Position numbers and translations under genes: made by a program. From a virus, in the IMG/VR virus record IMGVR_UViG_3300010371_000037, positions 1 through 64,000 of that record: a DNA stretch of 64,000 bases; one strand, 5' to 3'. Of this stretch, positions 1 to 64,000 are shown piece after piece. The notes below the pieces were generated by a model. That model ran no database searches, was not told the DNA's origin, and saw only the letters and a program-made list of their open reading frames with translations. Within the stretch, counting starts at the first letter, position 1; every line of letters begins with the position of its first letter.

Positions 1-1053
1 TATCCTCTATTCAGCCAATTCAAAGCTATGGGTGCAATTCCATCTGGTCCAGCAATGGCTTGGGAAGAAACTGAAATCAATGAGTCTACAGCTTTTGATA
101 AATCTTATCAAAAGCATCCAGTGTTTAAGAATAATTTTGGGTCTGTTACGCATGCAGCTGTTTATGGCAAGGGGGAAAGATTTCATTCCTATAAAAAGGG
201 AGACACGGAGCATAGCTTGAGAATATTGCATCATCCAGAGAACAACGATTATTCTGCTGAACTGAATTCAACAGCGCATGGATATCGCCGTGCTGGTTGG
301 GCAACGGGTAAAACTTCTCATGAAGCTCTTGATGCAGCTCATAAAAAATACAAAGAAAATATGAAAATGCCTGAATACATGAAGGAAGACGAGTTATCTG
401 AAATCTCAAAGGAAACTGTCGGCAAGTACATTCATGGCGTTTCCAACAGTTTGTATCAGCTTGGTCAAAAGCGCAAAGAGCAGGAAATTCAGCGCAGAGA
501 TATGAATGACGCACATAACACCTTGTCTAAACTTCATGGTGGCGTCAGCATGGATATGATCAATAATAATGAAAAAGACAATAAGAAGATGAATGATATT
601 GAAAATCATAACAGACGCAAAGAATATAATCGCATCAAGGGTCTGGAGAAAGCAGTTGGTAAATTAACAGGTACAGCGAAAATTCCTGCCGGTGAAAAGC
701 AGCATCCAATTGAGATGATGAAAAGGATCTCAGAAGCGGAAGATAAAAAAAAAGTTGATTTTGTAACTGAAGAAACTCTGGATGAGGGTCTCTTTGATCC
801 GGCCAAGCATGAGTTACTAGGCCTGTGGGATGAACATGCTCGCCGTGCCGATGCCCACGGATCAGGCTCTCGCAATGAAATCTTAAAGCGCATTGAAGAT
901 CACGTCGCTAAGAAACATGGTCAAGAAGGTCTGAAGAAAATGCGTCTTCATACAGACTTAACAAACGCATTGAAGCGTTCTGTAACAGGTGATAAAGGTC
1001 ATCTGCAAGCATTGCTTGGAAATATGAGAGCGAAATGCGCTCTTGAGGGATAA
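1..1053 (+). CDS. C-terminal part of a virion-associated protein with a KTLGSYI-type repeat (5' end outside window)
   Basis: The reading frame is open from base 1. The first ATG (28) has no ribosome binding site, so the gene most likely starts upstream of the window. The visible part is charged and His/Lys rich. A unit that begins ELSEISKETVGKYI (about residues 122-135 counted from base 28) and ends RIKGLEKAVGKL recurs three times in the large protein at 2045-4795. A second conserved-looking block lies at the C-terminus (LDEGLFDPAKHELLGLWDEH). It sits in the late, head-gene cluster, so a virion or internal-head role is likely. I do not recognise an enzyme domain. The next gene starts 3 bases after the stop. 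Confidence 0.6.
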   Translation, partial: YPLFSQFKAMGAIPSGPAMAWEETEINESTAFDKSYQKHPVFKNNFGSVTHAAVYGKGERFHSYKKGDTEHSLRILHHPENNDYSAELNSTAHGYRRAGWATGKTSHEALDAAHKKYKENMKMPEYMKEDELSEISKETVGKYIHGVSNSLYQLGQKRKEQEIQRRDMNDAHNTLSKLHGGVSMDMINNNEKDNKKMNDIENHNRRKEYNRIKGLEKAVGKLTGTAKIPAGEKQHPIEMMKRISEAEDKKKVDFVTEETLDEGLFDPAKHELLGLWDEHARRADAHGSGSRNEILKRIEDHVAKKHGQEGLKKMRLHTDLTNALKRSVTGDKGHLQALLGNMRAKCALEG

Positions 1054-1056
1054 GTA

Positions 1057-1623
1057 ATGGCTCTTGTAAAAACAAAAGAAGGTGAAGACGCAATGAAGGG
1101 ATATGACTATTCTCGTCATAGCTCTCCAGACAGAAATTATGTACCAGGATATGGCATAAAAAGTCCGCCATCTGCTCCTTCTACTATTCCAGACTCTAAC
1201 GCCAAGTCTTCATCCAAAAGAGACTCATTATCTACCATGTGGCATATCTATGCCAAGAATCATAGTGCCAATCCTTACACAGAATATCACAAAGCGCATA
1301 ATGCTAATATCTTCAATCATGTTAAAGAGCATTATGGGATTGAAGTTGCTAAGGCAATGCATGGACATGCGGAAGCACTTCGCCAAGGTGGTATCTATGC
1401 TATCCGCAAGAAATACAACATCATGGAAGACCTTAAGAACAAGGACAAAGTGTTGTCATCTAAGAAACTTGCTCGCAGATTGATCACAAACTTCAGAGAA
1501 AAACAACTCCGCAATCGTAAGAGATTGAAGAAAGTATCACGTGTGTATGCCGATCAATTAAAAGAAGACACATCAAATTCACGTCAATTATTAGAACGTG
1601 TGTTTAAGTGTGTTGTCAGATAA
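1057..1623 (+). CDS. Hypothetical virion-region protein
   Basis: 188 residues. The start is fixed by the tight spacing after the previous stop, with GAGGGA just before it. The N-terminal 50 residues are Ser/Pro/Tyr rich and look disordered. The middle is helical with His (YHKAHNANIFNHVKEHYGIEVAKAMHGHAEAL). The C-terminus is very basic (ITNFREKQLRNRKRLKK), which would suit contact with nucleic acid. No family is recognised. Its place between late structural genes suggests a virion or head-assembly role by inference only. Confidence 0.6.
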   Translation: MALVKTKEGEDAMKGYDYSRHSSPDRNYVPGYGIKSPPSAPSTIPDSNAKSSSKRDSLSTMWHIYAKNHSANPYTEYHKAHNANIFNHVKEHYGIEVAKAMHGHAEALRQGGIYAIRKKYNIMEDLKNKDKVLSSKKLARRLITNFREKQLRNRKRLKKVSRVYADQLKEDTSNSRQLLERVFKCVVR

Positions 1624-1647
1624 ATGATCTAGAACACTAACCCATAA

Positions 1648-1654
1648 CTAAATA
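1648..1654 (+). promoter_or_regulatory. T4-like late promoter box CTAAATA
   Basis: CTAAATA lies 26 bases before the ATG at 1680 and is followed by TTTGAATTCAAGGA. The same box precedes the scaffold gene (5604) and other virion genes. It resembles the T4 late consensus TATAAATA. Confidence 0.5.
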
Positions 1655-1679
1655 CATTTGAATTCAAGGACTTACGATA

Positions 1680-2030
1680 ATGATTCAGAGCAACCAATTG
1701 AAAGGAAGAGTAGTGATTCTTGCTAACACCAGCGAGACACATACTGTTGCCTCATTAGCAAACACTTATGAAACTATCCGTGGTGCGAAATTAACACGTG
1801 TGTTCTTCAGTGGTAATGTTAGCATCGGAAATAGTAGTGCAACTCTTCTGACGCTTTCCGGAGTAGATCATTGGTTGTTAGATGAGAGTGGTGCATCCAT
1901 TCCTTTTGCTAACACAGATTCTATTGTTTTGACAGTAGCTGCTGGTTCATCAGCTGTTGTGGTAATTGATAAGAATGTTACAATCAATGCAAATGCTGCA
2001 AGTGCAACTGGCTACATTGCAAACCCATAA
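1680..2030 (+). CDS. Small beta-rich structural protein
   Basis: 116 residues with an AAGGA ribosome site. It is rich in Ser, Thr, Val, Ala and Asn, with alternating hydrophobics (VFFSGNVSIGNSSATLLTLSG) typical of a beta-sandwich virion or decoration protein. It has no cysteine and no membrane segment. It has its own late promoter box and lies just before the large repeat protein and the prohead protease. Head decoration or minor capsid protein is a guess from position and composition. Confidence 0.6.
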   Translation: MIQSNQLKGRVVILANTSETHTVASLANTYETIRGAKLTRVFFSGNVSIGNSSATLLTLSGVDHWLLDESGASIPFANTDSIVLTVAAGSSAVVVIDKNVTINANAASATGYIANP

Positions 2031-2044
2031 GACTAGGAATAGAA

Positions 2045-4795
2045 ATGTCAGATTTTGAACTTATCAATAAAGTTGCATACAAAATCTATCCTACTCACTT
2101 GAAGGAACAAGATGGTGGTTCTTTTTCATGGTTATCAGTGCTTCCGGCCGATGCGAAGAAAAGATTGATAGACAGTCAGAGTCATGTTGAAAAGAATAAC
2201 GCTGGAACGCGTTCTTTGACCCATAAGTTGAAAGATGGTGGTGTTCTTGAATTCAATTTAACCAAACATGGGAAGTCTCACATTGCTGTTGCCAAATATC
2301 AGAACAAGGGAAAGATCTTTTCTGCTATTCATTCGCATGATGACCCAAGAGAAGCATTAACAACTGCTTATAATTCCGTTGGTCGCAGAATTGTGAAGGA
2401 AGAAGTTGAACCATTACTCATTGAAAAGATGGCAAAGCGTGTTGAAAAGAAAACAGACAAGATCAGTGACAAGAAAGAAAAAATTGACACCAACCCAACT
2501 GATCCTGAAAGCATCAAGGAAAGTTTGAATAAAGCACATAAGTGGGCATTGAAAGATCAAACAAGAGAAGAAGGTGACAGCGTTTATAAAGTGCAGTCGC
2601 CAAAATATAGCACCCATGCTATTGTGTATGCAAAAGACAGAAAAGATGCGCATACTAAAGCTATGATGCTGCACGGATCTGCATATGAAACGCAAAATGT
2701 AAAAATTAGAAAGTTGGATGAGGGGCAAGATTCTACATATGCAACACAGGCAGGATGGAGTCCTGATCTCGTATTCCATGATAAGAAGCTTCCAGAAGTG
2801 GGTGGGGATCTAACAGCCAAAGAACATTTGCATATGCACCATGTTCATTCAAGTGCTCGTTTGCGTGCAATTGGTAATTATCAGGGAGCAGCTGATCCTG
2901 ATGCCAAGTTACATTATAAGACTCTAGCAGATGAGCATGATAGACTTGCGAAGAAACATGCACATATCTACAACACTATGGCTAAGCATTTCTACAATGA
3001 GTTGCGCAACCATCCTGACCCAGCTGTTCGCACCAGGATGGAGAAATTCAAAGGCGATGGTGCTATCTTGAAAGAAGAACAATTGGATGAGCTCTCCCAG
3101 AAAACTCTTGGTCGCTATGTTCAGTCAGCAATGCATGATAGAGCATGGAAAGCCCATGAAATCGGTTACATCAATGGGGTTGCTACGACTGTTGGTACAA
3201 CAGCAGCTGAACGCGAAGATCGTGATGAACTGAACAAGAAGAACCTGAAGCGCCAAAATGGAATTTACAAAGCATTGAAGAAGATTGCTCCAGAGGCAAT
3301 GAAAGAAGAATTTGATCCAAGAAAAGATGGTCGTTATGGTGTTAATAAAGAATACATGGGCAAGCCACAAAAGCGTCATGTCCTAAGATTTGGCGGTGAA
3401 TATCTTGGTGACTTTGATACAGATAAAGAAGCTTATGAAGCTGCCAAAGAACATCATAAGAAGATGAATGAAAGCGAGTACGACACAGACACCAAAACTG
3501 GTATTCTAGCTAATCTTGATTATCATCATGGACGTGAAATCTATCATCGCCAGGCAGCTGAAAAAGCGCACAGAACAGCAGCTAAACATGCTCTTGGTAG
3601 TGAAAACAATTTGCTTTACAAGTCTGTGGCTCGTGGTAATGAAACCATTGCCAACCATCATGCCAAAATGATTAAAGATCTTCATAACAGGTTTGCGCAA
3701 GTAAATGAAGATCAATTGAATGAATTGTCTCCTAAGACGCTTGGAAACTATATTGGATATGCTTCTATTGATGGGCGTGCTAACAGTTATATGGCAGGTT
3801 CTCATCATGCTATCGCCAGAGTGGCATCTAATGGCAAGCCGGATGAACATTACATGAAACAAGGTGATAAAGAGCAAGCTAAAAGCAAGAAGAGACATAA
3901 TGGTATCGTTCTAGCATCTTCTAAACTTGTTCGTAAAGCGTCTGTGAATGAAGATGAATTGAATGAAATTTCAAAAAAGACTTTGGGGTCTTATATTAGC
4001 AAAGCTTCTAAAGAGGCTGCTAGATATGCCGCTGGTCAAACAGATGCTCATCACACTGCAATTGCGTATCTTAGAGTAAAAAAACCAGCTTCAGATGTTG
4101 AACGAACGCGTTCATATGAAACAGCATTGAAAGCTGCAAAAGAACGGAGATTAAAAGGTATTGATAAAGCAGTTGGCAAGCTTTCTGAAGGACTGGATCA
4201 TGAACATCCAGATATGAAAGCTTATTATGCTGCGGCAAAAGCAACTGATGAAGCGCATCTAAAATCAATCCGCTATCGCATGCATAATGATATCAAGCAA
4301 TCTGAGCACAAGACTAAATATGACGAATTGAACAATGAATTCCACCGTTTGAAAGATCTAGAACATGCTGCTCATGAAAAGGTGAGTGGAAAGTTGTTGG
4401 CGCATCATCTTGCTCCAGGACTTGTAAAAGAAGAAAAACTGAATGAAGTAGAAGACCATTTTGCTAAAATACCTAAAGGACTAGAGTGGGAACTTCACCA
4501 TGAACGTGGCTTCAGAGGGTCCGTTAGAAGCTATAGATCTAAAGATGGTGAATGGGAAGTAAGACCATATCACACGACGGATTATAAGATGGAAGGCAGG
4601 TTGCGCAGTGTTGGTGGAACAATGCACAAATTCTATGCTGAAATCCGCCACAAAGATGATCCAATCCCTCGCATCAAGTCTTTTGGTAGTGTCAAAGGCG
4701 AGAACGCTTCTAAAGTAAATGAGAAAGCGGAAAAGATGCATGCTGCTCTGTTGAAAAAGATTCCAAATGCCGACAAATACCATACGAATTATTAA
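2045..4795 (+). CDS. Large virion-region protein with three KTLGSYI-type repeat units
   Basis: 916 residues, Lys/His/Glu rich, with no recognised enzyme motif. Three copies of a unit of about 75-80 residues open with ELSQKTLGRYVQSA (around nt 3090), ELSPKTLGNYIGYA (around nt 3722) and EISKKTLGSYISKA (around nt 3962). The third closes with RLKGIDKAVGKL. Each unit is preceded by an acidic linker (KEEQLD, NEDQLN, NEDELN) that resembles the (I/L)xE sites cut by T4 gp21 protease. The same unit occurs in the gene at the left edge. Short repeated Tyr/Lys modules (YNSVGRRIVKEE and similar) also occur. It lies directly upstream of the prohead protease. An internal-head protein processed during maturation is a reasonable but untested idea. 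Confidence 0.7.
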   Translation: MSDFELINKVAYKIYPTHLKEQDGGSFSWLSVLPADAKKRLIDSQSHVEKNNAGTRSLTHKLKDGGVLEFNLTKHGKSHIAVAKYQNKGKIFSAIHSHDDPREALTTAYNSVGRRIVKEEVEPLLIEKMAKRVEKKTDKISDKKEKIDTNPTDPESIKESLNKAHKWALKDQTREEGDSVYKVQSPKYSTHAIVYAKDRKDAHTKAMMLHGSAYETQNVKIRKLDEGQDSTYATQAGWSPDLVFHDKKLPEVGGDLTAKEHLHMHHVHSSARLRAIGNYQGAADPDAKLHYKTLADEHDRLAKKHAHIYNTMAKHFYNELRNHPDPAVRTRMEKFKGDGAILKEEQLDELSQKTLGRYVQSAMHDRAWKAHEIGYINGVATTVGTTAAEREDRDELNKKNLKRQNGIYKALKKIAPEAMKEEFDPRKDGRYGVNKEYMGKPQKRHVLRFGGEYLGDFDTDKEAYEAAKEHHKKMNESEYDTDTKTGILANLDYHHGREIYHRQAAEKAHRTAAKHALGSENNLLYKSVARGNETIANHHAKMIKDLHNRFAQVNEDQLNELSPKTLGNYIGYASIDGRANSYMAGSHHAIARVASNGKPDEHYMKQGDKEQAKSKKRHNGIVLASSKLVRKASVNEDELNEISKKTLGSYISKASKEAARYAAGQTDAHHTAIAYLRVKKPASDVERTRSYETALKAAKERRLKGIDKAVGKLSEGLDHEHPDMKAYYAAAKATDEAHLKSIRYRMHNDIKQSEHKTKYDELNNEFHRLKDLEHAAHEKVSGKLLAHHLAPGLVKEEKLNEVEDHFAKIPKGLEWELHHERGFRGSVRSYRSKDGEWEVRPYHTTDYKMEGRLRSVGGTMHKFYAEIRHKDDPIPRIKSFGSVKGENASKVNEKAEKMHAALLKKIPNADKYHTNY

Positions 4796-4804
4796 GGTAG
4801 GAAC

Positions 4805-5464
4805 ATGAAACTCTTAGTTGAAGAAATTGAAAATTCAGAAGTTCTTGTTGAAGAAGTGAATGGTGTTAAGAACCATTACATCAAAGGTATATTTTTGCAA
4901 GCCGGAATCAAGAACAAGAATGGTCGCATTTATCCTCCTGAAATCATGGAGAATGAAGTCAATCGTTATGTTAAGGATTGCGTGAACAAGAACACTGCTT
5001 ATGGTGAGTTGGGTCACCCAGCAAATCCGCAGATCAATCTTGAGCGTGTTTCTCATTTGATCAAAGAACTTCATCGCGATGGAAACAACTTCATTGGTAA
5101 GGCTCAATTAATCAATGAGGGAATGGGTAAGATTGCAATTGGTCTTCTTCAAGCAGGCGCTAACCTTGGTGTATCAAGTCGCGCGCTTGGTTCTGTTCAG
5201 CAAAAGAACGGCATCATGGAAGTTCAGAAAGACTTCCGTTTGATGACTGCTGCTGACATCGTATCCAATCCATCTGCTCCTGATGCCTTCGTTCAAGGCT
5301 TGATGGAATCAGCTGAATGGGTTTGGGATAATGGTGTGTTGGTCGAGAAACAACTTGTTGCAGCAAAGAATGAGATCAATACCGCAGTTGCTACTCAAGA
5401 CTCACGCAAGGTCAATGAAGCGTTCTTGAGAGTTTGGAATCAGTTCTTGGGAGAGCAAAAATAA
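4805..5464 (+). CDS. 21: Prohead core protease, T4 gp21 family
   Basis: 219 residues, full length for the family. It shows the gp21 hallmark order: NKNGRIYPPEIM near residue 38, AYGELGHP with the catalytic His at about 71, and GVSSRALGS with the catalytic Ser at about 124-125, as in the herpesvirus-assemblin-like fold. In T4 this protease is part of the scaffold core. It cleaves capsid and internal proteins after (I/L)xE during prohead maturation. It sits directly upstream of the scaffold (gp22-like) and the major capsid protein, the canonical T4 order. AAGGTAGGA gives the ribosome site. The stop overlaps the start of the next small gene by one base. Confidence 0.93.
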   Translation: MKLLVEEIENSEVLVEEVNGVKNHYIKGIFLQAGIKNKNGRIYPPEIMENEVNRYVKDCVNKNTAYGELGHPANPQINLERVSHLIKELHRDGNNFIGKAQLINEGMGKIAIGLLQAGANLGVSSRALGSVQQKNGIMEVQKDFRLMTAADIVSNPSAPDAFVQGLMESAEWVWDNGVLVEKQLVAAKNEINTAVATQDSRKVNEAFLRVWNQFLGEQK

Positions 5465-5607
5465 TGGGCATTCTAGGAACAGTTCTAGTTGTTTTGGGTA
5501 TAGCGGTCGCTGGTTTAATCGGTTGGGGTGTCTTGATGGTCTTCGCTAGAGGTATGAGCGATGTTCCTTTGGATGCTCATAAGTCCACCGAAGATACAGA
5601 AAACTAA
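5464..5607 (+). CDS. 47-residue single-pass membrane protein
   Basis: A short gene whose ATG overlaps the protease stop in TAATG, so it is translationally coupled to gp21. The product starts MGILGTVLVVLGIAVAGLIG, forming one membrane helix (about residues 3-26). A short polar tail (SDVPLDAHKSTEDTEN) follows. Function unknown. A membrane-anchored helper of prohead assembly would fit its place between protease and scaffold, but nothing in the sequence shows this. Confidence 0.55.
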   Translation: MGILGTVLVVLGIAVAGLIGWGVLMVFARGMSDVPLDAHKSTEDTEN

Positions 5608-5610
5608 ATA
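5604..5610 (+). promoter_or_regulatory. T4-like late promoter box CTAAATA
   Basis: CTAAATACATATTTGAATTC lies 57 bases before the scaffold gene ATG (5667). It matches the sequence before 1680 (CTAAATACATTTGAATTC). Confidence 0.5.
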
Positions 5611-5666
5611 CATATTTGAATTCATTGGTGAAATGCAATCACCAAACCCCAATTGGAGTTTTTAAC

Positions 5667-6767
5667 ATGGCAGACAAGAAAACAAAGAAGACAGTTGCTG
5701 AAGAATTTCGTTCATCTTTTGGCGTAAACGCAACTGTTCCAGAACCAGTCGCTGTTGGTAATGCTCACGCAGGTCGTGCAGCTGACCAAACAACTGATCC
5801 ATCTGGTGGTGAACCAACAGCATTCGCTGGTCAACCAGGTTCTGAGCAACCAACTCGTAATGAAATGTTGGCCCATCTTTTCGATAATCTAGCAGGAACT
5901 GATCCAGTTCAATTGCAAGGCTTGTACGCTGAGTATTGCAAACTTGGTGGTTTTGGCGCGGATACTCATTCAGGTCGTGCGGCTGACCAAGCGACTTCAG
6001 AAGCTATTCCTACTTCCTATGGTAATGTAAAGGAAGATGTAGAGCTTGTGCTGAAGAACACCAATCTTGATGAAACAGTGATTGCACGTGCTGCTACATT
6101 GTTTGAAGCAGCTGTTAAGAATCGCGTGTTGACTCTTCAGGTTGAATCTGAAAAAGCATTTGAAGAGAAACTTGCAGCAGCTATTGCTGAAAAGATTGCA
6201 GAACTCGATGAAACTAATTCTACTTACATGGATTATGTTGCAGCTGAATGGGCAAAAGAGAATGAAGTTGCCATTGAACATAACATCCGCACAGAGTTGG
6301 CAGAAAGTCTTCTTAGTGGCTTGAAGGATTTGTTCGAGAAGCATTACATCAACATCCCTGAAGACAAAATTGATGTTGTTGAGAAACTTGCAGAAGAAGT
6401 TGAGACTCTTCAATCCCAATTGGATGAAGCTAAGGCTCAATTGATTGAACAGCAAGCTGAAGTTGATGCTGAGAACGCACAGCGTAAGCAGGTTGTTGAA
6501 GAAGTTTCTAAGGACTTGACAGAAACCCAGAAAGATCGTTTGTCAATGCTTTCAGAATCCATCGACTTCACTTCCATTGAAGAATTCAAAACCATCCTTG
6601 AGACAGTTGCTGAAGACTTCATTAAGACTTCAGTGAAGGCAACAGACGCCACAGAAACTTTGGATGAACAAGTAACTCTGTTGACTGAAGAACAGGTTGA
6701 TGATACTGATGCTGATCCACAAATTGCTCGCTTGGCGAAAGATGTTGGTCGCCTAGGCAAAGCGTGA
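5667..6767 (+). CDS. 22: Prohead core scaffold protein, T4 gp22-like
   Basis: 366 residues from the ATG at 5667, which has TTGGAG eight bases upstream; an in-frame start at 5616 lacks a ribosome site. The protein is strongly acidic and helical. A long coiled coil lies around residues 230-300 (KLAEEVETLQSQLDEAKAQL). Near the N-terminus the short phrase GRAADQ occurs twice (AHAGRAADQ and HSGRAADQ). In T4, gp22 forms the inner scaffold core and is destroyed by gp21. Its place between the protease and the major capsid protein is the main evidence. Sequence similarity to gp22 is only compositional. Confidence 0.8.
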   Translation: MADKKTKKTVAEEFRSSFGVNATVPEPVAVGNAHAGRAADQTTDPSGGEPTAFAGQPGSEQPTRNEMLAHLFDNLAGTDPVQLQGLYAEYCKLGGFGADTHSGRAADQATSEAIPTSYGNVKEDVELVLKNTNLDETVIARAATLFEAAVKNRVLTLQVESEKAFEEKLAAAIAEKIAELDETNSTYMDYVAAEWAKENEVAIEHNIRTELAESLLSGLKDLFEKHYINIPEDKIDVVEKLAEEVETLQSQLDEAKAQLIEQQAEVDAENAQRKQVVEEVSKDLTETQKDRLSMLSESIDFTSIEEFKTILETVAEDFIKTSVKATDATETLDEQVTLLTEEQVDDTDADPQIARLAKDVGRLGKA

Positions 6768-6786
6768 TTGGTAGAAAAAGTAGAAA

Positions 6787-6794
6787 TATAAATA
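6787..6794 (+). promoter_or_regulatory. T4-consensus late promoter TATAAATA
   Basis: Exact TATAAATA, 55 bases before the major capsid protein start. This is the best match to the T4 late box in the left part of the window and precedes the most abundant virion protein. Confidence 0.65.
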
Positions 6795-6848
6795 AAGCCC
6801 GTAAACAACAATAACTTAGCAAGTTGCAAAACCAGGAGAGATTCTAAC

Positions 6849-8150
6849 ATGTTTACAACTGATACCCTTTTGAATAAGTGGAAACCAATTCTGGAGCATG
6901 CAGAACTCCCAGAAATTAAAGACAAGCATCGTCGTGAAGTAACTTGCCAAGTGCTTGAGAATACATGGGCAACGATGCAGGACAGCAATTCCTTCGCTGC
7001 TCCACAGCGTTTGGATGAGTTGGATGCTCCATCAACCAACATCAGTGGCGGCATTCAGGTTTATGATCCTGTGTTGATCACTTTGATCCGTCGCGCATTG
7101 CCTAACCTTATCGCTTATGATATTGCTGGTGTCCAGCCTTTGACTGGTCCTACTGGTTTGATCTTTGCGTTGGTTCCAAGCTACACCAACCAGACTGGTA
7201 CAAATGCGTTCTACAATGAACCAAATACCCAGTTCTCTACTGTTGTTGCTGGTAACAGCACAATGGGCCAGGCTCATACTGGTACACTTCCATCCAGCAA
7301 TACTTCTTTGTACAACTATGCACAGGCCATGGCTACTGCACAGGCTGAAGCATTGGGTACAACTGGTAATACAGACTTTGCACAGATGGCTGTGTCCGTT
7401 GCTAAGGTTTCAGCAACTGCTGGTTCACGCGCATTGAAAGCTGAATACACAATGGAAATGGCGCAGGACTTGAAGGCAATTCATGGTCTTGATGCTGAGA
7501 CTGAATTGGCTAACATCCTTGCTGTTGAGTTGTTGGCTGAAATCAACCGTGAAATCATCCGTACCGTTAACATCTCTGCTTTGCAGGGTGCTGCTACTTG
7601 TGTAACTCCAGGCACCTTCGACATGGACGTTGACTCAAACGGTCGTTGGTCAGTTGAAAAGTTCAAAGGTTTGCATTACCAGTTGGAACGTGAATGCAAC
7701 GCGATCGCTAAGGCAACTCGTCGTGGCCGTGGTAACATCGTAATCTGCTCAAGTGACGTTGCTTCCGCTTTGCAGATGGCTGGTGTTCTAAGCTACACTC
7801 CCGCTTTGGCTGGTAATGATTTGCAGGTAGATGATACCGGACCTACATTCGTAGGATTGTTGAACAACCACATCCGTGTTTACATTGACCCATATACAAC
7901 TGGTGACTATGTAACCACTGGATATAAGGGTGTCAACACAATGGATGCAGGTTTGTTCTACTGCCCATATGTACCTTTGCAGATGGTGCGTGGTGTGAAT
8001 GAGTCAAGCTTGCAACCAAAGATTGGCTTCAAGACCCGTTATGCGGTTGTTGCAAACCCATTCGCTCCTGGTGCTCCAGTTGGTACAGGTGCGTTGAGTC
8101 CTTTGAGCAACGTGTTCTATCGCTCATTCGCTGTTGCAAATATCATGTAA
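6849..8150 (+). CDS. 23: Major capsid protein, T4 gp23 family
   Basis: 433 residues; T4 gp23 precursor is about 520, so this is a shorter member. It has a strong ribosome site (CCAGGAGAG). The family signature DPVLITLIRRALPNLIAYD followed by GVQPLTGPTGLIFAL is clear around residues 75-110. The N-terminal about 55 residues (to LDELDAP) probably form the propeptide removed by the gp21 protease. LDE is a plausible (I/L)xE site, by analogy. It forms the HK97-fold hexamers of the head. It is preceded by a consensus late promoter and followed at once by a strong terminator, consistent with very high late expression. Confidence 0.95.
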   Translation: MFTTDTLLNKWKPILEHAELPEIKDKHRREVTCQVLENTWATMQDSNSFAAPQRLDELDAPSTNISGGIQVYDPVLITLIRRALPNLIAYDIAGVQPLTGPTGLIFALVPSYTNQTGTNAFYNEPNTQFSTVVAGNSTMGQAHTGTLPSSNTSLYNYAQAMATAQAEALGTTGNTDFAQMAVSVAKVSATAGSRALKAEYTMEMAQDLKAIHGLDAETELANILAVELLAEINREIIRTVNISALQGAATCVTPGTFDMDVDSNGRWSVEKFKGLHYQLERECNAIAKATRRGRGNIVICSSDVASALQMAGVLSYTPALAGNDLQVDDTGPTFVGLLNNHIRVYIDPYTTGDYVTTGYKGVNTMDAGLFYCPYVPLQMVRGVNESSLQPKIGFKTRYAVVANPFAPGAPVGTGALSPLSNVFYRSFAVANIM

Positions 8151-8172
8151 TTGACTTTTGCTTAGTCAGAAC

Positions 8173-8203
8173 AATCCCCGGAGAAATCCGGGGATTTTTT
8201 TTG
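8173..8203 (+). terminator. Rho-independent terminator after the major capsid gene
   Basis: A perfect 10-bp stem AATCCCCGGA/TCCGGGGATT with a GAAA loop, followed by a run of T. It lies 22 bases after the gp23 stop. Confidence 0.9.
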
Positions 8204-8253
8204 TATAGAGCTGCGCTAGCATAACGTCCTGATCAATTATGAAGGATGTTATC

Positions 8254-8688
8254 ATGAGCTTTTTCTATGATGCCAAGAATGAGGAAGTGTGTTTCGGACG
8301 TATTGCCTCCGTGGTTGGAATTGTCATTGTTTTGCTGGTTGCTCTTATGATGGGTGGTTGCCCTCAATACAATGTTTGGCAGCAACGCTTACAGGGTGAA
8401 GCGGCATTAGCACGCGCAAGCCAAGACCGACAGATCGCTGTGCAAGAAGCTAATGCGAAGAAGGAAGCTGCGGTATCACTTGCGGCAGCTGAAGTTGAAC
8501 GTGCTAAGGGTGTAGCGCAGGCTAACAAGATCATTGGCGATAGCTTGAAGAACAACGAAGATTATCTCCGCTATCTGTTTGTGAATAACCTTGCAGAAAC
8601 CAAAGATCAGATCATTTATGTTCCCACAGAAGCACAACTTCCTATTCTTGAAGCCAACCGACATACCCCCAATTCCGCGGAGCAGTAA
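8254..8688 (+). CDS. Membrane protein resembling the C-terminal part of SPFH/prohibitin proteins
   Basis: 144 residues from the ATG at 8254, chosen because GAAGGA lies 7 bases upstream; an ATG at 8239 lacks a site. A membrane helix near residues 17-36 (ASVVGIVIVLLVALMMGGC) is followed by a long Ala/Glu helix (QEANAKKEAAVSLAAAEVERAKG) and YLFVNNLAETKDQIIYVPTE. That order resembles the tail of HflC/prohibitin-type proteins, but without the SPFH domain itself. Function in the phage is unknown. A membrane scaffold or modulation of host membrane proteases is possible. This is inference from a partial resemblance. Confidence 0.65.
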   Translation: MSFFYDAKNEEVCFGRIASVVGIVIVLLVALMMGGCPQYNVWQQRLQGEAALARASQDRQIAVQEANAKKEAAVSLAAAEVERAKGVAQANKIIGDSLKNNEDYLRYLFVNNLAETKDQIIYVPTEAQLPILEANRHTPNSAEQ

Positions 8689-8691
8689 AAC

Positions 8692-9159
8692 ATGATCCGC
8701 AAAGAAGACTATCATCCAACTTATCAGCAAATTGTCATGGCTGAGGTGATTGACGCACATAGATCTGGGTTGAAAGAAGAGGGCATGTTGTTAAAGTTGA
8801 AACAGATGGGGCCAGATTTCTATCATGAGTTTGCAACATTGAATCTGTCTTTTGGTCGTGCGTCTGGTCACACAACATTCATCCAACAGAATGCTAGACC
8901 TAATGATATCATCATAGTATATAATGAATTCATGAGGGAATGTTTCATTCGAAATGGTCAGTTATCTTTTGACAGAAATCATATTGTTACTGTCAATGAA
9001 TTAGACAGAAAAGCAAGAGGCATCAAATTTGATAAGCCAATTATATGGATAGATGGTCAACGTGTTTATCATACTGTTCTTGAATCAAAGAACATAGCAG
9101 ATTACATTGGCTTTATTGAGAGAGTCTGCCCTGTTGAAATTATTGTTCTTGGCGAATGA
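8692..9159 (+). CDS. Hypothetical protein with a degenerate P-loop-like motif
   Basis: 155 residues. FGRASGHTTFIQQ (about residues 54-66) resembles a Walker A loop (GxxxxGKT) with His in place of Lys. IIIVYN and KPIIWIDG follow as possible core strands. This could be a cryptic nucleotide-binding fold with altered chemistry. It starts 3 bases after the preceding stop and overlaps the next gene in ATGA, so it is part of a coupled operon. No function assigned. Confidence 0.6.
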   Translation: MIRKEDYHPTYQQIVMAEVIDAHRSGLKEEGMLLKLKQMGPDFYHEFATLNLSFGRASGHTTFIQQNARPNDIIIVYNEFMRECFIRNGQLSFDRNHIVTVNELDRKARGIKFDKPIIWIDGQRVYHTVLESKNIADYIGFIERVCPVEIIVLGE

Positions 9160-9419
9160 CTCCTGATTTTACCAATGGTTGTTTTGAGTTTCTGGCAGGT
9201 GCAATGATTTTGAATCATTGTCGGGTACTTTATAAGAGCAAGGCAGTGGTTGGAGTTTCTAAATTCTCCACCTTGTTCTTTGTCTGTTGGGGATTTTGGA
9301 ACATGTTTTATTATCCTCATCTCAATCAGTATTGGAGTTTCAGTGGCGGTCTATTCGTCGTGTTGACCAATTTATTGTATGTATCTATGATGATGTATTA
9401 TTCAAGGAGACCAGTATGA
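9156..9419 (+). CDS. Small membrane protein of a type widespread in phages
   Basis: 87 residues with about three membrane segments (around 8-25, 34-52 and 61-80) separated by short loops (YYPHLNQYWSF). It starts in an ATGA overlap with the gene before it. Proteins of this pattern (TPDF.NG.FE, WG.WN.FYYPHL.Q.WSF.GG) are common in unrelated phages as far as I recall. Their function is not known to me. Confidence 0.65.
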   Translation: MTPDFTNGCFEFLAGAMILNHCRVLYKSKAVVGVSKFSTLFFVCWGFWNMFYYPHLNQYWSFSGGLFVVLTNLLYVSMMMYYSRRPV

Positions 9420-9778
9420 AAACTATTCGGTGCCCACGTGCGACAGGTCAGAAATGGTTGGAGGACTTGCGTTCTGGGAGATATGAACAAGGTGGTCGTC
9501 AACTAGCTTCTGGTTGTGGGCAATACTGCTGTTTGGGTGTTTTACAAATGGGTGCATCTGGGTGTGTAGAAAATGATGTATTTGGCCAAGCGGGTCAGTT
9601 GCCAAGTAAAGAATGGTTGGTTGACAATGGAATCACATTCTTGAGTTATGGCGGTGGTGAAAGCCGCACTCCATTTCTGCCCAAATTTGGAACAACTGCT
9701 GATGATGCCAATGACAGTGGGCACGACTTCTTTGAAATCGCAGATGCGATTGAAGACACCATTGAATACACGGATTGA
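9416..9778 (+). CDS. Conserved phage hypothetical protein (WLEDLRSG/YCCLGVLQ type)
   Basis: 120 residues. The ATG at 9416 has AAGGAG 7 bases upstream and overlaps the previous stop by 4 bases. The N-terminal signature QKWLEDLRSGRYEQG and SGCGQYCCLGVLQ is a pattern I associate with a widespread small phage protein of unknown role. The cysteine pair could bind metal or form a disulfide. The C-terminus is acidic (FFEIADAIED). Confidence 0.65.
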   Translation: MKTIRCPRATGQKWLEDLRSGRYEQGGRQLASGCGQYCCLGVLQMGASGCVENDVFGQAGQLPSKEWLVDNGITFLSYGGGESRTPFLPKFGTTADDANDSGHDFFEIADAIEDTIEYTD

Positions 9779-9779
9779 T

Positions 9780-10055
9780 ATGAAAATATACAGAGTGTTT
9801 CCTGACTATTCCTCAATCGTAACAGGCGTGTGGAATCAAATAGGAGAAGAACCTTACATCATTGACTATCCAACTCTTTTAGAGTGGGGAGCTTCACCAA
9901 AGACCATTTCTATATTGAAAGAAATGTGTTATGTATTCGATTTGGTAGATGAAAATCCTTCAGATGCGGAATTGGATTTCATCAGCTGGTGTATAGAAGA
10001 AGCAACCAGAAGATTGAATGATGAAACGGATTACAAATTTGAGACGATATCATGA
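9780..10055 (+). CDS. Hypothetical protein
   Basis: 91 residues starting MKIYRVFPDY at 9780, 2 bases after the previous stop. No strong ribosome site, so it is probably coupled. Acidic and aromatic, with no recognisable domain. The stop overlaps the next ATG (ATGA). Confidence 0.55.
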   Translation: MKIYRVFPDYSSIVTGVWNQIGEEPYIIDYPTLLEWGASPKTISILKEMCYVFDLVDENPSDAELDFISWCIEEATRRLNDETDYKFETIS

Positions 10056-10303
10056 AAATAGAGATCGTTAGATTCGACAATGGCCGATATGGTGTGCGTC
10101 GTAAAAAGTGGGCGTGGTTGTTTTTGGAATTCGAGTTTGAATTCTTAAAAACTAACTGTGAATGGGACATGTGCAGATACCCAAGTGTATCAGCAGCTTT
10201 TGATACTGCCGAGGAAGCAAAGAAAGCATTACAATCACGCATAGAACAAGAGAAGAGATTGGAACATCTTGGCAAAGATTTTGGTGAGGTGACTGATGCT
10301 TAA
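10052..10303 (+). CDS. Hypothetical protein, paralogue of the gene at 10745
   Basis: 83 residues. The start MKIEIVRFDNGRYGVRR closely parallels MKIVQFKNGKYAVRKG of the gene at 10745. Both continue with a hydrophobic strand and end in a helix (AEEAKKALQSRIEQE against VEEAEAAIKRYYERA). This suggests tandem duplication with two membrane-protein genes in between. Function unknown. Confidence 0.6.
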   Translation: MKIEIVRFDNGRYGVRRKKWAWLFLEFEFEFLKTNCEWDMCRYPSVSAAFDTAEEAKKALQSRIEQEKRLEHLGKDFGEVTDA

Positions 10304-10595
10304 AGAAATTGCTACTAAAGGTTATGGATACTATCTGACCCTCAAGATATTGAAATTGCTGTTTTATCCATTGCATCTCTTGTTGTGGATTGCATGGATG
10401 ATCATTTTGTCCATGTTTTATATTTTCATTAAGATGATTATCCTTTCATTTGAAATTTGGGAATCAACATCATCTGAATTCAAAATCATCTTTATTAATG
10501 GTAAGCATCTGAAAAATTTTAGTCGCAAATCCTACAATAGAATCTATGGTCCAGGAGCACAACCGCTGTCCCCAGTTGAGGTGCATCATGGATAA
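10296..10595 (+). CDS. Membrane protein
   Basis: 99 residues. A hydrophobic stretch from about residue 17 to 53 (LKILKLLFYPLHLLLWIAWM and IILSMFYIFIKMIIL) makes one long or two short membrane helices. A polar C-terminus follows. It overlaps both neighbours by 8 bases. Function unknown. Confidence 0.55.
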   Translation: MLKEIATKGYGYYLTLKILKLLFYPLHLLLWIAWMIILSMFYIFIKMIILSFEIWESTSSEFKIIFINGKHLKNFSRKSYNRIYGPGAQPLSPVEVHHG

Positions 10596-10764
10596 GAACA
10601 AAATTATAGCATTATTTACATTCTTGGGTTTTGTTACTCTTATATGTCTGCCCAAAATAGCATTCATAGTTTTTGCAACTCTTGCGATCATCATATGTCT
10701 TTTGGGTATCTACATGTGTATATATTTTGCAATCAAGGAATTCAATGAAGATCGTACAGTTTAA
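10588..10764 (+). CDS. Small two-helix membrane protein
   Basis: 58 residues from the ATG at 10588, just after GAGGTGCATC. Nearly all of residues 6-50 are hydrophobic (LFTFLGFVTLICL and AFIVFATLAIIICLLGIY), giving two membrane helices. It overlaps the previous gene by 8 bases and the next by 20. Size and topology would fit a small holin-like or anchor protein, but it is not near lysis genes. Confidence 0.55.
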   Translation: MDKNKIIALFTFLGFVTLICLPKIAFIVFATLAIIICLLGIYMCIYFAIKEFNEDRTV

Positions 10765-11032
10765 AAATGGCAAGTATGCTGTCAGGAAGGGATGGTTAGA
10801 CCATAGATTCCTGCTCGCAAACAGGAATGATTTGTATTTCACGTTCGTGATGCTTCCTTCAGAAGACTCAGAAGTAACCGTGAACAGTGTAGAGGAAGCT
10901 GAAGCTGCCATTAAAAGATACTATGAAAGAGCACGTGCGCTAAGAGATAATGGTAAGCCAGTAAAAAAGACTAAGACTTCTTCTCATGATCCATGGTGGA
11001 AAAAAAGAACAGACAGCACAGGTATAGAATGA
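10745..11032 (+). CDS. Hypothetical protein, paralogue of the gene at 10052
   Basis: 95 residues beginning MKIVQFKNGKYAVRKG. It shares the N-terminal strand and the C-terminal helical pattern with the gene at 10052. The C-terminus is basic and ends WWKKRTDSTGIE. It overlaps the next gene in an ATGATG context. Function unknown. Confidence 0.6.
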   Translation: MKIVQFKNGKYAVRKGWLDHRFLLANRNDLYFTFVMLPSEDSEVTVNSVEEAEAAIKRYYERARALRDNGKPVKKTKTSSHDPWWKKRTDSTGIE

Positions 11033-11208
11033 TGGCCAATCAACTTATCACAAGTCTTCAAGCAGAATATGTAAATTTGCTTCGGGAAATTGAGAAGTTG
11101 AGGAAGGAATATGAAGTGAAGGCCGCGACGTTAGAGAGGATTGGTTTCTTGTTGAATCAAGAAGACAAGCTGCGAGCAATCAGAGAGCGTAAGCTTAACA
11201 ATCATTAA
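11029..11208 (+). CDS. Short coiled-coil protein
   Basis: 59 residues, almost entirely a heptad helix (QAEYVNLLREIEKLRKEYEV). It starts at 11029, with an alternative ATG at 11032, overlapping the previous stop. It is the last gene of the rightward cluster; leftward genes follow. Function unknown. Confidence 0.5.
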   Translation: MMANQLITSLQAEYVNLLREIEKLRKEYEVKAATLERIGFLLNQEDKLRAIRERKLNNH

Positions 11209-11281
11209 AATTTGATTCTATCAGAAATCACCTGAAAATTATTCAATAAACTCAATAACTTACAACCAACTATTTTTGATG

Positions 11282-11340
11282 ATTTTCCTGAAGCTACAAA
11301 CCCTTGACTCATGCTTAAATCAGCGAAAAATCAAAGATTC
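11282..11340 (+). repeat. Conserved non-coding element, copy A
   Basis: The core AGCTACAAACCCTTG (11292-11306) continues as CTTAAA..AGC.AAA.ATCAAAGAT. It recurs on the opposite strand at 41540-41602. Outside these two intergenic places I see no other copy. Confidence 0.6.
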
Positions 11341-11347
11341 TATAATG

Positions 11348-11374
11348 ATCCCGACTTGCGTCGGGATTTAATTT
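11348..11374. terminator. Bidirectional terminator between convergent genes
   Basis: An 8-bp stem ATCCCGAC/GTCGGGAT with a TTGC loop, followed by TTAATTT. It lies between the rightward gene ending at 11208 and the leftward gene ending at 11368. Confidence 0.7.
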
Positions 11375-11637
11375 ATAGGTATGGGCCAGTAGATTCTTTT
11401 GTCTAAATCATCTGAAGCCATGCTTTCAGCATAGAGCAACTCTTTGTGTCTCCATGTTCTTAGACGTTTCCATGCTATGGTTAGATGACGTCTTTCATCA
11501 TCCTTCATACGATGTTCAGGCACATGTTGTGACACTCGAGATAGGGAGCCATCTTCATAATTCCATTCAAGGTTGCAAATAACGCCAATAGATGTGGGGT
11601 CCTTCGCTATCCAATGATGAAATTTGGTGGCTTTCAA
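11368..11637 (-). CDS. Leftward hypothetical protein (TTG start)
   Basis: 89 residues with basic and aromatic content (HLTIAWKRLRTWRHKELLYAESM). The start codon appears to be TTG, sharing bases with the stop of the upstream leftward gene (ATTGA), so it is translationally coupled. No domain recognised. Confidence 0.6.
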   Translation of the reverse strand: MKATKFHHWIAKDPTSIGVICNLEWNYEDGSLSRVSQHVPEHRMKDDERRHLTIAWKRLRTWRHKELLYAESMASDDLDKRIYWPIPIN

Positions 11638-11837
11638 TCAATCTTCTCCCAACGGAAACCTAGAAAGACTTTCTGTAACCAGCGATTGAATCGGTTAGGC
11701 TCTTTATCTTGTACAATATTTATAGCAAACCCATCGACAATCCACACTCTGTAGGTGTATTTTGGGTTTCTGCACACTCTGACAAAAGCTTCTGAATCCT
11801 CAATAGGGAGTGCCCATGGATCTTCTTGTTTGTTCAT
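11634..11837 (-). CDS. Leftward conserved phage hypothetical protein
   Basis: 67 residues. The ATG at 11837 is preferred because AAAGG lies upstream. It ends with NRFNRWLQKVFLGFRWEKI, a phrase common in small phage proteins. It forms a two-gene leftward operon with the gene at 11368, the only minus-strand block in the first 37 kb. Confidence 0.65.
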   Translation of the reverse strand: MNKQEDPWALPIEDSEAFVRVCRNPKYTYRVWIVDGFAINIVQDKEPNRFNRWLQKVFLGFRWEKID

Positions 11838-11861
11838 TTTCAACCTTTTCTACCAGAATCC

Positions 11862-11868
11862 CTAAATA
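11862..11868 (+). promoter_or_regulatory. T4-like late promoter box CTAAATA
   Basis: CCTAAATAGTATGACCGCAA is followed by GGAATTCAAATA just before the ATG at 11893. It probably drives the following gene and the spanin genes. Confidence 0.45.
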
Positions 11869-11892
11869 GTATGACCGCAAGGAATTCAAATA

Positions 11893-12177
11893 ATGGCTCC
11901 TAGAAAATTCTTTCTGAAAGAAGATGACGTGGCTGTAAACAATGTTGGCTCTGGCCATATTGCTGGGGCATACAGTGATCCGCCCATGTTTCCTGCAGCA
12001 CGCAAGAAATACATTCAACAAAATGACGCGAAGAGTCTTTCGCATGGTATGGAAGATGCCTACCGTGTTGACGCCATTAAACATTCTCCTAAACACCATA
12101 TGGAACATGCCAAACAGCTTTTAGACAGAATTAACGCGACATTGTTTCATGGAATATCTAGACACCCAGAGAAATAA
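11893..12177 (+). CDS. Hypothetical late protein
   Basis: 94 residues behind a late promoter box with AAGGA upstream. It contains NNVGSGHIAGAY near residue 16 and a His-rich C-terminal helix (KHSPKHHMEHAKQLLDRI). Likely a virion or late-stage protein from context. The next gene (i-spanin) starts 1 base after its stop. Confidence 0.6.
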   Translation: MAPRKFFLKEDDVAVNNVGSGHIAGAYSDPPMFPAARKKYIQQNDAKSLSHGMEDAYRVDAIKHSPKHHMEHAKQLLDRINATLFHGISRHPEK

Positions 12178-12178
12178 T

Positions 12179-12601
12179 ATGAAACTTCCATTTGGCATTG
12201 CATCATTCTTTTCAACGTTTTGGGTTAAGTTTGCTCTCATTTTAGCGATAATTGCAGGATTGTTATTTGGTGGCTACAAAGTCGGTTACATGGTGCGTGA
12301 TAGGACTGCTCTCCAAGAACAGCAGAAGATAGCTCAAAAAGCAGTTGTTGATGCAAACAACTACAAAAAACAAATTCAAGATCTACTAACAAAACAACAT
12401 GGCCTATCATCAGAACTAGACCAAGCTTTGACGGAAAATCAAAAAGTGGTGACACAATATGTTACGAAAACTCTCATTAAAACTATTCATGATAGTCCTG
12501 ATGACTACAAGTGCCCTGTTCCTGCTTCAGGGATGTCAGTCCTCGCCAATCAGGCTACAGAACTCAACAATATCCGCAGAGGATCTAGTAAAGTCCACTG
12601 A
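12179..12601 (+). CDS. Rz: i-spanin (Rz-like)
   Basis: 140 residues from the ATG at 12179. It has an N-terminal membrane anchor (about residues 14-36, FALILAIIAGLLFGGYKVGY), then a periplasmic coiled coil (EQQKIAQKAVVDANNYKKQI through ALTENQKVVT). This is the usual inner-membrane spanin subunit. The o-spanin gene overlaps its 3' half in another frame (from 12459), a classical embedded or overlapping Rz/Rz1 arrangement. Spanins fuse inner and outer membranes at the last step of lysis in Gram-negative hosts. Confidence 0.85.
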   Translation: MKLPFGIASFFSTFWVKFALILAIIAGLLFGGYKVGYMVRDRTALQEQQKIAQKAVVDANNYKKQIQDLLTKQHGLSSELDQALTENQKVVTQYVTKTLIKTIHDSPDDYKCPVPASGMSVLANQATELNNIRRGSSKVH

Positions 12602-12818
12602 TCCACGTTTATTGGATAGATGTCCAGAGTTGCCAGTACCAGCTTCATCAGTGACTCCTACCTCAGAATTGTTGCCTATGTATGGTTCTTTGCAAGGACA
12701 GTATAATTCCTGTGCTATAAAGGATGATTGCTTAATTGCCGTGATAACAGGGGAAACAATTTGTTTCCAACCAGGAAAAGAAAATGGTCAAAGTGGTAAC
12801 AGCTCAACAAAAAACTAG
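12459..12818 (+). CDS. Rz1: o-spanin lipoprotein (Rz1-like)
   Basis: 119 residues starting inside Rz in a different frame. The signal peptide ends in lipobox LLQGC, so Cys26 would be lipidated and anchored in the outer membrane. The mature part contains Pro-rich stretches (RCPELPVPASSVTPT), as expected of o-spanins, though it is longer than lambda Rz1. It extends beyond the Rz stop and overlaps the next gene by 35 bases. Confidence 0.85.
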   Translation: MLRKLSLKLFMIVLMTTSALFLLQGCQSSPIRLQNSTISAEDLVKSTDPRLLDRCPELPVPASSVTPTSELLPMYGSLQGQYNSCAIKDDCLIAVITGETICFQPGKENGQSGNSSTKN

Positions 12819-13449
12819 GAAAAAAGTTGTGAAAAAAGAAGACATAGCTGTTATATCTCTATCCAACCGCATGACCGGAATTGAAGTCACCACAGCGACG
12901 ATAGCTGACGATGTTAAGCATCACCAAGAATCTATTGATAAGTTATCTGAAATCTCGGCTGGTATCAAAGAGATGCTGGCTGCTCAAGAGAACCGCATTC
13001 AAACACAAGAAAATTCAAGCACACTTCTTTATGATCTGGCTGAAAAGCGTCGTGAAGAATATTTGGCTAATGCTGAAAAGGTAAATACCAAATTTGAAAC
13101 TCTTGCTAAAGAGTTACATGGGGTCTTGGAAAAAGTGTCTGAAGAACGTCGCACAGATACAGCTTCTTTGGTCGAGAGCTTTCGTAGGGAGCTTTCACAG
13201 AACAGCAAAGAATTAGAAACATCTGTTGGTCGTGTAGAAAAAGAAGTGCAGAAGTTTGTGATGGAAGAAAGAGAAAATTCTAGACTTAGAAAGGAAGAAG
13301 CCAATAGCACTCACAAAGACTTAGATAAAAGAATAAAGGTACTTGAGCGTTCTAAATGGATTGGTATGGGCATCTTGCTTGTGATAGTTACACTGTTCAA
13401 ATTCATCAACCTGTCTAGCATCATGTTGTTGTTGCAGCATATTCATTGA
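12784..13449 (+). CDS. Coiled-coil protein with C-terminal membrane anchor
   Basis: 221 residues. The basic N-terminus (QQKTRKKVVKKED) is followed by a long coiled coil (about residues 40-190, many Glu/Lys heptads) and a C-terminal membrane helix (WIGMGILLVIVTLFKFI). It is tail-anchored. It overlaps the o-spanin gene by 35 bases and has an AGGA site. Function unknown. The link to the spanin genes suggests an envelope role. Confidence 0.65.
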   Translation: MVKVVTAQQKTRKKVVKKEDIAVISLSNRMTGIEVTTATIADDVKHHQESIDKLSEISAGIKEMLAAQENRIQTQENSSTLLYDLAEKRREEYLANAEKVNTKFETLAKELHGVLEKVSEERRTDTASLVESFRRELSQNSKELETSVGRVEKEVQKFVMEERENSRLRKEEANSTHKDLDKRIKVLERSKWIGMGILLVIVTLFKFINLSSIMLLLQHIH

Positions 13450-13479
13450 TTTTGAAAGCCTTCGGGCTACAATAGTCAA

Positions 13480-14499
13480 ATGATATGGCTTGAATGCAAA
13501 TATGCTAACCTTCTGGGTTCTCATCTTGCTCTGTTCAAACAGAGGAAGCATAATCCCTATCTAGCTACTTTCCGCTGTCCAATTTGTGGAGATAGTCAAC
13601 ATAACAAACTGAAGACCAGAGGCTACATCTTTCAGCATTCACAACATTTGTTTGTGTATTGCCATAATTGTAACTATTCTGCTTCTTTCCGCAAATTCCT
13701 GAAACACCAGAACACGTATCTCTATGATGAGTTTGCATTAGAGTTATTCAAAGAGAACGCACATGGTCAGCCTATCACTGAAGTAGAGGAAGTCTTTGCT
13801 ACACCTGTCCCAGTTAAATCAAGAACAGTCGACAAGATGGGTCTATTTGATCTTGTTGTTCCTTCCATTACATCTCCATCTCTAACACATTATCTGAAAC
13901 AAAGGAAAATCCCTGAAAACAAATGGAAACATATCTTTTACACGGATGACTTCCCTCTGTTAGTTAAGAAAGTGTTTCCTGAGAAGTATATTTCAGAAAC
14001 AAAACATCATCGCCTTGTGATACCATTCTATGATCCTTCTGGTAAGGAAGTGGTTGGTATTTGCGCTAGAACTTTACCAGATGCTGATCCAATGACGCAC
14101 AAACGCTACTATTCAATCAGTCATCCTGGTTATCCAAAATTATGGAAACCAAATGATCTAGACTTGACAAAGACTGTGTATGTTACAGAAGGAGTCATGG
14201 ATGGTTTCTTTCTGGACAATGCTGTATCAATGCTCGGTTCCAATATTGATACAGGCGTGTTAAGATCAATGTTCAATGATTTTGTTATGATCTTTGATTG
14301 CGAACCCCGGAACAAGCAGATCGTTGAACAGATGGAAAGAAAAGTTAAAGAAGGTTGTAAGATAGTAGTTTGGAACAACAGAACAAAAGGTAAAGATCTA
14401 AACGAGATGGCGTTGAACAATTATTTTCCAGACTTGAAGAGTAGAACATTTTCTGGATTAGAAGCGCTATTAAATATCACCGCATGGAAAAAGGTTTAA
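13480..14499 (+). CDS. 61: DNA primase, T4 gp61-like
   Basis: 339 residues. The N-terminal zinc ribbon uses Cys33, Cys36, Cys61 and Cys64 (CPICGDS and CHNCNYS). A TOPRIM-like core follows, with VYVTEGVMDGFF (acidic Glu) around residue 232 and FDCEPRNKQ later. The family makes the RNA primers for lagging-strand synthesis together with the gp41 helicase. The helicase is not in this window. It is followed 15 bases later by nrdA with its own AGAAGGTC site. Confidence 0.88.
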   Translation: MIWLECKYANLLGSHLALFKQRKHNPYLATFRCPICGDSQHNKLKTRGYIFQHSQHLFVYCHNCNYSASFRKFLKHQNTYLYDEFALELFKENAHGQPITEVEEVFATPVPVKSRTVDKMGLFDLVVPSITSPSLTHYLKQRKIPENKWKHIFYTDDFPLLVKKVFPEKYISETKHHRLVIPFYDPSGKEVVGICARTLPDADPMTHKRYYSISHPGYPKLWKPNDLDLTKTVYVTEGVMDGFFLDNAVSMLGSNIDTGVLRSMFNDFVMIFDCEPRNKQIVEQMERKVKEGCKIVVWNNRTKGKDLNEMALNNYFPDLKSRTFSGLEALLNITAWKKV

Positions 14500-14514
14500 C
14501 AAAGAAGGTCAATA

Positions 14515-16770
14515 ATGCTTGTTACTAAAAGAAATGGCGAAACTGAAACACTTGATTTGGAGAAAATGCATAGAGTTGTGATAGAAGCATGCGAAGGAAT
14601 TTCAGGAGTATCACCATCAGAAGTTGAAATTGCTTCTAATTTGAAGCTCTACAATAAGATCAAAACAGCAGACATTCAGGAAACATTGATAAAGTCAGCT
14701 GCGAACCTCATAAGCGAAGATGCACCCAACTATCAATATGTTGCTGGCAGACTAGTAAGTTATCATATCAGAAAGGAAGTATTCAATGGCGACCCTATCC
14801 CTGATATTTTGACGCACGTGAAGAAAGTTGTTGATCTTGGTTTTTATGATAAACAACTCTTAACCATGTATGATGAAAATGAATGGTCACAAATGAATAA
14901 GTGGATTGATCATGGGAAAGATGATAAATTCACGTATGCTGCAATGGAAGTATGGAGAAGCAAATACTTAGTCAGAAACAGAATCAAGAATCAAATATTG
15001 GAGACTCCGCAGTTTGCTTACATGTTGATTGCAGCGTTTTTCTTCCACAGGTATCCCAAAGAAACAAGGATGCAATGGGTTAAACGCTTCTATGATGGAT
15101 TGTCAAATTTCGTCATAGCACTTCCAACTCCTATTCTTGCAGGTGTTAGGACCACCAATCGCCAATTTTCATCCTGCACATTGATTGACGCAGATGATTC
15201 ATTGGATTCTATCTTTGCTGTGGCGCAAGCTGTTGGGTTGTATGTGGCTAATCGTGCTGGTATTGGCATCAATGGTGGGCGGATCAGAGCAATTGGTTCT
15301 AAGATCAGGAATGGTGAAGCCTACTCAACAGGTGTTATTCCATTCTATAGAGTTTGGGAGTCAGCCATACGTTCTTGCCATCAAGGTGGACTGCGTTCAG
15401 GTAGTGGTACATTATATGCGCCATTCTGGCATTATGAGATTGAAGATATTCTTGTCTTGAAGAACAACAAAGGAACGGATGATAACAGACTGCGGCATGT
15501 TGATTGGACCATTCAATTCAACAAATTGGCATATGAGAGACTGATCAATGGATCATTCATCACATTGTTTGATCCGAATGATGTTCCTGATCTTTACGAG
15601 GCATTCTTCCGTGATGAGAATGAATTCAAACAGCTTTATGAAGCTGCTGAGCGAAAGACGTCTATCCGCAAGAAGAAAATTCCCGCACTAGAATTGTTTT
15701 CCAAATTCGTTCAGGAACGCAAAGGTACTGGTCGTGTGTATCTCATGAATGTTGATCATGCTAACAAGCATGGTGCTTTCAAACCAGAGGTTGCTCCAGT
15801 CAAGATGAGCAATCTGTGTACTGAAATTTTACTACCAACCAAGCCCCTTCATAAGATAGATGATCCTGAAGCTGAGATTGCATTGTGTATTCTTGGTTCC
15901 GTGAATTTGGCTGCTATTAAATGCCCTGAAGACTTCAAAGAGCCTTGTGAGTTATTGGTTAGGGCATTGGATGAGTTGATTGACTTCCAAACCTATCCGG
16001 TCAAAGCTGCTGAAAGATCAGCAACCAAACGTCGTACACTTGGAATTGGTATCAACAACTTGGCTTACTGGTTGGCCAAAAATGATTTGACTTACCAAGG
16101 TATCACGACTGAAGGATTGATGAAAGTTGATGAATTGATGGAAGCATTCAACTACCATCTTGTAAAGACTTCCGCTGATCTCGCACTTGAGAAAGGCCCA
16201 TGTGAGTTCTGGAAAGATACGAAATATTCAAAGGGATTGGTTGCGCTTGATACTTATAAAAAGGACGTCGACACCTTGGTTAGACGCAATCCTAACTACA
16301 ACTGGGATGAATTGAGGGAACAACTCAAGAAAACAGGTATCAGAAATTCCACTTTAGCTGCTATTATGCCGAGTGAGACAAACAGTCTGTTGATCAATGC
16401 TACCAATGGCGTTGAACCACCACGTGCTTTGGTTTCAATCAAACAGTCCAAAGATGGTGTTGTTTCTCAAGTTGTTCCTGAAATTTACCGTCTGAAGAAC
16501 AAATATGACTTGCTCTGGGAACAGAAGTCTCCAGAGGGATATCTCAAGATCATGGCTGTATTGGAAAAATGGATTGATCAAGCTATTTCAGTGAATACCA
16601 GCTATAATCCAATATACTATCCAAACAACGAAATCCCCATGTCGGAGATGTTGAATCATATCTTGTTCTGTTACAAGATGGGCATACCCACCCTGTACTA
16701 TTGTAACACATATGATGGTGCTGGTGAGGTTGAAATTTCACAAACGGAGTGCGAATCATGCAAACTATGA
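14515..16770 (+). CDS. nrdA: Ribonucleoside-diphosphate reductase large subunit (class Ia)
   Basis: 751 residues, full length. It has an N-terminal ATP-cone (MLVTKRNGETETLDLEK onward) and the catalytic barrel. The barrel carries the active-site cysteines in SSCTLID (about residue 222), NLCTEI (Asn-Cys-Glu triad) and IALCILGSVN. The C-terminal redox tail ends CESCKL, the shuttle that is re-reduced by glutaredoxin. The enzyme turns NDPs into dNDPs for phage DNA synthesis. The partner NrdB is not in the window. A glutaredoxin gene is at 44660 and ThyX and dUTPase complete a dTTP supply route. Confidence 0.95.
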   Translation: MLVTKRNGETETLDLEKMHRVVIEACEGISGVSPSEVEIASNLKLYNKIKTADIQETLIKSAANLISEDAPNYQYVAGRLVSYHIRKEVFNGDPIPDILTHVKKVVDLGFYDKQLLTMYDENEWSQMNKWIDHGKDDKFTYAAMEVWRSKYLVRNRIKNQILETPQFAYMLIAAFFFHRYPKETRMQWVKRFYDGLSNFVIALPTPILAGVRTTNRQFSSCTLIDADDSLDSIFAVAQAVGLYVANRAGIGINGGRIRAIGSKIRNGEAYSTGVIPFYRVWESAIRSCHQGGLRSGSGTLYAPFWHYEIEDILVLKNNKGTDDNRLRHVDWTIQFNKLAYERLINGSFITLFDPNDVPDLYEAFFRDENEFKQLYEAAERKTSIRKKKIPALELFSKFVQERKGTGRVYLMNVDHANKHGAFKPEVAPVKMSNLCTEILLPTKPLHKIDDPEAEIALCILGSVNLAAIKCPEDFKEPCELLVRALDELIDFQTYPVKAAERSATKRRTLGIGINNLAYWLAKNDLTYQGITTEGLMKVDELMEAFNYHLVKTSADLALEKGPCEFWKDTKYSKGLVALDTYKKDVDTLVRRNPNYNWDELREQLKKTGIRNSTLAAIMPSETNSLLINATNGVEPPRALVSIKQSKDGVVSQVVPEIYRLKNKYDLLWEQKSPEGYLKIMAVLEKWIDQAISVNTSYNPIYYPNNEIPMSEMLNHILFCYKMGIPTLYYCNTYDGAGEVEISQTECESCKL

Positions 16771-17033
16771 AGAAGTTGACTGATAAGCAAATTATTGAAT
16801 TTGCTATGAAATTTTGTGATGAAGGTTGCCGTTCCATTGTGGAATGTGGCTGTGTAGCAGAAGTCAGACCTCGTGCCAAAGCACTTTATCAGTATAATTC
16901 AAAGGATGTGGATAAGTTCATGATCAAAGACGTGAAGTCCGCTCTTCTGTATTTGCGTTCAAGAGCTCCTGATCTGCTTCCTTTCGTCATGACTGAAAAG
17001 GAAGGATGGATTTGGTTCGATCCAAGGAAATAA
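16758..17033 (+). CDS. Hypothetical protein overlapping nrdA
   Basis: 91 residues from the ATG at 16758, which has GGAG 9 bases upstream. A second ATG at 16767 overlaps the nrdA stop as ATGA. Cys-rich centre (FCDEGCRSIVECGCVAEV) and C-terminal WIWFDPRK. It could bind metal. No family recognised. Confidence 0.6.
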   Translation: MQTMKKLTDKQIIEFAMKFCDEGCRSIVECGCVAEVRPRAKALYQYNSKDVDKFMIKDVKSALLYLRSRAPDLLPFVMTEKEGWIWFDPRK

Positions 17034-17034
17034 A

Positions 17035-17274
17035 ATGCCAACATATCAATTTGAAAATATACAAACAGGTGAAGTTCAAGAATTTCACATGAAGATCAGT
17101 GAGTTAGATGAATTTAAAGCTAACAATCTTCAACTGAAACAAGTCCATCTGACTCCTTTCGAGATAGGTGACACCATACGTATGGGTATCAAGAAGCCTG
17201 ATCAAAGTTTCCGAGAACTTTTGAAACACATTCACGGTAAAGTTGGTGGAAATCATCGCTATCATCATAATTAA
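17035..17274 (+). CDS. FmdB-like phage protein without zinc cysteines
   Basis: 79 residues. The start MPTYQFENIQTGEVQEF and the end GMGIKKPDQSFRELLKHIHG-like region fit a small protein common in T4-like phages. Its first strand looks like the FmdB zinc-ribbon family (MPTYxFRC), but here the cysteines are absent. Function unknown. Confidence 0.65.
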   Translation: MPTYQFENIQTGEVQEFHMKISELDEFKANNLQLKQVHLTPFEIGDTIRMGIKKPDQSFRELLKHIHGKVGGNHRYHHN

Positions 17275-17282
17275 GGTGAATC

Positions 17283-17525
17283 ATGACGCCATATACAGAA
17301 GCGAAATGGGTTGAGTGGATAGAGCCCGTCAACCAGAAAAGCGATCCCGTGTATTGCAGAGTACGCCCAGAAGTGGCAATCCAATGTTCTAAAGAAGCAG
17401 CTGCCAAGTCTGGGCATGTTTTCTATACCAATGATCAGGACGCTTTCGAGGATTTTGTTGTAGTACATTGGGGTTACATTGTGCCAAAACCAGCGCCACT
17501 GGAAACTGATCAAGAAACTAAATAA
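17283..17525 (+). CDS. Hypothetical protein
   Basis: 80 residues, ATG 8 bases after AAGGTG. Acidic with two Cys (VYCRVRP and IQCSKEAA) and a C-terminal aromatic strand (DFVVVHWGYIVPKP). Not recognised. Confidence 0.55.
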   Translation: MTPYTEAKWVEWIEPVNQKSDPVYCRVRPEVAIQCSKEAAAKSGHVFYTNDQDAFEDFVVVHWGYIVPKPAPLETDQETK

Positions 17526-17563
17526 ACCCATATCTATCAAACAAAGGAGAACAGCCATGGGGA

Positions 17564-17860
17564 ATGAAGATGGCTCTACTATTCATATTTCTGTTCTTAC
17601 TTTTCATCATCTTGGCAATCAAGATTGATAGAAACGCGCAAGCCAAAGCTCGCAAAAAGAAGAAAATAATTCCCACTTGTCCACCCAATAGGCCCATTAT
17701 TAATGAGCAAGCCAAAAAAGAAGAGTGCAGCACAAAAGAACAATCTCTTTGGTCTGGAAGTAAAAACAATAACGCTCAAAACACAAAATCAACGGGAAGC
17801 AGCTATTCACTGGGAACAAGGCAATCATGTGTTGATGACAGGATTTGCGGGAACAGGTAA
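17564..17860 (+). CDS. Small membrane protein overlapping phoH (uncertain)
   Basis: The frame starts MKMALLFIFLFLLFIILAIK, one clear membrane helix, then a basic stretch (KARKKKK). From 17703 on it overlaps phoH by 158 bases in another frame. That part looks like a shadow, so the true end or the overlap is doubtful. AAAGGAGAA lies 16 bases upstream. An alternative ATG at 17557 in a third frame gives only 23 codons. The N-terminal membrane part may be real; the tail may be out-of-frame sequence. Confidence 0.35.
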   Translation: MKMALLFIFLFLLFIILAIKIDRNAQAKARKKKKIIPTCPPNRPIINEQAKKEECSTKEQSLWSGSKNNNAQNTKSTGSSYSLGTRQSCVDDRICGNR

Positions 17861-18389
17861 AACTTTCCTTGCTCTGTCTTTTGCTCTGCACGCTTTGGAA
17901 CGTAAAGAGCAGAACAAGATTGTAATTGTAAGATCAGCTGTACAGACTCGTGATATAGGTTTCATGCCTGGCAACTTATCTGAAAAAGCAGCTCTGTACC
18001 AGACTCCCTACCAAGACATTGTGAATGATCTTTGTCGTAGGGATGATGCCTATGGCATTTTGGCAGGACATGGTTCCATTGAATTTCTGACGACCAGTTT
18101 TGTTCGTGGACTGACTATCGACAATGCTGTAGTGATAGTAGATGAAATACAAAACATGACGGAGAAAGAATTTGAATCTGTGATTACACGTGTTGGCGAA
18201 AATTCTAGACTAATATTTTGCGGGGATGATAGGCAATCAGACTTATCAAACCTGATTGCGTCAGGTTACAACGATTCAGTCAAGATCCTTTCTCAAATGA
18301 ACGAGATAGGTCATGTATCATTTAATGCGCAAGATATTGTGCGTTCTGATTTCGTGAAACAATACTTGTTGTTGAAATATGCTTCTTGA
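17703..18389 (+). CDS. phoH: PhoH-like ATPase
   Basis: 228 residues. Walker A is GFAGTGKT (about residues 47-54) and Walker B is VVIVDEIQNM. RVGENSRLIFCGDDRQSDL follows, as in the PhoH core. PhoH-like genes are frequent in phages; the role is not settled (RNA metabolism or starvation response has been proposed). It overlaps the nuclease gene at 18379 by 11 bases. No strong ribosome site, so coupling to the upstream frame is likely. Confidence 0.88.
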   Translation: MSKPKKKSAAQKNNLFGLEVKTITLKTQNQREAAIHWEQGNHVLMTGFAGTGKTFLALSFALHALERKEQNKIVIVRSAVQTRDIGFMPGNLSEKAALYQTPYQDIVNDLCRRDDAYGILAGHGSIEFLTTSFVRGLTIDNAVVIVDEIQNMTEKEFESVITRVGENSRLIFCGDDRQSDLSNLIASGYNDSVKILSQMNEIGHVSFNAQDIVRSDFVKQYLLLKYAS

Positions 18390-19047
18390 ATTAGAACCAC
18401 CGCAGGATCAGATCACCCGCATAGATGACGCCATTTATCCTTGCAGAGTCTATGGGCGTGCAGGAAGGATCTACCCATCTGTAACTTCAGTTCTGTCTGT
18501 TCTAGATGATATGAATTGGTATGAGGATTGGGTTGGAAGAGTCGGACAACAAAAAGCAGATGCTATCACGAGAGTTGCTGGAGATAGAGGATCCGCAGTT
18601 CACATGGCATGCCAGGAGTTCATTTGCGGATGGAATTACACACGTTTGATGCCGGATGATCAATACAGATTCAATCTGATCAAACAAGAGCTCATGGAGT
18701 TGCAGAGAATTCGAGCAGTAGAGCACAAACTGGTATGTGAGGAATACCAGGTTGCTGGCACAGCTGATCTCATCGCATACCATGATGGTGCTCTAACCGT
18801 GATTGATTATAAGACTTCTAACAGGGAGAAACAAGAAGAGGCGTTCAAGAGTTTCTGGTTTCAGACTGCTTTTTATGCAACTGCTTGGAACGAGACTCAT
18901 CCTGAAGAACCTGTTGAAAAGCTTGGGATTATTCCAATTAATGATATAGATATGTTCTGTAAGCCAAGATTCTTACCACTTTCCAGCATACAAGGCAATG
19001 ATCTACGCCGAATCCGTTCTGAATTCAGGACTCAATTTAACATGTGA
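18379..19047 (+). CDS. PD-(D/E)XK superfamily exonuclease (RecB/Cas4-like)
   Basis: 222 residues. The core GTADLIAYHDGALTVIDYKT (about residues 129-149) gives the Asp...Asp-x-Lys active site. The upstream DRGSAVHMACQEF helix is typical of the RecB-like nuclease family. Such phage exonucleases act in recombination or host DNA breakdown. It is coupled to phoH. Confidence 0.8.
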   Translation: MLLELEPPQDQITRIDDAIYPCRVYGRAGRIYPSVTSVLSVLDDMNWYEDWVGRVGQQKADAITRVAGDRGSAVHMACQEFICGWNYTRLMPDDQYRFNLIKQELMELQRIRAVEHKLVCEEYQVAGTADLIAYHDGALTVIDYKTSNREKQEEAFKSFWFQTAFYATAWNETHPEEPVEKLGIIPINDIDMFCKPRFLPLSSIQGNDLRRIRSEFRTQFNM

Positions 19048-19052
19048 TCTCC

Positions 19053-19059
19053 CTAAATA
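19053..19059 (+). promoter_or_regulatory. T4-like late promoter box CTAAATA
   Basis: CCCTAAATATAGGCTGACAG lies 6 bases after the nuclease stop and 27 bases before the zincin gene. It probably drives the zincin and endolysin genes late. Confidence 0.5.
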
Positions 19060-19085
19060 TAGGCTGACAGTCTGGGAGTCAGTCC

Positions 19086-19601
19086 ATGCGCTTAGCAGTT
19101 TATGGGGGTTCTACATGGCAGAAGAAACACTCCAAAAGCTTTGCTCGTTGGTATGCCCGCAACTACATACCTAAACACATTCATTCTAAGCTTAGTGTAA
19201 GTGTGTGTTTGTATGACTCACAGAAGTCCTGGGAAAGCATAGCTTCTGATAAGAAAGACTTAGGATACTGTGAGTACATAGAAGAAGATAGATTGTTGGG
19301 AAGTGAACATTGCAAGATCACTTTATATTCTCCACGCAACCTATTATACTACAAATTCCTGATTCGCCTAGCGCATGAATTTGTTCATGTAAAACAATAT
19401 GTTACGCATGAATTGAAAGATTGTTCAAACGGCACGAACTTCAAGAAGCAGAAATTTCAAGAAGATTCTATTCTGTACTGGAATCAACCATGGGAAGTTG
19501 AAGCCATGGGTTTTGAATACGGTTTAGTTAAGCTATACACCGAACAAGCCAAAATTAAGCAAGAGGTATTTACAACCAAAGTAAAACGCATCATCTGCTA
19601 A
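19086..19601 (+). CDS. HExxH metallopeptidase-like protein (zincin)
   Basis: 171 residues. RLAHEFVHVKQY holds HEFVH (His97, Glu98, His101), and a downstream Glu in PWEVEAMGFE would be the third zinc ligand. This is the minimal gluzincin arrangement. It has no signal peptide. The late box upstream and the endolysin gene 14 bases downstream place it in a late lysis or virion block. The substrate is unknown. Confidence 0.7.
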   Translation: MRLAVYGGSTWQKKHSKSFARWYARNYIPKHIHSKLSVSVCLYDSQKSWESIASDKKDLGYCEYIEEDRLLGSEHCKITLYSPRNLLYYKFLIRLAHEFVHVKQYVTHELKDCSNGTNFKKQKFQEDSILYWNQPWEVEAMGFEYGLVKLYTEQAKIKQEVFTTKVKRIIC

Positions 19602-19614
19602 AGGAACCACTATC

Positions 19615-20163
19615 ATGAAAGCCCATCTATGTATTTTATTCTACATCCTTGGCTGCATTCTCCTGGCGGCTACTATGACAGCACCTCCTGTCAAGACGCA
19701 AGTTTATTCTATCGCAATTCCCAGTATAAAGCCACAATTCGTCAGTGCTCAACTCAACAATTCGGATGAGATCAATTGTTTAGCACAAGCTATCTATCAC
19801 GAAGGACGTGGGGAGAGTGCCAAAACTCAAGTTATGATTGCTGAAGTAACCATGAACAGAGCAAAGAACGCTTCAACCATGTTTCCTTACTCTATTTGTG
19901 GGGTGATACATCAGCGTCGATCAAAAGATGTTTGCCAATACAGTTGGATGTGTGATAAGCATCCAATCAAAGAAGAAGTCGCTTGGGTTCGGTCCAGAGT
20001 ATTGGCGCAGTGGTTGTACAAACATTATTATCTAAGGAAAGACATTCCTGACTTGACACAAGGGTCATTGTATTTTACTACCATTAGAACTCACAGAAAT
20101 TGGATGGAGTCTATGGATAGGAAAGTTGAATCTGATCACATGAAGTTTCTAGCAGATAATTAG
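19615..20163 (+). CDS. Endolysin, SleB-type cell wall hydrolase
   Basis: 182 residues. An N-terminal hydrophobic segment (about 4-22, LCILFYILGCILLAATM) acts as signal anchor or signal peptide. The Hydrolase_2 (SleB) domain follows: CLAQAIYHEGRGES with catalytic Glu63, AEVTMNRAK, CGVIHQ and QYSWMCD. It cleaves peptidoglycan at lysis. With a signal-anchor it could be exported by the host Sec system. AAAGGAAC gives the ribosome site. A small two-helix membrane gene follows at 20174. Confidence 0.88.
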   Translation: MKAHLCILFYILGCILLAATMTAPPVKTQVYSIAIPSIKPQFVSAQLNNSDEINCLAQAIYHEGRGESAKTQVMIAEVTMNRAKNASTMFPYSICGVIHQRRSKDVCQYSWMCDKHPIKEEVAWVRSRVLAQWLYKHYYLRKDIPDLTQGSLYFTTIRTHRNWMESMDRKVESDHMKFLADN

Positions 20164-20173
20164 GCGTATCTAT

Positions 20174-20359
20174 ATGATTATGAATAAATTTAAGTTTAAA
20201 TGGATGGCGATATCCACGCTGTTGTTACTTTTTTCAATAGCAATTGCTATTTACAGTGTAATGACTATTCAGCAACCTGCTCCAATTGTTACGATGTTGG
20301 CAGGTTTCAATGTTGGATTTAGTCTTTTGTTCTGTCATCAAACGTTCACCGATAATTGA
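20174..20359 (+). CDS. Small two-helix membrane protein, holin candidate
   Basis: 61 residues with a basic N-terminus (MNKFKFKWM) and two membrane helices (about 10-31 and 40-56) linked by a short turn. It lies 10 bases after the endolysin. Size, topology and position fit a class II holin or pinholin. There is no sequence proof. Confidence 0.55.
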   Translation: MIMNKFKFKWMAISTLLLLFSIAIAIYSVMTIQQPAPIVTMLAGFNVGFSLLFCHQTFTDN

Positions 20360-20369
20360 TTCGTTGCCA

Positions 20370-20411
20370 TTTAGACTAGATTAAGTTCTCTTGTAGAAAC
20401 CAAGGTATAAT
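20370..20411 (+). promoter_or_regulatory. Palindromic-type promoter (degenerate member)
   Basis: TTTAGACTAGATTAAG, then 20 bases, then TATAAT at 20406-20411. Same spacing as the other members. Drives the peptidase and amidoligase genes. Confidence 0.6.
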
Positions 20412-20450
20412 TACCTCTGGTTGGAATTGTTCTATCTACTGGAGCAAACC

Positions 20451-20903
20451 ATGAAGCTAAGTCAACCGTTCGGCAAGAACAAGTTCTGTGGGCCGACAGC
20501 ACTTTCTGTGCTCTCAGGTAAGTCGACTGATGAGTGTGCACTACTAGCCTCTGATAATGGCAGACCTCTGAAAGCAATGCTCGTCAAGCAGATGGTGGTA
20601 TCACTGAACAAGCTCGGTATCAAGTTCAAGTGGCAACGCACCCATGATACTAAGTATTATACCAAATTCAACCGCAGACATCCTTATCCAACATTGAAGA
20701 TGTGGATGGACACTTGCAGAAAGCCATCTGAAATGGATGAAGTTTTCTTGGTCACTCTGACTAGCCATTTCATCATAGTTAAGGGAGATCAAGTGATCTG
20801 CTCTCAAACAGATAGGCAATGGGTGCCTTTTTCTAAGTATCATAAAAAGGCATCACACGTGCACAATTTCTTCAAAATCCTCAGTGAAGCGGAATCAATC
20901 TAA
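20451..20903 (+). CDS. C39-like cysteine peptidase
   Basis: 150 residues from the ATG at 20451 (GGAGC upstream). NKFCGPTALSVLSG with Cys13 and TSHFIIVKGDQVI with His106 and a following Asp form the papain-fold triad of C39/BtrH-like peptidases. There is no signal peptide, so it would act in the cytoplasm. Its stop overlaps the amidoligase start in TAATG, so the two are made together. It could cleave a peptide or act as an acyltransferase. The substrate is unknown. Confidence 0.65.
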   Translation: MKLSQPFGKNKFCGPTALSVLSGKSTDECALLASDNGRPLKAMLVKQMVVSLNKLGIKFKWQRTHDTKYYTKFNRRHPYPTLKMWMDTCRKPSEMDEVFLVTLTSHFIIVKGDQVICSQTDRQWVPFSKYHKKASHVHNFFKILSEAESI

Positions 20904-21751
20904 TGTTAACTCCTTGGAAATATAAATCTGGTGTCGAGTTGACTTTTCAACGTTCTTTCGAGGAAGTTTCATCTTTTCAAAGATGGTCAGAAAGACAATA
21001 TTTTGGTAGAAGAAATTGTTTACACGCGGATTGTCTTCGTATGAGTCGTGCCGTGCCCAAAGAATTGGTTTGGAGTGTCACGACTGATCCTGACTGTGTT
21101 GAAGTGCCAACCAGGATTTTAGTTTCCTGGAGTGATGCTGAACAAGTTATCAATACTATCTTGGAACATGCAAAGAAAAAGAAACTGATTGCTAAAAACA
21201 AAGGACTATCTACTGGTGGGGGTGGACATGTACATGTTTCTGGCATGAATGACTTAACCAAGTGTGCTGTTGTAAGGGATATGCAAAACAGGCCATATGT
21301 TCCGTGGTTTTTTGCTGATCCAGATACAACTTCTCAATGCAATTCTGTACATTCAGAGGGTTTTGGATTGCTATCAGCAGGTTGGAAAACAATTCGTAAC
21401 GATCCACGTGATTATATTTGGAATGGTAAATTCACACATGTACATATTCATACTCAGGGAACTCTTGAATTTCGATTTTTTGATTGTTTTATGGAATATG
21501 AACGGTATGAAGAGAGTCTTGCATTTGCGCAGGCTTACGTTAAATGGATTGCTGATAGTTTGATAAGAAACAAGAGGTTTAATGTCTTGATCAAAAACAG
21601 GAGTGGATTGCTCGCACACTATAATGATTATGTGCGTTGTTTGGAAGAATTTCAAAAACTGATTGAAACAATCGGTTTACCATGGGCTCGCTACAAAAGA
21701 TATATTGATAATCTTGATCAGAGATTTGAAGACATAAATTTGTTGCGGTAA
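20903..21751 (+). CDS. Probable amidoligase (carboxylate-amine ligase, GCS-like fold)
   Basis: 282 residues. Motifs in order: SGVELTFQ near residue 9 (metal-binding Glu), CVEVPTRIL near 65, GGGGHVHVSG near 108, and LEFRFFD near 191. These fit the Amidoligase_2 family of ATP-dependent COOH-NH2 ligases related to glutamate-cysteine ligase and glutamine synthetase. Such enzymes form amide links on peptides or small molecules and are often coded beside peptidases. Here the partner is the C39-like gene. The product modified is unknown. Confidence 0.65.
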   Translation: MLTPWKYKSGVELTFQRSFEEVSSFQRWSERQYFGRRNCLHADCLRMSRAVPKELVWSVTTDPDCVEVPTRILVSWSDAEQVINTILEHAKKKKLIAKNKGLSTGGGGHVHVSGMNDLTKCAVVRDMQNRPYVPWFFADPDTTSQCNSVHSEGFGLLSAGWKTIRNDPRDYIWNGKFTHVHIHTQGTLEFRFFDCFMEYERYEESLAFAQAYVKWIADSLIRNKRFNVLIKNRSGLLAHYNDYVRCLEEFQKLIETIGLPWARYKRYIDNLDQRFEDINLLR

Positions 21752-21769
21752 TTTTTGAGTGGTATGGTA

Positions 21770-21775
21770 TATAAT
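21770..21775 (+). promoter_or_regulatory. Possible -10 box TATAAT
   Basis: TATATAAT at 21768-21775, 30 bases before the gene at 21805. It lacks the palindromic element of the other early promoters. A weak -35 candidate is TTGCGG at 21743. Confidence 0.35.
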
Positions 21776-21804
21776 AGCGTGGGTGTTTTTATGAGGAATG
21801 GTGA

Positions 21805-22101
21805 ATGAACAAATTGCTGAAGGCGGTTGAGACTTATAAGAGAATGGAAAAAAAAGAAGGAACTGTTCCATATCGTGAATTTCGATCACTCGTCATTGAG
21901 GAAATGAGAAAAGATCTTGAAATCCCCAACGCCAAATATGGCACCATGGGATGTTATTATGGATGGGCAAGGAATATTGCAACGAAGCGAAAAGTCAATT
22001 TCTATCACAGGTTGGAATCAACCGTGAACAAAACATCTGAACAACGTCATCAAGAACATGAACAGGAGACTGCTATCAACGCAGCATTTGCATCATGGTG
22101 A
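21805..22101 (+). CDS. Hypothetical protein
   Basis: 98 residues, basic, with GAGGAATGG before the start. YGTMGCYYGWARNIA in the middle and a charged C-terminal helix. No family recognised. The stop overlaps the GTG of the next small gene. Confidence 0.6.
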   Translation: MNKLLKAVETYKRMEKKEGTVPYREFRSLVIEEMRKDLEIPNAKYGTMGCYYGWARNIATKRKVNFYHRLESTVNKTSEQRHQEHEQETAINAAFASW

Positions 22102-22202
22102 GGCTTCTATTCCAATTAGGTATCATCTTCTTCACAATGACCTGCTTTATCATCATGTTCTTTTTTGCGCTTGGATTCCTCATTCAAATGATGGGGACAT
22201 GA
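22098..22202 (+). CDS. 34-residue membrane peptide (GTG start)
   Basis: GTG at 22098 overlaps the previous stop (GTGA). The product is one hydrophobic helix (LFQLGIIFFTMTCFIIMFFF) followed by ALGFLIQMMGT. Coupled translation is plausible. It lacks other support and is listed as a small-protein candidate. Confidence 0.4.
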   Translation: MRLLFQLGIIFFTMTCFIIMFFFALGFLIQMMGT

Positions 22203-22217
22203 GATGAAGGATAACTA

Positions 22218-23357
22218 ATGTTAACTCTACAAACAATGAAAGAACAGTTCAAAGACGTGAAGTCTGTTAGATTCATGGAGGATACTGTGCGTGGCGTTAC
22301 CATTGTCTGTTATATGGTGGATGATCCAGAGTTGTGGAAGCACCCTCTTGGTTTGGAATGCCGTGGATCAGTATTTGATACCAAGACGGGAAAGTGCCTG
22401 TGTCGTCCATTTGAGAAGTTCTTCAATTTCCATGAAATGAGGACGGATTACCAACAGGAAATAATTAAGCAGATCAATCACAATAGCAGTCAATGTGCGT
22501 TCACCAAGAAACGTGATGGCAGTATGATCACGCCTGTTATGTTACCAAATGGTGAACTGGATTTCAAGACCAAGAAGTCTTTTGAGTCTGATGTTGCCAT
22601 ATTGGCTAAGGATTACATCAAGACGCTTCCTAACATCTTGGAATGGTGTAAGATTGTTTGCACATCAGGATACACGCCAATTTTTGAATTCACGCATCCT
22701 GATAGTCAGATTGTGATTGGTTATGGAGACCAACCAACATTGACTCTGTTAGCTGTCCGTCACATCAACTCTGGTCATTACACTCCAAATTTTTGGAATA
22801 TGCCTGGTCCAATGGATGTTGATAGAAATGTGTTTGTATGTAATTTAGACCTAGAAAGAGCACAACGTCAAACAGAAGGTGAAGAAGGTTGGGTATTGGA
22901 ATGGACTGATCCAGTATCTTTGAATTCTACACGCGTAAAATTTAAGACACAATGGTACATTGATCGTCATCGTTTGCTTGATTTGCGTGAACGTGATGTT
23001 GCTGATGCAGTCATTGAAGACAAGATTGATGACTTGCGTGAAAGCATGATTGCGGCTGGTGCTGATTTGGAAACACTGTATGCAGTCCAACAGCGGGTTG
23101 TTGGTGAATTGGTATACTTGATGGATATTTCTGTGAAGCTTCTGGATGAAGCAAAGAGCAATGATGAAAGCAAGAAAGGTGTAGCTCTGTTTGCCATACA
23201 ACATGGAAAAGAATTTATGCCAGTCATAATGGCTTTGCATGAAGGAAATGAATCCAAGGCTGAAAGGAACAACAAGAAACTTTGGGAGAAGCATTTTAGG
23301 GATGGATACAAATTAAGATCTATCGTTAACAACAAATTTGGAGAACAAGATGAGTGA
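22218..23357 (+). CDS. rnlA: RNA ligase 1 (T4 RnlA/gp63 family)
   Basis: 379 residues, close to T4 Rnl1 (374). Motifs: GLECRGSVFD and CRPFEKFFNF near the N-terminus, nucleotidyl Lys98 in KKRDGS (motif I), then TPIFEFTHPDSQIV (motif III region) and GEEGWVLEW (motif IV). In T4 this enzyme, with Pnkp, reseals tRNA cut by host anticodon nucleases. The pnkp gene follows at 23655 with one small gene between. Confidence 0.93.
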   Translation: MLTLQTMKEQFKDVKSVRFMEDTVRGVTIVCYMVDDPELWKHPLGLECRGSVFDTKTGKCLCRPFEKFFNFHEMRTDYQQEIIKQINHNSSQCAFTKKRDGSMITPVMLPNGELDFKTKKSFESDVAILAKDYIKTLPNILEWCKIVCTSGYTPIFEFTHPDSQIVIGYGDQPTLTLLAVRHINSGHYTPNFWNMPGPMDVDRNVFVCNLDLERAQRQTEGEEGWVLEWTDPVSLNSTRVKFKTQWYIDRHRLLDLRERDVADAVIEDKIDDLRESMIAAGADLETLYAVQQRVVGELVYLMDISVKLLDEAKSNDESKKGVALFAIQHGKEFMPVIMALHEGNESKAERNNKKLWEKHFRDGYKLRSIVNNKFGEQDE

Positions 23358-23643
23358 AAACAAAATAGAAGAGTTTAAGAAGAATCCATTTCAATATGGT
23401 TCCCAAGAAACCAGGGATGCAATTCTACAGCATCTTGCTGTTTTCTTTCTAGGATTCAATGATTTATGGATGTTGTTACATGATAGGAAGTTATCTAAAG
23501 AAGAAATTGTTGATGCTGCTGATAGTATGGAAGTGTTGAGGATGACGACTAATGCACTCATAGAGGAATGTATTGACTCAGACCTAGAATTATCCGGTCT
23601 GGTAAAACAACTTGCTATCCAGCAGAGAAACGAATTGAACTGA
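23350..23643 (+). CDS. Helical hypothetical protein between rnlA and pseT
   Basis: 97 residues from the ATG at 23350, TTGGAG upstream, overlapping rnlA by 8 bases. All-helical with acidic character. No domain recognised. Its place inside the RNA-repair operon is notable. Confidence 0.6.
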   Translation: MSENKIEEFKKNPFQYGSQETRDAILQHLAVFFLGFNDLWMLLHDRKLSKEEIVDAADSMEVLRMTTNALIEECIDSDLELSGLVKQLAIQQRNELN

Positions 23644-23654
23644 AAGGAAATATC

Positions 23655-24638
23655 ATGGCCGTTGTAAAATTGCCAGTGGAACATGTTTCCGCTGAATGGA
23701 TGGGCAAAGAAGAAGAAACTTTGTTTGATGTGAACGAACACCACGTGATTTTCACGGTTGGCGTGAGTGCCAGTGGAAAGACGACCTGGTCTGAACAATT
23801 TGCTAAAAGTCACCCAAATTGGGTTGTCATTAGTCGTGATTATGCTCGCGCGGACCTTTTATCTCCTGGTAAGTTTAGTTGGACAGCATGGAAGAAGCGT
23901 GGTTCTCGTGGTGAGAAGGAAGTCAATTTTTTAGTTGAGTCGGCCATAGATATGGCTATCCGTCGTGGGATAGACGTGATCATTGCTGACACCAATCTGT
24001 CTCCTAACAATTTCAATTCATTGGCTGCAAAATTTCGTGATCATGGCTATGTTGTTCATTTCAAGTTCTTTCCAATAGACTGGAAGACTGCTGTGGAACG
24101 CGACAACGCGCGTCTGAATGGCGTGGGTGTGTCCGTGATCTCTGCACAGTTCGAGAAACTGCATAAGTTGGAGCGTCAAAAATCAAAATTGCATTCACGT
24201 GGTGGATATCAAGCCATTCTGTGTGATATTGATGGAACGTTAGCGCATATGGTATCACGCGGTCCTTATGATTACAGCGATGAAGCGATCGCTACGGATG
24301 CCATTGATGAAGATGTTCGTGAAATTCTAGCGAGCATGGCCCACCGTGGTTTCAAGATCATTATCGTTAGTGGGCGTGATGGAGTATGTAGGGAAGCTAC
24401 TCATAAGTGGCTGACCAAGTATTTGACTGAACAAATTGGAATTCAATTCAGTCATTACCAACGCGCGGAAGGCGACAAGCGTCCTGATGACCAGATCAAA
24501 GAAGAACTGCTTCATAAGATCATTGAAGATGGTTTTGACCCGATAATGGTGTTTGATGACCGTCCGAGAGTCTGCCGTATGTGGCGTCGTCTGGGATTGA
24601 AAGTGTTTCAGGTCGGCAATCCATACATCGAGTTCTAA
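23655..24638 (+). CDS. pseT: Polynucleotide 5'-kinase / 3'-phosphatase
   Basis: 327 residues with both T4 Pnkp domains. The N-terminal kinase has P-loop GVSASGKTT (about residues 36-44) and the WVVISRDYAR region. The C-terminal HAD phosphatase has CDIDGTLA (nucleophile Asp191) and VFDDRPRVCRMWR. It prepares cut RNA ends (5' phosphate, 3' hydroxyl) for RnlA. AAAGGAAATATC is the ribosome site. Together with two RNA ligases and the tRNA array it makes a tRNA repair set. Confidence 0.93.
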   Translation: MAVVKLPVEHVSAEWMGKEEETLFDVNEHHVIFTVGVSASGKTTWSEQFAKSHPNWVVISRDYARADLLSPGKFSWTAWKKRGSRGEKEVNFLVESAIDMAIRRGIDVIIADTNLSPNNFNSLAAKFRDHGYVVHFKFFPIDWKTAVERDNARLNGVGVSVISAQFEKLHKLERQKSKLHSRGGYQAILCDIDGTLAHMVSRGPYDYSDEAIATDAIDEDVREILASMAHRGFKIIIVSGRDGVCREATHKWLTKYLTEQIGIQFSHYQRAEGDKRPDDQIKEELLHKIIEDGFDPIMVFDDRPRVCRMWRRLGLKVFQVGNPYIEF

Positions 24639-24639
24639 T

Positions 24640-24981
24640 ATGACTGTTCAAAGTACATTTATTACAACAGACAATGTTCAAGACTGGCGTTTGATTGAAC
24701 ATGTAGATGAAGGTAGTATAATTATTCACCCTTTGATAGCTTGGAAATTGCGTGGGATTGATGCTCCCGCAATCCCTATCACTGCAGCTGGTGGTCCAAG
24801 AATTATAACCAATGAGACAGTTTGGTTTCTTTTCAACATCAAAACTAAAACTTTCTATGGAATGGACGAATCTGGATGCTGGTACAAGCATCAGTTGCCA
24901 GATATTACAGTAGCCAGCGTCACAGCTATCCAAAAACATGCTTTAAGTGTTTGTAAATCAACAAATCCAATTTTTGAATAA
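24640..24981 (+). CDS. Hypothetical protein downstream of pseT
   Basis: 113 residues, starting 1 base after the pseT stop. Mixed alpha/beta, with IIITNETVWFLFNIKTK-like strands and SGCWYKHQLPD. Not recognised. Its tight link suggests it shares the RNA-repair transcript. Confidence 0.55.
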   Translation: MTVQSTFITTDNVQDWRLIEHVDEGSIIIHPLIAWKLRGIDAPAIPITAAGGPRIITNETVWFLFNIKTKTFYGMDESGCWYKHQLPDITVASVTAIQKHALSVCKSTNPIFE

Positions 24982-24983
24982 TC

Positions 24984-25379
24984 ATGAGTTATAAACATCA
25001 GAAGAGAGCCAGAAAGGAAACCATCTTGGCTGAACGCAATGTTAGACGTGCGGTTCGATTGTCTAGGATAGCGAAACCTTACAAGCGGCCAGCTTTCACT
25101 CCTATGTCTGTTGATTCCGTCGTGATTCAACGTCTTGAAAAATGGAATACAATCTCAAAACAAGAGCGTGAGGAATATCCAAGTTTGAATTTAGAAACGT
25201 CACTGAAGCAAGAAGTGATTGTAGAACATGATGATGAATATTTGCGACGTGAAGAAGCAGCCAGGAAGATATCAGAAGAAAGGAAGAAGATGGTAGCTCC
25301 TCTTTACAACAAAGGTGGCTATCAGTACATAGGTGACGCTCCAAAAGAAATCATCCAGAACCTTGGAAGGAAAGTATGA
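24984..25379 (+). CDS. Conserved phage hypothetical protein
   Basis: 131 residues. Basic N-terminus (KHQKRARKETILAERNVRRA) and a C-terminal signature PLYNKGGYQYIGDAPKEII that I associate with small phage proteins. Function unknown. Confidence 0.6.
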   Translation: MSYKHQKRARKETILAERNVRRAVRLSRIAKPYKRPAFTPMSVDSVVIQRLEKWNTISKQEREEYPSLNLETSLKQEVIVEHDDEYLRREEAARKISEERKKMVAPLYNKGGYQYIGDAPKEIIQNLGRKV

Positions 25380-25380
25380 C

Positions 25381-25461
25381 ATGAAAATCAAACTAGCAAT
25401 TTTGTTGTTCGCCATAGTATCCTTGTCCGCTTGTACAAACCAACCTGTAATTCAGGAGTAA
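25381..25461 (+). CDS. 26-residue lipoprotein
   Basis: ATG at 25381 directly after the previous stop. MKIKLAILLFAIVSLSAC is a complete signal peptide with lipobox LSAC. The mature peptide would be only nine residues (CTNQPVIQE). Entericidin-sized lipoproteins exist, but I cannot assign a role. It lies three bases before thyX. Confidence 0.55.
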   Translation: MKIKLAILLFAIVSLSACTNQPVIQE

Positions 25462-25464
25462 AGA

Positions 25465-26181
25465 ATGTTCAAAACGATTGAAGAGTGCCAAGTAGAACTC
25501 ATTGCACATACCAAGTCAGATAGAGTCAAACGTGATCCAGTTAATCTACAAAACTATGTGGAGTCAGACATGGATCATTTCCCTGCGCAAGCAGCGAGAG
25601 TCAGCTTTAACAACGATCAGACTGTATATGATGTGCAGAAGGATCAGAAACTTATTAATTATCTTGCAGCGCATGAACACTTAACTCCTTTTGAATACCA
25701 ACATGCTACATTGATGATTGAATGCCCACTGTTTATTCGCAGCCAGATTCATCGCCATCGAACATTCAGCTACAATGAAATCAGTCGTCGTTACACCAGT
25801 GATGATCTTGACTTCTGGATTCCAACAGATTGGCACAAGCAGGCTATCAAAGACAAGCAAGGAAGCGATGGTAACCTTCTAGAAGATGATCAAGATGCAT
25901 TCCTGGACAGTGTTTATAAACAACAGTGCCTGACTGCTCTCGGTATCTACAACATTCTGATTGAGAATGAAGTTGCGCGTGAACAGGCACGTGCAGTTCT
26001 ACCGCAGAGTCTGATGACTCGGTTCTACATGGCCGGCAATTTGAGGAATTGGGCGCACTTCTTGCAATTACGTTTAGACTCTCACGCACAAGCTGAAATT
26101 CAAGTCATCGCGCATAAGTGCCATGTAATCTTGAACGAATTGTGGCCAACATCTTTGTCAGCTCTTATGAAGAAGAAATGA
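25465..26181 (+). CDS. thyX: FAD-dependent thymidylate synthase ThyX
   Basis: 238 residues. The ThyX signature RHRTFSYNEISRRY is exact (residues 97-110). AREQARAVLP and SHAQAEIQ follow as usual. It converts dUMP to dTMP using methylenetetrahydrofolate and FAD. AGGAG 6 bases upstream fixes the start. It works with NrdA and dUTPase in this window. Confidence 0.95.
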   Translation: MFKTIEECQVELIAHTKSDRVKRDPVNLQNYVESDMDHFPAQAARVSFNNDQTVYDVQKDQKLINYLAAHEHLTPFEYQHATLMIECPLFIRSQIHRHRTFSYNEISRRYTSDDLDFWIPTDWHKQAIKDKQGSDGNLLEDDQDAFLDSVYKQQCLTALGIYNILIENEVAREQARAVLPQSLMTRFYMAGNLRNWAHFLQLRLDSHAQAEIQVIAHKCHVILNELWPTSLSALMKKK

Positions 26182-26224
26182 ATATAAACATCAAGACTTG
26201 ATCTGAAATATGACATCATTGTAA

Positions 26225-26266
26225 TTTAACATCTATTAAGTTTGAACATCATCTAAACGGTATAAT
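26225..26266 (+). promoter_or_regulatory. Palindromic-type promoter
   Basis: TTTAACATCTATTAAG, 20 bases, TATAAT at 26261-26266. Drives the gene at 26289 and the phosphoesterase operon. Confidence 0.7.
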
Positions 26267-26288
26267 AATTGAATGCAAGGAGACAACT

Positions 26289-26579
26289 ATGAATAGTGTC
26301 AATGACTTGGCTTGGGAAGCTGCTGCCAATGTCTGGAAGAAAGCTGATGCAGCTCTAGCCGCAGCCAAGAAGGCTGAAGATGATGCTCGACAAACTCTAA
26401 TCGCCATGGCACCCGCTGGACATAAGGGAGCTGGAATTGAATTGGTTCGAGTTATCTCTGAAGGGAGTGTTTCCTACAAAGCTGTTCTTGATGAGTTGTT
26501 GCCTGACTTGGATGTTAGCAAGTGGCGTGGTGAGCCATCAACTTCTTACCGTATACTCAAGGATAAGAAAGACCAATGA
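26289..26579 (+). CDS. Hypothetical protein of a type found with phage recombination genes
   Basis: 96 residues. Alanine-rich N-terminal helix, then VRVISEGSVSYKAVLDELLP and SKWRGEPSTSYRI. The GSVxYK...PSTxYxI pattern recurs in small phage proteins often coded near YqaJ-type exonucleases. Role unknown. It overlaps the phosphoesterase start in ATGA. Confidence 0.6.
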   Translation: MNSVNDLAWEAAANVWKKADAALAAAKKAEDDARQTLIAMAPAGHKGAGIELVRVISEGSVSYKAVLDELLPDLDVSKWRGEPSTSYRILKDKKDQ

Positions 26580-27340
26580 AATTTCGCCTCTGGTCTGACG
26601 TGCATTGTGATTTCGGTCCTCCTGAAGTTATTCACACTCTCAAGGATGACAAAGAAACAGTGCTGATAATTGCTGGTGACTGGGCCACGCGTGGACAGCC
26701 TCACACGGAAATTCTAGAAGAACTATGCAAGCGTTTTAAATTCGTCTTGTTCGTAGCTGGCAATCATGACTACTGGGGTTCAACCATTGATGAAGTGGAT
26801 GAATTTTGGAAGAAATTCCAAAACAAGCATAAGAATTTTCGTTACTTGAATCCTGGAATCATATATATTGATGATGTAGCAGTCATTGGTGCAACTCTCT
26901 GGACAGACTGCGAGCATGGTGATCTGGGCAAACTCGAATTGATGCGGCAGTACATGTCGCCTGATTTTTCCTTCATCCATGACTTTAAGCAAAGACCTTA
27001 CACGTGGATTGCCAAAAACGCTGATCACAAGTACTTCATCCGGGAACAATTGTACCAAAACTACAATGATGACAAAGTTCTGGTTGTAACGCATCATGCA
27101 CCACACGCACATTGCGACCCGGCTCATCCATTCAATCCTGGGTTCTGTTGTTCAAATATGGATGATCTGATTGATCCTAGATTTGTGCATACATGGGTTT
27201 TTGGTCATACACACGTGCCAGTTGATTTTGAACTGAATGGCGTTAGAATGATTTCTAATCCACGTGGCTACAAGGGATGTGAGTTACTGGCTAAAGTTTG
27301 GGATGAAAATGCATTAGATGCTATGATTTTCGAGATTTGA
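26576..27340 (+). CDS. Calcineurin-like metallophosphoesterase
   Basis: 254 residues with the family metal-binding blocks in order: SDVH (Asp8, His10), AGDW, AGNHDYW, VVTHHAPH and FGHTHV. A single-domain phosphoesterase. The substrate cannot be told from sequence; it could remove a phosphate from nucleotides or RNA ends. It precedes an RNA ligase gene in the same transcript. Confidence 0.88.
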   Translation: MKFRLWSDVHCDFGPPEVIHTLKDDKETVLIIAGDWATRGQPHTEILEELCKRFKFVLFVAGNHDYWGSTIDEVDEFWKKFQNKHKNFRYLNPGIIYIDDVAVIGATLWTDCEHGDLGKLELMRQYMSPDFSFIHDFKQRPYTWIAKNADHKYFIREQLYQNYNDDKVLVVTHHAPHAHCDPAHPFNPGFCCSNMDDLIDPRFVHTWVFGHTHVPVDFELNGVRMISNPRGYKGCELLAKVWDENALDAMIFEI

Positions 27341-27352
27341 TGGAGTAGTGAT

Positions 27353-27751
27353 ATGTGCTTAACTATCAATACATTTACCCATGAAAAGACTCTTGTTGTT
27401 GATCATCGCTATCGTGTTGTTACTAAATGTTTTCCTAAAGTAATAGAAGAAGACATGACCGTCTTTAAGTGTGTGCATACAGATGGCAAAGCGGAATATC
27501 AGAAGTTCTGGTATGATCCTAACACACTCTACAAGAAAAGAAAGTTACGACCAACCAAGGAAGCCGTGTATGGCGCAGGTTTTCACGCCTACACGTCATC
27601 GCCAGTGAGGGTTTACAAGAACCGCATGGTGATAATGGCAACTATTCCAAAAGGCTCTACTGTTTTCTTTGGAGTTGATGGGGATGTTGTAACCAATGCA
27701 CTTAAAACTTTAGAATTTCCAAAGAGATATAAGGGTCATGACAGAACGTAA
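27353..27751 (+). CDS. Hypothetical protein
   Basis: 132 residues with GGAGTAG upstream. Beta-rich, HAYTSSPVRVYKNRMVIMA and PKGSTVFFGVDGDVV. Overlaps the RNA ligase start by 14 bases. No family recognised. Confidence 0.6.
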   Translation: MCLTINTFTHEKTLVVDHRYRVVTKCFPKVIEEDMTVFKCVHTDGKAEYQKFWYDPNTLYKKRKLRPTKEAVYGAGFHAYTSSPVRVYKNRMVIMATIPKGSTVFFGVDGDVVTNALKTLEFPKRYKGHDRT

Positions 27752-28775
27752 ACTTGTAACCATTCGTACAATCAGCGAATTGAAACCCATACCCAAGGCC
27801 GACACTATAGAGTGCGCCAAGGTTGATGGCTGGAAAGTGGTTGTAAAGAAAGGTGAATTTCAAGTTGGAGACAAATGTGTCTTCATTGAAATCGACAGCG
27901 TTGTGCCTGATACGTCACATTTCAAGTTCTTGATTGATAAACAAGGTAAGACTTTCTATAATGGTAAGTTTGGCGCTCGTGTTAAGACCATTCGTTTGCG
28001 CGGACAATTGTCACAGGGTCTGGCGCTGCCAATCAATTCATTTCATTTGGTTGATTTGGGTGGTGATATAACTGCTAACCTGGATATCTGGAAATATGAT
28101 CCGCCACCACCTGCTGAATTGGCAGGTAAGGTTGCAGGCAATTGGCCATCTTGGTTGCAGAAAACAGACCAAGAAAGGATTCAAAACATTGACCCATCTG
28201 AATTGACTGGAACTTATGCAGTTGAGGAGAAAATGGATGGTACATCTATGTCAGTGTGGATTGATGAACACGGAGTTCTAGGTGTTGGTACCAAGAGCAT
28301 GTCTCTGAAAATAGATGACGCAGTAAATGACGGCAATACGTATGTCCGCATGGCGCATGATAGCGGCATGTTGAAGTGGCTATCAACTCATGTTTTGCCT
28401 CAGGATGCTCCATTTGCTATTCAGGGTGAATTGTGTGGACCAGGGGTTCAAGGTAATCCTTACAAATTAGACCGAGCAGCTTTCTTTGCTTTCGACATTT
28501 TTGCACCACGCAAGGGAGGCAAATTGCCAGAAGGTGAACGTGATAATATTATTGAAGCAATGCAACTGGATGGAGTCAGAATCGACACGGTGCCATTCAT
28601 TTGTTACTGCGATCTGGACGAAATTACAGGAAACAAGATAGAGTTTCTATTGGCAGAAGCTGATGATAAAAGTCTTGTTTCTGATGTTTCGCGTGAAGGA
28701 ATAGTGTTGAAGGACGTGGCTGACGGGAATAAATCTTTCAAATGTATTAGCAACAAATACCTTGAAAATCAATAA
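27738..28775 (+). CDS. RNA ligase, DraRnl (Rnl5)-like
   Basis: 345 residues. The N-terminal OB-like domain (RTISELKPIPKADTIECAKV and VGDKCVFIEIDS) precedes the nucleotidyltransferase domain. Motif I is VEEKMDGTS (Lys165), motif III FAIQGELCGPG, motif IV SREGIVLK and motif V FKCISNKYL. The N-terminal OB order matches Deinococcus DRB0094-type ligases, which seal nicks with a 3'-OH on RNA. It is the second RNA ligase in the window, distinct from RnlA. Confidence 0.85.
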   Translation: MTERKLVTIRTISELKPIPKADTIECAKVDGWKVVVKKGEFQVGDKCVFIEIDSVVPDTSHFKFLIDKQGKTFYNGKFGARVKTIRLRGQLSQGLALPINSFHLVDLGGDITANLDIWKYDPPPPAELAGKVAGNWPSWLQKTDQERIQNIDPSELTGTYAVEEKMDGTSMSVWIDEHGVLGVGTKSMSLKIDDAVNDGNTYVRMAHDSGMLKWLSTHVLPQDAPFAIQGELCGPGVQGNPYKLDRAAFFAFDIFAPRKGGKLPEGERDNIIEAMQLDGVRIDTVPFICYCDLDEITGNKIEFLLAEADDKSLVSDVSREGIVLKDVADGNKSFKCISNKYLENQ

Positions 28776-28790
28776 AGTAAAATTTACTTA

Positions 28791-28831
28791 TTTAACAACG
28801 GTTAACGCTACTAATCAAAAACTCATATAGT
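28791..28831 (+). promoter_or_regulatory. Palindromic-type promoter
   Basis: TTTAACAACGGTTAAC (perfect GTTAAC right arm), then 19 bases to TATAGT at 28826-28831. Precedes the first DUF932 gene. Confidence 0.6.
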
Positions 28832-28870
28832 ATTTTTTCTGCAGGGGAATTACCTGTAAGGAGAAGTACC

Positions 28871-29845
28871 ATGAATGTCACTGTTGAAAGTCTGCAAAAG
28901 GAAATCCCGGAAAAGAAACTCGTGGGTAATGTAGCCTATGTTCTACAGGCACCATGGGATCAGCCGGATTTTGCCAAAGAAACATCTTTGGAGAAAAGGA
29001 TCAAGTCAGCTGGCCTGGATTGGAGAGCGGAGTCCTCAACCCTGCACTACTTTAATAGTAAAGGAACTGCATTGGTCCCGGGACGTATGGCATTGTTCCG
29101 GTCCGACAATGGAAAGTTTCTTGGAGCAGTTGGAGAGAATTACAAAGTCGTGCAACCCAAAGAAGTCATTGAGTTTTATGAGAACTTGATTGCCAACTTT
29201 GGGTTTGAAATGGAAGCGGCTGGTTCTTTCTCTGAAGGCAAAAGGATTTGGGCTCTGGCCAATACCAAGAACGTCATGACATTGGATGGGGATGAAAGCA
29301 AGATGTATCTTTTGCTCGCTACCTCCTTCGACGGAAGCATGGCAACTCATGTTCGACTGACTAGCATTCGAGTCGCGAGTGAAAGCAGTCTGAATGTTGC
29401 GGTGGATGAAAAGATCCTCGCCAGAGATGTGATCAAAGTCATGCACAGCCAATCCTTTGATGCTGAAAAGGTCAAGCACCAACTCGCTATCGAGAAGCGG
29501 TGGGCCAAATTTCAGAAAACAGCGAAGAAGATGGTTGAGCATAAGATATCAGAAGACAAAGCGATAGAGTATCTGTCGAATGTCTATGATATCCATGAAG
29601 GTGTCAAGGGCGTGAGGCGGACTCGGTTCCTAAATGCAATGGAATTCAGTCTGAATGAAGCTCCTGGCGCCAACCTCGCAACCGCAAAAGGAACTCTATG
29701 GGGAGCAGTCAATGCGGTTAGCTTCGACATAGATCACAGGAAGCGTAGGAATGAAAACACGCGCGCGGAACTCGCCATGATTGGGTATGGTAACGCGACC
29801 AAGGAAAAGGCATGGAAGTTGGCTGAACGGCTCCTGGCGGCATAG
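28871..29845 (+). CDS. DUF932 family protein, copy 1
   Basis: 324 residues. The family core is clear: RMALFRSDNGKFLGAVGENY, VQPKEVIEFYENLI, FGFEMEAAGSF, LLLATSFDGSMATHVRLTSI and GTLWGAVNAVSFDIDH. DUF932 proteins are spread among phages and plasmids; function unknown. A paralogue lies at 31724. The stop is TAG immediately followed by TAA. AAGGAGAAG ribosome site. It has its own promoter and a strong terminator, so it is a one-gene transcript. Confidence 0.85.
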   Translation: MNVTVESLQKEIPEKKLVGNVAYVLQAPWDQPDFAKETSLEKRIKSAGLDWRAESSTLHYFNSKGTALVPGRMALFRSDNGKFLGAVGENYKVVQPKEVIEFYENLIANFGFEMEAAGSFSEGKRIWALANTKNVMTLDGDESKMYLLLATSFDGSMATHVRLTSIRVASESSLNVAVDEKILARDVIKVMHSQSFDAEKVKHQLAIEKRWAKFQKTAKKMVEHKISEDKAIEYLSNVYDIHEGVKGVRRTRFLNAMEFSLNEAPGANLATAKGTLWGAVNAVSFDIDHRKRRNENTRAELAMIGYGNATKEKAWKLAERLLAA

Positions 29846-29867
29846 TAATATGCAACCATGGGGAAGC

Positions 29868-29908
29868 AAAGAGGCCAGCTGCCCTCCCCTGCACTGGCCT
29901 CTTTTTTT
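29868..29908 (+). terminator. Rho-independent terminator after DUF932 copy 1
   Basis: Stem AAAGAGGCCAG/CTGGCCTCTTT with a 15-base loop, followed by T7. Confidence 0.9.
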
Positions 29909-29923
29909 GCGTCTAAAATGCTG

Positions 29924-29965
29924 TTTAACATCGGTTAAGTTTTCTTCAGGAAGTGGGCGTATAAT
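29924..29965 (+). promoter_or_regulatory. Palindromic-type promoter
   Basis: TTTAACATCGGTTAAG, 20 bases, TATAAT at 29960-29965. Drives the four-gene block at 30002-31087. Confidence 0.75.
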
Positions 29966-30001
29966 ATTCCTTGTTGGATCAAGTCCTACTGGAGACCTGA
30001 A

Positions 30002-30295
30002 ATGAACATGACCGAATTTGAATCAACTTTCCCCCATCTGTCTGCCGATGATTACATGAAAGGGTCTCTGTCCTATTTCATTGGCAAGACGATCCGTTAT
30101 ATCATTCCTGATGACCCATCGGAATATAAGAAATTCCTGAGAGCCAATGGCACCAATGCACTTGATGCCTACAAGATTATTGGTCTTCAGCGCAACTTCA
30201 AAGGCGAGATATGTGTCCGCGCTGTTAACACCAGCTTTGATGATCAATTTGGGCGCTGCATCAGCTTCAATGAATTTATTCTCGTTGATTGTTAA
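30002..30295 (+). CDS. Hypothetical protein
   Basis: 97 residues with a TGGAGACC site. Contains SYFIGKTIRYIIPDDPSEYK and CVRAVNTSFDDQFGRC. First gene of a block made of small genes that share AAGGAGAACTG leader sequences. Function unknown. Confidence 0.6.
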   Translation: MNMTEFESTFPHLSADDYMKGSLSYFIGKTIRYIIPDDPSEYKKFLRANGTNALDAYKIIGLQRNFKGEICVRAVNTSFDDQFGRCISFNEFILVDC

Positions 30296-30306
30296 GGAGA
30301 ACTGTC

Positions 30307-30678
30307 ATGAGCTACATGATCACCAAGTCAGGTCGCACCAAGGAAATTCCTGAGCGCATGTTGCGGGAAACTGAAGAATATCCCATGCAGATGACTCGGG
30401 ACAAACTGGTTGGTTTGGATTCAAATGGCCGCATTGTGGTTGACATGTTTGATGCTCGCCATTCTGACCGCAAAGACGCTTACCTGTTTGGCTTGACTCT
30501 CTGCTGCAATGCCAGCGACAAGGGCACAGAATTTGGAGTTGTCTGCCGCGGATGCCATGGCACCACTGATACTGGCAACTACATCTGGCGTGATGTGGAT
30601 GGAAGTTTCCCTGGGTTGGATCCAATCGAATCCATTGTTGAAGGAAAGTCCCCACGTTCAACTGTAAAGGAGAGCTGA
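30307..30678 (+). CDS. Hypothetical protein with cysteine pairs
   Basis: 123 residues from the ATG at 30307 (AAGGAG upstream). LTLCCNASDKG and VCRGCHGTTD give two Cys pairs that could bind zinc. Not assigned to a family. AAAGGAGAGCTGAA precedes the next gene. Confidence 0.6.
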   Translation: MSYMITKSGRTKEIPERMLRETEEYPMQMTRDKLVGLDSNGRIVVDMFDARHSDRKDAYLFGLTLCCNASDKGTEFGVVCRGCHGTTDTGNYIWRDVDGSFPGLDPIESIVEGKSPRSTVKES

Positions 30679-30679
30679 A

Positions 30680-30853
30680 ATGAAAGCCAGCGAGCTCATT
30701 GAACGTCTGCAATACTTGATAGCTGATCATGGAGACCAAGAAGTTAAGCATGGTGCTAATAGCAATCAGGACGTGGACGATGTAGTGTTCTACAAGGGAG
30801 ATACATGGGGCTCGGGAAGCGACAGCAGCTTCGACATCAAGTCATTTGAGTAA
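30680..30853 (+). CDS. 57-residue phage protein (MKASELIERL type)
   Basis: The ATG at 30680 follows AAAGGAGAGCTGAA. The start MKASELIERLQYLIADHGDQ is a pattern seen in many small phage proteins; the rest is acidic and Ser/Gly rich. Function unknown. Confidence 0.6.
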   Translation: MKASELIERLQYLIADHGDQEVKHGANSNQDVDDVVFYKGDTWGSGSDSSFDIKSFE

Positions 30854-30865
30854 AGGAGAACTGAA

Positions 30866-31087
30866 ATGCCTTTCACGCATGAGGATTATCCGGAACCGAT
30901 TGCCTATCGTGGCGGTTGTAAAGTCTCCTGGAGGACCTATGATGATCCAGAAGCAGCCAGCGTAGCACAGGAAGTCGCAAGGTTTCTCGCTCATCGTCTG
31001 GAAACAGAAGGTTATGAGTGGGGTTACTGCTCACCAGGTGAGTTGAAAGACAATGGTGATGGCACCTACACTGTTTGTTGTCCTTAG
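30866..31087 (+). CDS. Hypothetical protein
   Basis: 73 residues behind AAAGGAGAACTGAA. Acidic, with GGCKVSWRTYDD and a C-terminal strand ending TVCCP. Not recognised. Confidence 0.55.
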   Translation: MPFTHEDYPEPIAYRGGCKVSWRTYDDPEAASVAQEVARFLAHRLETEGYEWGYCSPGELKDNGDGTYTVCCP

Positions 31088-31091
31088 TGAA

Positions 31092-31154
31092 ATTTCTGAA
31101 GTCAAACGTCATTTAACATCCGTTAAGCTAACTCTAAGTCAGACGCGTTATAAT
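31092..31154 (+). promoter_or_regulatory. Palindromic-type promoter with duplicated upstream leader
   Basis: TTTAACATCCGTTAAG at 31112-31127, 21 bases, TATAAT at 31149-31154. The 36 bases from 31092 are identical to those before the promoter element at 31640. Confidence 0.75.
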
Positions 31155-31188
31155 AGTTGAGTTGGAGCAGTCCTACTGGAGAGTTAAA

Positions 31189-31389
31189 ATGAAAAACAAA
31201 CTTCTCGGTTTCACCTATCGCTGGCGCACTCCAACCATGGCATCATGGAGATATGTATGGTGCGATAACATGGAAGAAGCCAAAAGCATAGTGCGTGGTG
31301 AGTTGGGTGAATATGCAGATGGTTTCCGTATGCCGCGTGGCACGATATTCGAACGTGTTTGCGCCGGGCCACTGGTCAAGGAGAGCTGA
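31189..31389 (+). CDS. Hypothetical protein
   Basis: 66 residues from the ATG at 31189 (TGGAGAG upstream). Starts MKNKLLGFTYRWRTPTMASW; basic and aromatic. Followed 1 base later by the next gene. Function unknown. Confidence 0.55.
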   Translation: MKNKLLGFTYRWRTPTMASWRYVWCDNMEEAKSIVRGELGEYADGFRMPRGTIFERVCAGPLVKES

Positions 31390-31390
31390 A

Positions 31391-31627
31391 ATGAATATCG
31401 AAGTCACCGAAGAACTTTTGAACACGGCCAACCGCGCTTATGTTGGACGTGATCATCATTGCCGCTGCGGTTGTGCTGGTGTCTATCATCAAGTTGGCAC
31501 ACATGGCTTCAAACTGGCTTTGAGTCGTGCAAAAAAACTCTTGAAAGAAGAGAGCTATGATGACGCCAACGAACACTTTGTGAATTTCATTTCTGGTGAT
31601 GACCGTGCCATCACTTTATATTTCTGA
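31391..31627 (+). CDS. Hypothetical protein with CRCGCAG motif
   Basis: 78 residues from the ATG at 31391 (AAGGAGAGCTGAA). HHCRCGCAGVYH might bind a metal. The C-terminal part is helical. Function unknown. Confidence 0.55.
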   Translation: MNIEVTEELLNTANRAYVGRDHHCRCGCAGVYHQVGTHGFKLALSRAKKLLKEESYDDANEHFVNFISGDDRAITLYF

Positions 31628-31639
31628 AGTCAAACGTCA

Positions 31640-31682
31640 TTTAACATCCGTTAAGTAAACTTCAAGTCAATTGAATTATACT
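31640..31682 (+). promoter_or_regulatory. Palindromic-type promoter
   Basis: TTTAACATCCGTTAAG, 21 bases, TATACT at 31677-31682. Drives DUF932 copy 2. Confidence 0.7.
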
Positions 31683-31723
31683 AGTCCTGCTGAAACGCAA
31701 AACCCTCAAACTAGGAGATTGAA

Positions 31724-32686
31724 ATGAGTGCTGAAATCGACATGAGTAATGGTAAGGCCAATGTTGCTTACATCAATGAGACTCCTTGGCATGGTCTGGG
31801 TCAGTCTCTGACTCCGGGTGCTGCTCTGGAAATCTGGGCTGAACAGGCTGGTCAGAACTGGGAAGCCAAGCGTGCGGCTCTGCGTTACACGGCTGGCAAG
31901 GACACGGTCAGTATCCCGAACCGCAAGGCTCTGTATCGTTCTGACACGCATGCTTTCCTGGGTATGGTGGCCGATGGCTACAAGATCGTGCAGCCGAAGG
32001 AAGTCCTGGAGTTCTACCGTGACCTGATCAGTGACTTCGGTTTCGAGATGGAGACGGCTGGTTGCTTGTTCGGTGGCAAGCGCGTCTGGGCTTTGGCCAA
32101 CTGCAAGAAGGCTGTTGCTCTAAAGGGTAATGATGACGTCAACTTGTATCTGCTGCTTGCCACGTCCTTTGATGGCTCCATGAGCACGCAGGCTCGTCTG
32201 ACCGGTGTTCGCGTGGTCTGCAACAACACGCTTGAACTGGCGACTGCTTCTAATGGTGTGGGTAACAATGTGGTACGCGTGTATCACACGGCCAGCTTCA
32301 ATTCGGATGCGGTCAAGAAACAGCTGGACATCGACAATCGCTGGCAGAACTTCTGCGACACGGCAAGCAAAATGCAAAATCGTGAAGTCAGCAAGGCTGA
32401 AGTGATTGACTTCCTGACCAAGTTGTACAAGATCAATCCCAACAGTTCTGAACTGATCAAGAACCGTTTCTTGGCCCGTATGGAGCACTCGCTGTTCAAT
32501 GCTCCGGGTGCCCAGAAGACTGGCTCGGCTGGTACCCTCTGGGGTGTCTTGAATGCGGTGACCTATGATGTTGATCACAAGGCCACGCGCGTCGCTGACT
32601 ACCGGATGGCCAATGGCATGATGGGTGCGGGTAGCTTGCTGAAGCAGCAGGCTTGGAAGGAAGCTGAAATGGCTCTGGCTGCATGA
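31724..32686 (+). CDS. DUF932 family protein, copy 2
   Basis: 320 residues, paralogue of the gene at 28871. It shows the same blocks (NRKALYRSDTHAFLGMVADGY, VQPKEVLEFYRDLI, FGFEMETAGCLFGGKRVWAL, LLLATSFDGSMS, GTLWGVLNAVTYDVDH). N-terminal ETPWHGLGQ is typical of the family. Codons are much richer in C and G at third positions than copy 1, suggesting separate ancestry or recent entry. AGGAG site, own promoter and own terminator. Confidence 0.85.
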   Translation: MSAEIDMSNGKANVAYINETPWHGLGQSLTPGAALEIWAEQAGQNWEAKRAALRYTAGKDTVSIPNRKALYRSDTHAFLGMVADGYKIVQPKEVLEFYRDLISDFGFEMETAGCLFGGKRVWALANCKKAVALKGNDDVNLYLLLATSFDGSMSTQARLTGVRVVCNNTLELATASNGVGNNVVRVYHTASFNSDAVKKQLDIDNRWQNFCDTASKMQNREVSKAEVIDFLTKLYKINPNSSELIKNRFLARMEHSLFNAPGAQKTGSAGTLWGVLNAVTYDVDHKATRVADYRMANGMMGAGSLLKQQAWKEAEMALAA

Positions 32687-32702
32687 TGCGGCCGTGAGTG
32701 GG

Positions 32703-32740
32703 AGTGACCCGGTTCCAGTAGGCCGGGTCACTTCTTTCTA
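32703..32740 (+). terminator. Rho-independent terminator after DUF932 copy 2
   Basis: 10-bp stem AGTGACCCGG/CCGGGTCACT followed by TCTTTCT. Confidence 0.8.
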
Positions 32741-32759
32741 TCCTCAGTAGGAGAACATC

Positions 32760-32999
32760 ATGGAACAGAAATATTTGAAAACCGCATATGACGCCCATTT
32801 GAAAATTGAAAATTTGAAGAACCAGGTAGCCTTGGTGAAGCGAGACAATTTTCATGTAGGCATCAACAATACATACTGTGATACTTCAATTCTGAAGGCA
32901 GTCAAGAAGACAATTCTGACGGAATTACAATTGCGAATTGAACAACAAGAGCACATTCTGCGTGATCTTGGTGTTGAGTTGGACAGTGATACTAACTGA
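32760..32999 (+). CDS. Helical hypothetical protein
   Basis: 79 residues after AGTAGGAGAACATC. Coiled-coil character (LQLRIEQQEHILRDLG). AT-rich codons, unlike the genes on either side. Function unknown. Confidence 0.55.
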   Translation: MEQKYLKTAYDAHLKIENLKNQVALVKRDNFHVGINNTYCDTSILKAVKKTILTELQLRIEQQEHILRDLGVELDSDTN

Positions 33000-33002
33000 T
33001 TT

Positions 33003-33017
33003 TTGAACCTGGTTCAA
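33003..33017. repeat. Perfect 15-base palindrome before the GC-rich gene block
   Basis: TTGAACC-T-GGTTCAA lies between the stop at 32999 and the ATG at 33043. It could be an operator. No matching copy was noticed elsewhere. Confidence 0.4.
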
Positions 33018-33042
33018 CTAGAATTATTGCATGGAGAATGAA

Positions 33043-33630
33043 ATGACCAACCAGACTGACTCCGAGAAACTGGCGCAGGCGTTGCGTGAAGCAATGCGTT
33101 GGAATTGGCTGGATGATGATGCGCGTCCCTCTGAGACTGCCGATATTTGTGACGCCGCTCTCGCCGCCCACGAACGTGCACAACAAGCTAGCGACGTCAA
33201 GGTTCCAACCGAAATCGAATGGCTGCGCGATGAACTTGCAGCAGCCAAAGAAGAACTGATGTTTCTGCGGAAAGCACAACCGGCGAGCGAGTTCGCGTCT
33301 GATGAGGATGCTTACGAAAGCAATGTCGCAGAAGGAATCTGGACTGCCGGTATCAATGTGCTGCAGTCGAAAAGGTGGGATGCCAAGATTGAGTGCCACG
33401 GCGAATCAAAGGAAGCTGCCGAACAACTGCGCGATTTCGTGCTGGCAACGTTGCAAGCACAACCGGCGAGCGTGGTGGATGTTCTCTACACGCGCGAGGA
33501 AGTTGACGAAGCGATGGGAATCCTTCGACGCTTCCGTAGTCCCATCCACGACGATTGCCTGAATCAGATGGAGGCGGTGCTTATTGCAGCCGCGCCGCAG
33601 CCAGCGAATGGAGAGAAAGATGTCGACTAA
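33043..33630 (+). CDS. Phage hypothetical protein with AQPAS linkers
   Basis: 195 residues from the ATG at 33043 (GGAGAATGAA upstream). Helical, with Pro/Ala linkers (KAQPASEF, LQAQPASVVD, PQPANGEK) typical of modular accessory proteins in Burkholderiales phages. GC-rich codons. Overlaps the Lar-like gene. Function unknown. Confidence 0.6.
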   Translation: MTNQTDSEKLAQALREAMRWNWLDDDARPSETADICDAALAAHERAQQASDVKVPTEIEWLRDELAAAKEELMFLRKAQPASEFASDEDAYESNVAEGIWTAGINVLQSKRWDAKIECHGESKEAAEQLRDFVLATLQAQPASVVDVLYTREEVDEAMGILRRFRSPIHDDCLNQMEAVLIAAAPQPANGEKDVD

Positions 33631-33850
33631 GCTCTCAAAATTGAAACCGTGTCCTTGGTGCGGCCACTACCCGGCGCTGGAGAAGGAAGTTATCCACTAT
33701 CCAAACAGCAAGAACAACCTGTGGGCTGTGGTTTGCCGAACTGAGAACTGCCCTGCCTCGAATATAGTTCAGGACGGGGAAATGGGCGGCTTCATCTATT
33801 CCTGGCCGATGGATAAAGCAATTGCAATCTGGAACCGGAGAGTTCGATGA
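33620..33850 (+). CDS. Lar-like restriction alleviation family zinc ribbon
   Basis: 76 residues from the ATG at 33620 (GAGAGAAAG). LKPCPWCGHYPAL, VVCRTENCPAS and AIAIWNRR are the family pattern: two CxxC-type pairs forming a zinc ribbon. Proteins called Lar modulate type I restriction in Rac prophage; most phage members are untested. ATGA overlap with the next gene. Confidence 0.75.
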   Translation: MSTKLSKLKPCPWCGHYPALEKEVIHYPNSKNNLWAVVCRTENCPASNIVQDGEMGGFIYSWPMDKAIAIWNRRVR

Positions 33851-34266
33851 CCACTGAACGCGAGATGACGCTGGAACAGGTGCGGGATTCGATACGCTCA
33901 AGTGACGTGGACTTGGACATTTATCCATCGCACAAGATTCGACTTGAATGGGCCAACGCCATCGACGCCTACCTTTCCCGTGCTGCGGATCCGGTGTATC
34001 AACTCAAGCATGGCGGTCTTTGGATGGATGCAACCGAGGACGAATATCGAATTGGATTTGATAATTTCAGGCGCATCCTCTACAGCCGTCCGCCAGAACT
34101 AATGCAGGATGCGGCCATCGGTGCAGTCGTGTGGAAATTCATAGACAGGATGAATGATGTTGCCGAATGTGACCCAGCAGATAGGATACTCGCGGAGTTC
34201 GTAGCTGCCGTGATGCCGATAATCAATGCAGCGAAAGAGTCGATTAATCCCAAGGAATACGAGTGA
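33847..34266 (+). CDS. Phage hypothetical protein
   Basis: 139 residues. The opening MTTEREMTLEQVRDSIRSSD and AIDAYLSRAADPVYQLKHG resemble MTEHEAMTLKRQ and SIDANLSRAAEPVS of the gene at 34384, so the two share an N-terminal module. GC-rich. The stop overlaps the next start in TGATG. Confidence 0.6.
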   Translation: MTTEREMTLEQVRDSIRSSDVDLDIYPSHKIRLEWANAIDAYLSRAADPVYQLKHGGLWMDATEDEYRIGFDNFRRILYSRPPELMQDAAIGAVVWKFIDRMNDVAECDPADRILAEFVAAVMPIINAAKESINPKEYE

Positions 34267-34391
34267 TGAACGCATTTTGGGCAGCTTTGTTTAAAATTCC
34301 ATGGTGGATTGGATTAGTACCAGTTTGCACCACAGTGATTTATTTTCCCGTGAAGCCTACTCCTTCAACTTTCGAGCACAACCATGACTGA
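34266..34391 (+). CDS. 41-residue membrane peptide
   Basis: ATG at 34266 in a TGATG overlap; ends at 34391 inside the next gene. One membrane helix (IPWWIGLVPVCTTVIYF). Small-protein candidate supported by coupling on both sides. Confidence 0.45.
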   Translation: MNAFWAALFKIPWWIGLVPVCTTVIYFPVKPTPSTFEHNHD

Positions 34392-34980
34392 ACATGAGGC
34401 GATGACGCTGAAACGACAGGTGTTTGAGAAGTGGGCAACGGCCCAAGGTTTTTACATGGACCTTTGGGAAGCCGCTGGAAGCACATACACAAGCGAAATC
34501 ACCGAACGCGCCTGGAAAACATGGCAAGCCTCCATCGACGCCAACCTCTCGCGCGCTGCGGAGCCGGTGAGTGTGACGGAAGAATTGTTGGATCGCGCCG
34601 AAAATGCCTACGACAGCATCGCAGGCGACAAATACTCCGAGTTGGGCATGTATGAACGTCCTACCAACGGCATGAACCCTTATGTGTGTGAGCGAGATTG
34701 CCTGCGTGCAGCACTGGAAGTCGCATTGTCAGCCCGACCGCCCGAACCAGCGCGGGAGAGGGCGAACTGGTACCTGTGTGGCGACACGCTGCACTTAGAT
34801 ATTTCGGACGATCCGAACAATCAGCTTTCGATCATGGTTCGTCGCGACGGCCTCATCAGCTACGCGATCTATTTCGGACCGTCTGACCGACATTATGGCG
34901 TCCCATCCGGCAACGAGTTTCTAACTGCATTGGCACAATGGATGGACAGCGCCGCGATGGCGCAGGAGTCGGACGAATGA
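34384..34980 (+). CDS. Phage hypothetical protein, related in its N-terminal module to the gene at 33847
   Basis: 198 residues. The N-terminal module (MTLKRQVFEKWATAQGF, AWKTWQASIDANLSRA) is common in phages of Gram-negative hosts. SARPPEPARERA acts as a linker to a C-terminal beta-rich part. GC-rich codons. ATGA overlap with the next gene. Confidence 0.6.
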   Translation: MTEHEAMTLKRQVFEKWATAQGFYMDLWEAAGSTYTSEITERAWKTWQASIDANLSRAAEPVSVTEELLDRAENAYDSIAGDKYSELGMYERPTNGMNPYVCERDCLRAALEVALSARPPEPARERANWYLCGDTLHLDISDDPNNQLSIMVRRDGLISYAIYFGPSDRHYGVPSGNEFLTALAQWMDSAAMAQESDE

Positions 34981-35186
34981 AGATGCGACGCTATCCGGTT
35001 ATGTGGACGCTCAAAGCGTTGGAAATCTATGTGCGGAATAACCATGCTCAGGTTGAGGTTCACGGTGAATACGTGCCTGCAAGACCGTGGCTGTGGCGTG
35101 AGCGTTGGGCCCGTGTCAAGAACGCGTGGCGTGTGCTTACAGGACAGTGCGATGCACTGTTATGGCCAGAGGATAACCAACGATGA
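34977..35186 (+). CDS. Basic hypothetical protein
   Basis: 69 residues, Trp/Arg rich (RPWLWRERWARVKNAWRVL). Coupled by ATGA to the gene before and by an ATGA-like overlap to the membrane peptide after. Function unknown. Confidence 0.5.
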   Translation: MKMRRYPVMWTLKALEIYVRNNHAQVEVHGEYVPARPWLWRERWARVKNAWRVLTGQCDALLWPEDNQR

Positions 35187-35302
35187 CCGCTCTCCATGTC
35201 GTGCTTTTGGTGCTAGGAACGATTGTCGGATTATTCGTCCTGGTCGTCCTCGTGTTGCTCCTGTTCCATTTCCTGTTTAGCGGAGATGACTCATGGCAAT
35301 GA
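35183..35302 (+). CDS. 39-residue membr. peptide (single helix)
   Basis: ATG at 35183 overlaps the previous stop. Residues 4-33 are a continuous hydrophobic helix (VVLLVLGTIVGLFVLVVLVL). It overlaps the next gene by 10 bases. Function unknown. Confidence 0.45.
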   Translation: MTALHVVLLVLGTIVGLFVLVVLVLLLFHFLFSGDDSWQ

Positions 35303-35664
35303 CTGACACAGATGAGTTGGCGGGGCTGTCCGAGGACGTGCGCGAGGCGCTCTCCGTGTTAGTGGAAGCTGGTGAGGGCTACTACGCCAAGCTCATCGAA
35401 CGCATCCGCACCGAACTGCTGCGGCTCACACGTGACCTACATACCGAAACGCGCGTGCGCAAAAGTCGAGATTTGGAATACTCGGAACTGGTGAAAGGAT
35501 TTGATGCCACTAAGGTCGAACTCGCAGCGCTCAAGCGGAGGATCGCGGAAGCGCGCCGTATCGTGATGCCGGTTCCGCCAGACGAAAAAGGCGTCGCCGG
35601 AAAAGTATTTGCCCTGCTGCCGGTAGAGGGAGAGTCCAGTTTAGTTGCAACAAGGGAAACATAA
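35293..35664 (+). CDS. Coiled-coil phage hypothetical protein
   Basis: 123 residues with GCGGAGATGACTC upstream. Helical throughout (LIERIRTELLRLTRDLHTET, ELAALKRRIAEARRIV), ending in a Pro-rich segment. Last gene of the GC-rich block; the next gene is AT-rich again and starts one base after the stop. Confidence 0.6.
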   Translation: MAMTDTDELAGLSEDVREALSVLVEAGEGYYAKLIERIRTELLRLTRDLHTETRVRKSRDLEYSELVKGFDATKVELAALKRRIAEARRIVMPVPPDEKGVAGKVFALLPVEGESSLVATRET

Positions 35665-36201
35665 ATGAGCAAAAGATTTGGACGCAACCAGAAGCGTAAA
35701 TTAAGAGAGGAAGCTCAACGATATAAGGAAGCGCTGGATTTACAAGGGAAGCTAGTCAGACATTTATTCAATGAACATGATGAGGATGTTCATACTCTTC
35801 AGCAGGTTAGACGAGTTCTTGGTGAACACACAGCTTTGTTAACACCCAAAATAGAGCATGAGGCAAAGCCACCCAAATGGCGAGAGAGCATTAATCTTGC
35901 AAAATTTGATGCCCACGCTGTCAATAATATCTTGAATGGTGATCAGCCTTGCCAAATGGATTTGCATTCCCAAGTCTTGTGGATGTTGAATTTTGTTGAA
36001 GAGCATGATGTTTTGACAGACGCAGTACACTTGGGATTTCATTGGAAAGATGGCAGAGTAGGTTATGCTATCAGTCAAGAAGCAATGATGTGCCTTCCAG
36101 AAGATATGCTAGTGGAACAGATTGCTGATTCAATGGCTAAAATTATGATTTCATACTTCAAATCGAAAGGAGATGGAAGATGTTCAAAACAAAACCAGTA
36201 A
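35665..36201 (+). CDS. Phage hypothetical protein (SKRFGRNQKR type)
   Basis: 178 residues. Very basic N-terminus MSKRFGRNQKRKLREEAQRYK then helices; the C-terminal half has a beta part (VHLGFHWKDGRVGYAISQEA). AT-rich codons. It overlaps the next gene by 22 bases. I recall similar N-termini in other phages, without function. Confidence 0.6.
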   Translation: MSKRFGRNQKRKLREEAQRYKEALDLQGKLVRHLFNEHDEDVHTLQQVRRVLGEHTALLTPKIEHEAKPPKWRESINLAKFDAHAVNNILNGDQPCQMDLHSQVLWMLNFVEEHDVLTDAVHLGFHWKDGRVGYAISQEAMMCLPEDMLVEQIADSMAKIMISYFKSKGDGRCSKQNQ

Positions 36202-36485
36202 CCAGTGAAAAGAAGTCTGAGGAAAAAGTTCAAGTGACTATTCCGCTGAAAGCTGGACAGCCAACAGTTAGAACCAGCAGACAATGGATCCTGCCGGATG
36301 TCAACTCTAATTATGAATGGCTCATCACCTCAAGAACTGACTCTGATCAATTGACCATTTACAAGTGCAGGAAACCAGAAAAAGCAGGTTATGGATACCA
36401 AGAAACCATTGGTATCAATATACCACAACAATTGGTGCATGCTATTGCTGATGCAATGCTGCAAGCTTATGGAGAAGATAATTAA
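36180..36485 (+). CDS. Hypothetical protein
   Basis: 101 residues with GGAGATGGAAG before the start. Contains WLITSRTDSDQLTIYKCRKP and a C-terminal helix (LVHAIADAMLQAYGE). Function unknown. Confidence 0.55.
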   Translation: MFKTKPVTSEKKSEEKVQVTIPLKAGQPTVRTSRQWILPDVNSNYEWLITSRTDSDQLTIYKCRKPEKAGYGYQETIGINIPQQLVHAIADAMLQAYGEDN

Positions 36486-36486
36486 G

Positions 36487-36528
36487 TTTAACTTCGGTTA
36501 AGTTAAGTTTGCTGAATGGGCGTATAAT
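36487..36528 (+). promoter_or_regulatory. Palindromic-type promoter
   Basis: TTTAACTTCGGTTAAG, 20 bases containing TTTGCTGAAT, TATAAT at 36523-36528. Confidence 0.75.
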
Positions 36529-36572
36529 ACATCCTGTTGAGTCAACCATTGGATGGCATCTGAGGAGTGGCA

Positions 36573-36845
36573 ATGAAAACTATCTACAAATGTCGTCTGA
36601 TTCCTTATGTTGCAATCCAGATGCCAAAAGGTTCAAAAATCATCTCCATCGCTGAACAACAAGCAGGAGAGGTTTTCATTTGGGCACAAGTTGACACCAC
36701 TCAACCTCTGGAAGAGAGGAATTTCATTTTCTTCACGACAGGCATAGCAATTGAATCAGAAGAACTCCTTGATTTTTACGGCACTGTTCATCTGAGGAAT
36801 GGTTTGGTATTCCATGTCTTCGAAGAGAAGCAGATTCGCAACTGA
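36573..36845 (+). CDS. Common phage protein, DUF7352-like
   Basis: 90 residues from the ATG at 36573 (GAGGAGTGGC). The pattern IYKC...IQMPKGSKIISIAEQ...FIWAQVDT...YGTVHLRNGLVFHVFE fits a small beta-rich protein found in very many phages. Function unknown. Confidence 0.7.
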   Translation: MKTIYKCRLIPYVAIQMPKGSKIISIAEQQAGEVFIWAQVDTTQPLEERNFIFFTTGIAIESEELLDFYGTVHLRNGLVFHVFEEKQIRN

Positions 36846-36866
36846 CAACACAGAGAAGATGCTAAA

Positions 36867-37052
36867 ATGAGAGGTCAATGGGTTGAGTGGAAATTGATAT
36901 TCGGATGGACCGTCGCGCGGTGCGTCAGTAGCTGGGCGCTTGGCAGTAGTTACAGACTTGCTCGGAACAAATATGGTTTTGTTCAGAGGTTCTGGACCAA
37001 GAAAGCAGCCCAAGCTGAAGCTGATCGTCGCAACCAAGTAATTTCGATTTGA
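36867..37052 (+). CDS. Small basic hypothetical protein
   Basis: 61 residues, Trp/Arg rich (WVEWKLIFGWTVARCV, FWTKKAAQAEADRRN). The central stretch has GC-rich codons. Function unknown. Confidence 0.5.
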   Translation: MRGQWVEWKLIFGWTVARCVSSWALGSSYRLARNKYGFVQRFWTKKAAQAEADRRNQVISI

Positions 37053-37061
37053 GGTGACATC

Positions 37062-37352
37062 ATGGACATTAACAAGTGGCATGAAATCAAACAACGACTT
37101 ATCCAAGAAAATGGATGCCTGGATGATGTAGTGATTGATGGGCATGAAGGCATGTTGATGACTTGGGATGAATTTTTTATAGATGTGAATATAAACACAT
37201 TGACTGACCATGATGGTAGTGGAGACCTGGTCAATGAAAAAGGAGTTATAATTGGCAGAATCAATCCCTCCGATGTCTATGTGGACGGTTGGAATCCCGA
37301 ATGGATAGACAAGAATAAAGAGGATGTATTTGTGCTCTGGTACAATAAATAG
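37062..37352 (+). CDS. Acidic hypothetical protein
   Basis: 96 residues after GAGGTGACATC. Strongly acidic (VVIDGHEGMLMTWDEFFIDV), ends VFVLWYNK. Its stop overlaps the late-type box ahead of the tmRNA. Confidence 0.55.
   Translation: MDINKWHEIKQRLIQENGCLDDVVIDGHEGMLMTWDEFFIDVNINTLTDHDGSGDLVNEKGVIIGRINPSDVYVDGWNPEWIDKNKEDVFVLWYNK
37344..37351 (+). promoter_or_regulatory. Late-type promoter box AATAAATA before the tmRNA
   Basis: AATAAATAGATTTG directly precedes the structured 5' part of the tmRNA gene, suggesting late transcription of ssrA. Confidence 0.4.
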
Positions 37353-37444
37353 ATTTGCGTTGTTGGTTGAAAAGTAGGTGGCGCGAAATTCGTACAGAGA
37401 AGGTCCAGCAGCCAATTGGGATAAGCTCTGGCAACGCAAATTAT

Positions 37445-37514
37445 TGTAGAATGGTAGTAAAGGTGTTGTTTGGCGGCAGGTTGGACGCGGGTTCGATTCC
37501 CGCCCACTCCACCA
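37445..37514 (+). ncRNA. tmRNA acceptor piece (approximate)
   Basis: Holds the 3' strand of P2 (GGTAG at 37453, pairing with CTACC at 37643), the T arm, the 3' acceptor strand and an encoded CCA. The 5' end is not sharply defined. Confidence 0.75.
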
Positions 37515-37600
37515 AAAGCAAATTAGTCACGAAAGGGGAAGGTAAGATCACCGTATCGTAAGAGAAATCCTAGACCCGGTGACGCTAGTTTGTTTTTGAT
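37515..37600 (+). other. Intervening segment joining the two tmRNA halves
   Basis: 86 bases between CCA and GGGG. Its ends can pair (CAAATTAGTCAC with GGTGACGCTAGTTTG), forming a hairpin that would extend the acceptor stem. It would be removed in processing, as in known permuted tmRNAs. Confidence 0.75.
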
Positions 37601-37824
37601 GGGGTGGACATGGCTTCGACAGTCTGGACTGAGGACAAGGCTCTACCCAAGCGTTGAATGTAGGCTTGTAAATCTGAACACTCAAACGTCAAATGCAAAC
37701 GATAATGCATACGATCTAGCCCTAGCGGCCTGATCCCAAGAGTGGCTCCGTCTTGGTTCCTCAACGGAGCATTGAATTAAAGAACCCACAGGGTGATGCA
37801 TTAAATCCTGCGGATGAGAGGAAA
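37601..37824 (+). ncRNA. tmRNA coding piece (approximate 3' end)
   Basis: Starts with the 5' acceptor strand and contains pseudoknot 1, the tag frame and pseudoknot 2. The 3' limit is set just before the terminator stem by inference. Confidence 0.8.
37695..37733 (+). other. tmRNA tag reading frame, ANDNAYDLALAA
   Basis: The resume codon GCA at 37695 is followed by AAC GAT AAT GCA TAC GAT CTA GCC CTA GCG GCC TGA. The tag starts AND and ends LALAA, like bacterial ssrA tags, whose last residues are read by ClpXP and related proteases. Confidence 0.9.
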
Positions 37825-37856
37825 GACTGACGCCTCTGAAAAGGTCAGTCCGTTTT
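37825..37856 (+). terminator. Terminator of the tmRNA gene
   Basis: 7-bp stem GACTGAC/GTCAGTC with a 12-base loop, followed by CGTTTT. The leftward gene ends inside this hairpin. Confidence 0.7.
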
Positions 37857-38462
37857 ATGTCTTCTTTTGTTCGCTTCAGATATCTTATTTCTTATTTCTT
37901 GCGACGGATTTTTATTTGATTCTGATATTTTTTGTTTGTGATCTTTCGAAAGATGTTTTCCTCTATTCCAGCATACTAACTTAGATTTTTGTGATTCATT
38001 CATCGTTTTGCCTTTATTCCAAGGCACCATTCTAGATTTTTGAGCATGAGTAAAAATTTTGCCTTTATTCCATGGAACCAGTTTTGATAACTTTTGGCGT
38101 TGATGCTCTGGCATCCGTTTACCTTTATTCCAAGGCACTCGCCTACGCAATTTCTCTCTAGTTTCCTCAGTGATATTTTTACACACAAATTTTCCGTCTC
38201 CATTATGTTGATTGTAATAGTCAGAATTATTCTTTGCGTCTGCAGTTTTCAAAATTGTTGCTTCTAACATCAAACAATCGTCATAAGTTCCTTCTGTAAT
38301 GATTTGTCTTGTGAAATCGTCGGGCCTCTTGGTATATTCTTCTAACATCCATTTAGAAGAGCAAACATATCCGTCGTCCTCAGAACCTTTATGGCAACCA
38401 ACATAGAGCATGTTTTTTAGATGATCAGTCCAACAATATGTGAAAGCTTCTTGATTTTTCAT
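37845..38462 (-). CDS. GIY-YIG-like homing endonuclease with NUMOD3 repeats
   Basis: 205 residues on the minus strand. N-terminal YCWTDHLKNMLYVGCHKGS resembles the GIY-YIG core, with EGTYDDCLMLEATIL following. Four PWNKGK/CWNRGK modules (NUMOD3, DNA-binding) fill residues about 125-190. The C-terminus is basic (EIRNKISEANKRRHKTD). Phage Seg-type freestanding homing endonucleases have this design. It sits head-to-tail against the tmRNA, its stop codon inside the tmRNA terminator. The shared palindromic late box at 38483 could drive it. Confidence 0.75.
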   Translation of the reverse strand: MKNQEAFTYCWTDHLKNMLYVGCHKGSEDDGYVCSSKWMLEEYTKRPDDFTRQIITEGTYDDCLMLEATILKTADAKNNSDYYNQHNGDGKFVCKNITEETREKLRRRVPWNKGKRMPEHQRQKLSKLVPWNKGKIFTHAQKSRMVPWNKGKTMNESQKSKLVCWNRGKHLSKDHKQKISESNKNPSQEIRNKISEANKRRHKTD

Positions 38463-38482
38463 AATATAATTTTGAATAGAAA

Positions 38483-38496
38483 CTAAATATATTTAG
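38483..38496. promoter_or_regulatory. Bidirectional late promoter CTAAATATATTTAG
   Basis: A 14-base perfect palindrome containing a CTAAATA box on each strand. It lies between the leftward endonuclease gene (start 38462) and the rightward gene at 38548. Confidence 0.5.
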
Positions 38497-38547
38497 TGGC
38501 GTGTGCGCGTACCACGGGATAATTGAATTTAACAAGAGGCATTTGAT

Positions 38548-38865
38548 ATGAAGAAGTTCCTGTTGAGTTTGATGCTAGCATTCGCTGTGTGCACACCAGC
38601 TTTTGCACATTCCCACATTGGAGTTAGAATACAAGCTCCTGGTCTTTCAATTGGATACCACAATGGTTGGCGTGGACATGATCATTTTGATTTGCGCGTG
38701 TATCCTGCTTACCCAAGCTATCCAGCATACAACTATCCGCAATATCCCGCTTATCAGTATCCACATTATGTCTACCAACAGGTGCCAACTTACTGTGTAG
38801 ACTATTATGGTAATGCTTACATCTGCGGATATCACACCATTCTTGTTACAGTCCCACAATATTGA
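38548..38865 (+). CDS. Secreted Tyr/Pro-rich protein
   Basis: 105 residues. Signal peptide MKKFLLSLMLAFAVCTPAFA ends in the signal peptidase I site AFA. The mature part starts HSHIGVRI and has about ten Y-P steps (YPAYPSYPAYNYPQY). Two Cys near the C-terminus (YCVDYYGNAYICGYH) may form a disulfide. It would be periplasmic or outside the cell. AAGAGGC upstream. Role unknown. Confidence 0.65.
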   Translation: MKKFLLSLMLAFAVCTPAFAHSHIGVRIQAPGLSIGYHNGWRGHDHFDLRVYPAYPSYPAYNYPQYPAYQYPHYVYQQVPTYCVDYYGNAYICGYHTILVTVPQY

Positions 38866-38873
38866 GATAAATT

Positions 38874-39344
38874 ATGAAAGCAATGTTGAAGCGTACAAAA
38901 GGAATGATCTGGAGAAGTATTGTAGGTCTTCCACCTTCTGTGGTAATGTTGGGTGTAGTGTGGGTCATGCAAACCACTCTGAAAGGAGTTGACGCATCAG
39001 GCCAAATGATATTAAAGGAATGGCATAGACTTCAAGGTCATATGGATCAGTCAATAAATGTGCCACTCACGCAATTGGCTTGGATCATTCTCTACCTGCC
39101 TTTCATGATTTTGAGTATAATTACTCTTATACTTATCCTCTACCCAATCTGGTTTGTAATCAAACCCATTTCAGACAAACTTTGCCAGGTGAACATTAAT
39201 TTGTTGGTCTGGATTGAATATCGTGAAGCTTATCCAGAGGAACAAGAGCTGGTTCAAAAGGCTGTTGAAACTCTAAGACAAAAATTGAAAGCTGAAGGCA
39301 TGACAGAACAGCAACTTGCAGAAATGTTTAAATCTAATGGTTGA
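38874..39344 (+). CDS. Two-helix membrane protein
   Basis: 156 residues. Membrane segments around 17-35 (IVGLPPSVVMLGVVWVM) and 66-95 (QLAWIILYLPFMILSIITLI). The C-terminal 50 residues are a charged helix (EEQELVQKAVETLRQKLKAE). Starts 8 bases after the previous stop. Function unknown. Confidence 0.6.
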   Translation: MKAMLKRTKGMIWRSIVGLPPSVVMLGVVWVMQTTLKGVDASGQMILKEWHRLQGHMDQSINVPLTQLAWIILYLPFMILSIITLILILYPIWFVIKPISDKLCQVNINLLVWIEYREAYPEEQELVQKAVETLRQKLKAEGMTEQQLAEMFKSNG

Positions 39345-39348
39345 CAGA

Positions 39349-39390
39349 TTTAAAATCCGTTAAGCTCTATCATAATAACACAGGTGTAAT
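39349..39390 (+). promoter_or_regulatory. Palindromic-type promoter (degenerate)
   Basis: TTTAAAATCCGTTAAG, 20 bases, TGTAAT at 39385-39390, only 2 bases before the ATG at 39393. Transcripts would start inside the coding region, so it may serve the following genes. Confidence 0.5.
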
Positions 39391-39392
39391 AA

Positions 39393-39668
39393 ATGGGTGA
39401 TGTAATTAAGTTTCCTTCTGTTGTTGATGAGTATGTAAAATTCAAATCAGATGAAAAAGAAATTGATCGCTTTAATATCATGTTAGACAAAGTGATACAG
39501 GCGATTGAAGAGTCTTATCCTGAAATAGAAGATATAGACCCATCTGATTATGTTCTCATTGCTGAAGCTATCACGTCAGCTGTGATGCGTGAAAATGATA
39601 TTGAACATCCGCTTCAAAGTTTTGCTGATAGGAACATGACCGAATTCTTTGAGGAGTATGGATTATGA
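39393..39668 (+). CDS. Hypothetical protein, paralogue of the gene at 43096
   Basis: 91 residues, acidic. MGDVIKFPSVV, then DPSDYVLIAEAITSAVMREN and EHPLQSFADRNMTEF. The gene at 43096 has VVSVDFKNK, RFADILLLKECVISLLMRS and NHPFHNMADGLEKA in the same order. Function unknown. ATGA overlap with the next gene. Confidence 0.6.
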   Translation: MGDVIKFPSVVDEYVKFKSDEKEIDRFNIMLDKVIQAIEESYPEIEDIDPSDYVLIAEAITSAVMRENDIEHPLQSFADRNMTEFFEEYGL

Positions 39669-39862
39669 GCAAGAAATTCGGAATCAATCGTCCGATTGCG
39701 CTTGTTTCTCTTTTGTTAATTTACGCGACCAGCACTACTTATTTCGTTGTTGATGTTCTGGAAGCAGGAAAGTTTCTTCCTTTCAGCGCAGCTTCTTTCT
39801 GGCTTCTAACATCCGCGATTTCTCTGGTGCTGGTTGGATTTGAATTGGACTCAAAGAAATGA
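39665..39862 (+). CDS. Two-helix small membrane protein
   Basis: 65 residues, helices about 10-29 and 38-58. Coupled to genes on both sides (ATGA overlaps). Function unknown. Confidence 0.55.
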   Translation: MSKKFGINRPIALVSLLLIYATSTTYFVVDVLEAGKFLPFSAASFWLLTSAISLVLVGFELDSKK

Positions 39863-40026
39863 CTGAAAAAACAATCAAAGTAGTAACTATCACCGAAGCA
39901 GAATACAAAGAACTACAAAGAGATTCCGCAATCCTTGCTGCTCTACATGCTGGTGGTGTCAACAATTGGGATTGGTATGACGCATCACTTGAAGAATTCA
40001 GAGCAGCAGAGGAAGATGACGAATGA
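39859..40026 (+). CDS. 55-residue common phage protein
   Basis: ATGA overlap at 39859 and again at 40023. EAEYKELQRDSAILAALHAG, then VNNWDWYDASLEEF is the usual layout of a small phage protein with a coiled N-terminus and a conserved NWxWYD-like motif. Function unknown. Confidence 0.65.
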   Translation: MTEKTIKVVTITEAEYKELQRDSAILAALHAGGVNNWDWYDASLEEFRAAEEDDE

Positions 40027-40319
40027 AGACTGGCATAGAATTGATCGCTGAAGAGCGTGCTGGTCATTTTTCTAGGGAAGGTTTCACCTTAGAACACGAT
40101 GACCAATACATCAAGGAAGAACTTGCTTCTGCAGCGGCCTGTTATGCAACTCCACATCGCTGGAGACCATTTCCTGTAAGTCAAAGTGGCCAAGCCCCTT
40201 TAATCTGGCCTTGGTCCCCAAAGTGGTGGAAGCCAGGAGAAGATCGTATCAGGGAACTTCAGAAGGCAGGCGCATTGATTGCCGCTGAAATTGATAGACT
40301 CCAGAGGATACAGTCATAA
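40023..40319 (+). CDS. Widespread phage protein (IELIAEERxxHxxxEG type)
   Basis: 98 residues. IELIAEERAGHFSREGFT, EHDDQYIKEELASAAACYA, WPWSPKWWKP and LQKAGALIAAEIDRLQR match a small protein found in a great many phages. Function unknown. Shares its last base with the next ATG. Confidence 0.75.
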   Translation: MKTGIELIAEERAGHFSREGFTLEHDDQYIKEELASAAACYATPHRWRPFPVSQSGQAPLIWPWSPKWWKPGEDRIRELQKAGALIAAEIDRLQRIQS

Positions 40320-40531
40320 TGAATCTTCGGTATGATTATTTCGCTGCAACATGCAATGGTGTAAATAAGCACGCACAGGATGTAATGAATAAATTGGGAA
40401 TAACATACAGATCTTGTATTGGAAGAAGCATGGGTGACGATTATCTATTCTGGGATTGTGAGAATGTTCCTGCAGTCCTTCCAAAATATATTACTGAACA
40501 CACTTATAATCGTGCCGATTACGGACTGTAA
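40319..40531 (+). CDS. Hypothetical protein
   Basis: 70 residues, start in a TAATG overlap. Contains YRSCIGRSMGDDYLFWDCEN. Function unknown. Confidence 0.5.
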   Translation: MNLRYDYFAATCNGVNKHAQDVMNKLGITYRSCIGRSMGDDYLFWDCENVPAVLPKYITEHTYNRADYGL

Positions 40532-40549
40532 ATTATTGAGGATACAATT

Positions 40550-40912
40550 ATGATGATGACAATTCTTTTGTATGCTGGTGTGCTTCTATTGGTCATTGGC
40601 GCTATTGCTGCACTTTGTATTCTGAATTATATTCTAAGTGAAGTCAATTGGCATGCTAAATGGAATTGGGGAAATGCTCGTCAGCTCAAGCGTAGTGTTA
40701 AGTTGGGATGGAATACAGGCGTACCACCTGAAGGCAAAAAGATACTGGTTCGGGGTAATATTTGGATGCATAGTTTTGACAGCAAATACAACGACACCAG
40801 TTGGGCTGTTATGACAGTTAGCAGAGGTCGCTGTTACACACCTAGAGGATCAAGTATGCCCGTCAAGAACATCACTGGCTGGCTTGAAATCGTTGAAGAC
40901 AAACGATCATGA
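40550..40912 (+). CDS. Membrane-anchored protein with a DUF551-like tail
   Basis: 120 residues. N-terminal membrane helix (about 4-28). The C-terminal part NTGVPPEGKKILVRGN, AVMTVSRGRCYTPRGS and NITGWLEIVE follows the layout of DUF551-type domains common in phages. Coupled by ATGA to the next peptide. Confidence 0.6.
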   Translation: MMMTILLYAGVLLLVIGAIAALCILNYILSEVNWHAKWNWGNARQLKRSVKLGWNTGVPPEGKKILVRGNIWMHSFDSKYNDTSWAVMTVSRGRCYTPRGSSMPVKNITGWLEIVEDKRS

Positions 40913-40998
40913 TTGCATTCCTGTCTGAACATTTCTGGGCTCTTTGGTGGCTTATTGTATTTTTCTTGCTTGTATGGGGTAATAAGAGGACTCGCTGA
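40909..40998 (+). CDS. 29-residue membrane peptide
   Basis: ATGA overlap at 40909 and TGATG overlap at 40998. Single helix (FWALWWLIVFFLLVWG) with a basic end. Supported by coupling on both sides. Confidence 0.45.
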   Translation: MIAFLSEHFWALWWLIVFFLLVWGNKRTR

Positions 40999-41531
40999 TG
41001 AGACATCCATATTGGCTTCATGATCTGAAGTCTCGCATCAAATACCATCCTAATCATCTTCACATCAAGACGTTGAAACGCGGATGGGTTGATTGTGATC
41101 ATCAACTCTTGCATGCTTCTATGCAGATCCTTGTTAATTTCGTTGAGAAAGAAAAACGTGATGGTATTGTTGATTGGGACTCTGATGCAAATCATCGCGA
41201 AGCTGCTGAAACAATGGAGCGTCTCTATTATTGGTGGAAACATGATCCTCTTGCACAAGATGCTACTTTGATGCCTTATGGCACGGCCCCTATGGAAGAT
41301 GAAGATGATCCATATGAAGGCATTCTAAACTGGTTGGATGAAATCTATGGGAAAGATGACATTGGTAATTGGACAAAGCGTGTTGTAAGAACATGTAAGA
41401 AACTCAATAAAAACAAAGCTATCATCCAACAGTATTACCAATGCCTGATTCAGCTTGAAAATATAGCTGTGAAGCGGCAGAATAAGGCTCTGAAAGACCT
41501 GATCAACATCCGTAGGTATCTCTGGACTTAA
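40998..41531 (+). CDS. Conserved phage protein (LHDLKSRIKYHPNH type)
   Basis: 177 residues. WLHDLKSRIKYHPNHLHI, KRGWVDCDHQLLHASMQILV and HREAAETMERLYYWWKH match a conserved phage protein of unknown function. The His/Asp/Cys content could support metal binding. Last gene before a 192-base non-coding stretch. Confidence 0.65.
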   Translation: MRHPYWLHDLKSRIKYHPNHLHIKTLKRGWVDCDHQLLHASMQILVNFVEKEKRDGIVDWDSDANHREAAETMERLYYWWKHDPLAQDATLMPYGTAPMEDEDDPYEGILNWLDEIYGKDDIGNWTKRVVRTCKKLNKNKAIIQQYYQCLIQLENIAVKRQNKALKDLINIRRYLWT

Positions 41532-41539
41532 GGAATTCA

Positions 41540-41602
41540 GAAATCTTTGATATTTTGCTAGTTTAAGGTCGGGGCCAAGGGTTTGTAGCTACAAGAAAAT
41601 TT
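41540..41602 (-). repeat. Conserved non-coding element, copy B (minus strand)
   Basis: The reverse complement contains AGCTACAAACCCTTG and ATCAAAGAT at the same distance as copy A at 11282-11340. The rest of 41532-41723 holds no gene that I can see. Confidence 0.6.
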
Positions 41603-41690
41603 CCTAAAACAGTGATTCTAAATTATTGAATTTACTGGTAAATATCTACCAACTTTCAAGAAAAACCAAGAGTCTAGCAAACCAGCATGA

Positions 41691-41698
41691 AATAAATA
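41691..41698 (+). promoter_or_regulatory. Late promoter box AATAAATA
   Basis: AATAAATAGAGTG, 26 bases before the papain-like gene. A hairpin AGAGTG/CACTCT overlaps the expected transcript start. Confidence 0.5.
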
Positions 41699-41723
41699 GA
41701 GTGTCAATACCAAGGGCACTCTA

Positions 41724-42494
41724 ATGTCACCTATCAAACGTTCATATGGGTGGAAGAAGCAACAGCATGATTCAAGAGACAATTTCTTCGGTGTACAAGA
41801 ACCAGTTCAACTACCATCTTCCTTCAGATTGGTTGAAGGAATGCCTGAAGTCTGGGATCAAGGTCAAACCAATAGCTGTACAGCCCATGCTGCATCTGCA
41901 GCCTATGAGTATGAGCTTTCCCAACAACACTTGCCCGATTTCATGCCTTCCCGTTTGTTTCTCTACTACAACGAAAGAATTGAAGAAGGTACAACCAATC
42001 AGGATGCGGGCGCAACTATCCGTGACTCCGTCAAAGCACTTGCCAAATACGGAACTCTCCCAGAAAGTTATTGGCCATTTTCTGAAAGAATATCAGCAGC
42101 ACCTGAATCAGCAGATTATCAAGTCGCTATTAGAAACATTATTACATCCTACAGCGCAGTGCCCCAAGTCCTGCAATCCATCAAAACAGCAATCTTTCAA
42201 AAACACCCTGTCATATTCGGATTTTCAGTCTATGAGTCCTTTGAGTCCGCAGAAGTCGCAAGGACAGGCATTCAGCCCATACCTTCGCCTGCCGAGCAAT
42301 GCCTCGGTGGTCACGCAGTCTTGGCTGTAGGGTTTGATGATTCAAGAAAAAGTTTTTGGATTAGAAACAGTTGGGGAGCAGATTGGGGCCAGGAAGGATA
42401 TTTTTTGATGCCTTATGACTACATAATTAATGTTAAACTAGCAAGTGACTTTTGGATCATAGAATCAGAACTGGAAAATGATAAATCTAGCTAA
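41724..42494 (+). CDS. Papain-like (C1A) cysteine peptidase
   Basis: 256 residues. Catalytic Cys52 in DQGQTNSCTAHA, His in GGHAVLAVGFDD and Asn in FWIRNSWGADWGQEGYF; the oxyanion Gln is in DQGQ. No signal peptide. A late box upstream suggests expression with virion genes, so it may be packaged or act at the host surface. Substrate unknown. Confidence 0.88.
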   Translation: MSPIKRSYGWKKQQHDSRDNFFGVQEPVQLPSSFRLVEGMPEVWDQGQTNSCTAHAASAAYEYELSQQHLPDFMPSRLFLYYNERIEEGTTNQDAGATIRDSVKALAKYGTLPESYWPFSERISAAPESADYQVAIRNIITSYSAVPQVLQSIKTAIFQKHPVIFGFSVYESFESAEVARTGIQPIPSPAEQCLGGHAVLAVGFDDSRKSFWIRNSWGADWGQEGYFLMPYDYIINVKLASDFWIIESELENDKSS

Positions 42495-42711
42495 GTGGCT
42501 TCTTGCTTCAATCAAAGCAAGACGGTTCGCCCGGAATATGGAATGTGTAATTCATTCAATCCATCCTGAACCAAAATTCAAGATTCATTCAAAAATTGAC
42601 AAGCATAATTTGAACCAAGTGACTTATAATATAGACACCGATGATGATAAAGTCATGGGTTGTTTTATATTGATTCAAGAAGCATTGAAGGTGCAAGAAA
42701 ATGGCGCTTGA
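42478..42711 (+). CDS. Hypothetical protein
   Basis: 77 residues, starting inside the protease 3' end. Basic N-terminal helix (LAKWLLASIKARRFARNM) then a His-rich stretch. Overlaps the next gene by 11 bases. Function unknown. Confidence 0.5.
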   Translation: MINLAKWLLASIKARRFARNMECVIHSIHPEPKFKIHSKIDKHNLNQVTYNIDTDDDKVMGCFILIQEALKVQENGA

Positions 42712-42904
42712 AGCAGTCTATCGTAATTGGTTGAAAGGACTTTGGATTTGCACAATCCCTTCAATGGCAACACTGCTCATAAAATTCCTGTTGTGTCCCA
42801 CCACTCCTTGGTGGCTGGTTTTCCTGCCTGTTATTTTGTATATCTGTCTGACAGGTATTTTCGCAATATTCATCCTTTGGGTCATCTCAACAATGTGGGG
42901 CTAA
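42701..42904 (+). CDS. Small two-helix membrane protein
   Basis: 67 residues. Helices about 12-30 and 37-64 with a Pro-rich turn (CPTTPWW). Function unknown. Confidence 0.5.
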   Translation: MALEAVYRNWLKGLWICTIPSMATLLIKFLLCPTTPWWLVFLPVILYICLTGIFAIFILWVISTMWG

Positions 42905-42905
42905 T

Positions 42906-43103
42906 ATGAGTGCAGTTAGAACATATCTGGAAGAAGCACGTGATCTTATAAACAAGCATGGAAATTGGAGTTTGGAGTCATTAACGAATCAATATTGTAG
43001 AGAAATGAAGTGCGATCAGGGGACAGCTATCTATTTCCTTGAGAAAGCAATTGAAGATGATGTGAATTGCATGGATCCATCCTTCGAGACTGATTATGAA
43101 TGA
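42906..43103 (+). CDS. Helical hypothetical protein
   Basis: 65 residues, starting 1 base after the previous stop. Helical with three Cys (QYCREMKCDQG). Overlaps the next gene by 8 bases. Confidence 0.5.
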   Translation: MSAVRTYLEEARDLINKHGNWSLESLTNQYCREMKCDQGTAIYFLEKAIEDDVNCMDPSFETDYE

Positions 43104-43521
43104 ATCTGATAATAAAAACAATGTTGTTTCAGTTGACTTTAAAAATAAGAAGAAAATAGCAACTCAAACAGAACCTGTGGAAACAACCAACAAGATTATG
43201 GTGTCCGATAATAATCCTTTGGAAGAGCAACCTCTACCTTTGAAGGTGCCAGATGTGTTGGAGGATAGTTATAAAAAATTTGTGACTGACCCTGTAAACT
43301 CTAACAAGATTGAATTCATCATAGTTGAATTAATAAAGACAATTTCATCAGAATATCCAGAAATAACAACCTGTCGTTTTGCTGACATACTACTTTTGAA
43401 AGAGTGTGTAATATCATTACTCATGCGTTCATTGCTGAACCAAAACCATCCTTTTCATAACATGGCCGATGGTCTAGAAAAAGCATACAAGGAAAATGAG
43501 AAAAATGGTTTCACAAAATGA
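43096..43521 (+). CDS. Hypothetical protein, paralogue of the gene at 39393
   Basis: 141 residues. Polar N-terminal extension, then the domain shared with 39393 (IVELIKTISSEYPEITTCRF and NHPFHNMADGLEKA). Overlaps the glycosyltransferase by 26 bases. Function unknown. Confidence 0.6.
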   Translation: MNESDNKNNVVSVDFKNKKKIATQTEPVETTNKIMVSDNNPLEEQPLPLKVPDVLEDSYKKFVTDPVNSNKIEFIIVELIKTISSEYPEITTCRFADILLLKECVISLLMRSLLNQNHPFHNMADGLEKAYKENEKNGFTK

Positions 43522-44470
43522 ATTAGATGTGAAGGCGAAAGGTGGGACAGAACTTCTAGGTGAACGTCTAGAAAGATTGGTTGCTCCAGATCTTCTGAAG
43601 GATTTCCAGATCATACGTTCCAGATTCCGTGGCTTTGATGAATCCAAGAAACATCATGTATTCTGGGAACATGATCTACCAGAAGATCCAGAGTCAGTAA
43701 CTGTATTCGAAAATGAAAAGATTTTAGAAAGACTAGATGCAATTGTGTTCTTGACACGATGGCAGAGGAATGAATTTCTGAGGACCTTTCCTAAATTGTT
43801 GCCACATAAATGTGCGATCATTAGGAATGCGATTGATCCGATTGATATTCTACAAAAACAAAAAGTAGATGATAAGATTCATTTGATCTACACGCCGACT
43901 CCCCATCGTGGTTTGGAGTTGTTGGTCCCAGTGTTTCATGCTCTGACTCAAGAATTTCCAAATAAATTGCATCTTGATGTGTATTCAAGTTTCAAGTTGT
44001 ATGGATGGGAAGAAAGAGACAAACCATATCAGAAATTGTTTGAAGATATCAAGTCTCATCCTGATATGACTTATCATGGTACTGTTTCAAATGATAAAAT
44101 CAGGGAAGCTCTCCTGAAATCTGATATTTTTGTTTATCCTTCTATCTGGAAAGAAACATCCTGTCTTTGTTTGATTGAAGCAATGTCTGCAGGATTGACT
44201 TGCGTTTGTAGTGATCTGGCAGCCATTCCAGAAACATCAGGCAATTTAATCCACCTTTATTCCTACATTCCGGATCTTAACATACATCTGCAGACGTTCT
44301 ACAATGCATGTAGAGGAACAATTCATCAATATATAAATGGTCCCAGGGGATTATCAGAAGCTGCAAATTTTACCAAAACTTATTCAGATATGTTGCATAA
44401 CACAGAACTTATGCGATTGAACTGGACTCACATTCTCAACATGATCAAGGTTAGCCATGAAAAAGTCTAA
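43496..44470 (+). CDS. GT-B glycosyltransferase (family 4-like)
   Basis: 324 residues. KGGTELLGERL near the N-terminus, LDAIVFLTRWQRNEF, IRNAIDPIDI, YTPTPHRGLELL and the acidic sugar-nucleotide block PSIWKETSCLCLIEAMSAG fit retaining GT-B glycosyltransferases. ATG 43496 or 43505. Possible targets are virion protein, DNA base or host surface sugar; sequence does not tell. Confidence 0.8.
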   Translation: MRKMVSQNELDVKAKGGTELLGERLERLVAPDLLKDFQIIRSRFRGFDESKKHHVFWEHDLPEDPESVTVFENEKILERLDAIVFLTRWQRNEFLRTFPKLLPHKCAIIRNAIDPIDILQKQKVDDKIHLIYTPTPHRGLELLVPVFHALTQEFPNKLHLDVYSSFKLYGWEERDKPYQKLFEDIKSHPDMTYHGTVSNDKIREALLKSDIFVYPSIWKETSCLCLIEAMSAGLTCVCSDLAAIPETSGNLIHLYSYIPDLNIHLQTFYNACRGTIHQYINGPRGLSEAANFTKTYSDMLHNTELMRLNWTHILNMIKVSHEKV

Positions 44471-44663
44471 GAAGTATTACAAGCAGCGTTTCAATGATTT
44501 CTGCGCAATTGCATGGTTGGGTATACATGCTACTCCTGAACGCGCCAGAGCATTACATCATGGAATGCAGGATGCGATTATGAATCCTCTTGAGGATATA
44601 ACCAAGATCAAAAAGACTGAAAATGCGGTTCAGGAACCAGTATTGGTTGAGGAGGCTGCATGA
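44457..44663 (+). CDS. Hypothetical protein
   Basis: 68 residues. Basic start (KKSKKYYKQRFNDF), then LGIHATPERARALHHGMQDA and an acidic tail. Coupled on both sides. Function unknown. Confidence 0.5.
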   Translation: MKKSKKYYKQRFNDFCAIAWLGIHATPERARALHHGMQDAIMNPLEDITKIKKTENAVQEPVLVEEAA

Positions 44664-44890
44664 TCACAATCTATGGAAAGCCAAATTGCATTTATTGCGA
44701 TCAAGCAAAACTCTTGTTGAATTCACACAATCTTGATTATGACTACAAAGAACTTGATAGGGATTTCACTCGAGAGGAACTTCTAGAGTTGAATCCAAAT
44801 GCAAGAACATTTCCACAGGTCTTTGATGGTGATCGTTTGATTGGTGGTTATGATGATCTCTTGTTTGAATGTTCAAAACTCTGGCTCTGA
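44660..44890 (+). CDS. Glutaredoxin
   Basis: 76 residues with the redox motif CIYC (Cys10, Cys13), the cis-Pro loop in ARTFPQVF and GGYDDL near the end. Likely the electron donor for the NrdA tail, like T4 NrdC. ATGA overlap with the previous gene. Confidence 0.92.
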   Translation: MITIYGKPNCIYCDQAKLLLNSHNLDYDYKELDRDFTREELLELNPNARTFPQVFDGDRLIGGYDDLLFECSKLWL

Positions 44891-44905
44891 AGAATAAAAT
44901 CATGA

Positions 44906-45193
44906 ATGAATTTAAGAATGAATCTCTCTGAACGACTATTTTGCTCCACATTTGCTAGAGCAGAAATAGAAAACATGTTGGAGCCGTCTATCCCAGACTG
45001 GTGTGATTGGCATCTATCTTGGGATTATTATGATGATTCTATAGAGCTCCATGGCATGCCATTGGATTGGAAAATTTCTACTGGAATCTTACAGAAGTTG
45101 TTTGATGAGGGATTTCAAAGAGTTTGGGTCAATTACAGCGACAAGTCTGAAAAATATTACGCAAAGGCATATCCAGAAGGATGGAACAAATGA
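44906..45193 (+). CDS. Hypothetical protein
   Basis: 95 residues; ATG 44906 or 44918. Trp/Asp rich (WCDWHLSWDYYDDS). Its stop overlaps the dUTPase start (ATGA). Function unknown. Confidence 0.5.
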   Translation: MNLRMNLSERLFCSTFARAEIENMLEPSIPDWCDWHLSWDYYDDSIELHGMPLDWKISTGILQKLFDEGFQRVWVNYSDKSEKYYAKAYPEGWNK

Positions 45194-45636
45194 TTGAAAT
45201 TAGAATTCTACCCCATGGCGAACCATTCTACAAGAAAGAAGCATTCACTGGGAGCAAATTGGGTGGTTTGGACCTCCGTGTAACTGAGGATGTTTTCCTG
45301 CAACCTAATGAAATCAAGATGGTTCCAAGTGGACTATCAGTATGGCTGCAGGACCCATTCTTGTTGGGATTGGTTTACATTCGCTCAAGTATTGGCAGAA
45401 TGGGAGTTAGACTGGCCAATGGTACAGGTGTGATTGATCCTGACTATCAAGGTGAACTGATTCAATGTTTGCATAACTATGGTGGCAAGCCAATCAACTT
45501 CACGGCTGGTGACCGTGTCGCCCAATTGATAGTTACTCCACAAATCAATATCAACAAACACCTACAGTTAGTCTGTGAATTCACTTCTGGAACAGAACGT
45601 GGAGAAGGTGGTTTTGGAAGTTCTGGAATCAAATGA
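45190..45636 (+). CDS. dut: dUTP diphosphatase
   Basis: 148 residues from the ATG at 45190 (AGAAGGA upstream; a start at 45181 adds three residues). All five trimeric dUTPase motifs: GGLDLR, RSSIGRMG, GVIDPDYQGE, AGDRVAQLIV and ERGEGGFGSSG. It removes dUTP and supplies dUMP for ThyX. Confidence 0.93.
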   Translation: MIEIRILPHGEPFYKKEAFTGSKLGGLDLRVTEDVFLQPNEIKMVPSGLSVWLQDPFLLGLVYIRSSIGRMGVRLANGTGVIDPDYQGELIQCLHNYGGKPINFTAGDRVAQLIVTPQININKHLQLVCEFTSGTERGEGGFGSSGIK

Positions 45637-45990
45637 AACAGAAAGTTAGAATTCTAGTTTGCGGTGGTCGCAATTATGATGACTACATCAAACTGAATAC
45701 AGTTTTGAATGCTCTAAATGAAGAAGTTGAAATCGTGGAAATCATTCATGGCGACGCATCAGGCGCTGATTCAATGGCAGGTTACTGGGGGAAATCAAAA
45801 TGGTATCAAAGTGACCCCAGTTCCTGCCGATTGGTCTGGATTACATTGCGCTGCTGGACGTGTCAGAAACAAGAAGATGTTAGAAATGGAACCAGATGGT
45901 GTTGTTGCTTTTCCTGGTGGGAATGGAACCAAAAACATGATTTCAATTTCAAGAAAAGCAGGCGTCCCTGTTTGGGAAATTCACAGTTAA
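45633..45990 (+). pseudogene. SLOG-superfamily protein (DUF2493-like) with a frameshift
   Basis: The first frame (from ATG 45633) gives KVRILVCGGRNYDDY and IIHGDASGADSMAGYWGKS. The rest of the domain (NGIKVTPVPADW, AAGRVRNKKML, GVVAFPGGNGTKNMI, AGVPVWEIHS) is in another frame from about 45800 to 45990. Joining the two needs one base skipped in AAAA at 45797-45800. The intact domain would be a Rossmann-like nucleotide-binding protein of 118 residues. A sequencing error, a recent mutation or a programmed +1 shift are all possible. Confidence 0.7.
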
Positions 45991-46093
45991 GGAAGATTAA
46001 TTTTTTGAATGGGAATCAATTATCATTATAAATCTAAGGAAGAGTCAAGGCATCAGGACGATCCATTCAACAATCATACAAAGGTAAAGTAAC

Positions 46094-47050
46094 ATGGCAA
46101 TCAATTTCAAAGATTTAAAGCGTGGTTCAGCAGATTCATTTGAGAAGCTGCGTCAGGAAGTAGAAAAGAGCAACACCAATAAGTACAGCAAGGATGAGCG
46201 TTACTGGGAACCAACTGTTGATAAGGATGGCAATGGTTCTGCAATTATTCGTTTCCTGCCAGCTTGTGAGGGCGAAGAAATTCCGTTTGTAAAGTATTTT
46301 GATCATGGTTTTAAGGGTCCAACTGGACGTTGGTATATCAATCTCTCCAGAACGACTCTGGGCGAAGAGGATCCTGTTTCTGTTCTGAATAGCAAGTTGT
46401 GGAACTCAAGTAAGGATGATGAGAGTGCTGCTCGTAAGATGGCACGTGCACAACGTCGCCAGTTGCATTATGTCTCAAACATCAAGGTAGTCCGTGATCC
46501 AGGAAACGTTGCCAATGAAGGTAAAGTGTTCTTGTATCGCTATGGTGCCAAGATCTGGAAGAAGGTCAATGATGTAATGCATCCGGAGTTTGAAGGTGAT
46601 GAACCAGTAAATCCATTTGATATGTGGACTGGTGCCAATTTCCGTCTGATTATCAAGAAGGAAAATGGATATCGCTCTTATGAATCTTCTAAGTTTGAAT
46701 CTGCAAAACCCATTTCAGATTCGGATGAAGAGATTGAAAAGATCTGGTCTCAAACCTATCCTCTTCTTCCTGAAGTGGCTCCAAACAAGTTCAAGACTTA
46801 TCAGGAGCTGGAAGCTAATCTGCGTTCAGTGATTGGTAATTCAGCTGACTTGATTTTGGGCGAAACCAACGCATCAGCAGCGCCAACACAAACTGCGACA
46901 AGGCCTGTTGAAGTTTCAGAGCATGCTAAGAAGGAAGAGACAAGTCCTTCAACTGTTATTGCTAAGCAAGCGGAAGAAGTTGCACAAACTTCAATCTCAG
47001 ATGAAGAGGAAGATGAAGCAATGGCATTCTTCAAGGACATTGCAGGTTAA
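46094..47050 (+). CDS. 32: Single-stranded DNA-binding protein, T4 gp32 family
   Basis: 318 residues. The N-terminal basic stretch, then GSAIIRFLPACEGEEIPFVK and FDHGFKGPTGRWYINLSRTT, match the gp32 OB core. The C-terminal acidic tail ends DEEEDEAMAFFKDIAG, the region that recruits replication partners in T4. The cysteines of the T4 zinc site are missing. Its upstream region has a possible promoter (GTTAAGGAAGATTAAT about 45987, TATCAT about 19 bases on). Confidence 0.92.
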   Translation: MAINFKDLKRGSADSFEKLRQEVEKSNTNKYSKDERYWEPTVDKDGNGSAIIRFLPACEGEEIPFVKYFDHGFKGPTGRWYINLSRTTLGEEDPVSVLNSKLWNSSKDDESAARKMARAQRRQLHYVSNIKVVRDPGNVANEGKVFLYRYGAKIWKKVNDVMHPEFEGDEPVNPFDMWTGANFRLIIKKENGYRSYESSKFESAKPISDSDEEIEKIWSQTYPLLPEVAPNKFKTYQELEANLRSVIGNSADLILGETNASAAPTQTATRPVEVSEHAKKEETSPSTVIAKQAEEVAQTSISDEEEDEAMAFFKDIAG

Positions 47051-47052
47051 GG

Positions 47053-47328
47053 ATGCCACATTGCAGATGTTCTCATTGTGGACGCAGACAAACATTAACA
47101 CGTCATCCAGATGAATATATCCGAAAACATTATGCTAATTGTCGATTCTGTAAGAAATCGCCAAAAGTCTATGTTGATCACTATAGGGACTCTGGAAAAG
47201 AAAGGAAAAAGCAAGGAAAACCTTGTAATTGTTTAGGATATTTCTTTCCCCACAGGAAAGGGTCTGGATGGTGTGAAAATGGTGGTCCACTATTTTTGAA
47301 AAATGAAGAAAGAGAAAGCTGGAGCTAG
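47053..47328 (+). CDS. Cys-rich zinc-ribbon phage protein
   Basis: 91 residues starting 2 bases after gp32. CRCSHCGRRQTLTRHPDEY, CRFCKK, KPCNCLGYFFPHRKGSGWC: several CxxC pairs, a layout common in small phage proteins. Probably zinc-binding. The stop is TAG, which is rare in this window. Confidence 0.65.
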   Translation: MPHCRCSHCGRRQTLTRHPDEYIRKHYANCRFCKKSPKVYVDHYRDSGKERKKQGKPCNCLGYFFPHRKGSGWCENGGPLFLKNEERESWS

Positions 47329-47346
47329 GATACATCTAGACCAGCA

Positions 47347-47354
47347 AATAAATA
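47347..47354 (+). promoter_or_regulatory. Late promoter box AATAAATA
   Basis: AATAAATAGAGGG, 53 bases before the tail fibre start, directly overlapping the terminator stem at 47357. Confidence 0.5.
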
Positions 47355-47356
47355 GA

Positions 47357-47386
47357 GGGTGCAGTCGCAAGGCTGCATCCTTTTTT
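47357..47386 (+). terminator. Terminator between gp32 block and tail fibre
   Basis: 8-bp stem GGGTGCAG/CTGCATCC followed by T6. The late box just upstream would start transcripts inside the stem and so escape it. Confidence 0.7.
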
Positions 47387-47406
47387 GTTGATAGAGTACA
47401 GATATC

Positions 47407-49353
47407 TTGACTGCCCAAATCACTGCAGGTTCACCCAACGTAAAAGTTAATGGTATTCAAGTCGCTCGTGTAAACGACACCACCGATGGTGTAACAGAAG
47501 ATAGCGCTGCTGGCATTGCAGGTGCAGTTGTTTCTTCAACTCTAAGCCAGATGCCATCGCCTCTCAGTTGGCCTGATGGGTCCTCTATTGACGCAGCGAA
47601 TGGGTTATTGTCTGTCACTGCACCCATAGAATTGCCAGGCGCACCAACATCTAACAATCAAGCCGCGACCAAACAATATGTTGATGAAGCCACTGGTTCT
47701 GCTATAGTCTATCCAATATCAACTGATAAAGGTGGCACCGGTGCCAATAACATTGCAACCATTGGTAATGCTTTGGTTGGTGATGGTTCTGGTTTCAATT
47801 CTGTACCCATTTCTGGAGACATAACTCTTCACAGCAACGGATTAATAACTGTTGTGAAATTGGGTGGAAACTCTTATGGTAATACAGTCTACCATTCATC
47901 AGATGATTTCGCAGGCAATAATGCTGTTTTGCCTACACAATTAACTGCGAACCTTGCTAATTACACCAATACTGAAGTTCTAACTGCAAATTATCCGAAC
48001 ACAACGCAATTGTCATCTAATTTAGCGAACTATGCAGCTCTTTCTGGTGCAACATTTTCAGGCAATGTTACAATCAGCACGCATCTATCAGTTGTAAAAT
48101 CAGCAACTTTTTCTAATACTCTGACTCTTGCAGCAGATCCTTCTTCTGCATTACAAGCCGCTACTAAGCAGTATGTAGACTCTCAAGTGAGCGGCGGCAC
48201 AGTGCCAACCGGCAATGCTGGTGGTGTTTTGACTGGGTCCTATCCTAATCCCACAATCAATTCTTCCGCGTCAATAACCATCACCAATTTAACAGCACAA
48301 GGTAACATTGTATTATCAACTAATGGAGTCAATATTCTTAATGGGGGATATTTGTTTGCAGCACCGGGTGGAGCATATGCAAATGTGGGTGGAGGGGGAG
48401 GTACACTAGTTATTGGAACGAGTGCGAATGTTGCTGACGTAATAGCATTCGCTAATAGTTCTGGCACTCAATGGAATATGAATTCATCTGGAACAGTGAA
48501 TCAAAACGGAGCATTGATTGTTAACAACACCATAACATCTACTAATCTTTCTGGTAATAATACAGGAGATCAAGACCTTTCTGGACTTTTGTCCAAAACA
48601 GGTGGAACAGTCACAGGATTGACTGAATTTACAGGAGGCCAGGCTTCTGTTATCGGCACCGCTACCAGTGGATTGGGCGCAATTTGGTGTTATAATAATA
48701 GTCCCACAGGTGCTGGTGCATTCATGACATTCCACAGAAATGGAATTTTCGCATGCTATTTTGGACTTGATTCAGACAACCAGTTAAAAATTGGCGGATG
48801 GTCATTTGGTGCAGCTTCATATCGTATTGTGCATGAAGGACTAACAAATCCTGTACTATCCGGCAACACCACTTCTACTGGATTTTTAACCAATGGGGAT
48901 TGGTATCGCAGCACAGGGCAGATGGGTTGGTATAACAATACTTATGCTGGTGGTTGGTATATGACTGATACAACGTATGTGAGGTCATATACCAATAAGG
49001 CAGTAATGGCGTCAGATTTCGTTATTTCATCAGATAGAAAACTAAAGAACAATATTCAGGATATGGCGCCTCGTCCTAGACTGCGTCCACGCACGTTTGT
49101 CATGAAAGACACAGGCAAACTTGAATTCGGATTCATAGCTCAAGAATTAGAAGAAGATTATCCAGAAGTAGTGGGAGAAGTCACAACCGAAACTGGGGAA
49201 AAGATCAAACAAGTTTCCTACTCCAAGTTAACTGCGGCATTGGCTGCACAAATAAATGATTTAGGAGATGTTGTTAAACAGCAATCTATTAAAATCGAAT
49301 GTTTACAACAAGAATTGCTTGATCTCAAACAACATTTGGAGAAATATCTATGA
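47407..49353 (+). CDS. Tail fibre with C-terminal S74 self-cleaving chaperone
   Basis: 648 residues. The start is a TTG at 47407 with no ATG nearby and a stop 15 bases upstream in frame, so the exact start is uncertain. The N-terminal and middle parts hold typical fibre repeats (AATKQYVD twice, TSNNQAATKQYV, LQAATKQYVDSQ). The last about 105 residues form the intramolecular chaperone (Peptidase_S74): SDRKLKNNIQDM at the cleavage site, FGFIAQELEEDYPEVV, then a coiled coil. It binds the host receptor. ATGA overlap with the next gene. Confidence 0.85.
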   Translation: MTAQITAGSPNVKVNGIQVARVNDTTDGVTEDSAAGIAGAVVSSTLSQMPSPLSWPDGSSIDAANGLLSVTAPIELPGAPTSNNQAATKQYVDEATGSAIVYPISTDKGGTGANNIATIGNALVGDGSGFNSVPISGDITLHSNGLITVVKLGGNSYGNTVYHSSDDFAGNNAVLPTQLTANLANYTNTEVLTANYPNTTQLSSNLANYAALSGATFSGNVTISTHLSVVKSATFSNTLTLAADPSSALQAATKQYVDSQVSGGTVPTGNAGGVLTGSYPNPTINSSASITITNLTAQGNIVLSTNGVNILNGGYLFAAPGGAYANVGGGGGTLVIGTSANVADVIAFANSSGTQWNMNSSGTVNQNGALIVNNTITSTNLSGNNTGDQDLSGLLSKTGGTVTGLTEFTGGQASVIGTATSGLGAIWCYNNSPTGAGAFMTFHRNGIFACYFGLDSDNQLKIGGWSFGAASYRIVHEGLTNPVLSGNTTSTGFLTNGDWYRSTGQMGWYNNTYAGGWYMTDTTYVRSYTNKAVMASDFVISSDRKLKNNIQDMAPRPRLRPRTFVMKDTGKLEFGFIAQELEEDYPEVVGEVTTETGEKIKQVSYSKLTAALAAQINDLGDVVKQQSIKIECLQQELLDLKQHLEKYL

Positions 49354-49730
49354 ATTATGTTCCAGGCAGCACTGATCCCGCCACCAATTCCAGATTCGCT
49401 GATTTGGGTGCAAACACCAATAGCGAGATGCTCGCTCCGATGACACAGTTGATTTGGAATCCTGTGTCTGGAGAAACTGCTGTTTCTTTCCAAAGTGCCC
49501 CTTATATATCTGTAGCAAACACATACCATCAATTGAGTAATAATCCTAACACATTATATGTTGATCTCTCGCAGAAACTAGCAACTTGTTATGGTGAACC
49601 TCTAGGAACGTTAGTTGATCCAGTGACTGGAGCAGACCTGACCAAAATTTCAGTAGCAGGTATCATGACTCTGATCAAGACCGCTTATGATCAAGAATAT
49701 AATGTTAAAACTCCTCCAGGAAGCAATTAA
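49350..49730 (+). CDS. Tail-associated structural protein
   Basis: 126 residues. GSTDPATNSRFADLGANTNS at the start, beta-rich centre, C-terminal helix. Coupled to the fibre gene; a fibre accessory or assembly protein is likely by context. Confidence 0.55.
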   Translation: MNYVPGSTDPATNSRFADLGANTNSEMLAPMTQLIWNPVSGETAVSFQSAPYISVANTYHQLSNNPNTLYVDLSQKLATCYGEPLGTLVDPVTGADLTKISVAGIMTLIKTAYDQEYNVKTPPGSN

Positions 49731-49732
49731 GA

Positions 49733-50236
49733 ATGACGATAACTGCTCCAGTTTCACTCACCAAGATCAAGACAGAATTCGGTGGTCCGAACAATCTAAG
49801 TGCCTATGTTCGTGGTGGCAGTTATGTGCCTAACACTGCAGCTAATGCTAACGTCAGTGCAACTGTAGCAGGGTTGGCGATAAGTCAATTTCTTGGTGCA
49901 ACCAATTACGTTAATGTCAGCGCATCAGTAAGTCCGACTTCTATATCCCATACTGGTACAGGTACAACTGCCAGTGGACCATCTGGTTCATCAGGAACAG
50001 TTACAGCATCTGGTTCTGGCGGGTCTGGTAGTTATACTTTCTCTTGGTCAAGAGTCAGTGGAGACACAAACACTGCCATTTCATCCGCAACTGTAGCTGC
50101 TGTCACCTTCTCCAGGACAGGTTGCGTGGATGGTACCAATTATGTATCAACTTGGCGTTGTCTCGTATCAGATGGAACAACTTCAGCTTTCACTCCTAAC
50201 GTGACTGTAACATTGAGTTACACCCGAACCGCTTAA
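49733..50236 (+). CDS. Tail structural protein with Ig-like C-terminus
   Basis: 167 residues. The start TITAPVSLTKIKTEFGGPNN and AYVRGGSYVPNT, then AGLAISQFLGA, are the usual opening of a phage tail protein family. A Gly/Ser linker and an Ig-like beta domain (SYTFSWSRVSGDTN) follow. Confidence 0.65.
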   Translation: MTITAPVSLTKIKTEFGGPNNLSAYVRGGSYVPNTAANANVSATVAGLAISQFLGATNYVNVSASVSPTSISHTGTGTTASGPSGSSGTVTASGSGGSGSYTFSWSRVSGDTNTAISSATVAAVTFSRTGCVDGTNYVSTWRCLVSDGTTSAFTPNVTVTLSYTRTA

Positions 50237-50242
50237 CTTTCA

Positions 50243-50250
50243 AATAAATA
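50243..50250 (+). promoter_or_regulatory. Late promoter box AATAAATA
   Basis: AATAAATACACTAG, 28 bases before the ATG at 50278. Confidence 0.5.
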
Positions 50251-50277
50251 CACTAGTCTAACCATTGTTGCCAAGAA

Positions 50278-51012
50278 ATGTCTAATCTTGTAATCTCCAG
50301 AAGATTCACTGACTTCCCTGTTGTGGTTGCTAATGGCATCACCACGTCTAACACTTGGTTGTTGATTCAAGACAATCTACCGAACGCCAATGGTGGTGTG
50401 GGTAACACTTACAGAATAACAGTGCAACAGGCTGTAGCTGCTGCAGGCAATGTTCAGGTAGCCACAAGTAATTCAACAACTTATGCCGCCCCTACTCCAT
50501 CTCGCAGATGGATTGATTTCCCAGTAGCCATCTCCAATGTATCTATTTCAAACACATGGGTTCTGGCACAAGACAATTTGCCGAATTCTAATGGTGGGTC
50601 AGGCCATACATTCCGTCTAAACTTGCAAACCATTGTACAAGCTGGGTCTAATTCTGAACCTCTACAATTGTTCGTCGCAAACAGTGCAGTTGATCTGCCA
50701 GCAGCAAACCAACATCCTAGCACTATTGCTCTGGTTGCCAATGTTTCAACAGGTGCATTGTCTGTTTATTCCTCAAATGGTACAGAATGGTCTACTGCGC
50801 AAGGTGGTGGCGGAGGTGACGCATTCTTCAAATTCAACCAATCTCAAGCAAATTCAACATGGAATATCAACCATGGTCTAAATAAATACCCTAGTGTAAC
50901 AGTTGTGGATACAGCCGGAACACAAGGTTTTGGCACAGTTGGTTATGTTGACTCTAACAATGTAACTGTCTCTTTTTCTGCAGCCTTCGCTGGCACGGCA
51001 TATCTAAACTAA
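50278..51012 (+). CDS. Tail fibre protein with an internal duplication
   Basis: 244 residues. Two tandem copies of a module of about 60 residues: RRFTDFPVVVANG...IQDNLPNANGG and RRWIDFPVAISN...AQDNLPNSNGG. The C-terminus (NINHGLNKYPSVTVVDTAG, GTVGYVDSNNVTVSF) is a common fibre tip domain that also closes the next gene. Confidence 0.75.
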   Translation: MSNLVISRRFTDFPVVVANGITTSNTWLLIQDNLPNANGGVGNTYRITVQQAVAAAGNVQVATSNSTTYAAPTPSRRWIDFPVAISNVSISNTWVLAQDNLPNSNGGSGHTFRLNLQTIVQAGSNSEPLQLFVANSAVDLPAANQHPSTIALVANVSTGALSVYSSNGTEWSTAQGGGGGDAFFKFNQSQANSTWNINHGLNKYPSVTVVDTAGTQGFGTVGYVDSNNVTVSFSAAFAGTAYLN

Positions 51013-51024
51013 TTAGGAAGTACA

Positions 51025-52077
51025 ATGGCAATCACTTATCTTGACAATGTAGATTTGAAACAAAACCAATTGTTGAACGTGGTGGTGCAAGTTTTGTCTA
51101 CTCCTCCTGCTTCTCCATTCGCAGGACAGGTCTACTACAATTCTGTTCAGAACAGTCTTTATCAATATAATGGCACTGCTTGGGTTGTTCTTGACGCAAC
51201 CAAGGCTGTTAACATACCTGTTTCCGCATTGAATTCTGGGCAGTTAACATCTTCAATCACTGGTACCACCTTGAATTCATTTGCTGCTCCAACAGCGAAT
51301 GTAAGCATGAACAACCGCAACATCACCAATTTGGCTGATCCTGTTGCCAACACTGATGCCGCCACCAAAGCATATGTTCTGTCCGCAGCACAATCTGCTG
51401 CTGCTGGATTGGATGTAAAGAACGCTGTAAATGCTGCTACCACTGCAAACATCACTCTTTCTGGCCTACAGACCATTGACGGCGTGTCTCTGACGGGTGG
51501 ACAACGCGTCCTTGTCAAGAATCAAAGCAATGCTGCATTGAATGGTATTTACATTGCCAATTCAACTGCGTGGGGTCTAGCGAATGACTCTATCACTGGC
51601 GAGCTAACAACTGGTGCATTGGTTCTTTCAGTAGGCGGTTCAACTCAAGCAGGAACACAATGGTATTTGACAACACCTGATCCTATTACTGTTGGAACAA
51701 CCAACCAGACTTGGACCCAATTTGGTGCAGGTGGTACATATACAGCATCAGCATCTGGTGGTTTGCAATTGATTGGAAGTGCATTCAGTGTATTGCTTCC
51801 TGCTGGGTCAGGATTGGTAGCAGATTCAACAGGTTTGTACGTCAACAATTCAGTCTATGGTCGCAAATATTCTGCCAACGTTGGTGATGGATCATCCACA
51901 ACTATCAACATCACGCATGGTCTAGGAACACAGGATGTTATCGTACAATTAAGAAACAACGCAAGTCCATATGATATGCAATATGCTACTGTTGAATGCA
52001 CCAACACAACTGTTGTCACTTTGATTTTCTCGGCAGCACCTTCAGCAAATGCTTTGCGCGCAACTGTGATTGGTTAA
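51025..52077 (+). CDS. Tail fibre protein
   Basis: 350 residues. SPFAGQVYYNSVQNSLYQYN, NRNITNLADPVANTDAATKAY, GGQRVLVKNQSNAALNGIY and NITHGLGTQDVIVQL are standard phage fibre modules. Two stops in a row (TAA TAG) end it. Confidence 0.8.
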   Translation: MAITYLDNVDLKQNQLLNVVVQVLSTPPASPFAGQVYYNSVQNSLYQYNGTAWVVLDATKAVNIPVSALNSGQLTSSITGTTLNSFAAPTANVSMNNRNITNLADPVANTDAATKAYVLSAAQSAAAGLDVKNAVNAATTANITLSGLQTIDGVSLTGGQRVLVKNQSNAALNGIYIANSTAWGLANDSITGELTTGALVLSVGGSTQAGTQWYLTTPDPITVGTTNQTWTQFGAGGTYTASASGGLQLIGSAFSVLLPAGSGLVADSTGLYVNNSVYGRKYSANVGDGSSTTINITHGLGTQDVIVQLRNNASPYDMQYATVECTNTTVVTLIFSAAPSANALRATVIG

Positions 52078-52080
52078 TAG

Positions 52081-52410
52081 ATGTCAAACATAACTTTCCT
52101 GACGCCACCACTGCCATTACCGATTAACACGGTAACAGCAAATACATATACACTGGTGGTCACTGACCAAAGAAATGGTATCCTTTGCACCAACACTGCA
52201 AACATTAGTGTCACAATAGCCAACAATGCAACTGTTCCTATGCCCCTGGGTGCGACAGTTCCTATGCGTCAAGCCAATACAGGCGCGATTTCTATATCTG
52301 CTGGAACAGGGGTGACTCTGCTCACTCCTAATGGAGCCAATACAAGTGGTTCAGCTGGAGATGCCAGAGTTGCAGAACAAATTGTAATTGACACTTGGAT
52401 TATCTGGTAA
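52081..52410 (+). CDS. Tail fibre protein, possibly truncated by a frameshift
   Basis: 109 residues. TANTYTLVVTDQRNGILCTN, PLGATVPMRQANTGAISISA and VIDTWIIW follow the usual fibre domain that elsewhere goes on past DTW(I/V)LSGN. Here a stop follows DTWIIW, while the next frame reads LSGNAS. The stop overlaps an ATG (TAATG) that opens the next frame. Confidence 0.6.
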   Translation: MSNITFLTPPLPLPINTVTANTYTLVVTDQRNGILCTNTANISVTIANNATVPMPLGATVPMRQANTGAISISAGTGVTLLTPNGANTSGSAGDARVAEQIVIDTWIIW

Positions 52411-53111
52411 TGCTTCACAGTTGTTTGTTGAAACAAAGAGCATTAACGAATCATCTGCCAACTGGTGGAGTGCCAACATTAATCCAGAATCCATCAACTT
52501 ACTCAACTGGTGCACTTGGTACATCATTAGTCTACACTCTACCAGCAACTCCTGTCAATGGGCATCCTATCTTAATTGGAGTATGCGGATCTCTGGCACC
52601 AACATTATCAATATCTGATAACGGAGCCACTTCAGGTGCATGGGTGTTAGTTAAAGCGTTTAACGCTAGCACAGAACAATTGAAAGTGTATAAGAAAATT
52701 GCTGGTGGTGATGAAACTACAATCACGATCACGGCAAGCGCAAGTGCTTATATGTCTGTAAAATATTATGAAACGACTGGCAGTGGTAATATAGAAAACA
52801 TAAATGCTAACTATGTATCTTCCGCATCTAGTCCTGTTTCCTTTGGTCCTCTGGTAGCACCAACCCAACCAAATGCTATTCCATTAATGTTCTTTGGTTG
52901 GCGTAAAACCAATGCTGCGGCTGGTGGTGGTGGAGATTCCGTAACATCACCATGGTTGTTATCACCGCCTCCCATCGTGGTAAATGATGCAATATCCTCT
53001 GCGTATCAGTTAAATCCTCCGGGCAGTGGCGTGAGTGGCACAATCAGCTACACGGACACCGTGCGCAATGGCAATGCGTTTACTTGGATAGGATTTTTCC
53101 TTGATCCATAA
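52410..53111 (+). CDS. Tail fibre or tail-tip protein
   Basis: 233 residues from the ATG at 52410 in a TAATG overlap. The first about 15 residues look out of place. From PTGGVPTLIQ on the product is a beta-rich fibre-like domain (SLVYTLPATPVNGHPILIGV, SAYMSVKYYETTGSGN). It may once have been one gene with the frame before it. Confidence 0.55.
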   Translation: MLHSCLLKQRALTNHLPTGGVPTLIQNPSTYSTGALGTSLVYTLPATPVNGHPILIGVCGSLAPTLSISDNGATSGAWVLVKAFNASTEQLKVYKKIAGGDETTITITASASAYMSVKYYETTGSGNIENINANYVSSASSPVSFGPLVAPTQPNAIPLMFFGWRKTNAAAGGGGDSVTSPWLLSPPPIVVNDAISSAYQLNPPGSGVSGTISYTDTVRNGNAFTWIGFFLDP

Positions 53112-53127
53112 ATATATCAGCTAAATA
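53107..53127 (+). promoter_or_regulatory. Two late promoter boxes CATAAATA and CTAAATA
   Basis: CATAAATA at 53107 and CTAAATA at 53121, before the tail spike gene at 53166. Confidence 0.45.
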
Positions 53128-53165
53128 ATTTTTACAGGGATACACGCAAAACCGAGGAACGTTTA

Positions 53166-55805
53166 ATGACAACTCCTGTTTTTACAGATACTATCCTATA
53201 CACAGTAAACAATGTTTCATATCCCAGATTTGAAGAAGCTTTGGCTGCGTCTCAAAGTCTTTCATTGCCTGTAACTATTACAGCATCTGGTTCTCTTGTT
53301 ATTTCAGATGCAACATCTAATACAACTCCTCCAGCGAACACAACACCAGACCCACCTGTAGCCAATGTGTCATCCAACGTGGTTGCCAGTGTGCATGTGG
53401 TTTGTTCTAACCAAACTGTTACTTTCACGGATCAATCAGTAAGTGCTCTGCCTTTGACATCTGTTACAGTTGGATACGGATTGGGCGGAACTGCTAAGGA
53501 AATCGGAGCTGGTGGTTCAGCTACAAAAGATTATCCAAATCCAGGAACATTTAATGCTGCACTTGTATCCACAGACAGTAGTGGCGTCAAGAGCACAGTT
53601 CTTTTCCGTGTAACAGTGCCCGGAACGAGTGATAATGTTTACACGGCAGGTGCTCCAACATCTCCACCTACTGGTAACACTAGCAGCAACACAAGTAGCA
53701 ATACTGGCGGCACGAGTGGTTCCCCTCCAGTGGCGTCATTTAAGATCACCCAAGATGGTTTGACAGTGACGTTGACCGACACCAGCACTGACAAGGACGC
53801 CGACATTGTTGACGTGGCTGTGAATTGGGGCGATGGCGCATTGGATCCAGATATTGGCAAGGGCGCAGTTGTTTCTCATACATATGCCCAGAATGGATCC
53901 TACACTATCTTAGAATCAGTTGCAGATTCAACAGGAAACACCAGCAAGGTATCTAAGGATGTATATGCAGTTCCTGCTAATACACCTGCGACAGCTGACT
54001 TTGATGTGGTGGTAAACGGACTTGATATCGTAGTGACCGATAAGTCACAACGTGGTAGTGTTCCATTGGCTACCGCCGTATGGCAATGGGGAGATTTCCC
54101 TGGTTCAAGCCCAACAGTGCCGCCAGGTGGTACAATGCGACATGGCTTTGATGTTGCTGGTACTTACCCAGTCATGATGCGAATTTCAGACGCTTCTGGC
54201 AGTGGTGCTGCTGTAACTAAACAAGTCACTGTATCTGGTGTGCGTGCGGCTCCATTAAACATTCCATCACCTGACTCTGTTACAGTGGTGTGGACTCCAG
54301 TAGGTGGTACTCCAATCACCATCAATCCAAAATTGGGCGAATGCGTACCATTCGTTGCTGGAGACCCAACCAAAGGTGGCGCCAAATATTATGCAGATGG
54401 TCTATGTGTAACTCTAGAAAACATGTACGCAGGGACCACTGGTGACTTGTCTGGTCATTTCACTATCACTGCCGCTGGTGTTACCGTATTCGATGGTGAC
54501 CTGACTCTGTATGTTGGAGCTGGTTCACGACCATTCTGGTTACGAACACCAACTTTGGTAACAGACCCAGATCTATCATTGTTCCCTGAATTGGTTGATG
54601 CTCCAACTGCCAGCATGTGGAATTCATACCATGCTGCTGATAATAGTCCAACTGGTTATGGTTGCGATATCTCAGCTATGGGTACTGCTGGTGAACATGC
54701 GCATTTAGGACAACCATATCCTCAGTGGGATGCTTGCCATCGTACCAACCCTAGTGATCAAAATACCGAAGTTGTACTTGGCATGGCTAACGCTTCACGT
54801 GTATGGAGTTCGCATTGGCGTGATATCACTACTGGTCAGATGATTGATGTTACACAGTATCCTAAGATCAGCACCTTGTCAGCATTCCGAGGTATCCAAG
54901 GCAATCCAATTGCACCATATACAACTAGCAATCCAACACAGTTGGGACAAGCGCAAGCTCATGCTACCAACTTCTGTGCATATGCTGCAGTGGTATTCGG
55001 TACTGAATATCACAAAGAGGAGTTGGCGATGTGGAGTAATTACTACTCCGCATTGTGGCAGAACTATGCTTATCGTTTACCTGCTGGTTGTGTAAGTGTA
55101 CAGCATGGTATCGTGCGTGGTAAAGGCCGTGGACTGACTGCATTGGTGTATGCTGCAAAATACTCCAGCAATCCAGCTTACTTTGACAAATGGGTTCTGG
55201 CTATTGCAGCTGATTACAATGCATTCTATCCAGCGCAACAAGGTTTTGCTATTGATCAGACAGCCAAAGGACAAGGATATCCTCATCAGGAATATGCTCC
55301 ATGGCAACAACAAATCCTGATCACGGGTATTGGATTGGCTATGTTGGCTGGTTACAGTGAATTTCAACCGACCTTGGATTATTTCGCTACAGTTGCATTT
55401 GACGCGATCCTAAGCGATGGTGCTCAACCTGTATTGCAACACGAGTTTGCTACTGTGTACAATTCAGGATTGATACGCGCAGATGGTTCAGGTCCTGTCT
55501 CTGACTGGCGTGAAAGTATCAACTTGGCTGGTACTTATGATGCTGCTGTTGCTGCCGCATTGTTGTGTCCAGAAGACTCTGCCGCATTGCAGTCTGCTAA
55601 AGGTGGTGGACAACCAGGTAACTTTATTGGATCACCAACTTCTCCAGTGGGGTATCCTGCTATCGCACGTCCATCATATGCGTTGTTGTTCCGATTTGCT
55701 ACTGACCAAGTGCGCGCACAAGCAGCTGGTCAAAAATTTGAACAATATGATGTAGCTGATTATTCAACCAACCCAAAGTATGGATACAAGTTCATCACTA
55801 AGTAA
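53166..55805 (+). CDS. Tail spike with PKD-like domains and an alpha-toroid-like C-terminal half
   Basis: 879 residues. An N-terminal attachment part and a first Ig/PKD-like domain come first. Two clear PKD-type domains (VNWGDGALDPD...VVSHTYAQNGSYTI and WQWGDFPGSSP...MRHGFDVAGTYPV) follow. The C-terminal about 500 residues are rich in aromatic helices (GRGLTALVYAAKYSSNPAYF, ILITGIGLAMLAGYSEF). That pattern is common in (alpha/alpha) toroid polysaccharide-acting enzymes. Receptor binding or capsule/LPS degradation is likely; no catalytic residues can be named. Own late boxes and terminator. Confidence 0.7.
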   Translation: MTTPVFTDTILYTVNNVSYPRFEEALAASQSLSLPVTITASGSLVISDATSNTTPPANTTPDPPVANVSSNVVASVHVVCSNQTVTFTDQSVSALPLTSVTVGYGLGGTAKEIGAGGSATKDYPNPGTFNAALVSTDSSGVKSTVLFRVTVPGTSDNVYTAGAPTSPPTGNTSSNTSSNTGGTSGSPPVASFKITQDGLTVTLTDTSTDKDADIVDVAVNWGDGALDPDIGKGAVVSHTYAQNGSYTILESVADSTGNTSKVSKDVYAVPANTPATADFDVVVNGLDIVVTDKSQRGSVPLATAVWQWGDFPGSSPTVPPGGTMRHGFDVAGTYPVMMRISDASGSGAAVTKQVTVSGVRAAPLNIPSPDSVTVVWTPVGGTPITINPKLGECVPFVAGDPTKGGAKYYADGLCVTLENMYAGTTGDLSGHFTITAAGVTVFDGDLTLYVGAGSRPFWLRTPTLVTDPDLSLFPELVDAPTASMWNSYHAADNSPTGYGCDISAMGTAGEHAHLGQPYPQWDACHRTNPSDQNTEVVLGMANASRVWSSHWRDITTGQMIDVTQYPKISTLSAFRGIQGNPIAPYTTSNPTQLGQAQAHATNFCAYAAVVFGTEYHKEELAMWSNYYSALWQNYAYRLPAGCVSVQHGIVRGKGRGLTALVYAAKYSSNPAYFDKWVLAIAADYNAFYPAQQGFAIDQTAKGQGYPHQEYAPWQQQILITGIGLAMLAGYSEFQPTLDYFATVAFDAILSDGAQPVLQHEFATVYNSGLIRADGSGPVSDWRESINLAGTYDAAVAAALLCPEDSAALQSAKGGGQPGNFIGSPTSPVGYPAIARPSYALLFRFATDQVRAQAAGQKFEQYDVADYSTNPKYGYKFITK

Positions 55806-55829
55806 TTGTTGTTGATCAATGTTGTTAGC

Positions 55830-55862
55830 ATAAGCAGCCCAGGCAACTTGGCTGCTTATTGC
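55830..55862 (+). terminator. Hairpin terminator after tail spike gene
   Basis: 10-bp stem ATAAGCAGCC/GGCTGCTTAT; the T run after it is short. Confidence 0.6.
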
Positions 55863-55882
55863 TATTCGCCAGAGGTTTGCCA

Positions 55883-55924
55883 TTTAACATCCGTTAAGCT
55901 CTCTTCCAATTTTTCAGGTATAAT
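55883..55924 (+). promoter_or_regulatory. Palindromic-type promoter
   Basis: TTTAACATCCGTTAAG, 20 bases, TATAAT at 55919-55924. Confidence 0.78.
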
Positions 55925-55956
55925 AATTCTTGTTGGAACAGCCATTGGAGTTTAAA

Positions 55957-56538
55957 ATGAAAGCTTTCGTGATTGCTCTAGTTTTGGTGACTGCTAACGC
56001 TTTTGCTGCGCCAGTTTCCTCAACCATTTCAGCTTTCAAGTTGAGCCATGTCCCTTCGGTTGCTGTTTCCGTTGTGACTTCTGAACCTGGTGAAAGTTTG
56101 AAGCAGTTTTTGATGAATCAGGTCCGTCCTGCTTTGCGTGGCTTCACTGATAAGACCGACTTGGAAGGGTGCGGTGAAGTGGCTTTTAACTCGGCCACCA
56201 AGCAATATTCGGTGATGCTGTTCTCAAGCAAGAGCCATCTGGCTTGCGTTGTTGACTCTAACAAAGTTGAGGCTGGGTTCTCTGCCTTGAATGTTAGCAT
56301 CCACTCACACGGTTTTCCTTCCCCCTTCACGGTGAATCGCGCTGATCGTGTATTTACTGGTCTGGAAAATGATAGTCGTCCCTTGATGATTGGTGGCGAG
56401 AATGATGAACACTTCTCTGCTACTGACTATGCTGGTGGTGCTGGTTTCTTGGCCACTCCAACCACGGTTCGCTTTCAGAATGGTTCGGCTGGTTCTGAAT
56501 GCGATGTGAAAACTGTTACTTGCGCTACCAAGTTCTGA
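55957..56538 (+). CDS. Secreted JAB/DUF4329-like protein
   Basis: 193 residues from the ATG at 55957 (TGGAG upstream). Signal peptide MKAFVIALVLVTANAFA ends AFA, mature start APVSS. VSIHSHGFPSPF followed by HFSATDYAGG and GFLATPTTVRF resembles the JAB-type metal site (HxH...SxxD) and the DUF4329 layout. Four Cys could form disulfides in the periplasm. It is one of few exported proteins behind an early-type promoter. Enzyme assignment is tentative. Confidence 0.6.
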   Translation: MKAFVIALVLVTANAFAAPVSSTISAFKLSHVPSVAVSVVTSEPGESLKQFLMNQVRPALRGFTDKTDLEGCGEVAFNSATKQYSVMLFSSKSHLACVVDSNKVEAGFSALNVSIHSHGFPSPFTVNRADRVFTGLENDSRPLMIGGENDEHFSATDYAGGAGFLATPTTVRFQNGSAGSECDVKTVTCATKF

Positions 56539-56548
56539 GGACAACACC

Positions 56549-56863
56549 ATGAAAATTCAACTGAATCCTGCTGGACACAAAAGTTTGCAAGAATTTGCCA
56601 AAGTGAATGATCTTGTATTGGAAGTAAATGAAAGGGAACCAGAATTTCTTGCTGGTAGAAAATTGCCTCGCTATTATGTTGAGTTTCAGCGATGCGAAAT
56701 CAAAGATGACTACATCCTGACTTCTGCCACTGGTAATGGCGACACCATTGAAGAAGCTTTGGCAGATTATGCTAAGCAGATCAGTAGAAAGCAACTGGTG
56801 TTCAATGCGTATGACCAAGACACTCGGCGAGTGATTTACGCTCCTTCGCTGTATTTTGAATGA
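56549..56863 (+). CDS. Conserved phage hypothetical protein
   Basis: 104 residues after GAGGACAACACC. SLQEFAKVNDLVLEVNERE and RYYVEFQRCEIKDDYILTSA with IEEALADYAKQIS are a layout I associate with many small phage proteins. Function unknown. Confidence 0.6.
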   Translation: MKIQLNPAGHKSLQEFAKVNDLVLEVNEREPEFLAGRKLPRYYVEFQRCEIKDDYILTSATGNGDTIEEALADYAKQISRKQLVFNAYDQDTRRVIYAPSLYFE

Positions 56864-56881
56864 ATTCAGAGGAGAATAACA

Positions 56882-57097
56882 ATGAGAATGATTGACGGAT
56901 TAAAAGTTGAATTCATCCCATACGATACCTATTTTTCATCTTTAGCGACAGACTCAATGGGCGCTGTGGCGAAAGAAACAGGAGCTGATGTTGTGTGTCT
57001 ACTTTCAAAACATGTTCAGGAAGAAGATGTGACGGATGGTGAAATACGCAATCTTCTTGAAGCTGCGAAAGAAGCAAAGAAGGCACGCCATGATTAA
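56882..57097 (+). CDS. Hypothetical protein
   Basis: 71 residues after GAGGAGAATAAC. Acidic with a C-terminal Ala/Lys helix. Overlaps the next gene by 8 bases. Function unknown. Confidence 0.5.
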   Translation: MRMIDGLKVEFIPYDTYFSSLATDSMGAVAKETGADVVCLLSKHVQEEDVTDGEIRNLLEAAKEAKKARHD

Positions 57098-57428
57098 GAA
57101 ATATCGCATTACGTCTGGTATGGATTTAGAGCTAACTTTGGGCATCGACACAGATGTCTTGTCTGAAGAACTCGCGCATGAAATCAATGATTTTTGGGCT
57201 GGAGCAGACGAAATCCTTGAAGCATCTGATAATGATGTCTATCAAGCAGTTGTTCGACGTGCCGCTAATCCGATTTGGAATGAGTTGTTGAATGACTGGG
57301 ATGGAGTCTGGGCATTGGAACAACTTGGTAAGTCAGAGGGGTGGCCTGAAAGACATGGCATCACTATACTCGACTATGAGTTGCCTGATCGTGATCAATG
57401 CAGTCTGGACGTGACGCAATTACCATGA
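57090..57428 (+). CDS. DUF2528-like phage protein
   Basis: 112 residues from the ATG at 57090. MIKKYRITSGMDLELTLGID, HEINDFWAGADEILEAS, AVVRRAANPIWNELL and GWPERHGITILDYELPD fit the DUF2528 pattern. Function unknown. ATGA overlap with the next gene. Confidence 0.7.
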   Translation: MIKKYRITSGMDLELTLGIDTDVLSEELAHEINDFWAGADEILEASDNDVYQAVVRRAANPIWNELLNDWDGVWALEQLGKSEGWPERHGITILDYELPDRDQCSLDVTQLP

Positions 57429-57664
57429 ATATCAACGACGCACTACCATTAACAGCTGTTCAGTTGAATATGATCGATGGATATGATACCAGTGAAATGG
57501 TGGTACTGCAATTATATGGGGTTACTCATGACACGGACAATCTCTTTGGTATCTTCAGAGATATGGATACTGCAAAAGAGATAGGACGCCTGATGGTGGC
57601 CATCCATCCTGACATGTACATGACATTTGCTGCTATTTCCAACCAGAGTCCTACGGGTTGTTAA
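57425..57664 (+). CDS. Hypothetical protein
   Basis: 79 residues from the ATG at 57425. Mixed alpha/beta (MVVLQLYGVTHDTDNLFGIF). Converges on the leftward genes. Function unknown. Confidence 0.5.
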   Translation: MNINDALPLTAVQLNMIDGYDTSEMVVLQLYGVTHDTDNLFGIFRDMDTAKEIGRLMVAIHPDMYMTFAAISNQSPTGC

Positions 57665-57924
57665 GGTTTCATCAGTTCAGTGGTGAAATCAATTACAACA
57701 TCTAAATTCTCAATCGTGGCGGCACCTTGCATTTTGATCTTGCCATCAGGTCCGCTGGCACAGAATGAGAAGTCTGAATTGGAATTCTCTCCAACTTCAA
57801 GAATGGCCCAAGCGCCATCTGTTGTATTCCAACACAGGTCCAGAATACCAGCTTCTGTGTCATGGTATTGTTCTGGACTTGGTTCTGAATATTTCCTGCT
57901 CTTGAGATAATCTATCACATTCAT
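57661..57924 (-). CDS. Leftward hypothetical protein
   Basis: 87 residues. NVIDYLKSRKYSEPSPEQYH, acidic beta-rich centre. Coupled to the trypsin-like gene by an ATGA overlap at 57921-57924. The 3' end meets the rightward gene at 57661-57664. Function unknown. Confidence 0.6.
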   Translation of the reverse strand: MNVIDYLKSRKYSEPSPEQYHDTEAGILDLCWNTTDGAWAILEVGENSNSDFSFCASGPDGKIKMQGAATIENLDVVIDFTTELMKP

Positions 57925-58535
57925 TGAATATGTTCCAACTGTTGTGTCGAGAATGACAAAGGATAAGCGCAGGCGAATCCGATGTAATCATGATTGTCAG
58001 ACAGGGAGGCTATACAAGTGATGGTTGTGATGATTTCTCCTTGTTGATTGAAAATAGCTGAACCAGAGTCCCCATAGAAACTTGGTAGTTGAAACATCAT
58101 CATTACTGCGCGTGATCCTACATGTGATAGTCCTGAATACACACCAGTCCTATACAACTGATCCAAACGCCCAGGAGCGCCAGCGATAAACACTTCCTGA
58201 CCCAATTGTAAAGGTTGTTGACTAATACTAGCCCAGTTCTTAAAAGTGTATCCCAAAATAACGATCACATGATCTTTGGTATCATATGTTTTATGCTTAA
58301 CGGGTACAACTTTGTCTTTGGAATCCACAGCAAGTGAAGAAGTGTTCTTGTCAACACAATGAGATGCGGTTAATATAGTATGAGGTCCAACTGCAACAGA
58401 ATTACAATCACTGCCGTCAGCAAACCAGATTTGATGTGTCACAGATATCAATGAAACAGGGAAGTCTGCTCTCTGTTGAATTGAACAGCATGAACATAAC
58501 AAAAGTAGCAGTATAGCTATCAACAACTTCTTCAT
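57921..58535 (-). CDS. Trypsin-like serine protease lipoprotein
   Basis: 204 residues on the minus strand. Signal MKKLLIAILLLLLCSC with lipobox LCSC, so the mature protein is likely lipid-anchored. Chymotrypsin-fold triad: His59 in LTASHCV, Asp in KDHVIVIL and Ser in SFYGDSGSAIF. It would act in the periplasm or at the outer membrane. A late box on the minus strand lies at 58561-58567. Confidence 0.82.
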   Translation of the reverse strand: MKKLLIAILLLLLCSCCSIQQRADFPVSLISVTHQIWFADGSDCNSVAVGPHTILTASHCVDKNTSSLAVDSKDKVVPVKHKTYDTKDHVIVILGYTFKNWASISQQPLQLGQEVFIAGAPGRLDQLYRTGVYSGLSHVGSRAVMMMFQLPSFYGDSGSAIFNQQGEIITTITCIASLSDNHDYIGFACAYPLSFSTQQLEHIQ

Positions 58536-58560
58536 GGTTGTTCCCTATTCAAGCCAAAAT

Positions 58561-58567
58561 TATTTAG
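58561..58567 (-). promoter_or_regulatory. Leftward late promoter box (CTAAATA on minus strand)
   Basis: TATTTAG on the plus strand, 26 bases upstream of the leftward protease start. Confidence 0.45.
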
Positions 58568-58613
58568 TTTAGTAAAAAAATTGTCAATACATGCAGCATT
58601 TTTTGAATTCACC

Positions 58614-58621
58614 TATAAATA
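58614..58621 (+). promoter_or_regulatory. Consensus late box TATAAATA before the RNA cluster
   Basis: Exact TATAAATA. Together with the palindromic promoter at 58641 it could give both early and late transcription of the RNA cluster. Confidence 0.45.
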
Positions 58622-58640
58622 GAATACTCGCGAGCTGTCA

Positions 58641-58682
58641 TTTATCATCCGTTAATAAATTTTCATCAAACACGGGTATAAT
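58641..58682 (+). promoter_or_regulatory. Palindromic-type promoter of the RNA cluster
   Basis: TTTATCATCCGTTAAT, 20 bases, TATAAT at 58677-58682. The expected start is near 58689, just before the first RNA hairpin. Confidence 0.72.
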
Positions 58683-58688
58683 AGTCCT

Positions 58689-59514
58689 CGTGTTAAGGGT
58701 TAAAGCGAAATGCTGAACCCAGCTGTAAAATTCAAGCTACTTTGAAAACTGATCAAATTTCACTTGTCCACTCGCAAGAGTGGACATTAGAAAGGGTTCG
58801 CCGATATTAGAGCTGATAACTGAACACGACTAGCAAATCGATTCAGGAATAAGCTGCTCGGCTAGGAGGAATCTGGAAACAGAAATACCAGCGGATGAAT
58901 CCTTTCTAATGTATATGGGTGTCAGGGAGAGGTCTCCCACGCAGTCTGTAAAACTGCTGCCTCACAAGGGCAATCTAGGATCGTTACCTAGGGCACCCAC
59001 CAATTTATGGCCTGAAAGCTTGTAAGTCCATGCCGAATTACAACATGGCGTTGAAAACGTAAGCGGGAGAATGGCCCGCCAAGGCAACCAAATGCAGTAA
59101 ATGTAACAGTGCTGGATGAACGGCTAAGTCGCCCCATTAAAGGGGAGATCCTAGGTTCGAGTCCTAGGGAATAACACTGATAACATTTGCTGAAGTCAGA
59201 GGATAATGGATGGCCGTCCGGCATCCTCTGGCGGATCTATCTGGATCACAAGAGGGTAGCGGCACAGATAAACCGTCCTGGCGTGATCCTGTTCTTTGCT
59301 CATTGTAAGATGTAAATGAGCTATATCGGTGAGGTTTGCTGCAATCTCACACGTGACCTAAACTGGCAGCATTTAAGTAAAGTTGATGTATCTGGACCTC
59401 GAGACGGAACATAGCAAAATCTGTGTTCAAATAGAATGACCGGATAGCGCCGGATCACGGGGTAGAACGTTACCAGATGGGAGCTGAGCATCTCATAAAA
59501 CTGCTCTTGAATTT
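58689..59514 (+). ncRNA. Large structured non-coding RNA, GOLLD-like candidate
   Basis: About 0.83 kb without coding sense and full of long helices. GGGTT/AACCC (58697). TGTCCACTC-GCAA-GAGTGGACA (58765-58786). ACATTAGAAAGG/CCTTTCTAATGT (58784, 58901) closing a branched domain. GCGGG/CCCGC (59073). A 16-bp helix 59095-59111 with 59175-59192 enclosing CCTAGG-TTCGAGT-CCTAGG. CAGAGGAT/ATCCTCTG (59197, 59223). GGATCAC/GTGATCC (59243, 59283). GCTCATT/AATGAGC (59298, 59315). GAACATAG/CTGTGTTC (59406, 59421). tRNA-Tyr lies inside. Size, phage origin and tRNA neighbours recall GOLLD RNA. The ends are guesses. Confidence 0.65.
58917..59002 (+). tRNA. tRNA-Tyr (GTA)
   Basis: Acceptor GGGTGTC/GGCACCC, anticodon loop CTGTAAA in stem GCAGT/ACTGC, long class II variable arm as expected for Tyr, T stem CTAGG/CCTAG, encoded CCA. 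The T loop ATCGTTA is not the usual TTCRANN. Confidence 0.85.
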
Positions 59515-59587
59515 GGGGCGTGAGCAGATGGCGAGCAACCGCACTGTCTATGCGGTGAAAGGGTTTCGAATACCCTACGTCCCGCCA
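59515..59587 (+). tRNA. tRNA-Asp (GTC)
   Basis: Acceptor GGGGCGT/ACGTCCC, anticodon loop CTGTCTA in CCGCA/TGCGG, T arm AGGGT-TTCGAAT-ACCCT, G73 (the Asp determinant) and encoded CCA. Confidence 0.92.
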
Positions 59588-59596
59588 AATTGAGGT

Positions 59597-59668
59597 GGCA
59601 CTTGTCTCTTCAGACAGAGCTCCTGAATGTGAGACAATGAGTTGGGATCAGAGAATCCGCGAACTCAA
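59597..59668 (+). ncRNA. Two hairpins between tRNA-Asp and tRNA-Glu
   Basis: TTGTCTC...GAGACAA with inner TTCAG/CTGAA, followed by TGAGTT...AACTCA with inner GGAT/ATCC. No gene here; may be processing signals or a small RNA. Confidence 0.4.
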
Positions 59669-59721
59669 CACAATTTATGTGCGCACCCGCCAGCTTTTAG
59701 AGTGGTCTAGGTAGCGGCAAT

Positions 59722-59796
59722 GAACCACGACGCAGCTGGTGTGGCGGAGAGGCTTTCACCCTCTTGAGATGGGATCGAAACCCATGTGGTTCTCCA
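59722..59796 (+). tRNA. tRNA-Glu (TTC)
   Basis: Acceptor GAACCAC/GTGGTTC, anticodon loop CTTTCAC in AGAGG/CCTCT, T arm ATGGG-ATCGAAA-CCCAT, encoded CCA. Confidence 0.88.
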
Positions 59797-59885
59797 ATTT
59801 TTGTAAAAGTTGTAGTATACTTGAAAGAATTCAGTGGGCGCATCCTCGGCTCCTACAAATTGTTGCACACAGAGAATCAATTTAA

Positions 59886-59963
59886 CGGAGTGTAGCTCAG
59901 TCTGGCTAGAGCATCTGCTTTGGGAGCAGAGGGTCGCAGGTTCGAATCCTGTTTCTCCGACCA
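59886..59963 (+). tRNA. tRNA-Pro (TGG)
   Basis: Begins with C as Pro tRNAs do. Anticodon loop TTTGGGA in TCTGC/GCAGA, T loop TTCGAAT, encoded CCA. One mismatch in the acceptor stem. Confidence 0.9.
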
Positions 59964-59967
59964 ATAT

Positions 59968-60044
59968 CAGGGTATAGTTCAGTCTAGTAGAATACTCGGC
60001 CTGGAACCGAGAGGTCGTTGGAGCGAAGCCAACTGCCCTGACCA
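59968..60044 (+). tRNA. tRNA with anticodon-loop CCTGGAA (TGG by position, C33)
   Basis: Acceptor CAGGGTA/TGCCCTG, stem CTCGG/CCGAG, T arm GTTGG-AGCGAAG-CCAAC, encoded CCA. Position 33 is C instead of U and the T loop is non-canonical, so identity is uncertain (Pro by position). Confidence 0.7.
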
Positions 60045-60068
60045 ATAAAAAAGATACAAGATAGCCGT

Positions 60069-60094
60069 CAACTGGGCAACTCCTTTCCCAGTTG
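60069..60094 (+). terminator. Hairpin CAACTGGG/CCCAGTTG
   Basis: 8-bp stem, followed by CCTTTG; a processing or termination signal between tRNAs. Confidence 0.4.
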
Positions 60095-60130
60095 CCTTTG
60101 AACCGGAACTTGTATTGATGGAGAAGAACT

Positions 60131-60204
60131 GGGCTGCAAGCATTAAAGTGATGCAGCGGGCCTTTAACCCGCAGAACAGAGAGCGTTACTCTGGCGGCCC
60201 ACCA
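60131..60204 (+). tRNA. tRNA with anticodon-loop CCTTTAA (TTT by position, C33)
   Basis: Acceptor GGGCTGC/GCGGCCC, D stem GCAT/ATGC, anticodon stem GCGGG/CCCGC, T arm CAGAG-AGCGTTA-CTCTG, encoded CCA. C33 and the T loop are unusual. Lys by position. Confidence 0.7.
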
Positions 60205-60228
60205 AATATGCAGCAGAGGAGAATTGCC

Positions 60229-60465
60229 ATGAACACTTATAAGAGTCCAGCGACATATTTTTCTCCATATTCTGTTGTTTCTGGTGTGAACGCTGATATT
60301 GCTCGTCATAGAGACGCGATTAAGGATATGGAAGAAAGGCGCGAAGAGGAAATTCGGAATTCTGGATACAGTACAGATATTGCCCGTCATTATGAATTCT
60401 TTATAAGATTGGCAAAGGATAGTCTTGCAATTGTGACTGATAAAGGTCTTGGCAGAAAGAAGTAA
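60229..60465 (+). CDS. Hypothetical protein inside the tRNA cluster
   Basis: 78 residues from the ATG at 60229, AGAGGAGAA upstream. Contains twice a phrase with (A/T)DIARH (NADIARHRDAI and STDIARHYEFF). Basic C-terminus. Function unknown. Confidence 0.6.
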   Translation: MNTYKSPATYFSPYSVVSGVNADIARHRDAIKDMEERREEEIRNSGYSTDIARHYEFFIRLAKDSLAIVTDKGLGRKK

Positions 60466-60651
60466 TTTAGAGTCAGAACTGAATTTGGTGATGGGCGTTT
60501 CCCACAAGAACCTTTCAGCAGGGGGAAACTTAAATGGCCTGTAGCCTGCCAACTCGTTTTTTTTAGTCTCGAGAAACGGGTAGTCCGTTAGCTGCTAGCC
60601 ATAGCTGGCAGTTTTCTGATGGTGCAACTCCATCAATCTTTACAACGCTGT
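60466..60651 (+). ncRNA. Structured non-coding stretch between genes
   Basis: No gene. Hairpins GTTTCCC...GGGAAAC (about 60499-60530), TGCTAGC-CATA-GCTGGCA (about 60590) and TGATGG-TGCAACT-CCATCA (about 60618, like a T arm). A T8 run at about 60557 may end a transcript. May include a degenerate tRNA. Confidence 0.35.
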
Positions 60652-60726
60652 GGGGATTGTAGTTCAATGGTAGAATCTCCGGCTGTGAACCGGAAGACTC
60701 AAGATCGATACTTGACTTTCCCCCCA
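60652..60726 (+). tRNA. tRNA-His (GTG)
   Basis: Anticodon loop CTGTGAA in TCCGG/CCGGA. The extra 5' G (G-1) faces C73, the His hallmark. T arm TCAAG-ATCGATA-CTTGA, encoded CCA. Confidence 0.88.
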
Positions 60727-60732
60727 ATTTAT

Positions 60733-60806
60733 GGGTCTGTAGCTCAAAGGTAGAGCAGAGAGCTGTTAACTCTCCGACCAGGGATCATTACCCTGCTGGC
60801 CCGCCA
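60733..60806 (+). tRNA. tRNA-Asn (GTT)
   Basis: Acceptor GGGTCTG/CTGGCCC, D stem GCTC/GAGC, anticodon loop CTGTTAA in GAGAG/CTCTC, T stem CAGGG/CCCTG, G73, CCA. T loop ATCATTA is unusual. Confidence 0.9.
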
Positions 60807-60810
60807 ATTT

Positions 60811-60886
60811 GGAACCGTAACTCAATTGTGTAGAGACACGCCTTTTAAGCGGAATGATGAGGGTTCGAGTCCCTCCGGTTTCACCA
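60811..60886 (+). tRNA. tRNA-Lys (TTT)
   Basis: Acceptor GGAACCG/CGGTTTC, anticodon loop CTTTTAA, T arm GAGGG-TTCGAGT-CCCTC, A73, CCA. Confidence 0.88.
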
Positions 60887-61043
60887 TATTTATAGAATGG
60901 ACGTGCATAACGTCCAATAGCAGGTTGAGTCTTGAAAACTCCTTTGCCTGCGAGTTTGTCAACTGACTTGACGGAAAGTTGATGAGCGATTAGTCAATGA
61001 AATTCAACTGCGTCAACAGATGAATGAATTGACTCATTATTTT
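60887..61043 (+). ncRNA. Structured non-coding stretch between tRNA-Lys and tRNA-Ala
   Basis: Helices TGGACGT/ACGTCCA (about 60898), TCAACT/AGTTGA (about 60959) and a two-part helix AGTCAAT...ATTGACT with ATTCA/TGAAT (about 60993-61032). No reading frame of note. A small RNA or spacer of unknown role. Confidence 0.4.
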
Positions 61044-61117
61044 GGGCTCATAGTACAATGAGAGTACACTGCGCTTGCACCGCGGAGATTAGGGTTTGAT
61101 TCCCTATGGGTCCACCA
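61044..61117 (+). tRNA. tRNA-Ala (TGC)
   Basis: Acceptor GGGCTCA/TGGGTCC with G3-U70, the Ala determinant. D stem GTAC/GTAC, anticodon loop CTTGCAC, T arm TAGGG-TTTGATT-CCCTA, A73, CCA. Confidence 0.92.
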
Positions 61118-61118
61118 A

Positions 61119-61160
61119 TTTAACAAGCGTTAATTTTTATTTGCTGAATCAAGGTATAAT
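61119..61160 (+). promoter_or_regulatory. Palindromic-type promoter
   Basis: TTTAACAAGCGTTAAT, 20 bases with TTGCTGAATC, TATAAT at 61155-61160. Confidence 0.75.
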
Positions 61161-61187
61161 TATCAATTCACATTGATGAAGAATACC

Positions 61188-61421
61188 ATGAATACGATAC
61201 CTACCACGCTTGAATCATTCAAACGATTGGTTGCAAGTTTTTGTAAGAAAGCTGCTGAATGTGATTCGTTGGAGAGTTTGGATGCTGGTTTCAAGACTGT
61301 CTCATTAGGATATCTTGGATTGCAGAGTGATTCATCTGCGGACGCTCTGATCTCGCAATCATATCTAGAGTATGCATCAAACAGATATGCAGAAAACGAA
61401 GTTAGATTGTTACAGAAATAA
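61188..61421 (+). CDS. Hypothetical protein in the tRNA cluster
   Basis: 77 residues from the ATG at 61188 (GAAGA upstream; alternative ATG 61176). Helical, Ser/Ala rich (TLESFKRLVASFCKKAAECD). Function unknown. Confidence 0.55.
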   Translation: MNTIPTTLESFKRLVASFCKKAAECDSLESLDAGFKTVSLGYLGLQSDSSADALISQSYLEYASNRYAENEVRLLQK

Positions 61422-61425
61422 ATTT

Positions 61426-61513
61426 GCCGGTGTGGTGGAATTGGTAGTCACGCTGGACTCAAAATCCAGTGCCCTCAAAAGGCGTGTCGGTTCGAGTCCG
61501 ACCATCGGTACCA
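61426..61513 (+). tRNA. tRNA-Leu (CAA)
   Basis: Acceptor GCCGGTG/CATCGGT, anticodon loop CTCAAAA in CTGGA/TCCAG, class II variable arm, T arm GTCGG-TTCGAGT-CCGAC, A73, CCA. Confidence 0.92.
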
Positions 61514-61591
61514 AATTTCATGTATCAGTCCCAGTTAATACGTTAGGCTGATTTAATTCCTAGGTCGGTGTAGGAGCATGAAAAATACAAT

Positions 61592-61681
61592 GGAGAATGA
61601 AGCAGAGCGGCCTCTGCCACCGCCTTGAAAGCGGATGGTCCGGGAAACCGGATGGTGATCGACACAGCCCGTTCTCCGCCA
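61592..61681 (+). tRNA. tRNA-Ser (TGA)
   Basis: Acceptor GGAGAAT/GTTCTCC, anticodon loop CTTGAAA in CCGC/GCGG, long variable arm with TCCGG/CCGGA, G73, CCA. The T arm is irregular (ATCGACA loop). Confidence 0.85.
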
Positions 61682-61685
61682 ACTT

Positions 61686-61776
61686 GGAGGATTACCTGAC
61701 GCAGTCGTCAGCATCGCCTGGAAAGCGATCGGTTCGGTGCAAACCGAATGGGAGGCGGCATCTCAATTCTCCGCCA
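61686..61776 (+). tRNA. tRNA-Ser (GGA)
   Basis: Acceptor GGAGGAT/ATTCTCC, anticodon loop CTGGAAA in ATCGC/GCGAT, long variable arm (TTCGG/CCGAA), G73, CCA. T loop GGCGGCA is non-canonical. Confidence 0.85.
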
Positions 61777-61800
61777 CTTACTTTTTTGAATCTTGTGTAG

Positions 61801-61806
61801 TATAAT
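61801..61806 (+). promoter_or_regulatory. Possible -10 box TATAAT
   Basis: TATAAT 39 bases before the gene at 61845; the palindromic element is absent here. Confidence 0.4.
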
Positions 61807-61844
61807 AACTGTTCTGTTCAACAACATCATTATGGAGAAGTTCT

Positions 61845-62120
61845 ATGAATCAGTCCAAACAATATTTGGTCATGCGTAAGCAACATTCTGCTGGACATAA
61901 CACCCGTTTTCTGACCACCTTCGGATCATTTCGGTATAAAGCAGAACTGCAAGGTGGAGAAGAGTTCGTTATTGTTCCATATAAAAAAGCTGTCAAGTTC
62001 ACAAATGAATTCCAACAAGAAAGTTATCAAGTTGCTAAGAATCTAAAAAGGAAACTTGGCAGTGCAGGGAAGTCTTTCGGCGTCCGTCCCGATTTCTTTT
62101 TTGCTCCAAAGGAAGTCTAA
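61845..62120 (+). CDS. Hypothetical protein in the tRNA cluster
   Basis: 91 residues after TGGAGAAGTTCT. Basic, beta-rich start (QYLVMRKQHSAGHNTRFLTT). Function unknown. Confidence 0.6.
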   Translation: MNQSKQYLVMRKQHSAGHNTRFLTTFGSFRYKAELQGGEEFVIVPYKKAVKFTNEFQQESYQVAKNLKRKLGSAGKSFGVRPDFFFAPKEV

Positions 62121-62128
62121 ACAAATTC

Positions 62129-62203
62129 GGGTTGCTAACTCAACTGGTAGAGTCACGCCTCTTAAGCGGAAAGATCGGGATTCGACTTCCCGGCAACCCA
62201 CCA
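62129..62203 (+). tRNA. tRNA-Lys (CTT)
   Basis: Perfect acceptor GGGTTGC/GCAACCC, anticodon loop CTCTTAA, T arm CGGGA-TTCGACT-TCCCG, A73, CCA. Confidence 0.9.
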
Positions 62204-62210
62204 AATTTAT

Positions 62211-62284
62211 GGCCAGATGGCAGAGTGGTTATGCAGTCGCCTGCAAAACTTCGTACGTCGGTTCGATTCCGACTCTGGCTTCCA
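62211..62284 (+). tRNA. tRNA-Cys (GCA)
   Basis: Acceptor GGCCAGA/TCTGGCT, anticodon loop CTGCAAA, T arm GTCGG-TTCGATT-CCGAC, U73 (Cys determinant), CCA. The anticodon stem is poorly paired. Confidence 0.85.
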
Positions 62285-62288
62285 ATTC

Positions 62289-62322
62289 GTTAAGCTTCTG
62301 TTAAGAATTATAGCATTATAAT
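62289..62322 (+). promoter_or_regulatory. Weak promoter, half palindromic element
   Basis: GTTAAG at 62289, 22 bases, TATAAT at 62317-62322. Left half of the element not preserved. Confidence 0.4.
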
Positions 62323-62351
62323 ACCTGGTTCCACAACCACAGGACCAAATA

Positions 62352-62549
62352 GTGAAAACTCTTGAAGGCTTGTACGAAGATTGTCGTTCCTACATTGGTT
62401 TGAATCCAGTTGAAATGACTTCAAGTGATGCACTGGCGTTGTATGCCTTTGTTGAACAGTACACAACAATGGCAAAGGTTCCGAAGGAAGTCATTGATGC
62501 TGCACAAAAGGTGGCCAACAAATTGCAAGAGTTACACATTCAAGTATAA
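62352..62549 (+). CDS. Hypothetical protein (GTG start)
   Basis: 65 residues starting GTG at 62352 with AGGACC upstream. Helical (EGLYEDCRSYIGLNPVEM; VIDAAQKVANKLQELH). Function unknown. Confidence 0.5.
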   Translation: MKTLEGLYEDCRSYIGLNPVEMTSSDALALYAFVEQYTTMAKVPKEVIDAAQKVANKLQELHIQV

Positions 62550-62552
62550 ATA
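62545..62552 (+). promoter_or_regulatory. Late box TATAAATA before tRNA-Gly
   Basis: Exact TATAAATA overlapping the previous stop, 7 bases before tRNA-Gly(TCC). Confidence 0.35.
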
Positions 62553-62558
62553 AATGTA

Positions 62559-62632
62559 GAGCGTGTGGTATATTGATTGTGCCACGGTCTTCCAAACCGT
62601 CGAAGCGGGTTTGATTCCCGTCATGCTCTCCA
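62559..62632 (+). tRNA. tRNA-Gly (TCC)
   Basis: Acceptor GAGCGTG/CATGCTC, anticodon loop CTTCCAA in ACGGT/ACCGT, T loop TTTGATT, U73 (Gly), CCA. Confidence 0.9.
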
Positions 62633-62639
62633 AATTCGT

Positions 62640-62715
62640 GCAGGTATAGTTCAATTGGTAGAATGCTTCCTTGCCAAGGAAGTGGTTGAGGATTCGAGTT
62701 CCTCTACCTGCTCCA
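62640..62715 (+). tRNA. tRNA-Gly (GCC)
   Basis: Perfect acceptor GCAGGTA/TACCTGC, anticodon loop TTGCCAA in CTTCC/GGAAG, T loop TTCGAGT, U73, CCA. Confidence 0.93.
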
Positions 62716-62723
62716 AGCTCCAT

Positions 62724-62799
62724 GCGGGAGTCGTCCAATATCTAAGACGCCAGTCAGCTAAAGACTGGAAATGCTGGTGAAAATCCAGCCCCTGCTCCA
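62724..62799 (+). tRNA. tRNA-like gene with loop AGCTAAA (CTA suppressor or GCT)
   Basis: Acceptor GCGGGAG/CCCCTGC (one mismatch), D stem GTC/GAC, six-pair anticodon stem CCAGTC/GACTGG, T arm GCTGG-TGAAAAT-CCAGC, U73, CCA. With the seven-base loop AGCTAAA the anticodon is CTA (amber), but position 33 is G. A shifted reading gives GCT. Confidence 0.6.
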
Positions 62800-62805
62800 A
62801 ATTAT

Positions 62806-62880
62806 ATGCCGCTAGTGTTAATGGCAGCACACCAAACTCCAAATCTGGTAGTGAGGGTTCGAATCCTTCGCGGCATGCCA
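62806..62880 (+). tRNA. tRNA-Trp (CCA)
   Basis: Acceptor ATGCCGC/GCGGCAT, D stem GTG/CAC, anticodon loop CTCCAAA, T loop TTCGAAT, G73 (Trp determinant), CCA. Confidence 0.9.
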
Positions 62881-62906
62881 AATAGCAGAGAAATTCTATG
62901 AGTATG

Positions 62907-62945
62907 TGGGGATAGTTTAATTAGAACACCATTTCTGTGAGGTCA
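62907..62945 (+). pseudogene. Possible 5' half of a broken tRNA
   Basis: GGGGATAGTTTAATTAGAAC looks like an acceptor and D arm and is followed by TTTCTGTGAGG (anticodon-like), but no T arm or CCA follows; a coding gene begins at 62950. Confidence 0.3.
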
Positions 62946-62949
62946 TATC

Positions 62950-63183
62950 ATGAGCATAGATAAGTCTAAGGTCATCAAAATTATTGGCCCAGATTCAATG
63001 TGCTTTCAAGTGGATGCACAAACTCTTGAAGCAATCTGTTGTGAATATTATGATCCATGGGCCAAGACTCACCCAGAAGCTGGTTACAAAGAAACCATTT
63101 CATATTTTGAATGGCTTCGCAGACTGGATGAGAGACATGAAAAAGAAAAACAAGAATTCTACCTATCGTTTAACAAGGATTAA
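62950..63183 (+). CDS. Hypothetical protein
   Basis: 77 residues. GPDSMCFQVDAQTLEAICCE, helical and charged C-terminus. The palindromic promoter for the next gene overlaps its 3' end. Function unknown. Confidence 0.55.
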   Translation: MSIDKSKVIKIIGPDSMCFQVDAQTLEAICCEYYDPWAKTHPEAGYKETISYFEWLRRLDERHEKEKQEFYLSFNKD

Positions 63184-63210
63184 TAAATCTTTGCTGAATC
63201 ACAGTATAAT
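63169..63210 (+). promoter_or_regulatory. Palindromic-type promoter
   Basis: TTTAACAAGGATTAAT, 20 bases with TTGCTGAATC, TATAAT at 63205-63210. Nearly identical in its spacer to the one at 61119. Confidence 0.75.
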
Positions 63211-63242
63211 TACTCCTGTTGACAAACTTACTGGAGTGTGTC

Positions 63243-63437
63243 ATGAAAGTTACTGTGTATCTGACTTCTGGCGCAAAGATTACACTGAAACACGTGGAGA
63301 AGTTTGATATCAAGGTCAATAGTGAAGGTGTTTGTACATCATACCAAATGAAGTCCTATGGCGATGTAGCGCTTTACATCAATCCTTTGCAAATCGTGGC
63401 GTTGGTGCGTCATCACCGTTTCCTGGGAATCTTCTGA
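63243..63437 (+). CDS. Small beta-rich phage protein
   Basis: 64 residues from the ATG at 63243 (TGGAG upstream). KVTVYLTSGAKITLKHVEKF and DVALYINPLQIVALVRHH, a pattern of small phage proteins with Sm-like strand order. Function unknown. Confidence 0.6.
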   Translation: MKVTVYLTSGAKITLKHVEKFDIKVNSEGVCTSYQMKSYGDVALYINPLQIVALVRHHRFLGIF

Positions 63438-63447
63438 GGAGAACACC

Positions 63448-63672
63448 ATGTCTTATGCAACTGGCTCCAAAGAAAACTTCATCACTGTGACCAAAGGAAT
63501 GTCTGGCAACTTCGCCGTCATGTTCTGGTGGAATCCTGATCTTGGCGGTTTCTGGGAACCTTGGACAACTGGTTTTGGTCGTTATGAAACCCAGAAGGAA
63601 GCCATTCAAGAAGGAATTGCATGGGCTGAAGCTGAAGAACTTGAATTTGTTGAACCATCCAAAATTGCTTAA
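63448..63672 (+). CDS. Hypothetical protein
   Basis: 74 residues after GAGGAGAACACC. Trp/Gly rich first half (AVMFWWNPDLGGFWEPW), then an acidic helix (EAIQEGIAWAEAEELEF). Function unknown. Confidence 0.6.
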   Translation: MSYATGSKENFITVTKGMSGNFAVMFWWNPDLGGFWEPWTTGFGRYETQKEAIQEGIAWAEAEELEFVEPSKIA

Positions 63673-64000
63673 CCCAGAATCGCCGACTAATAGGCAGGAT
63701 CTGAAGCAATTTGATGTGTAAACCACTAATGAAGTTAGGCAAATCCTGCTTCTGACCTGTGGGTATCGGAGATGAGGTTCATCCGAACATTTTTGTTGTA
63801 TGGTGAGCTTTGTAGGCTAAATATGCTGATGAACGCGGAGACTTAGCGGCTTGATTCTACTCGGGTGTGGCAGCATTGTAGTGCACTATGATGCAACGAT
63901 TGATCATCGTGACTGTTCGTGGGTTTGACTCCCACCATCGGCTTCTACAAAGATAGCAGTTACATGGAGTGACTGAGGGAATAACACGAGGCGCAATTGC
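63673..64000 (+). ncRNA. Structured non-coding region at the window end
   Basis: No gene seen. GCAGGAT...ATCCTGC encloses about 45 bases (from about 63692). ACGAT/ATCGT at about 63897 and a T-arm-like GTGGG-TTTGACT-CCCAC at about 63923 follow, but no full tRNA can be folded. The region runs on beyond the window. Confidence 0.4.

Follow-up and report, generated by a model that had tools for sequence, protein, structure and literature searches.

A circularly permuted, beta-type tmRNA gene with a structured RNA element in its spacer in a T4-superfamily phage

The window analyzed here is a 64,000-nucleotide stretch of viral DNA, positions 1 to 64,000 of IMG/VR record IMGVR_UViG_3300010371_000037; the record comprises 67,441 bases and may be a fragment. 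It encodes a T4-type major head protein (phrog_138, E 2e-145), a prohead scaffold, a gp32-type SSB, NrdA, polynucleotide kinase (PNK), tail fibres and an RNA ligase/tail fibre attachment protein, and at least 14 tRNAs form a run at 58.9-62.9 kb. The record is that of a T4-superfamily phage, and among isolates Stenotrophomonas phage DLP6 has the nearest head protein (65%). The window also contains a papain-family cysteine protease gene (41724-42494, plus strand) and a trypsin-like protease gene (57921-58535, minus strand). A complete circularly permuted tmRNA gene of beta type lies at about 37422-37824 on the plus strand. Because phage genes flank it on both sides, we rejected host contamination as its source. 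The features of the locus are as follows.

37353..37441 (+): leader inverted repeat, 10-bp perfect arms ATTTGCGTTG / CAACGCAAAT around 69 nt (repeat search, folding)
37453..37514 (+): acceptor piece, the 3' part of the tRNA-like domain (sequence reading, ARAGORN, Rfam; predicted ends)
37453-37457 (+): P2 strand GGTAG of the acceptor piece
37487-37503 (+): T arm, stem GCGGG/CCCGC (read directly)
37504-37510 (+): 3' acceptor strand CCACTCC (read directly)
37511 (+): A73, followed by CCA at 37512-37514
37515..37600 (+): spacer (intervening segment), which precursor processing is expected to remove
37601..37824 (+): coding (mRNA-like) piece (sequence reading, ARAGORN, Rfam; predicted ends)
37601-37607 (+): 5' acceptor strand GGGGTGG (read directly)
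37611-37620 (+): TGGCTTCGAC in the coding piece
37643-37647 (+): P2 strand CTACC of the coding piece
37695..37733 (+): tag reading frame GCA..GCC TGA, encoding ANDNAYDLALAA and a stop (ARAGORN)
37736..37770 (+): H-type pseudoknot after the tag, CCAAGA/UCUUGG with GCUCCG/CGGAGC
37825..37850 (+): inverted repeat GACTGAC/GTCAGTC then CGTTTT, in overlap with the end of the endonuclease gene on the opposite strand
37845..38462 (-): free-standing homing endonuclease gene (phrog_314, E 3e-16), convergent with the tmRNA gene and 20 nt from its end

The initial annotation, made from the sequence alone, had read a permuted tmRNA gene here, with the T arm and CCA ahead of a 5' acceptor strand and the two strands pairing over 7 bp with a G3-U70 signal, and had proposed a covariance-model search as a check. 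ARAGORN called a permuted tmRNA at 37422-37824 on the plus strand, with the tag ANDNAYDLALAA and its stop, and the merged permuted model of Rfam, RF04321 (tmRNA_permuted), covered 37453-37733 at 106.5 bits (cut-off 47; E 9.1e-20), both in agreement with that reading. The beta_tmRNA model RF01850 was the best of its clan over 37404-37779 (E 2e-22), at 73.8 bits and thus under its cut-off of 84; we therefore describe the gene as beta-like and did not file it as a member of RF01850. In the gene, the 3' tRNA-like part with its CCA (37487-37514) comes first and the 5' acceptor strand (37601-37607) second; the two acceptor strands form seven base pairs, among them G3.U70, which together with A73 gives the alanine identity. 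Acceptor pairs 5 and 6 of the window (U-A and G-C) are rare among viral homologues, yet they are paired. The tag frame has its stop and a small/hydrophobic end, with ALAA at the terminus.

Two pseudoknots had also been described as flanking the tag, and they fared differently. The one after the tag was clear, being equaled in only 4/300 shuffles, whereas the one before it (CAAGC/GCUUG and an imperfect second stem) was weak and not significant from this sequence alone; 29/300 shuffles reached the best score in the pre-tag region, which itself came from another stem pair. Directly upstream of the acceptor piece stands the leader hairpin (37353-37441), which may have replaced an ancestral promoter, since the alignment with beta_tmRNA places the 5' portion of that model over this repeat. 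The inverted repeat at 37825..37850 is a possible weak terminator, and the terminator scan did not report it. The Rfam scan found neither a glutamine riboswitch nor any other riboswitch beside the tmRNA gene of the window. ARAGORN, Rfam and the T4-type genes together support the proposal, already made in the initial annotation, that a complete permuted copy in a phage would supply a rescue RNA with its own tag, and we regard this as the natural reading of such a gene in a T4-type phage.

The first annotation had further held that permuted ssrA genes are known only from bacteria and organelles. The literature contradicts this: a two-piece ssrA was reported in phage Melnitz in 2022, when 53/133 unique phage tmRNA structures were two-piece (PMC9004378), and 79 phage tmRNA sequences have been listed elsewhere (PMC11915505). 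With these reports, a permuted tmRNA in a phage is of a kind already known. Two pattern scans of IMG/VR yielded 99 and 51 stretches, from about 150 contigs, and ARAGORN called a permuted tmRNA in nearly all of them. Among the 32 such contigs of at least 60 kb, 17 encode a T4-type head protein. SmpB was absent from all 32, and also from the 67-kb record of the window, which may be a fragment; positive controls were included in both searches. The phage SmpB of a self-sufficient phage trans-translation system was thus not found, and the phage would have to rely on the SmpB of its host.

Acceptor pairs 5 and 6, on which the search pattern placed no constraint, covary among 128 distinct viral genes (A-U, G-C, C-G and U-A), with pairing in 98-99% of cases, and G3.U70 and A73 are kept in 127 of these 128. 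The 5-bp P2 helix between the two pieces forms in 136/146 genes, against a mean of 103 (maximum 112) when acceptor and coding pieces were exchanged between genes. Of 145 tags called by ARAGORN, 117 end in LAA, 134 end in a small/hydrophobic residue followed by AA, and 126 carry AND near the start. Constraints of this kind are signs that both the tag and the tRNA-like end work.

Other RNA genes were noticed as well. Tagless mini tmRNAs of about 75-80 nt, consisting of the tRNA-like domain only, as in mycobacteriophage DS6A, were seen in a dozen viral contigs: L233 (107-126, minus strand), L242, L244, L249, L251, L252, L254, L260 (1044-1124, plus strand; RF00023 match, 63.7 bits), L261, L262, L263 and L267. 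In the acidobacterial Tunturiibacter phage Tunturi_4 (L291, 518-1370), the gene for a permuted tmRNA, its tag predicted to have 33 residues, comes immediately after one annotated as an RF-1 domain peptide chain release factor, so that two possible ribosome-rescue functions adjoin. tRNAs with a CTA anticodon, called Pyl by ARAGORN, occur in two permuted-tmRNA phages (L269, 2532-2608; L311, 4907-4981) and are possible amber suppressors or recoding tRNAs.

The part of the locus that was absent from the initial annotation, and that is novel, is a structured element in the spacer. The spacer is closed by a long stem (37515-37526/37585-37596) that starts right after the CCA, and TGAT then leads into the 5' acceptor strand. 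Such a frame is common to phage spacers, the ends of which pair over at least 7 bp in 117/125 cases against a mean of 43 when ends were swapped, and TGAT precedes the 5' acceptor strand in 94/128. The cores within the frame differ widely, and some contain tRNA-like sequence. The element is one filler among many in this shared hairpin frame. As an observation of its own, the spacers of L015, L060 and L041 have a tRNA or tRNA-like insert, and L015 resembles a whole tRNA nested in a tmRNA gene. The parts of the element in the window are the following.

37518..37596 (+): structured pseudoknotted RNA element of about 80 nt, in the spacer
37518-37526/37585-37593 (+): P1
37529-37532/37556-37559 (+): P2 of the element, ACGA/TCGT
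37562-37563/37568-37569 (+): P3, a small hairpin
37548-37553/37577-37582 (+): P4, TCACCG/CGGTGA, a pseudoknot crossing P2

Between the window and its nearest relative, L089, the spacer is more similar than most of the mature parts. A pattern of the shared core matched only L089, L293 (the tRNA cluster of the T4-like contig G002) and L294; two further patterns gave L309, L311 and L312 and then L313, for a total of eight phage contigs with the window included. With a covariance model built from seven members, all eight scored 76-101 bits, and L313, which had been left out of the model, scored 77.3 bits. The consensus of P2 is [AG]CGA/UCG[UC], and P4 reads UCACCG/CGGUGA in the window and GUACCG/CGGUAC in L311. 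In the seven sequences, 12/22 element pairs change on both sides; the covariation score was 0.416 against 0.187 in shuffles, none of 500 shuffles reached it, and controls with slid partners gave at most 0.11. Most of this covariation comes from P1. P2 and P3 add one both-sided pair each and P4 adds three, and P4 is paired in only 76% of cells; the covariation of P2-P4 rests on few changes because the eight members are few and share most core letters. Covariation beyond both shuffles and slid partners argues that the element is a conserved structured RNA.

Rfam offered no match to the element, either in an E-value scan of 37300-37900 against 4227 families or in gathering scans of other members. 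Searches of the INPHARED phages returned one weak match at chance level, plasmids and E. coli genomes returned none, and the covariance models R1 and R2 added no members over about 107 records. Weak covariance matches in X1, G022 and G031 (E 0.1-0.4) were treated as chance.

We then compared where the eight copies lie. Three are in spacers of permuted tmRNAs (the window, L089 and L312), where the element ends a few bases before the coding piece; two are in leaders (L309 and L311), directly before the acceptor piece of a permuted tmRNA. In G002 it stands between the two halves, first 3' and then 5', of a permuted tRNA-like gene with paired acceptor strands (GGTGAGG/CCTCATC), in L313 it directly precedes a tRNA-Thr, and in L294 it occupies an mRNA leader. 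In seven of the eight copies, therefore, a tRNA or tmRNA piece starts close behind the 3' end of the element.

The tRNA-like gene of G002 deserves its own description. It lies in a phage tRNA cluster (L295, 14880-15120, minus strand; G002:C1, about 94880-95120) and is circularly permuted, with the 3' half and its T arm first, then the element, and then the 5' half with the D arm. Its acceptor strands form a 7-bp helix and its outer ends are also paired; the T stem is imperfect, and ARAGORN reads tRNA-Cys(GCA) in several joins of the two halves. Permuted tRNAs have been described for algae and archaea (PMC3978253). A search for others in 4.7 Mb of loci (both strands counted) gave spurious pairs only; the G002 case, with its imperfect T stem, escaped the filter of this search.

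Taken together, these data lead us to a model that we consider probable, in which a working phage ssrA gene of permuted beta type carries a spacer element that aids maturation of the 5' end. A single transcript would contain the acceptor piece, the spacer and the coding piece in this order. The spacer would be a closed hairpin domain capped by the pseudoknotted element and not filler, and its removal, together with the flanks, would leave a two-piece tmRNA held together by the acceptor stem and P2. Host AlaRS would charge it with alanine, and EF-Tu and SmpB would also come from the host. The charged tmRNA would enter ribosomes stalled on broken mRNA during infection; the ribosome would add ANDNAYDLALAA and be freed at UGA, and the tagged peptide would pass to host proteases. 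Expression, processing, charging, rescue and proteolysis are predicted here from sequence, as is the function of the element. A rescue RNA carried by a phage can change how infected cells handle broken messages.

For the element, we propose a role in 5'-end processing of phage tRNAs and tmRNAs, which we favor because end formation is the need common to seven of the eight sites. It could be a fold that offers the junction to RNase P, or possibly a self-cleaving ribozyme. That it represents a new class of small self-cleaving or processing RNAs, freeing the 5' ends of permuted tmRNAs and tRNAs partly independently of host nucleases, is a tentative idea that we hold to be rather unlikely. The element is dispensable for permuted tmRNAs generally, because most phage cases have unrelated spacer cores. 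As a candidate new structured RNA with a link to the formation of tRNA and tmRNA ends, it nonetheless lends itself to direct testing.

A quite possible alternative, if short of probable, is that the tmRNA works and the element is something else, either a regulatory RNA (binding a ligand or protein, or acting on stability) or a mobile cassette that settles in phage RNA operons. The copy in L294 speaks for this and against a processing role, since it begins a few bases after TTGACA..TATACT, a sequence like a sigma-70 promoter, and precedes a protein gene, a place with no tRNA to process. (We had considered this gene to encode a DIP1984 protein and dropped the assignment, as Pfam gives only a sub-threshold DUF6847.) The L313 copy shares its tRNA cluster with another phage RNA, GOLLD, and the unrelated inserts of other spacers, some of them tRNA-like (L015, L060), would also suit such an origin. 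However, a free cassette would be expected elsewhere too and not, in nearly every copy, just ahead of a tRNA or tmRNA piece, and neither repeats nor ends of a mobile element were seen.

Another reading has the gene taken from a betaproteobacterial host and thus marking that host; the initial annotation had held that the gene points to the host lineage. The beta_tmRNA model is indeed the best of the older Rfam models. Beta-type permuted tmRNAs above cut-off, however, were found in the Stenotrophomonas phages DLP6 and Marzo, Xanthomonas phage XacN1, Pseudomonas aeruginosa phage PaMx31 and Acinetobacter phage BUCT628, and further permuted tmRNAs in Stenotrophomonas phage QDWS359 and Xanthomonas phages X1 and Rb1. 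The chromosomal tmRNA is one-piece in Stenotrophomonas, Xanthomonas, Pseudomonas and Acinetobacter hosts. Permuted host genes are common in Alpha- and Betaproteobacteria and in Cyanobacteria (PMC9004378). The exact tag ANDNAYDLALAA was in none of the 84,980 species genomes scanned, and neither was a permuted pattern with the acceptor stem of the window at its spacing; the closest isolate by head protein, moreover, is a Stenotrophomonas phage. We consider this origin unlikely. Because beta-type genes occur in phages of hosts outside the reported permuted lineages, the permuted form is not, on this evidence, a reliable host marker, and phages therefore appear to take such genes with them from one bacterial lineage to another. 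That the form of the gene is independent of the host bears on how the permuted form has spread and on the use of phage tmRNAs as host markers. Such genes can also escape annotation: the permuted tmRNA of DLP6 is unannotated in its record, and we found no mention of a tmRNA in the DLP6 paper.

Could the phage RNA instead oppose the host system, by competing for SmpB or by retagging with a poorly degraded tag that blunts host trans-translation? Tagless mini tmRNAs do exist in other phages, and a molecule like that of DS6A is reported to inhibit tmRNA (PMC4131195, citing Mao 2009). The window nevertheless encodes a full tag that ends in ALAA in the manner of degradation tags, and most viral homologues have such a tag too; an action against the host seems to us quite improbable. 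Still more improbable is a captured relic drifting without function, to which the low RF01850 score, the weak pre-tag pseudoknot, the unusual acceptor stem and a tag not found in bacteria might point, since all seven acceptor pairs, G3.U70, A73, CCA, the resume codon, the stop and the LAA end are intact, pairs unlike those of relatives differ on both sides, and permuted tmRNAs are also kept in the T4-like relatives G002 and DLP6.

The phage gene with its spacer element can be set beside four known systems. The two-piece ssrA of Melnitz, a Methylophilales phage (PMC9004378), is likewise a complete permuted tmRNA in a T4-type phage, and we re-found it with 113.4 bits and an adjoining glutamine riboswitch; it is of alpha type (RF01849, 106.7 bits), whereas the window gene is of beta type, has another tag, carries the spacer element and had no riboswitch found next to it. 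With the beta-type permuted tmRNAs of RF01850 and RF04321, the window shares the gene order, the acceptor and P2 pairing and the resume/tag region; it differs in being phage-borne, in its long structured spacer, in its tag ANDNAYDLALAA and in scoring below the RF01850 cut-off. Stenotrophomonas phages DLP6 and Marzo also carry a permuted beta-type tmRNA in T4-like genomes, but the spacer of DLP6 is short (about 31 nt) and without the element, and the tags there (ANDDSFAPMAIAA; VAANDDSYTVRIAA) differ from that of the window. Finally, GOLLD RNA (RF02032) is, like the element, a structured RNA of phage tRNA clusters, and it lies near the element copy in L313 (2758-3224, minus strand, 203.6 bits); GOLLD exceeds 400 nt, whereas the element has about 80 nt and gives no match to the GOLLD model.

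Follow-up and report, generated by a model that had tools for sequence, protein, structure and literature searches.

The stretch described here lies in IMG/VR record G000 (67,441 bases), a fragment of a T4-type phage that encodes a major head protein, a head scaffold, an RNA ligase, a polynucleotide kinase and a single-strand binding protein. The window, that is, the whole stretch of DNA that we analysed, comprises the first 64,000 bases of this record. Among the 80 viral contigs kept, the closest matches to its major head protein show 64–66% identity, and hence the phage has no close relative in this set. A tRNA array begins at 58917 and continues to the record's end; a gene-free stretch stands at its head. 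Upstream of this stretch, and directed away from it, is a gene for a trypsin-like protease (57921–58535, minus strand; Trypsin_2, E 7e-12; phrog_9683) whose product has, on inspection, a lipoprotein-like N terminus. An 879-residue protein encoded at 53166–55805 contains a PKD domain (PF18911, E 1.3e-18); it had no PHROG match. Neither protein had a relative in the viral contigs scanned. The phage also carries a permuted, two-piece tmRNA (37422–37824) with the tag ANDNAYDLALAA, and another of this permuted kind, with the tag ANDDTFEVRLAA, is found in a relative, G004. An ORF within the array (65475–66109, or L089:7876–8510) has weak similarity to a C2H2 zinc finger and to phage endonuclease I, in each case below the Pfam cut-offs, and possibly encodes a homing endonuclease.

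Between the promoter and tRNA-Asp is an ORF-free region of about 0.83 kb that holds no convincing gene when ORFs of at least 40 residues are considered. The longest plus-strand ORF has 42 residues; the longest on the minus strand has 78, begins at TTG, extends into tRNA-Tyr and is without a Pfam match. An initial annotation of this DNA had described a gene-free stretch behind a promoter, with a tRNA-Tyr embedded in it and a tRNA-Asp following, and on these points it is borne out (Table 1).

The TATAAT of the promoter (58677–58682) is preceded, exactly 25 nt upstream, by TTAA. This arrangement occurs at nine plus-strand sites in the record, against 0.07 expected from 30 dinucleotide shuffles. 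Several of these sites have a longer motif, TTTAACATCCGTTAA, which contains the inverted repeat TTAAC-N4-GTTAA; the copy at 58677 reads TTTATCATCCGTTAA. The family suggests a dedicated activator or a sigma-like factor, and transcription would start at about 58688–58690. The repeat AACACGGG/CTCGTGTT is a candidate operator or, given an upstream start, a candidate hairpin; it flanks TATAAT, and the RNA hairpin is possible only with transcription from upstream. Farther upstream lies TATAAATA, an exact match to the T4 late promoter consensus. This motif is not enriched (five copies on both strands of the record, about 6.7 expected), and its copy at 6787 stands directly before the major head protein gene, with the scaffold gene on its other side. 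The promoter had been called early-type. The family statistics uphold it as a promoter, but the early class is uncertain, since the family could be early or middle and a late motif lies close by.

Table 1. Positions of the promoters, RNA elements and tRNAs of the stretch, with the record's promoter family and the spacers of the G004 array.
Feature	Position	Strand	Basis or remark
Candidate T4-type late promoter motif TATAAATA	58614..58621	+	exact match, 63 nt upstream of TATAAT
Phage promoter, TTTATCATCCGTTAA ... TATAAT	58641..58682	+	repeated family, TTAA 25 nt before TATAAT
Promoter family, TATAAT sites	20406, 26261, 29960, 36523, 55919, 58677, 61155, 63205, 66234	+	
Inverted repeat AACACGGG/CTCGTGTT	58669..58694	+	flanks TATAAT
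Leader hairpin GGGUU/AACCC	58697..58720	+	fold only
9-bp hairpin with GCAA (GNRA) loop	58765..58786	+	fold and helix analysis
5' domain, 17-bp closing helix 58784–58800/58896–58912	58784..58912	+	58785–58911 z −6.0
tRNA-Tyr (GTA), complete, encoded CCA, unusual T-loop ATCGTTA	58917..59002	+	
Linker	59003..59091	+	structure not above chance, z −0.02, 54/100 shuffles as good
tRNA-derived module	59095..59192	+	59090–59192 z −5.7; canonical T-arm 59150–59168 plus two further arms
10-bp hairpin	59195..59232	+	stretch 59192–59260 z −2.5
Weakly supported 3' domain	59236..59481	+	59236–59244/59473–59481, 59282–59289/59452–59459, two inner hairpins
tRNA-Asp (GTC), end of the stretch	59515..59587	+	
Structured ORF-free spacers of G004, candidate further RNAs	L088:10484–10800, 12855–13193, 14114–14447	-	

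Folding energies were judged against shuffled sequences and against a background of 100 windows of 140 nt (mean z −0.21, s.d. 1.08; three of them at z −3.1 to −3.5) and 20 windows of 300 nt (mean z −0.42, minimum −2.47). The whole 874 nt, tRNA-Tyr included, folds at −290.8 kcal/mol compared with −244±9 kcal/mol for shuffled sequences (z −5.1; none of 20 shuffles as good). Leader and 5' domain together (58627–58916, without the tRNA) also have a z of −5.1, with 0 of 100 shuffles as good. Once tRNA-Tyr is set aside, the folding signal consists of two islands, 58785–58911 (z −6.0) and 59090–59192 (z −5.7), neither of which was equalled by any of 100 shuffles. In 58689–59514 the longest helix is of 17 bp, and none of 100 shuffles yielded one longer than 15 bp. 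At least nine long helices had been counted initially. Those named exist, but the count itself is little above chance: there are 11 helices of at least 9 bp (mean 7 and maximum 11 in 15 shuffles) and five of at least 10 bp (mean 1.7, maximum 4). The ornate structure attributed to the whole region is present in the 5' domain and the module and not throughout, the linker being at chance and the last 270 nt (59240–59514) reaching only z −1.9, a value that 7 of 100 shuffles matched. The observation of an ornate structured RNA region is therefore partly confirmed; the structure is real but uneven.

Two elements of the 5' part had been singled out earlier. The GNRA-capped 9-bp hairpin exists as described. 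The helix closing the domain exists as well, with 17 bp, two of them G-U, rather than the 12 bp first assigned to it. This helix opens with the three bases on which the GNRA hairpin ends, so that helix and hairpin compete for the bases common to both. Inside the domain, two inner loops, CUAGC (58830–58834) and GCUAG (58861–58865), could on inspection form a putative kissing interaction.

The T54–A58 pair of the tRNA T-loop is nearly universal. Position 54 is not T in 7 of the 20 tRNAs called in the array (Tyr ATCGTTA, Asn ATCATTA, Ile ATCGTTC and others). Those listed with the departure are at 58917–59002, 59722–59796, 60653–60726, 60733–60806 and L089:8524–8597, with further ones at L100:782–863 and in L107. 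Among 308 tRNAs from 19 loci, 20 are without T54 and 10 combine A54 with T58; for T4 tRNAs the count is 0 of 8. Loss of T54, or the A54–T58 swap, is possibly an adaptation against host enzymes that modify or cut tRNAs.

Downstream of the linker, the module is enclosed by a stem of 10+4 bp (59095–59104/59183–59192 and 59107–59110/59176–59179) that takes the place of an acceptor stem. What had been reported as a 16-bp helix around a T-arm-like hairpin is thus accurate for the hairpin (59150–59168) and for the presence of an enclosing stem, but not for 16 uninterrupted pairs. Similarity to tRNAs was assessed for nine segments against 332 tRNAs, with 30 shuffles each, and only 59105–59182 and a separate segment, 60128–60205, outscored all of their shuffles, unlike the remaining seven. 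For 59105–59182 the best match was to Pseudomonas phage tRNA-Tyr, with a score of 23.5, while its shuffles averaged 15.0 and reached at most 17.5 (z 6.6); both Pseudomonas phage tRNA-Tyr had entered the comparison set through a blastn match to the module's T-arm itself (E=6). With those two removed, the best score is 19.5, to a tRNA-Asp of L104, which still exceeds all 30 shuffles. Hence 'tRNA-derived' is a firmer description of the module than 'Tyr-derived'. Neither ARAGORN nor RF00005 called a tRNA at 59095–59192, where a cloverleaf with a 7-bp acceptor stem was not found. A permuted or split tRNA at 59092–59192 is likewise not supported, no 5' acceptor strand being seen on inspection of the sequence.

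In the comparison with the 332 tRNAs, leader, 5' domain and linker showed no similarity, nor did three segments from the 3' part. The initial annotation had named decayed tRNA copies without a joint transcript as one finding that would speak against it. Within the stretch only 59105–59182 is tRNA-like, and because no more than this 100-nt module resembles tRNAs, decay of tRNA genes does not explain most of the region. Elsewhere in the array, 60128–60205 is a tRNA that ARAGORN and RF00005 left uncalled; it is nearest to tRNA-Lys (score 36, z 10.5), has the T-loop AGCGTTA and, by inspection, has C in place of U33. Positions 61590–61675, which by eye resembled a Ser-like tRNA, did not score above shuffles in the comparison with 332 tRNAs.

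Structure in the other spacers of the G000 array varies widely. The gene-free spacer between tRNA-Lys and tRNA-Ala (60887–61043, 157 nt) gave z −6.3 (0 of 100 shuffles as good) and, on repetition, z −4.7 (0 of 200). Beyond the window, at 64688–65005 (L089:7089–7406), is a 318-nt element with a closing helix of 22 nt that is 95% complementary and a T-arm-like hairpin near its 3' end; 64685–65010 has z −4.9, with 0 of 40 shuffles as good. The likeness of this element to 63660–64028, a segment that does not itself fold above chance, was the best of 406 spacer comparisons (z 5.7, 20 shuffles). As a structured element, 63670–63955 was rejected (z −1.05; 6 of 40 shuffles as good). Matches to the tRNA model of 97–123 nt, with insertions in the tRNA body, occur at 64249–64345, 64401–64509 and 66742–66864, the second of them below the family cut-off.

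The region had been proposed to be GOLLD-like. Two reports place GOLLD loci in phage or prophage tRNA arrays, give them a length of about 0.8 kb or more and describe a tRNA or pseudo-tRNA inside them (PMC12286853, PMC6582537); the former also describes a universally conserved 3' region and one GOLLD RNA that forms a 14-mer cage (PMC12286853). The present locus is similar in its phage location near tRNA genes, its ORF-free region of about 0.83 kb and its internal tRNA, but differs in that no model matched, no conserved 3' region was found and the tRNA-Tyr is complete. In a permissive cmscan of 58500–59900, the Rfam models of GOLLD, ROOL, OLE and HEARO gave no match at E≤10, and the GOLLD identity is not upheld. 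All Rfam matches to E=10 in this interval fell below cut-off, the best being tRNA-Sec on a genuine tRNA-Glu; among the tmRNA models, alpha_tmRNA reached 14.3 bits against a cut-off of 50. The best GOLLD (RF02032) match in the whole record was 5.5 bits, on the other strand at 25665–25710. Across 25 records the GOLLD model had no match at E≤1, and a further search to E≤10 gave nothing relevant, the records searched containing no GOLLD positive control; in 31 further loci, GOLLD was not among the matches listed. ROOL (RF03087) was absent from the record, whereas its two positive controls, Lactobacillus phage Lb338-1 (3.4e-50) and Enterococcus phage EF24C (1.1e-62), were matched. The locus is like ROOL in being large, in a phage and near tRNAs, but not by the covariance model.

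The bacterial Y RNA YrlA has a tRNA-like head on a long stem made by both ends of the molecule. The module shares a tRNA-like head on a long stem, but YrlA (RF02553) had no match in 58500–59900 to E=10. Phage ICP1 produces an abundant large non-coding RNA from an ORF-less region of about 0.8 kb, and phage K one that is abundant and adjoins tRNA genes; both were likened by their authors to GOLLD and ROOL (PMC7567579, PMC9241854). ICP1 gave no match to GOLLD, to ROOL or to covariance models of our 5' domain and tRNA-like module. Expression was demonstrated for the ICP1 and phage K RNAs; that of the G000 stretch is predicted.

Searches for relatives of the stretch itself returned little. Against phages and plasmids, the blastn hits were confined to pieces of tRNA and to short matches of low significance. 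When the 5' domain and the module were made into covariance models and run over 37 loci and 32 records, each model recovered the window's own copies and otherwise matches of E 0.38 or worse; the better matches of the module model were ordinary tRNAs. A 22-mer of tRNA-Tyr had no match. A 17-mer of the same gene was present in 32 stretches, none of which was matched by either RNA half at E≤0.05. Of two 16-mers from the 3' part, one had two chance-looking matches and the other none. Scans of viral contigs with the protease, with the PKD protein and for the loop pattern found no relative of the locus. No description of this RNA was recognised from titles or abstract openings in the literature covered, which takes in only a minority of subscription journals.

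The tRNA cluster of T4 offers a closer parallel in setting. It carries RNAC and RNAD, annotated small stable RNAs that two papers describe as late RNAs without known function (PMC9697503, PMC3014915); a mutation in the RNAD region arose during laboratory evolution of a T4-like phage, as a third paper relates (PMC12685909). In T4 RNAC a canonical T-arm lies close to the 3' end and the fold has a z of −4.4; RNAD (z −0.9) is not folded above chance. The G000 stretch and these RNAs share a place within a T4-type phage's tRNA cluster, and RNAC, with its T-arm and above-chance fold, recalls the module (59092–59192). The G000 RNA differs in standing at the head of the array, in its greater length and in the module stem that substitutes for an acceptor, and no sequence similarity is supported. 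In 22 comparisons testing homology, rnaD against 59192–59514 was once unequalled by 100 shuffles, which is not significant at that number, and the T4 record had no match to the covariance models of 5' domain or module. In G004, which has 33 tRNA matches at E≤0.001, we compared ORF-free spacers only, with coding stretches as controls. Three such spacers of its tRNA array have z −4.7 to −4.9 (0 of 60 shuffles each), against −0.5 to −2.6 for six coding stretches; the lowest of these controls, at z −2.6, falls below the mean of the window's own background. Structured spacers may thus be a habit of the arrays of this lineage, as seen in two genomes.

Whether the stretch gives one RNA or several turns on pairing across tRNA-Tyr. 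The best duplex between 58627–58916 and 59003–59514 was equalled or bettered by shuffled partners in 61 of 100 trials, and that between the two ends was equalled in 54 of 100. By partition function, about 73 pairs form in the 5' part, 30 in the tRNA-like module and 91 in 59192–59514, with about 13 joining the 5' part to 59192–59514. A single molecule of about 0.83 kb, as first proposed, is accordingly not borne out. Nor does it follow that the stretch, if not GOLLD, is a new large class: no relative was found, and there is no special pairing across tRNA-Tyr. The original interpretation is thus upheld in part: the structured gene-free region, the phage promoter, the tRNA array and the embedded tRNA stand, and with the tRNA-derived module they make up a setting also reported for GOLLD and ROOL, but the GOLLD identity does not stand.

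Our preferred reading, held tentatively and at somewhat less than even probability, is that the stretch forms a phage tRNA operon's leader together with its first spacer, and that it encodes separately folding RNAs, not one giant RNA, with a role like that of RNAC and RNAD. The lack of excess joining pairs, together with a complete tRNA-Tyr that has an encoded CCA, favours separate pieces without proving them. Also in favour are the two strong folding islands, kept apart by a complete tRNA and an unstructured linker, the promoter family, the tRNA-like module (59105–59182), the presence of RNAC and RNAD in the T4 tRNA cluster and the structured spacers of G004. Counting against it are the lack of supported similarity to RNAC and RNAD, the chance-level folding of RNAD and the late motif that is not enriched. 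On this reading, transcription would proceed from the promoter at 58641–58682, and later perhaps also from the late site at 58614, through tRNA-Tyr and tRNA-Asp, both of which RNase P would excise. Two products would remain: a 5' RNA (about 0.23 kb) with the 17-bp domain as its core, and a spacer RNA (about 0.51 kb) with the module and hairpins. Both would be stable RNAs acting like T4 RNAC and RNAD, and the 5' domain may protect and delimit the precursor.

Possible, but on the unlikely side, is one large and ornate RNA of a new kind, about 0.8 kb long, in which 5' domain, tRNA-Tyr in the linker, tRNA-like module and 3' domain cooperate, perhaps as a multimer in the manner of GOLLD or ROOL. 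The z of the whole region and the promoter immediately upstream agree with it, as do the size, tRNA array and internal pseudo-tRNA, which fit published GOLLD loci, and the fact that no Rfam family fits. Since GOLLD RNAs can also contain tRNAs, the embedded tRNA does not exclude it. Against it, the joining pairs are not above chance, the linker is unstructured and the 3' part weak; tRNA-Tyr is complete and would be excised; and a second copy was found nowhere searched. Less is to be said for a plain spacer, whose hairpins and decayed tRNA copy would stabilize or space tRNA precursors without a function in trans. It is true that the module derives from a tRNA and has no acceptor stem, that structure is weak over much of the spacer and that the array's other spacers vary widely. 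But the 14-bp stem of the module and the 17-bp 5' domain lie beyond all shuffles, and the 5' domain, linker and 3' part are without tRNA similarity and hence not decayed tRNAs, which makes this explanation improbable. A diverged GOLLD or ROOL RNA missed by the Rfam models would suit the place, the length and the embedded tRNA-like element, but is very improbable given the empty permissive cmscan, the ROOL controls that did match and a universally conserved GOLLD 3' region that the model should find, a point weakened by the absence of a GOLLD positive control from the records searched.

Under the preferred reading of separately folding RNAs, the likeliest role, by inference, would be tRNA mimicry, in which the module could occupy host enzymes cutting or processing tRNAs; we propose this because of its closeness to tRNA-Tyr and its place behind the phage's own tRNA-Tyr. 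The order of the array, tRNA-Tyr first and then a Tyr-like module, suggests a supplement plus a mimic. Two host systems, Septu and retron-Eco7, cleave tRNA-Tyr, and both are countered by a phage-encoded tRNA-Tyr (PMC13096335). It is a more doubtful idea that the stretch represents a new class of large phage RNA, first in its tRNA operon, with a functional tRNA-Tyr in the linker and a tRNA-Tyr-derived module on a 14-bp stem, whose tRNA-like parts would counter tRNA-cutting defences of the host by holding, shielding or imitating tRNAs. GOLLD, ROOL, the RNAs of ICP1 and phage K, and RNAC and RNAD are all intergenic phage RNAs, mostly near tRNA genes and without known function. The G000 locus pairs both size classes, setting a tRNA-derived module beside a larger domain that is not tRNA-like, and the array of its relative has structured gene-free spacers too.
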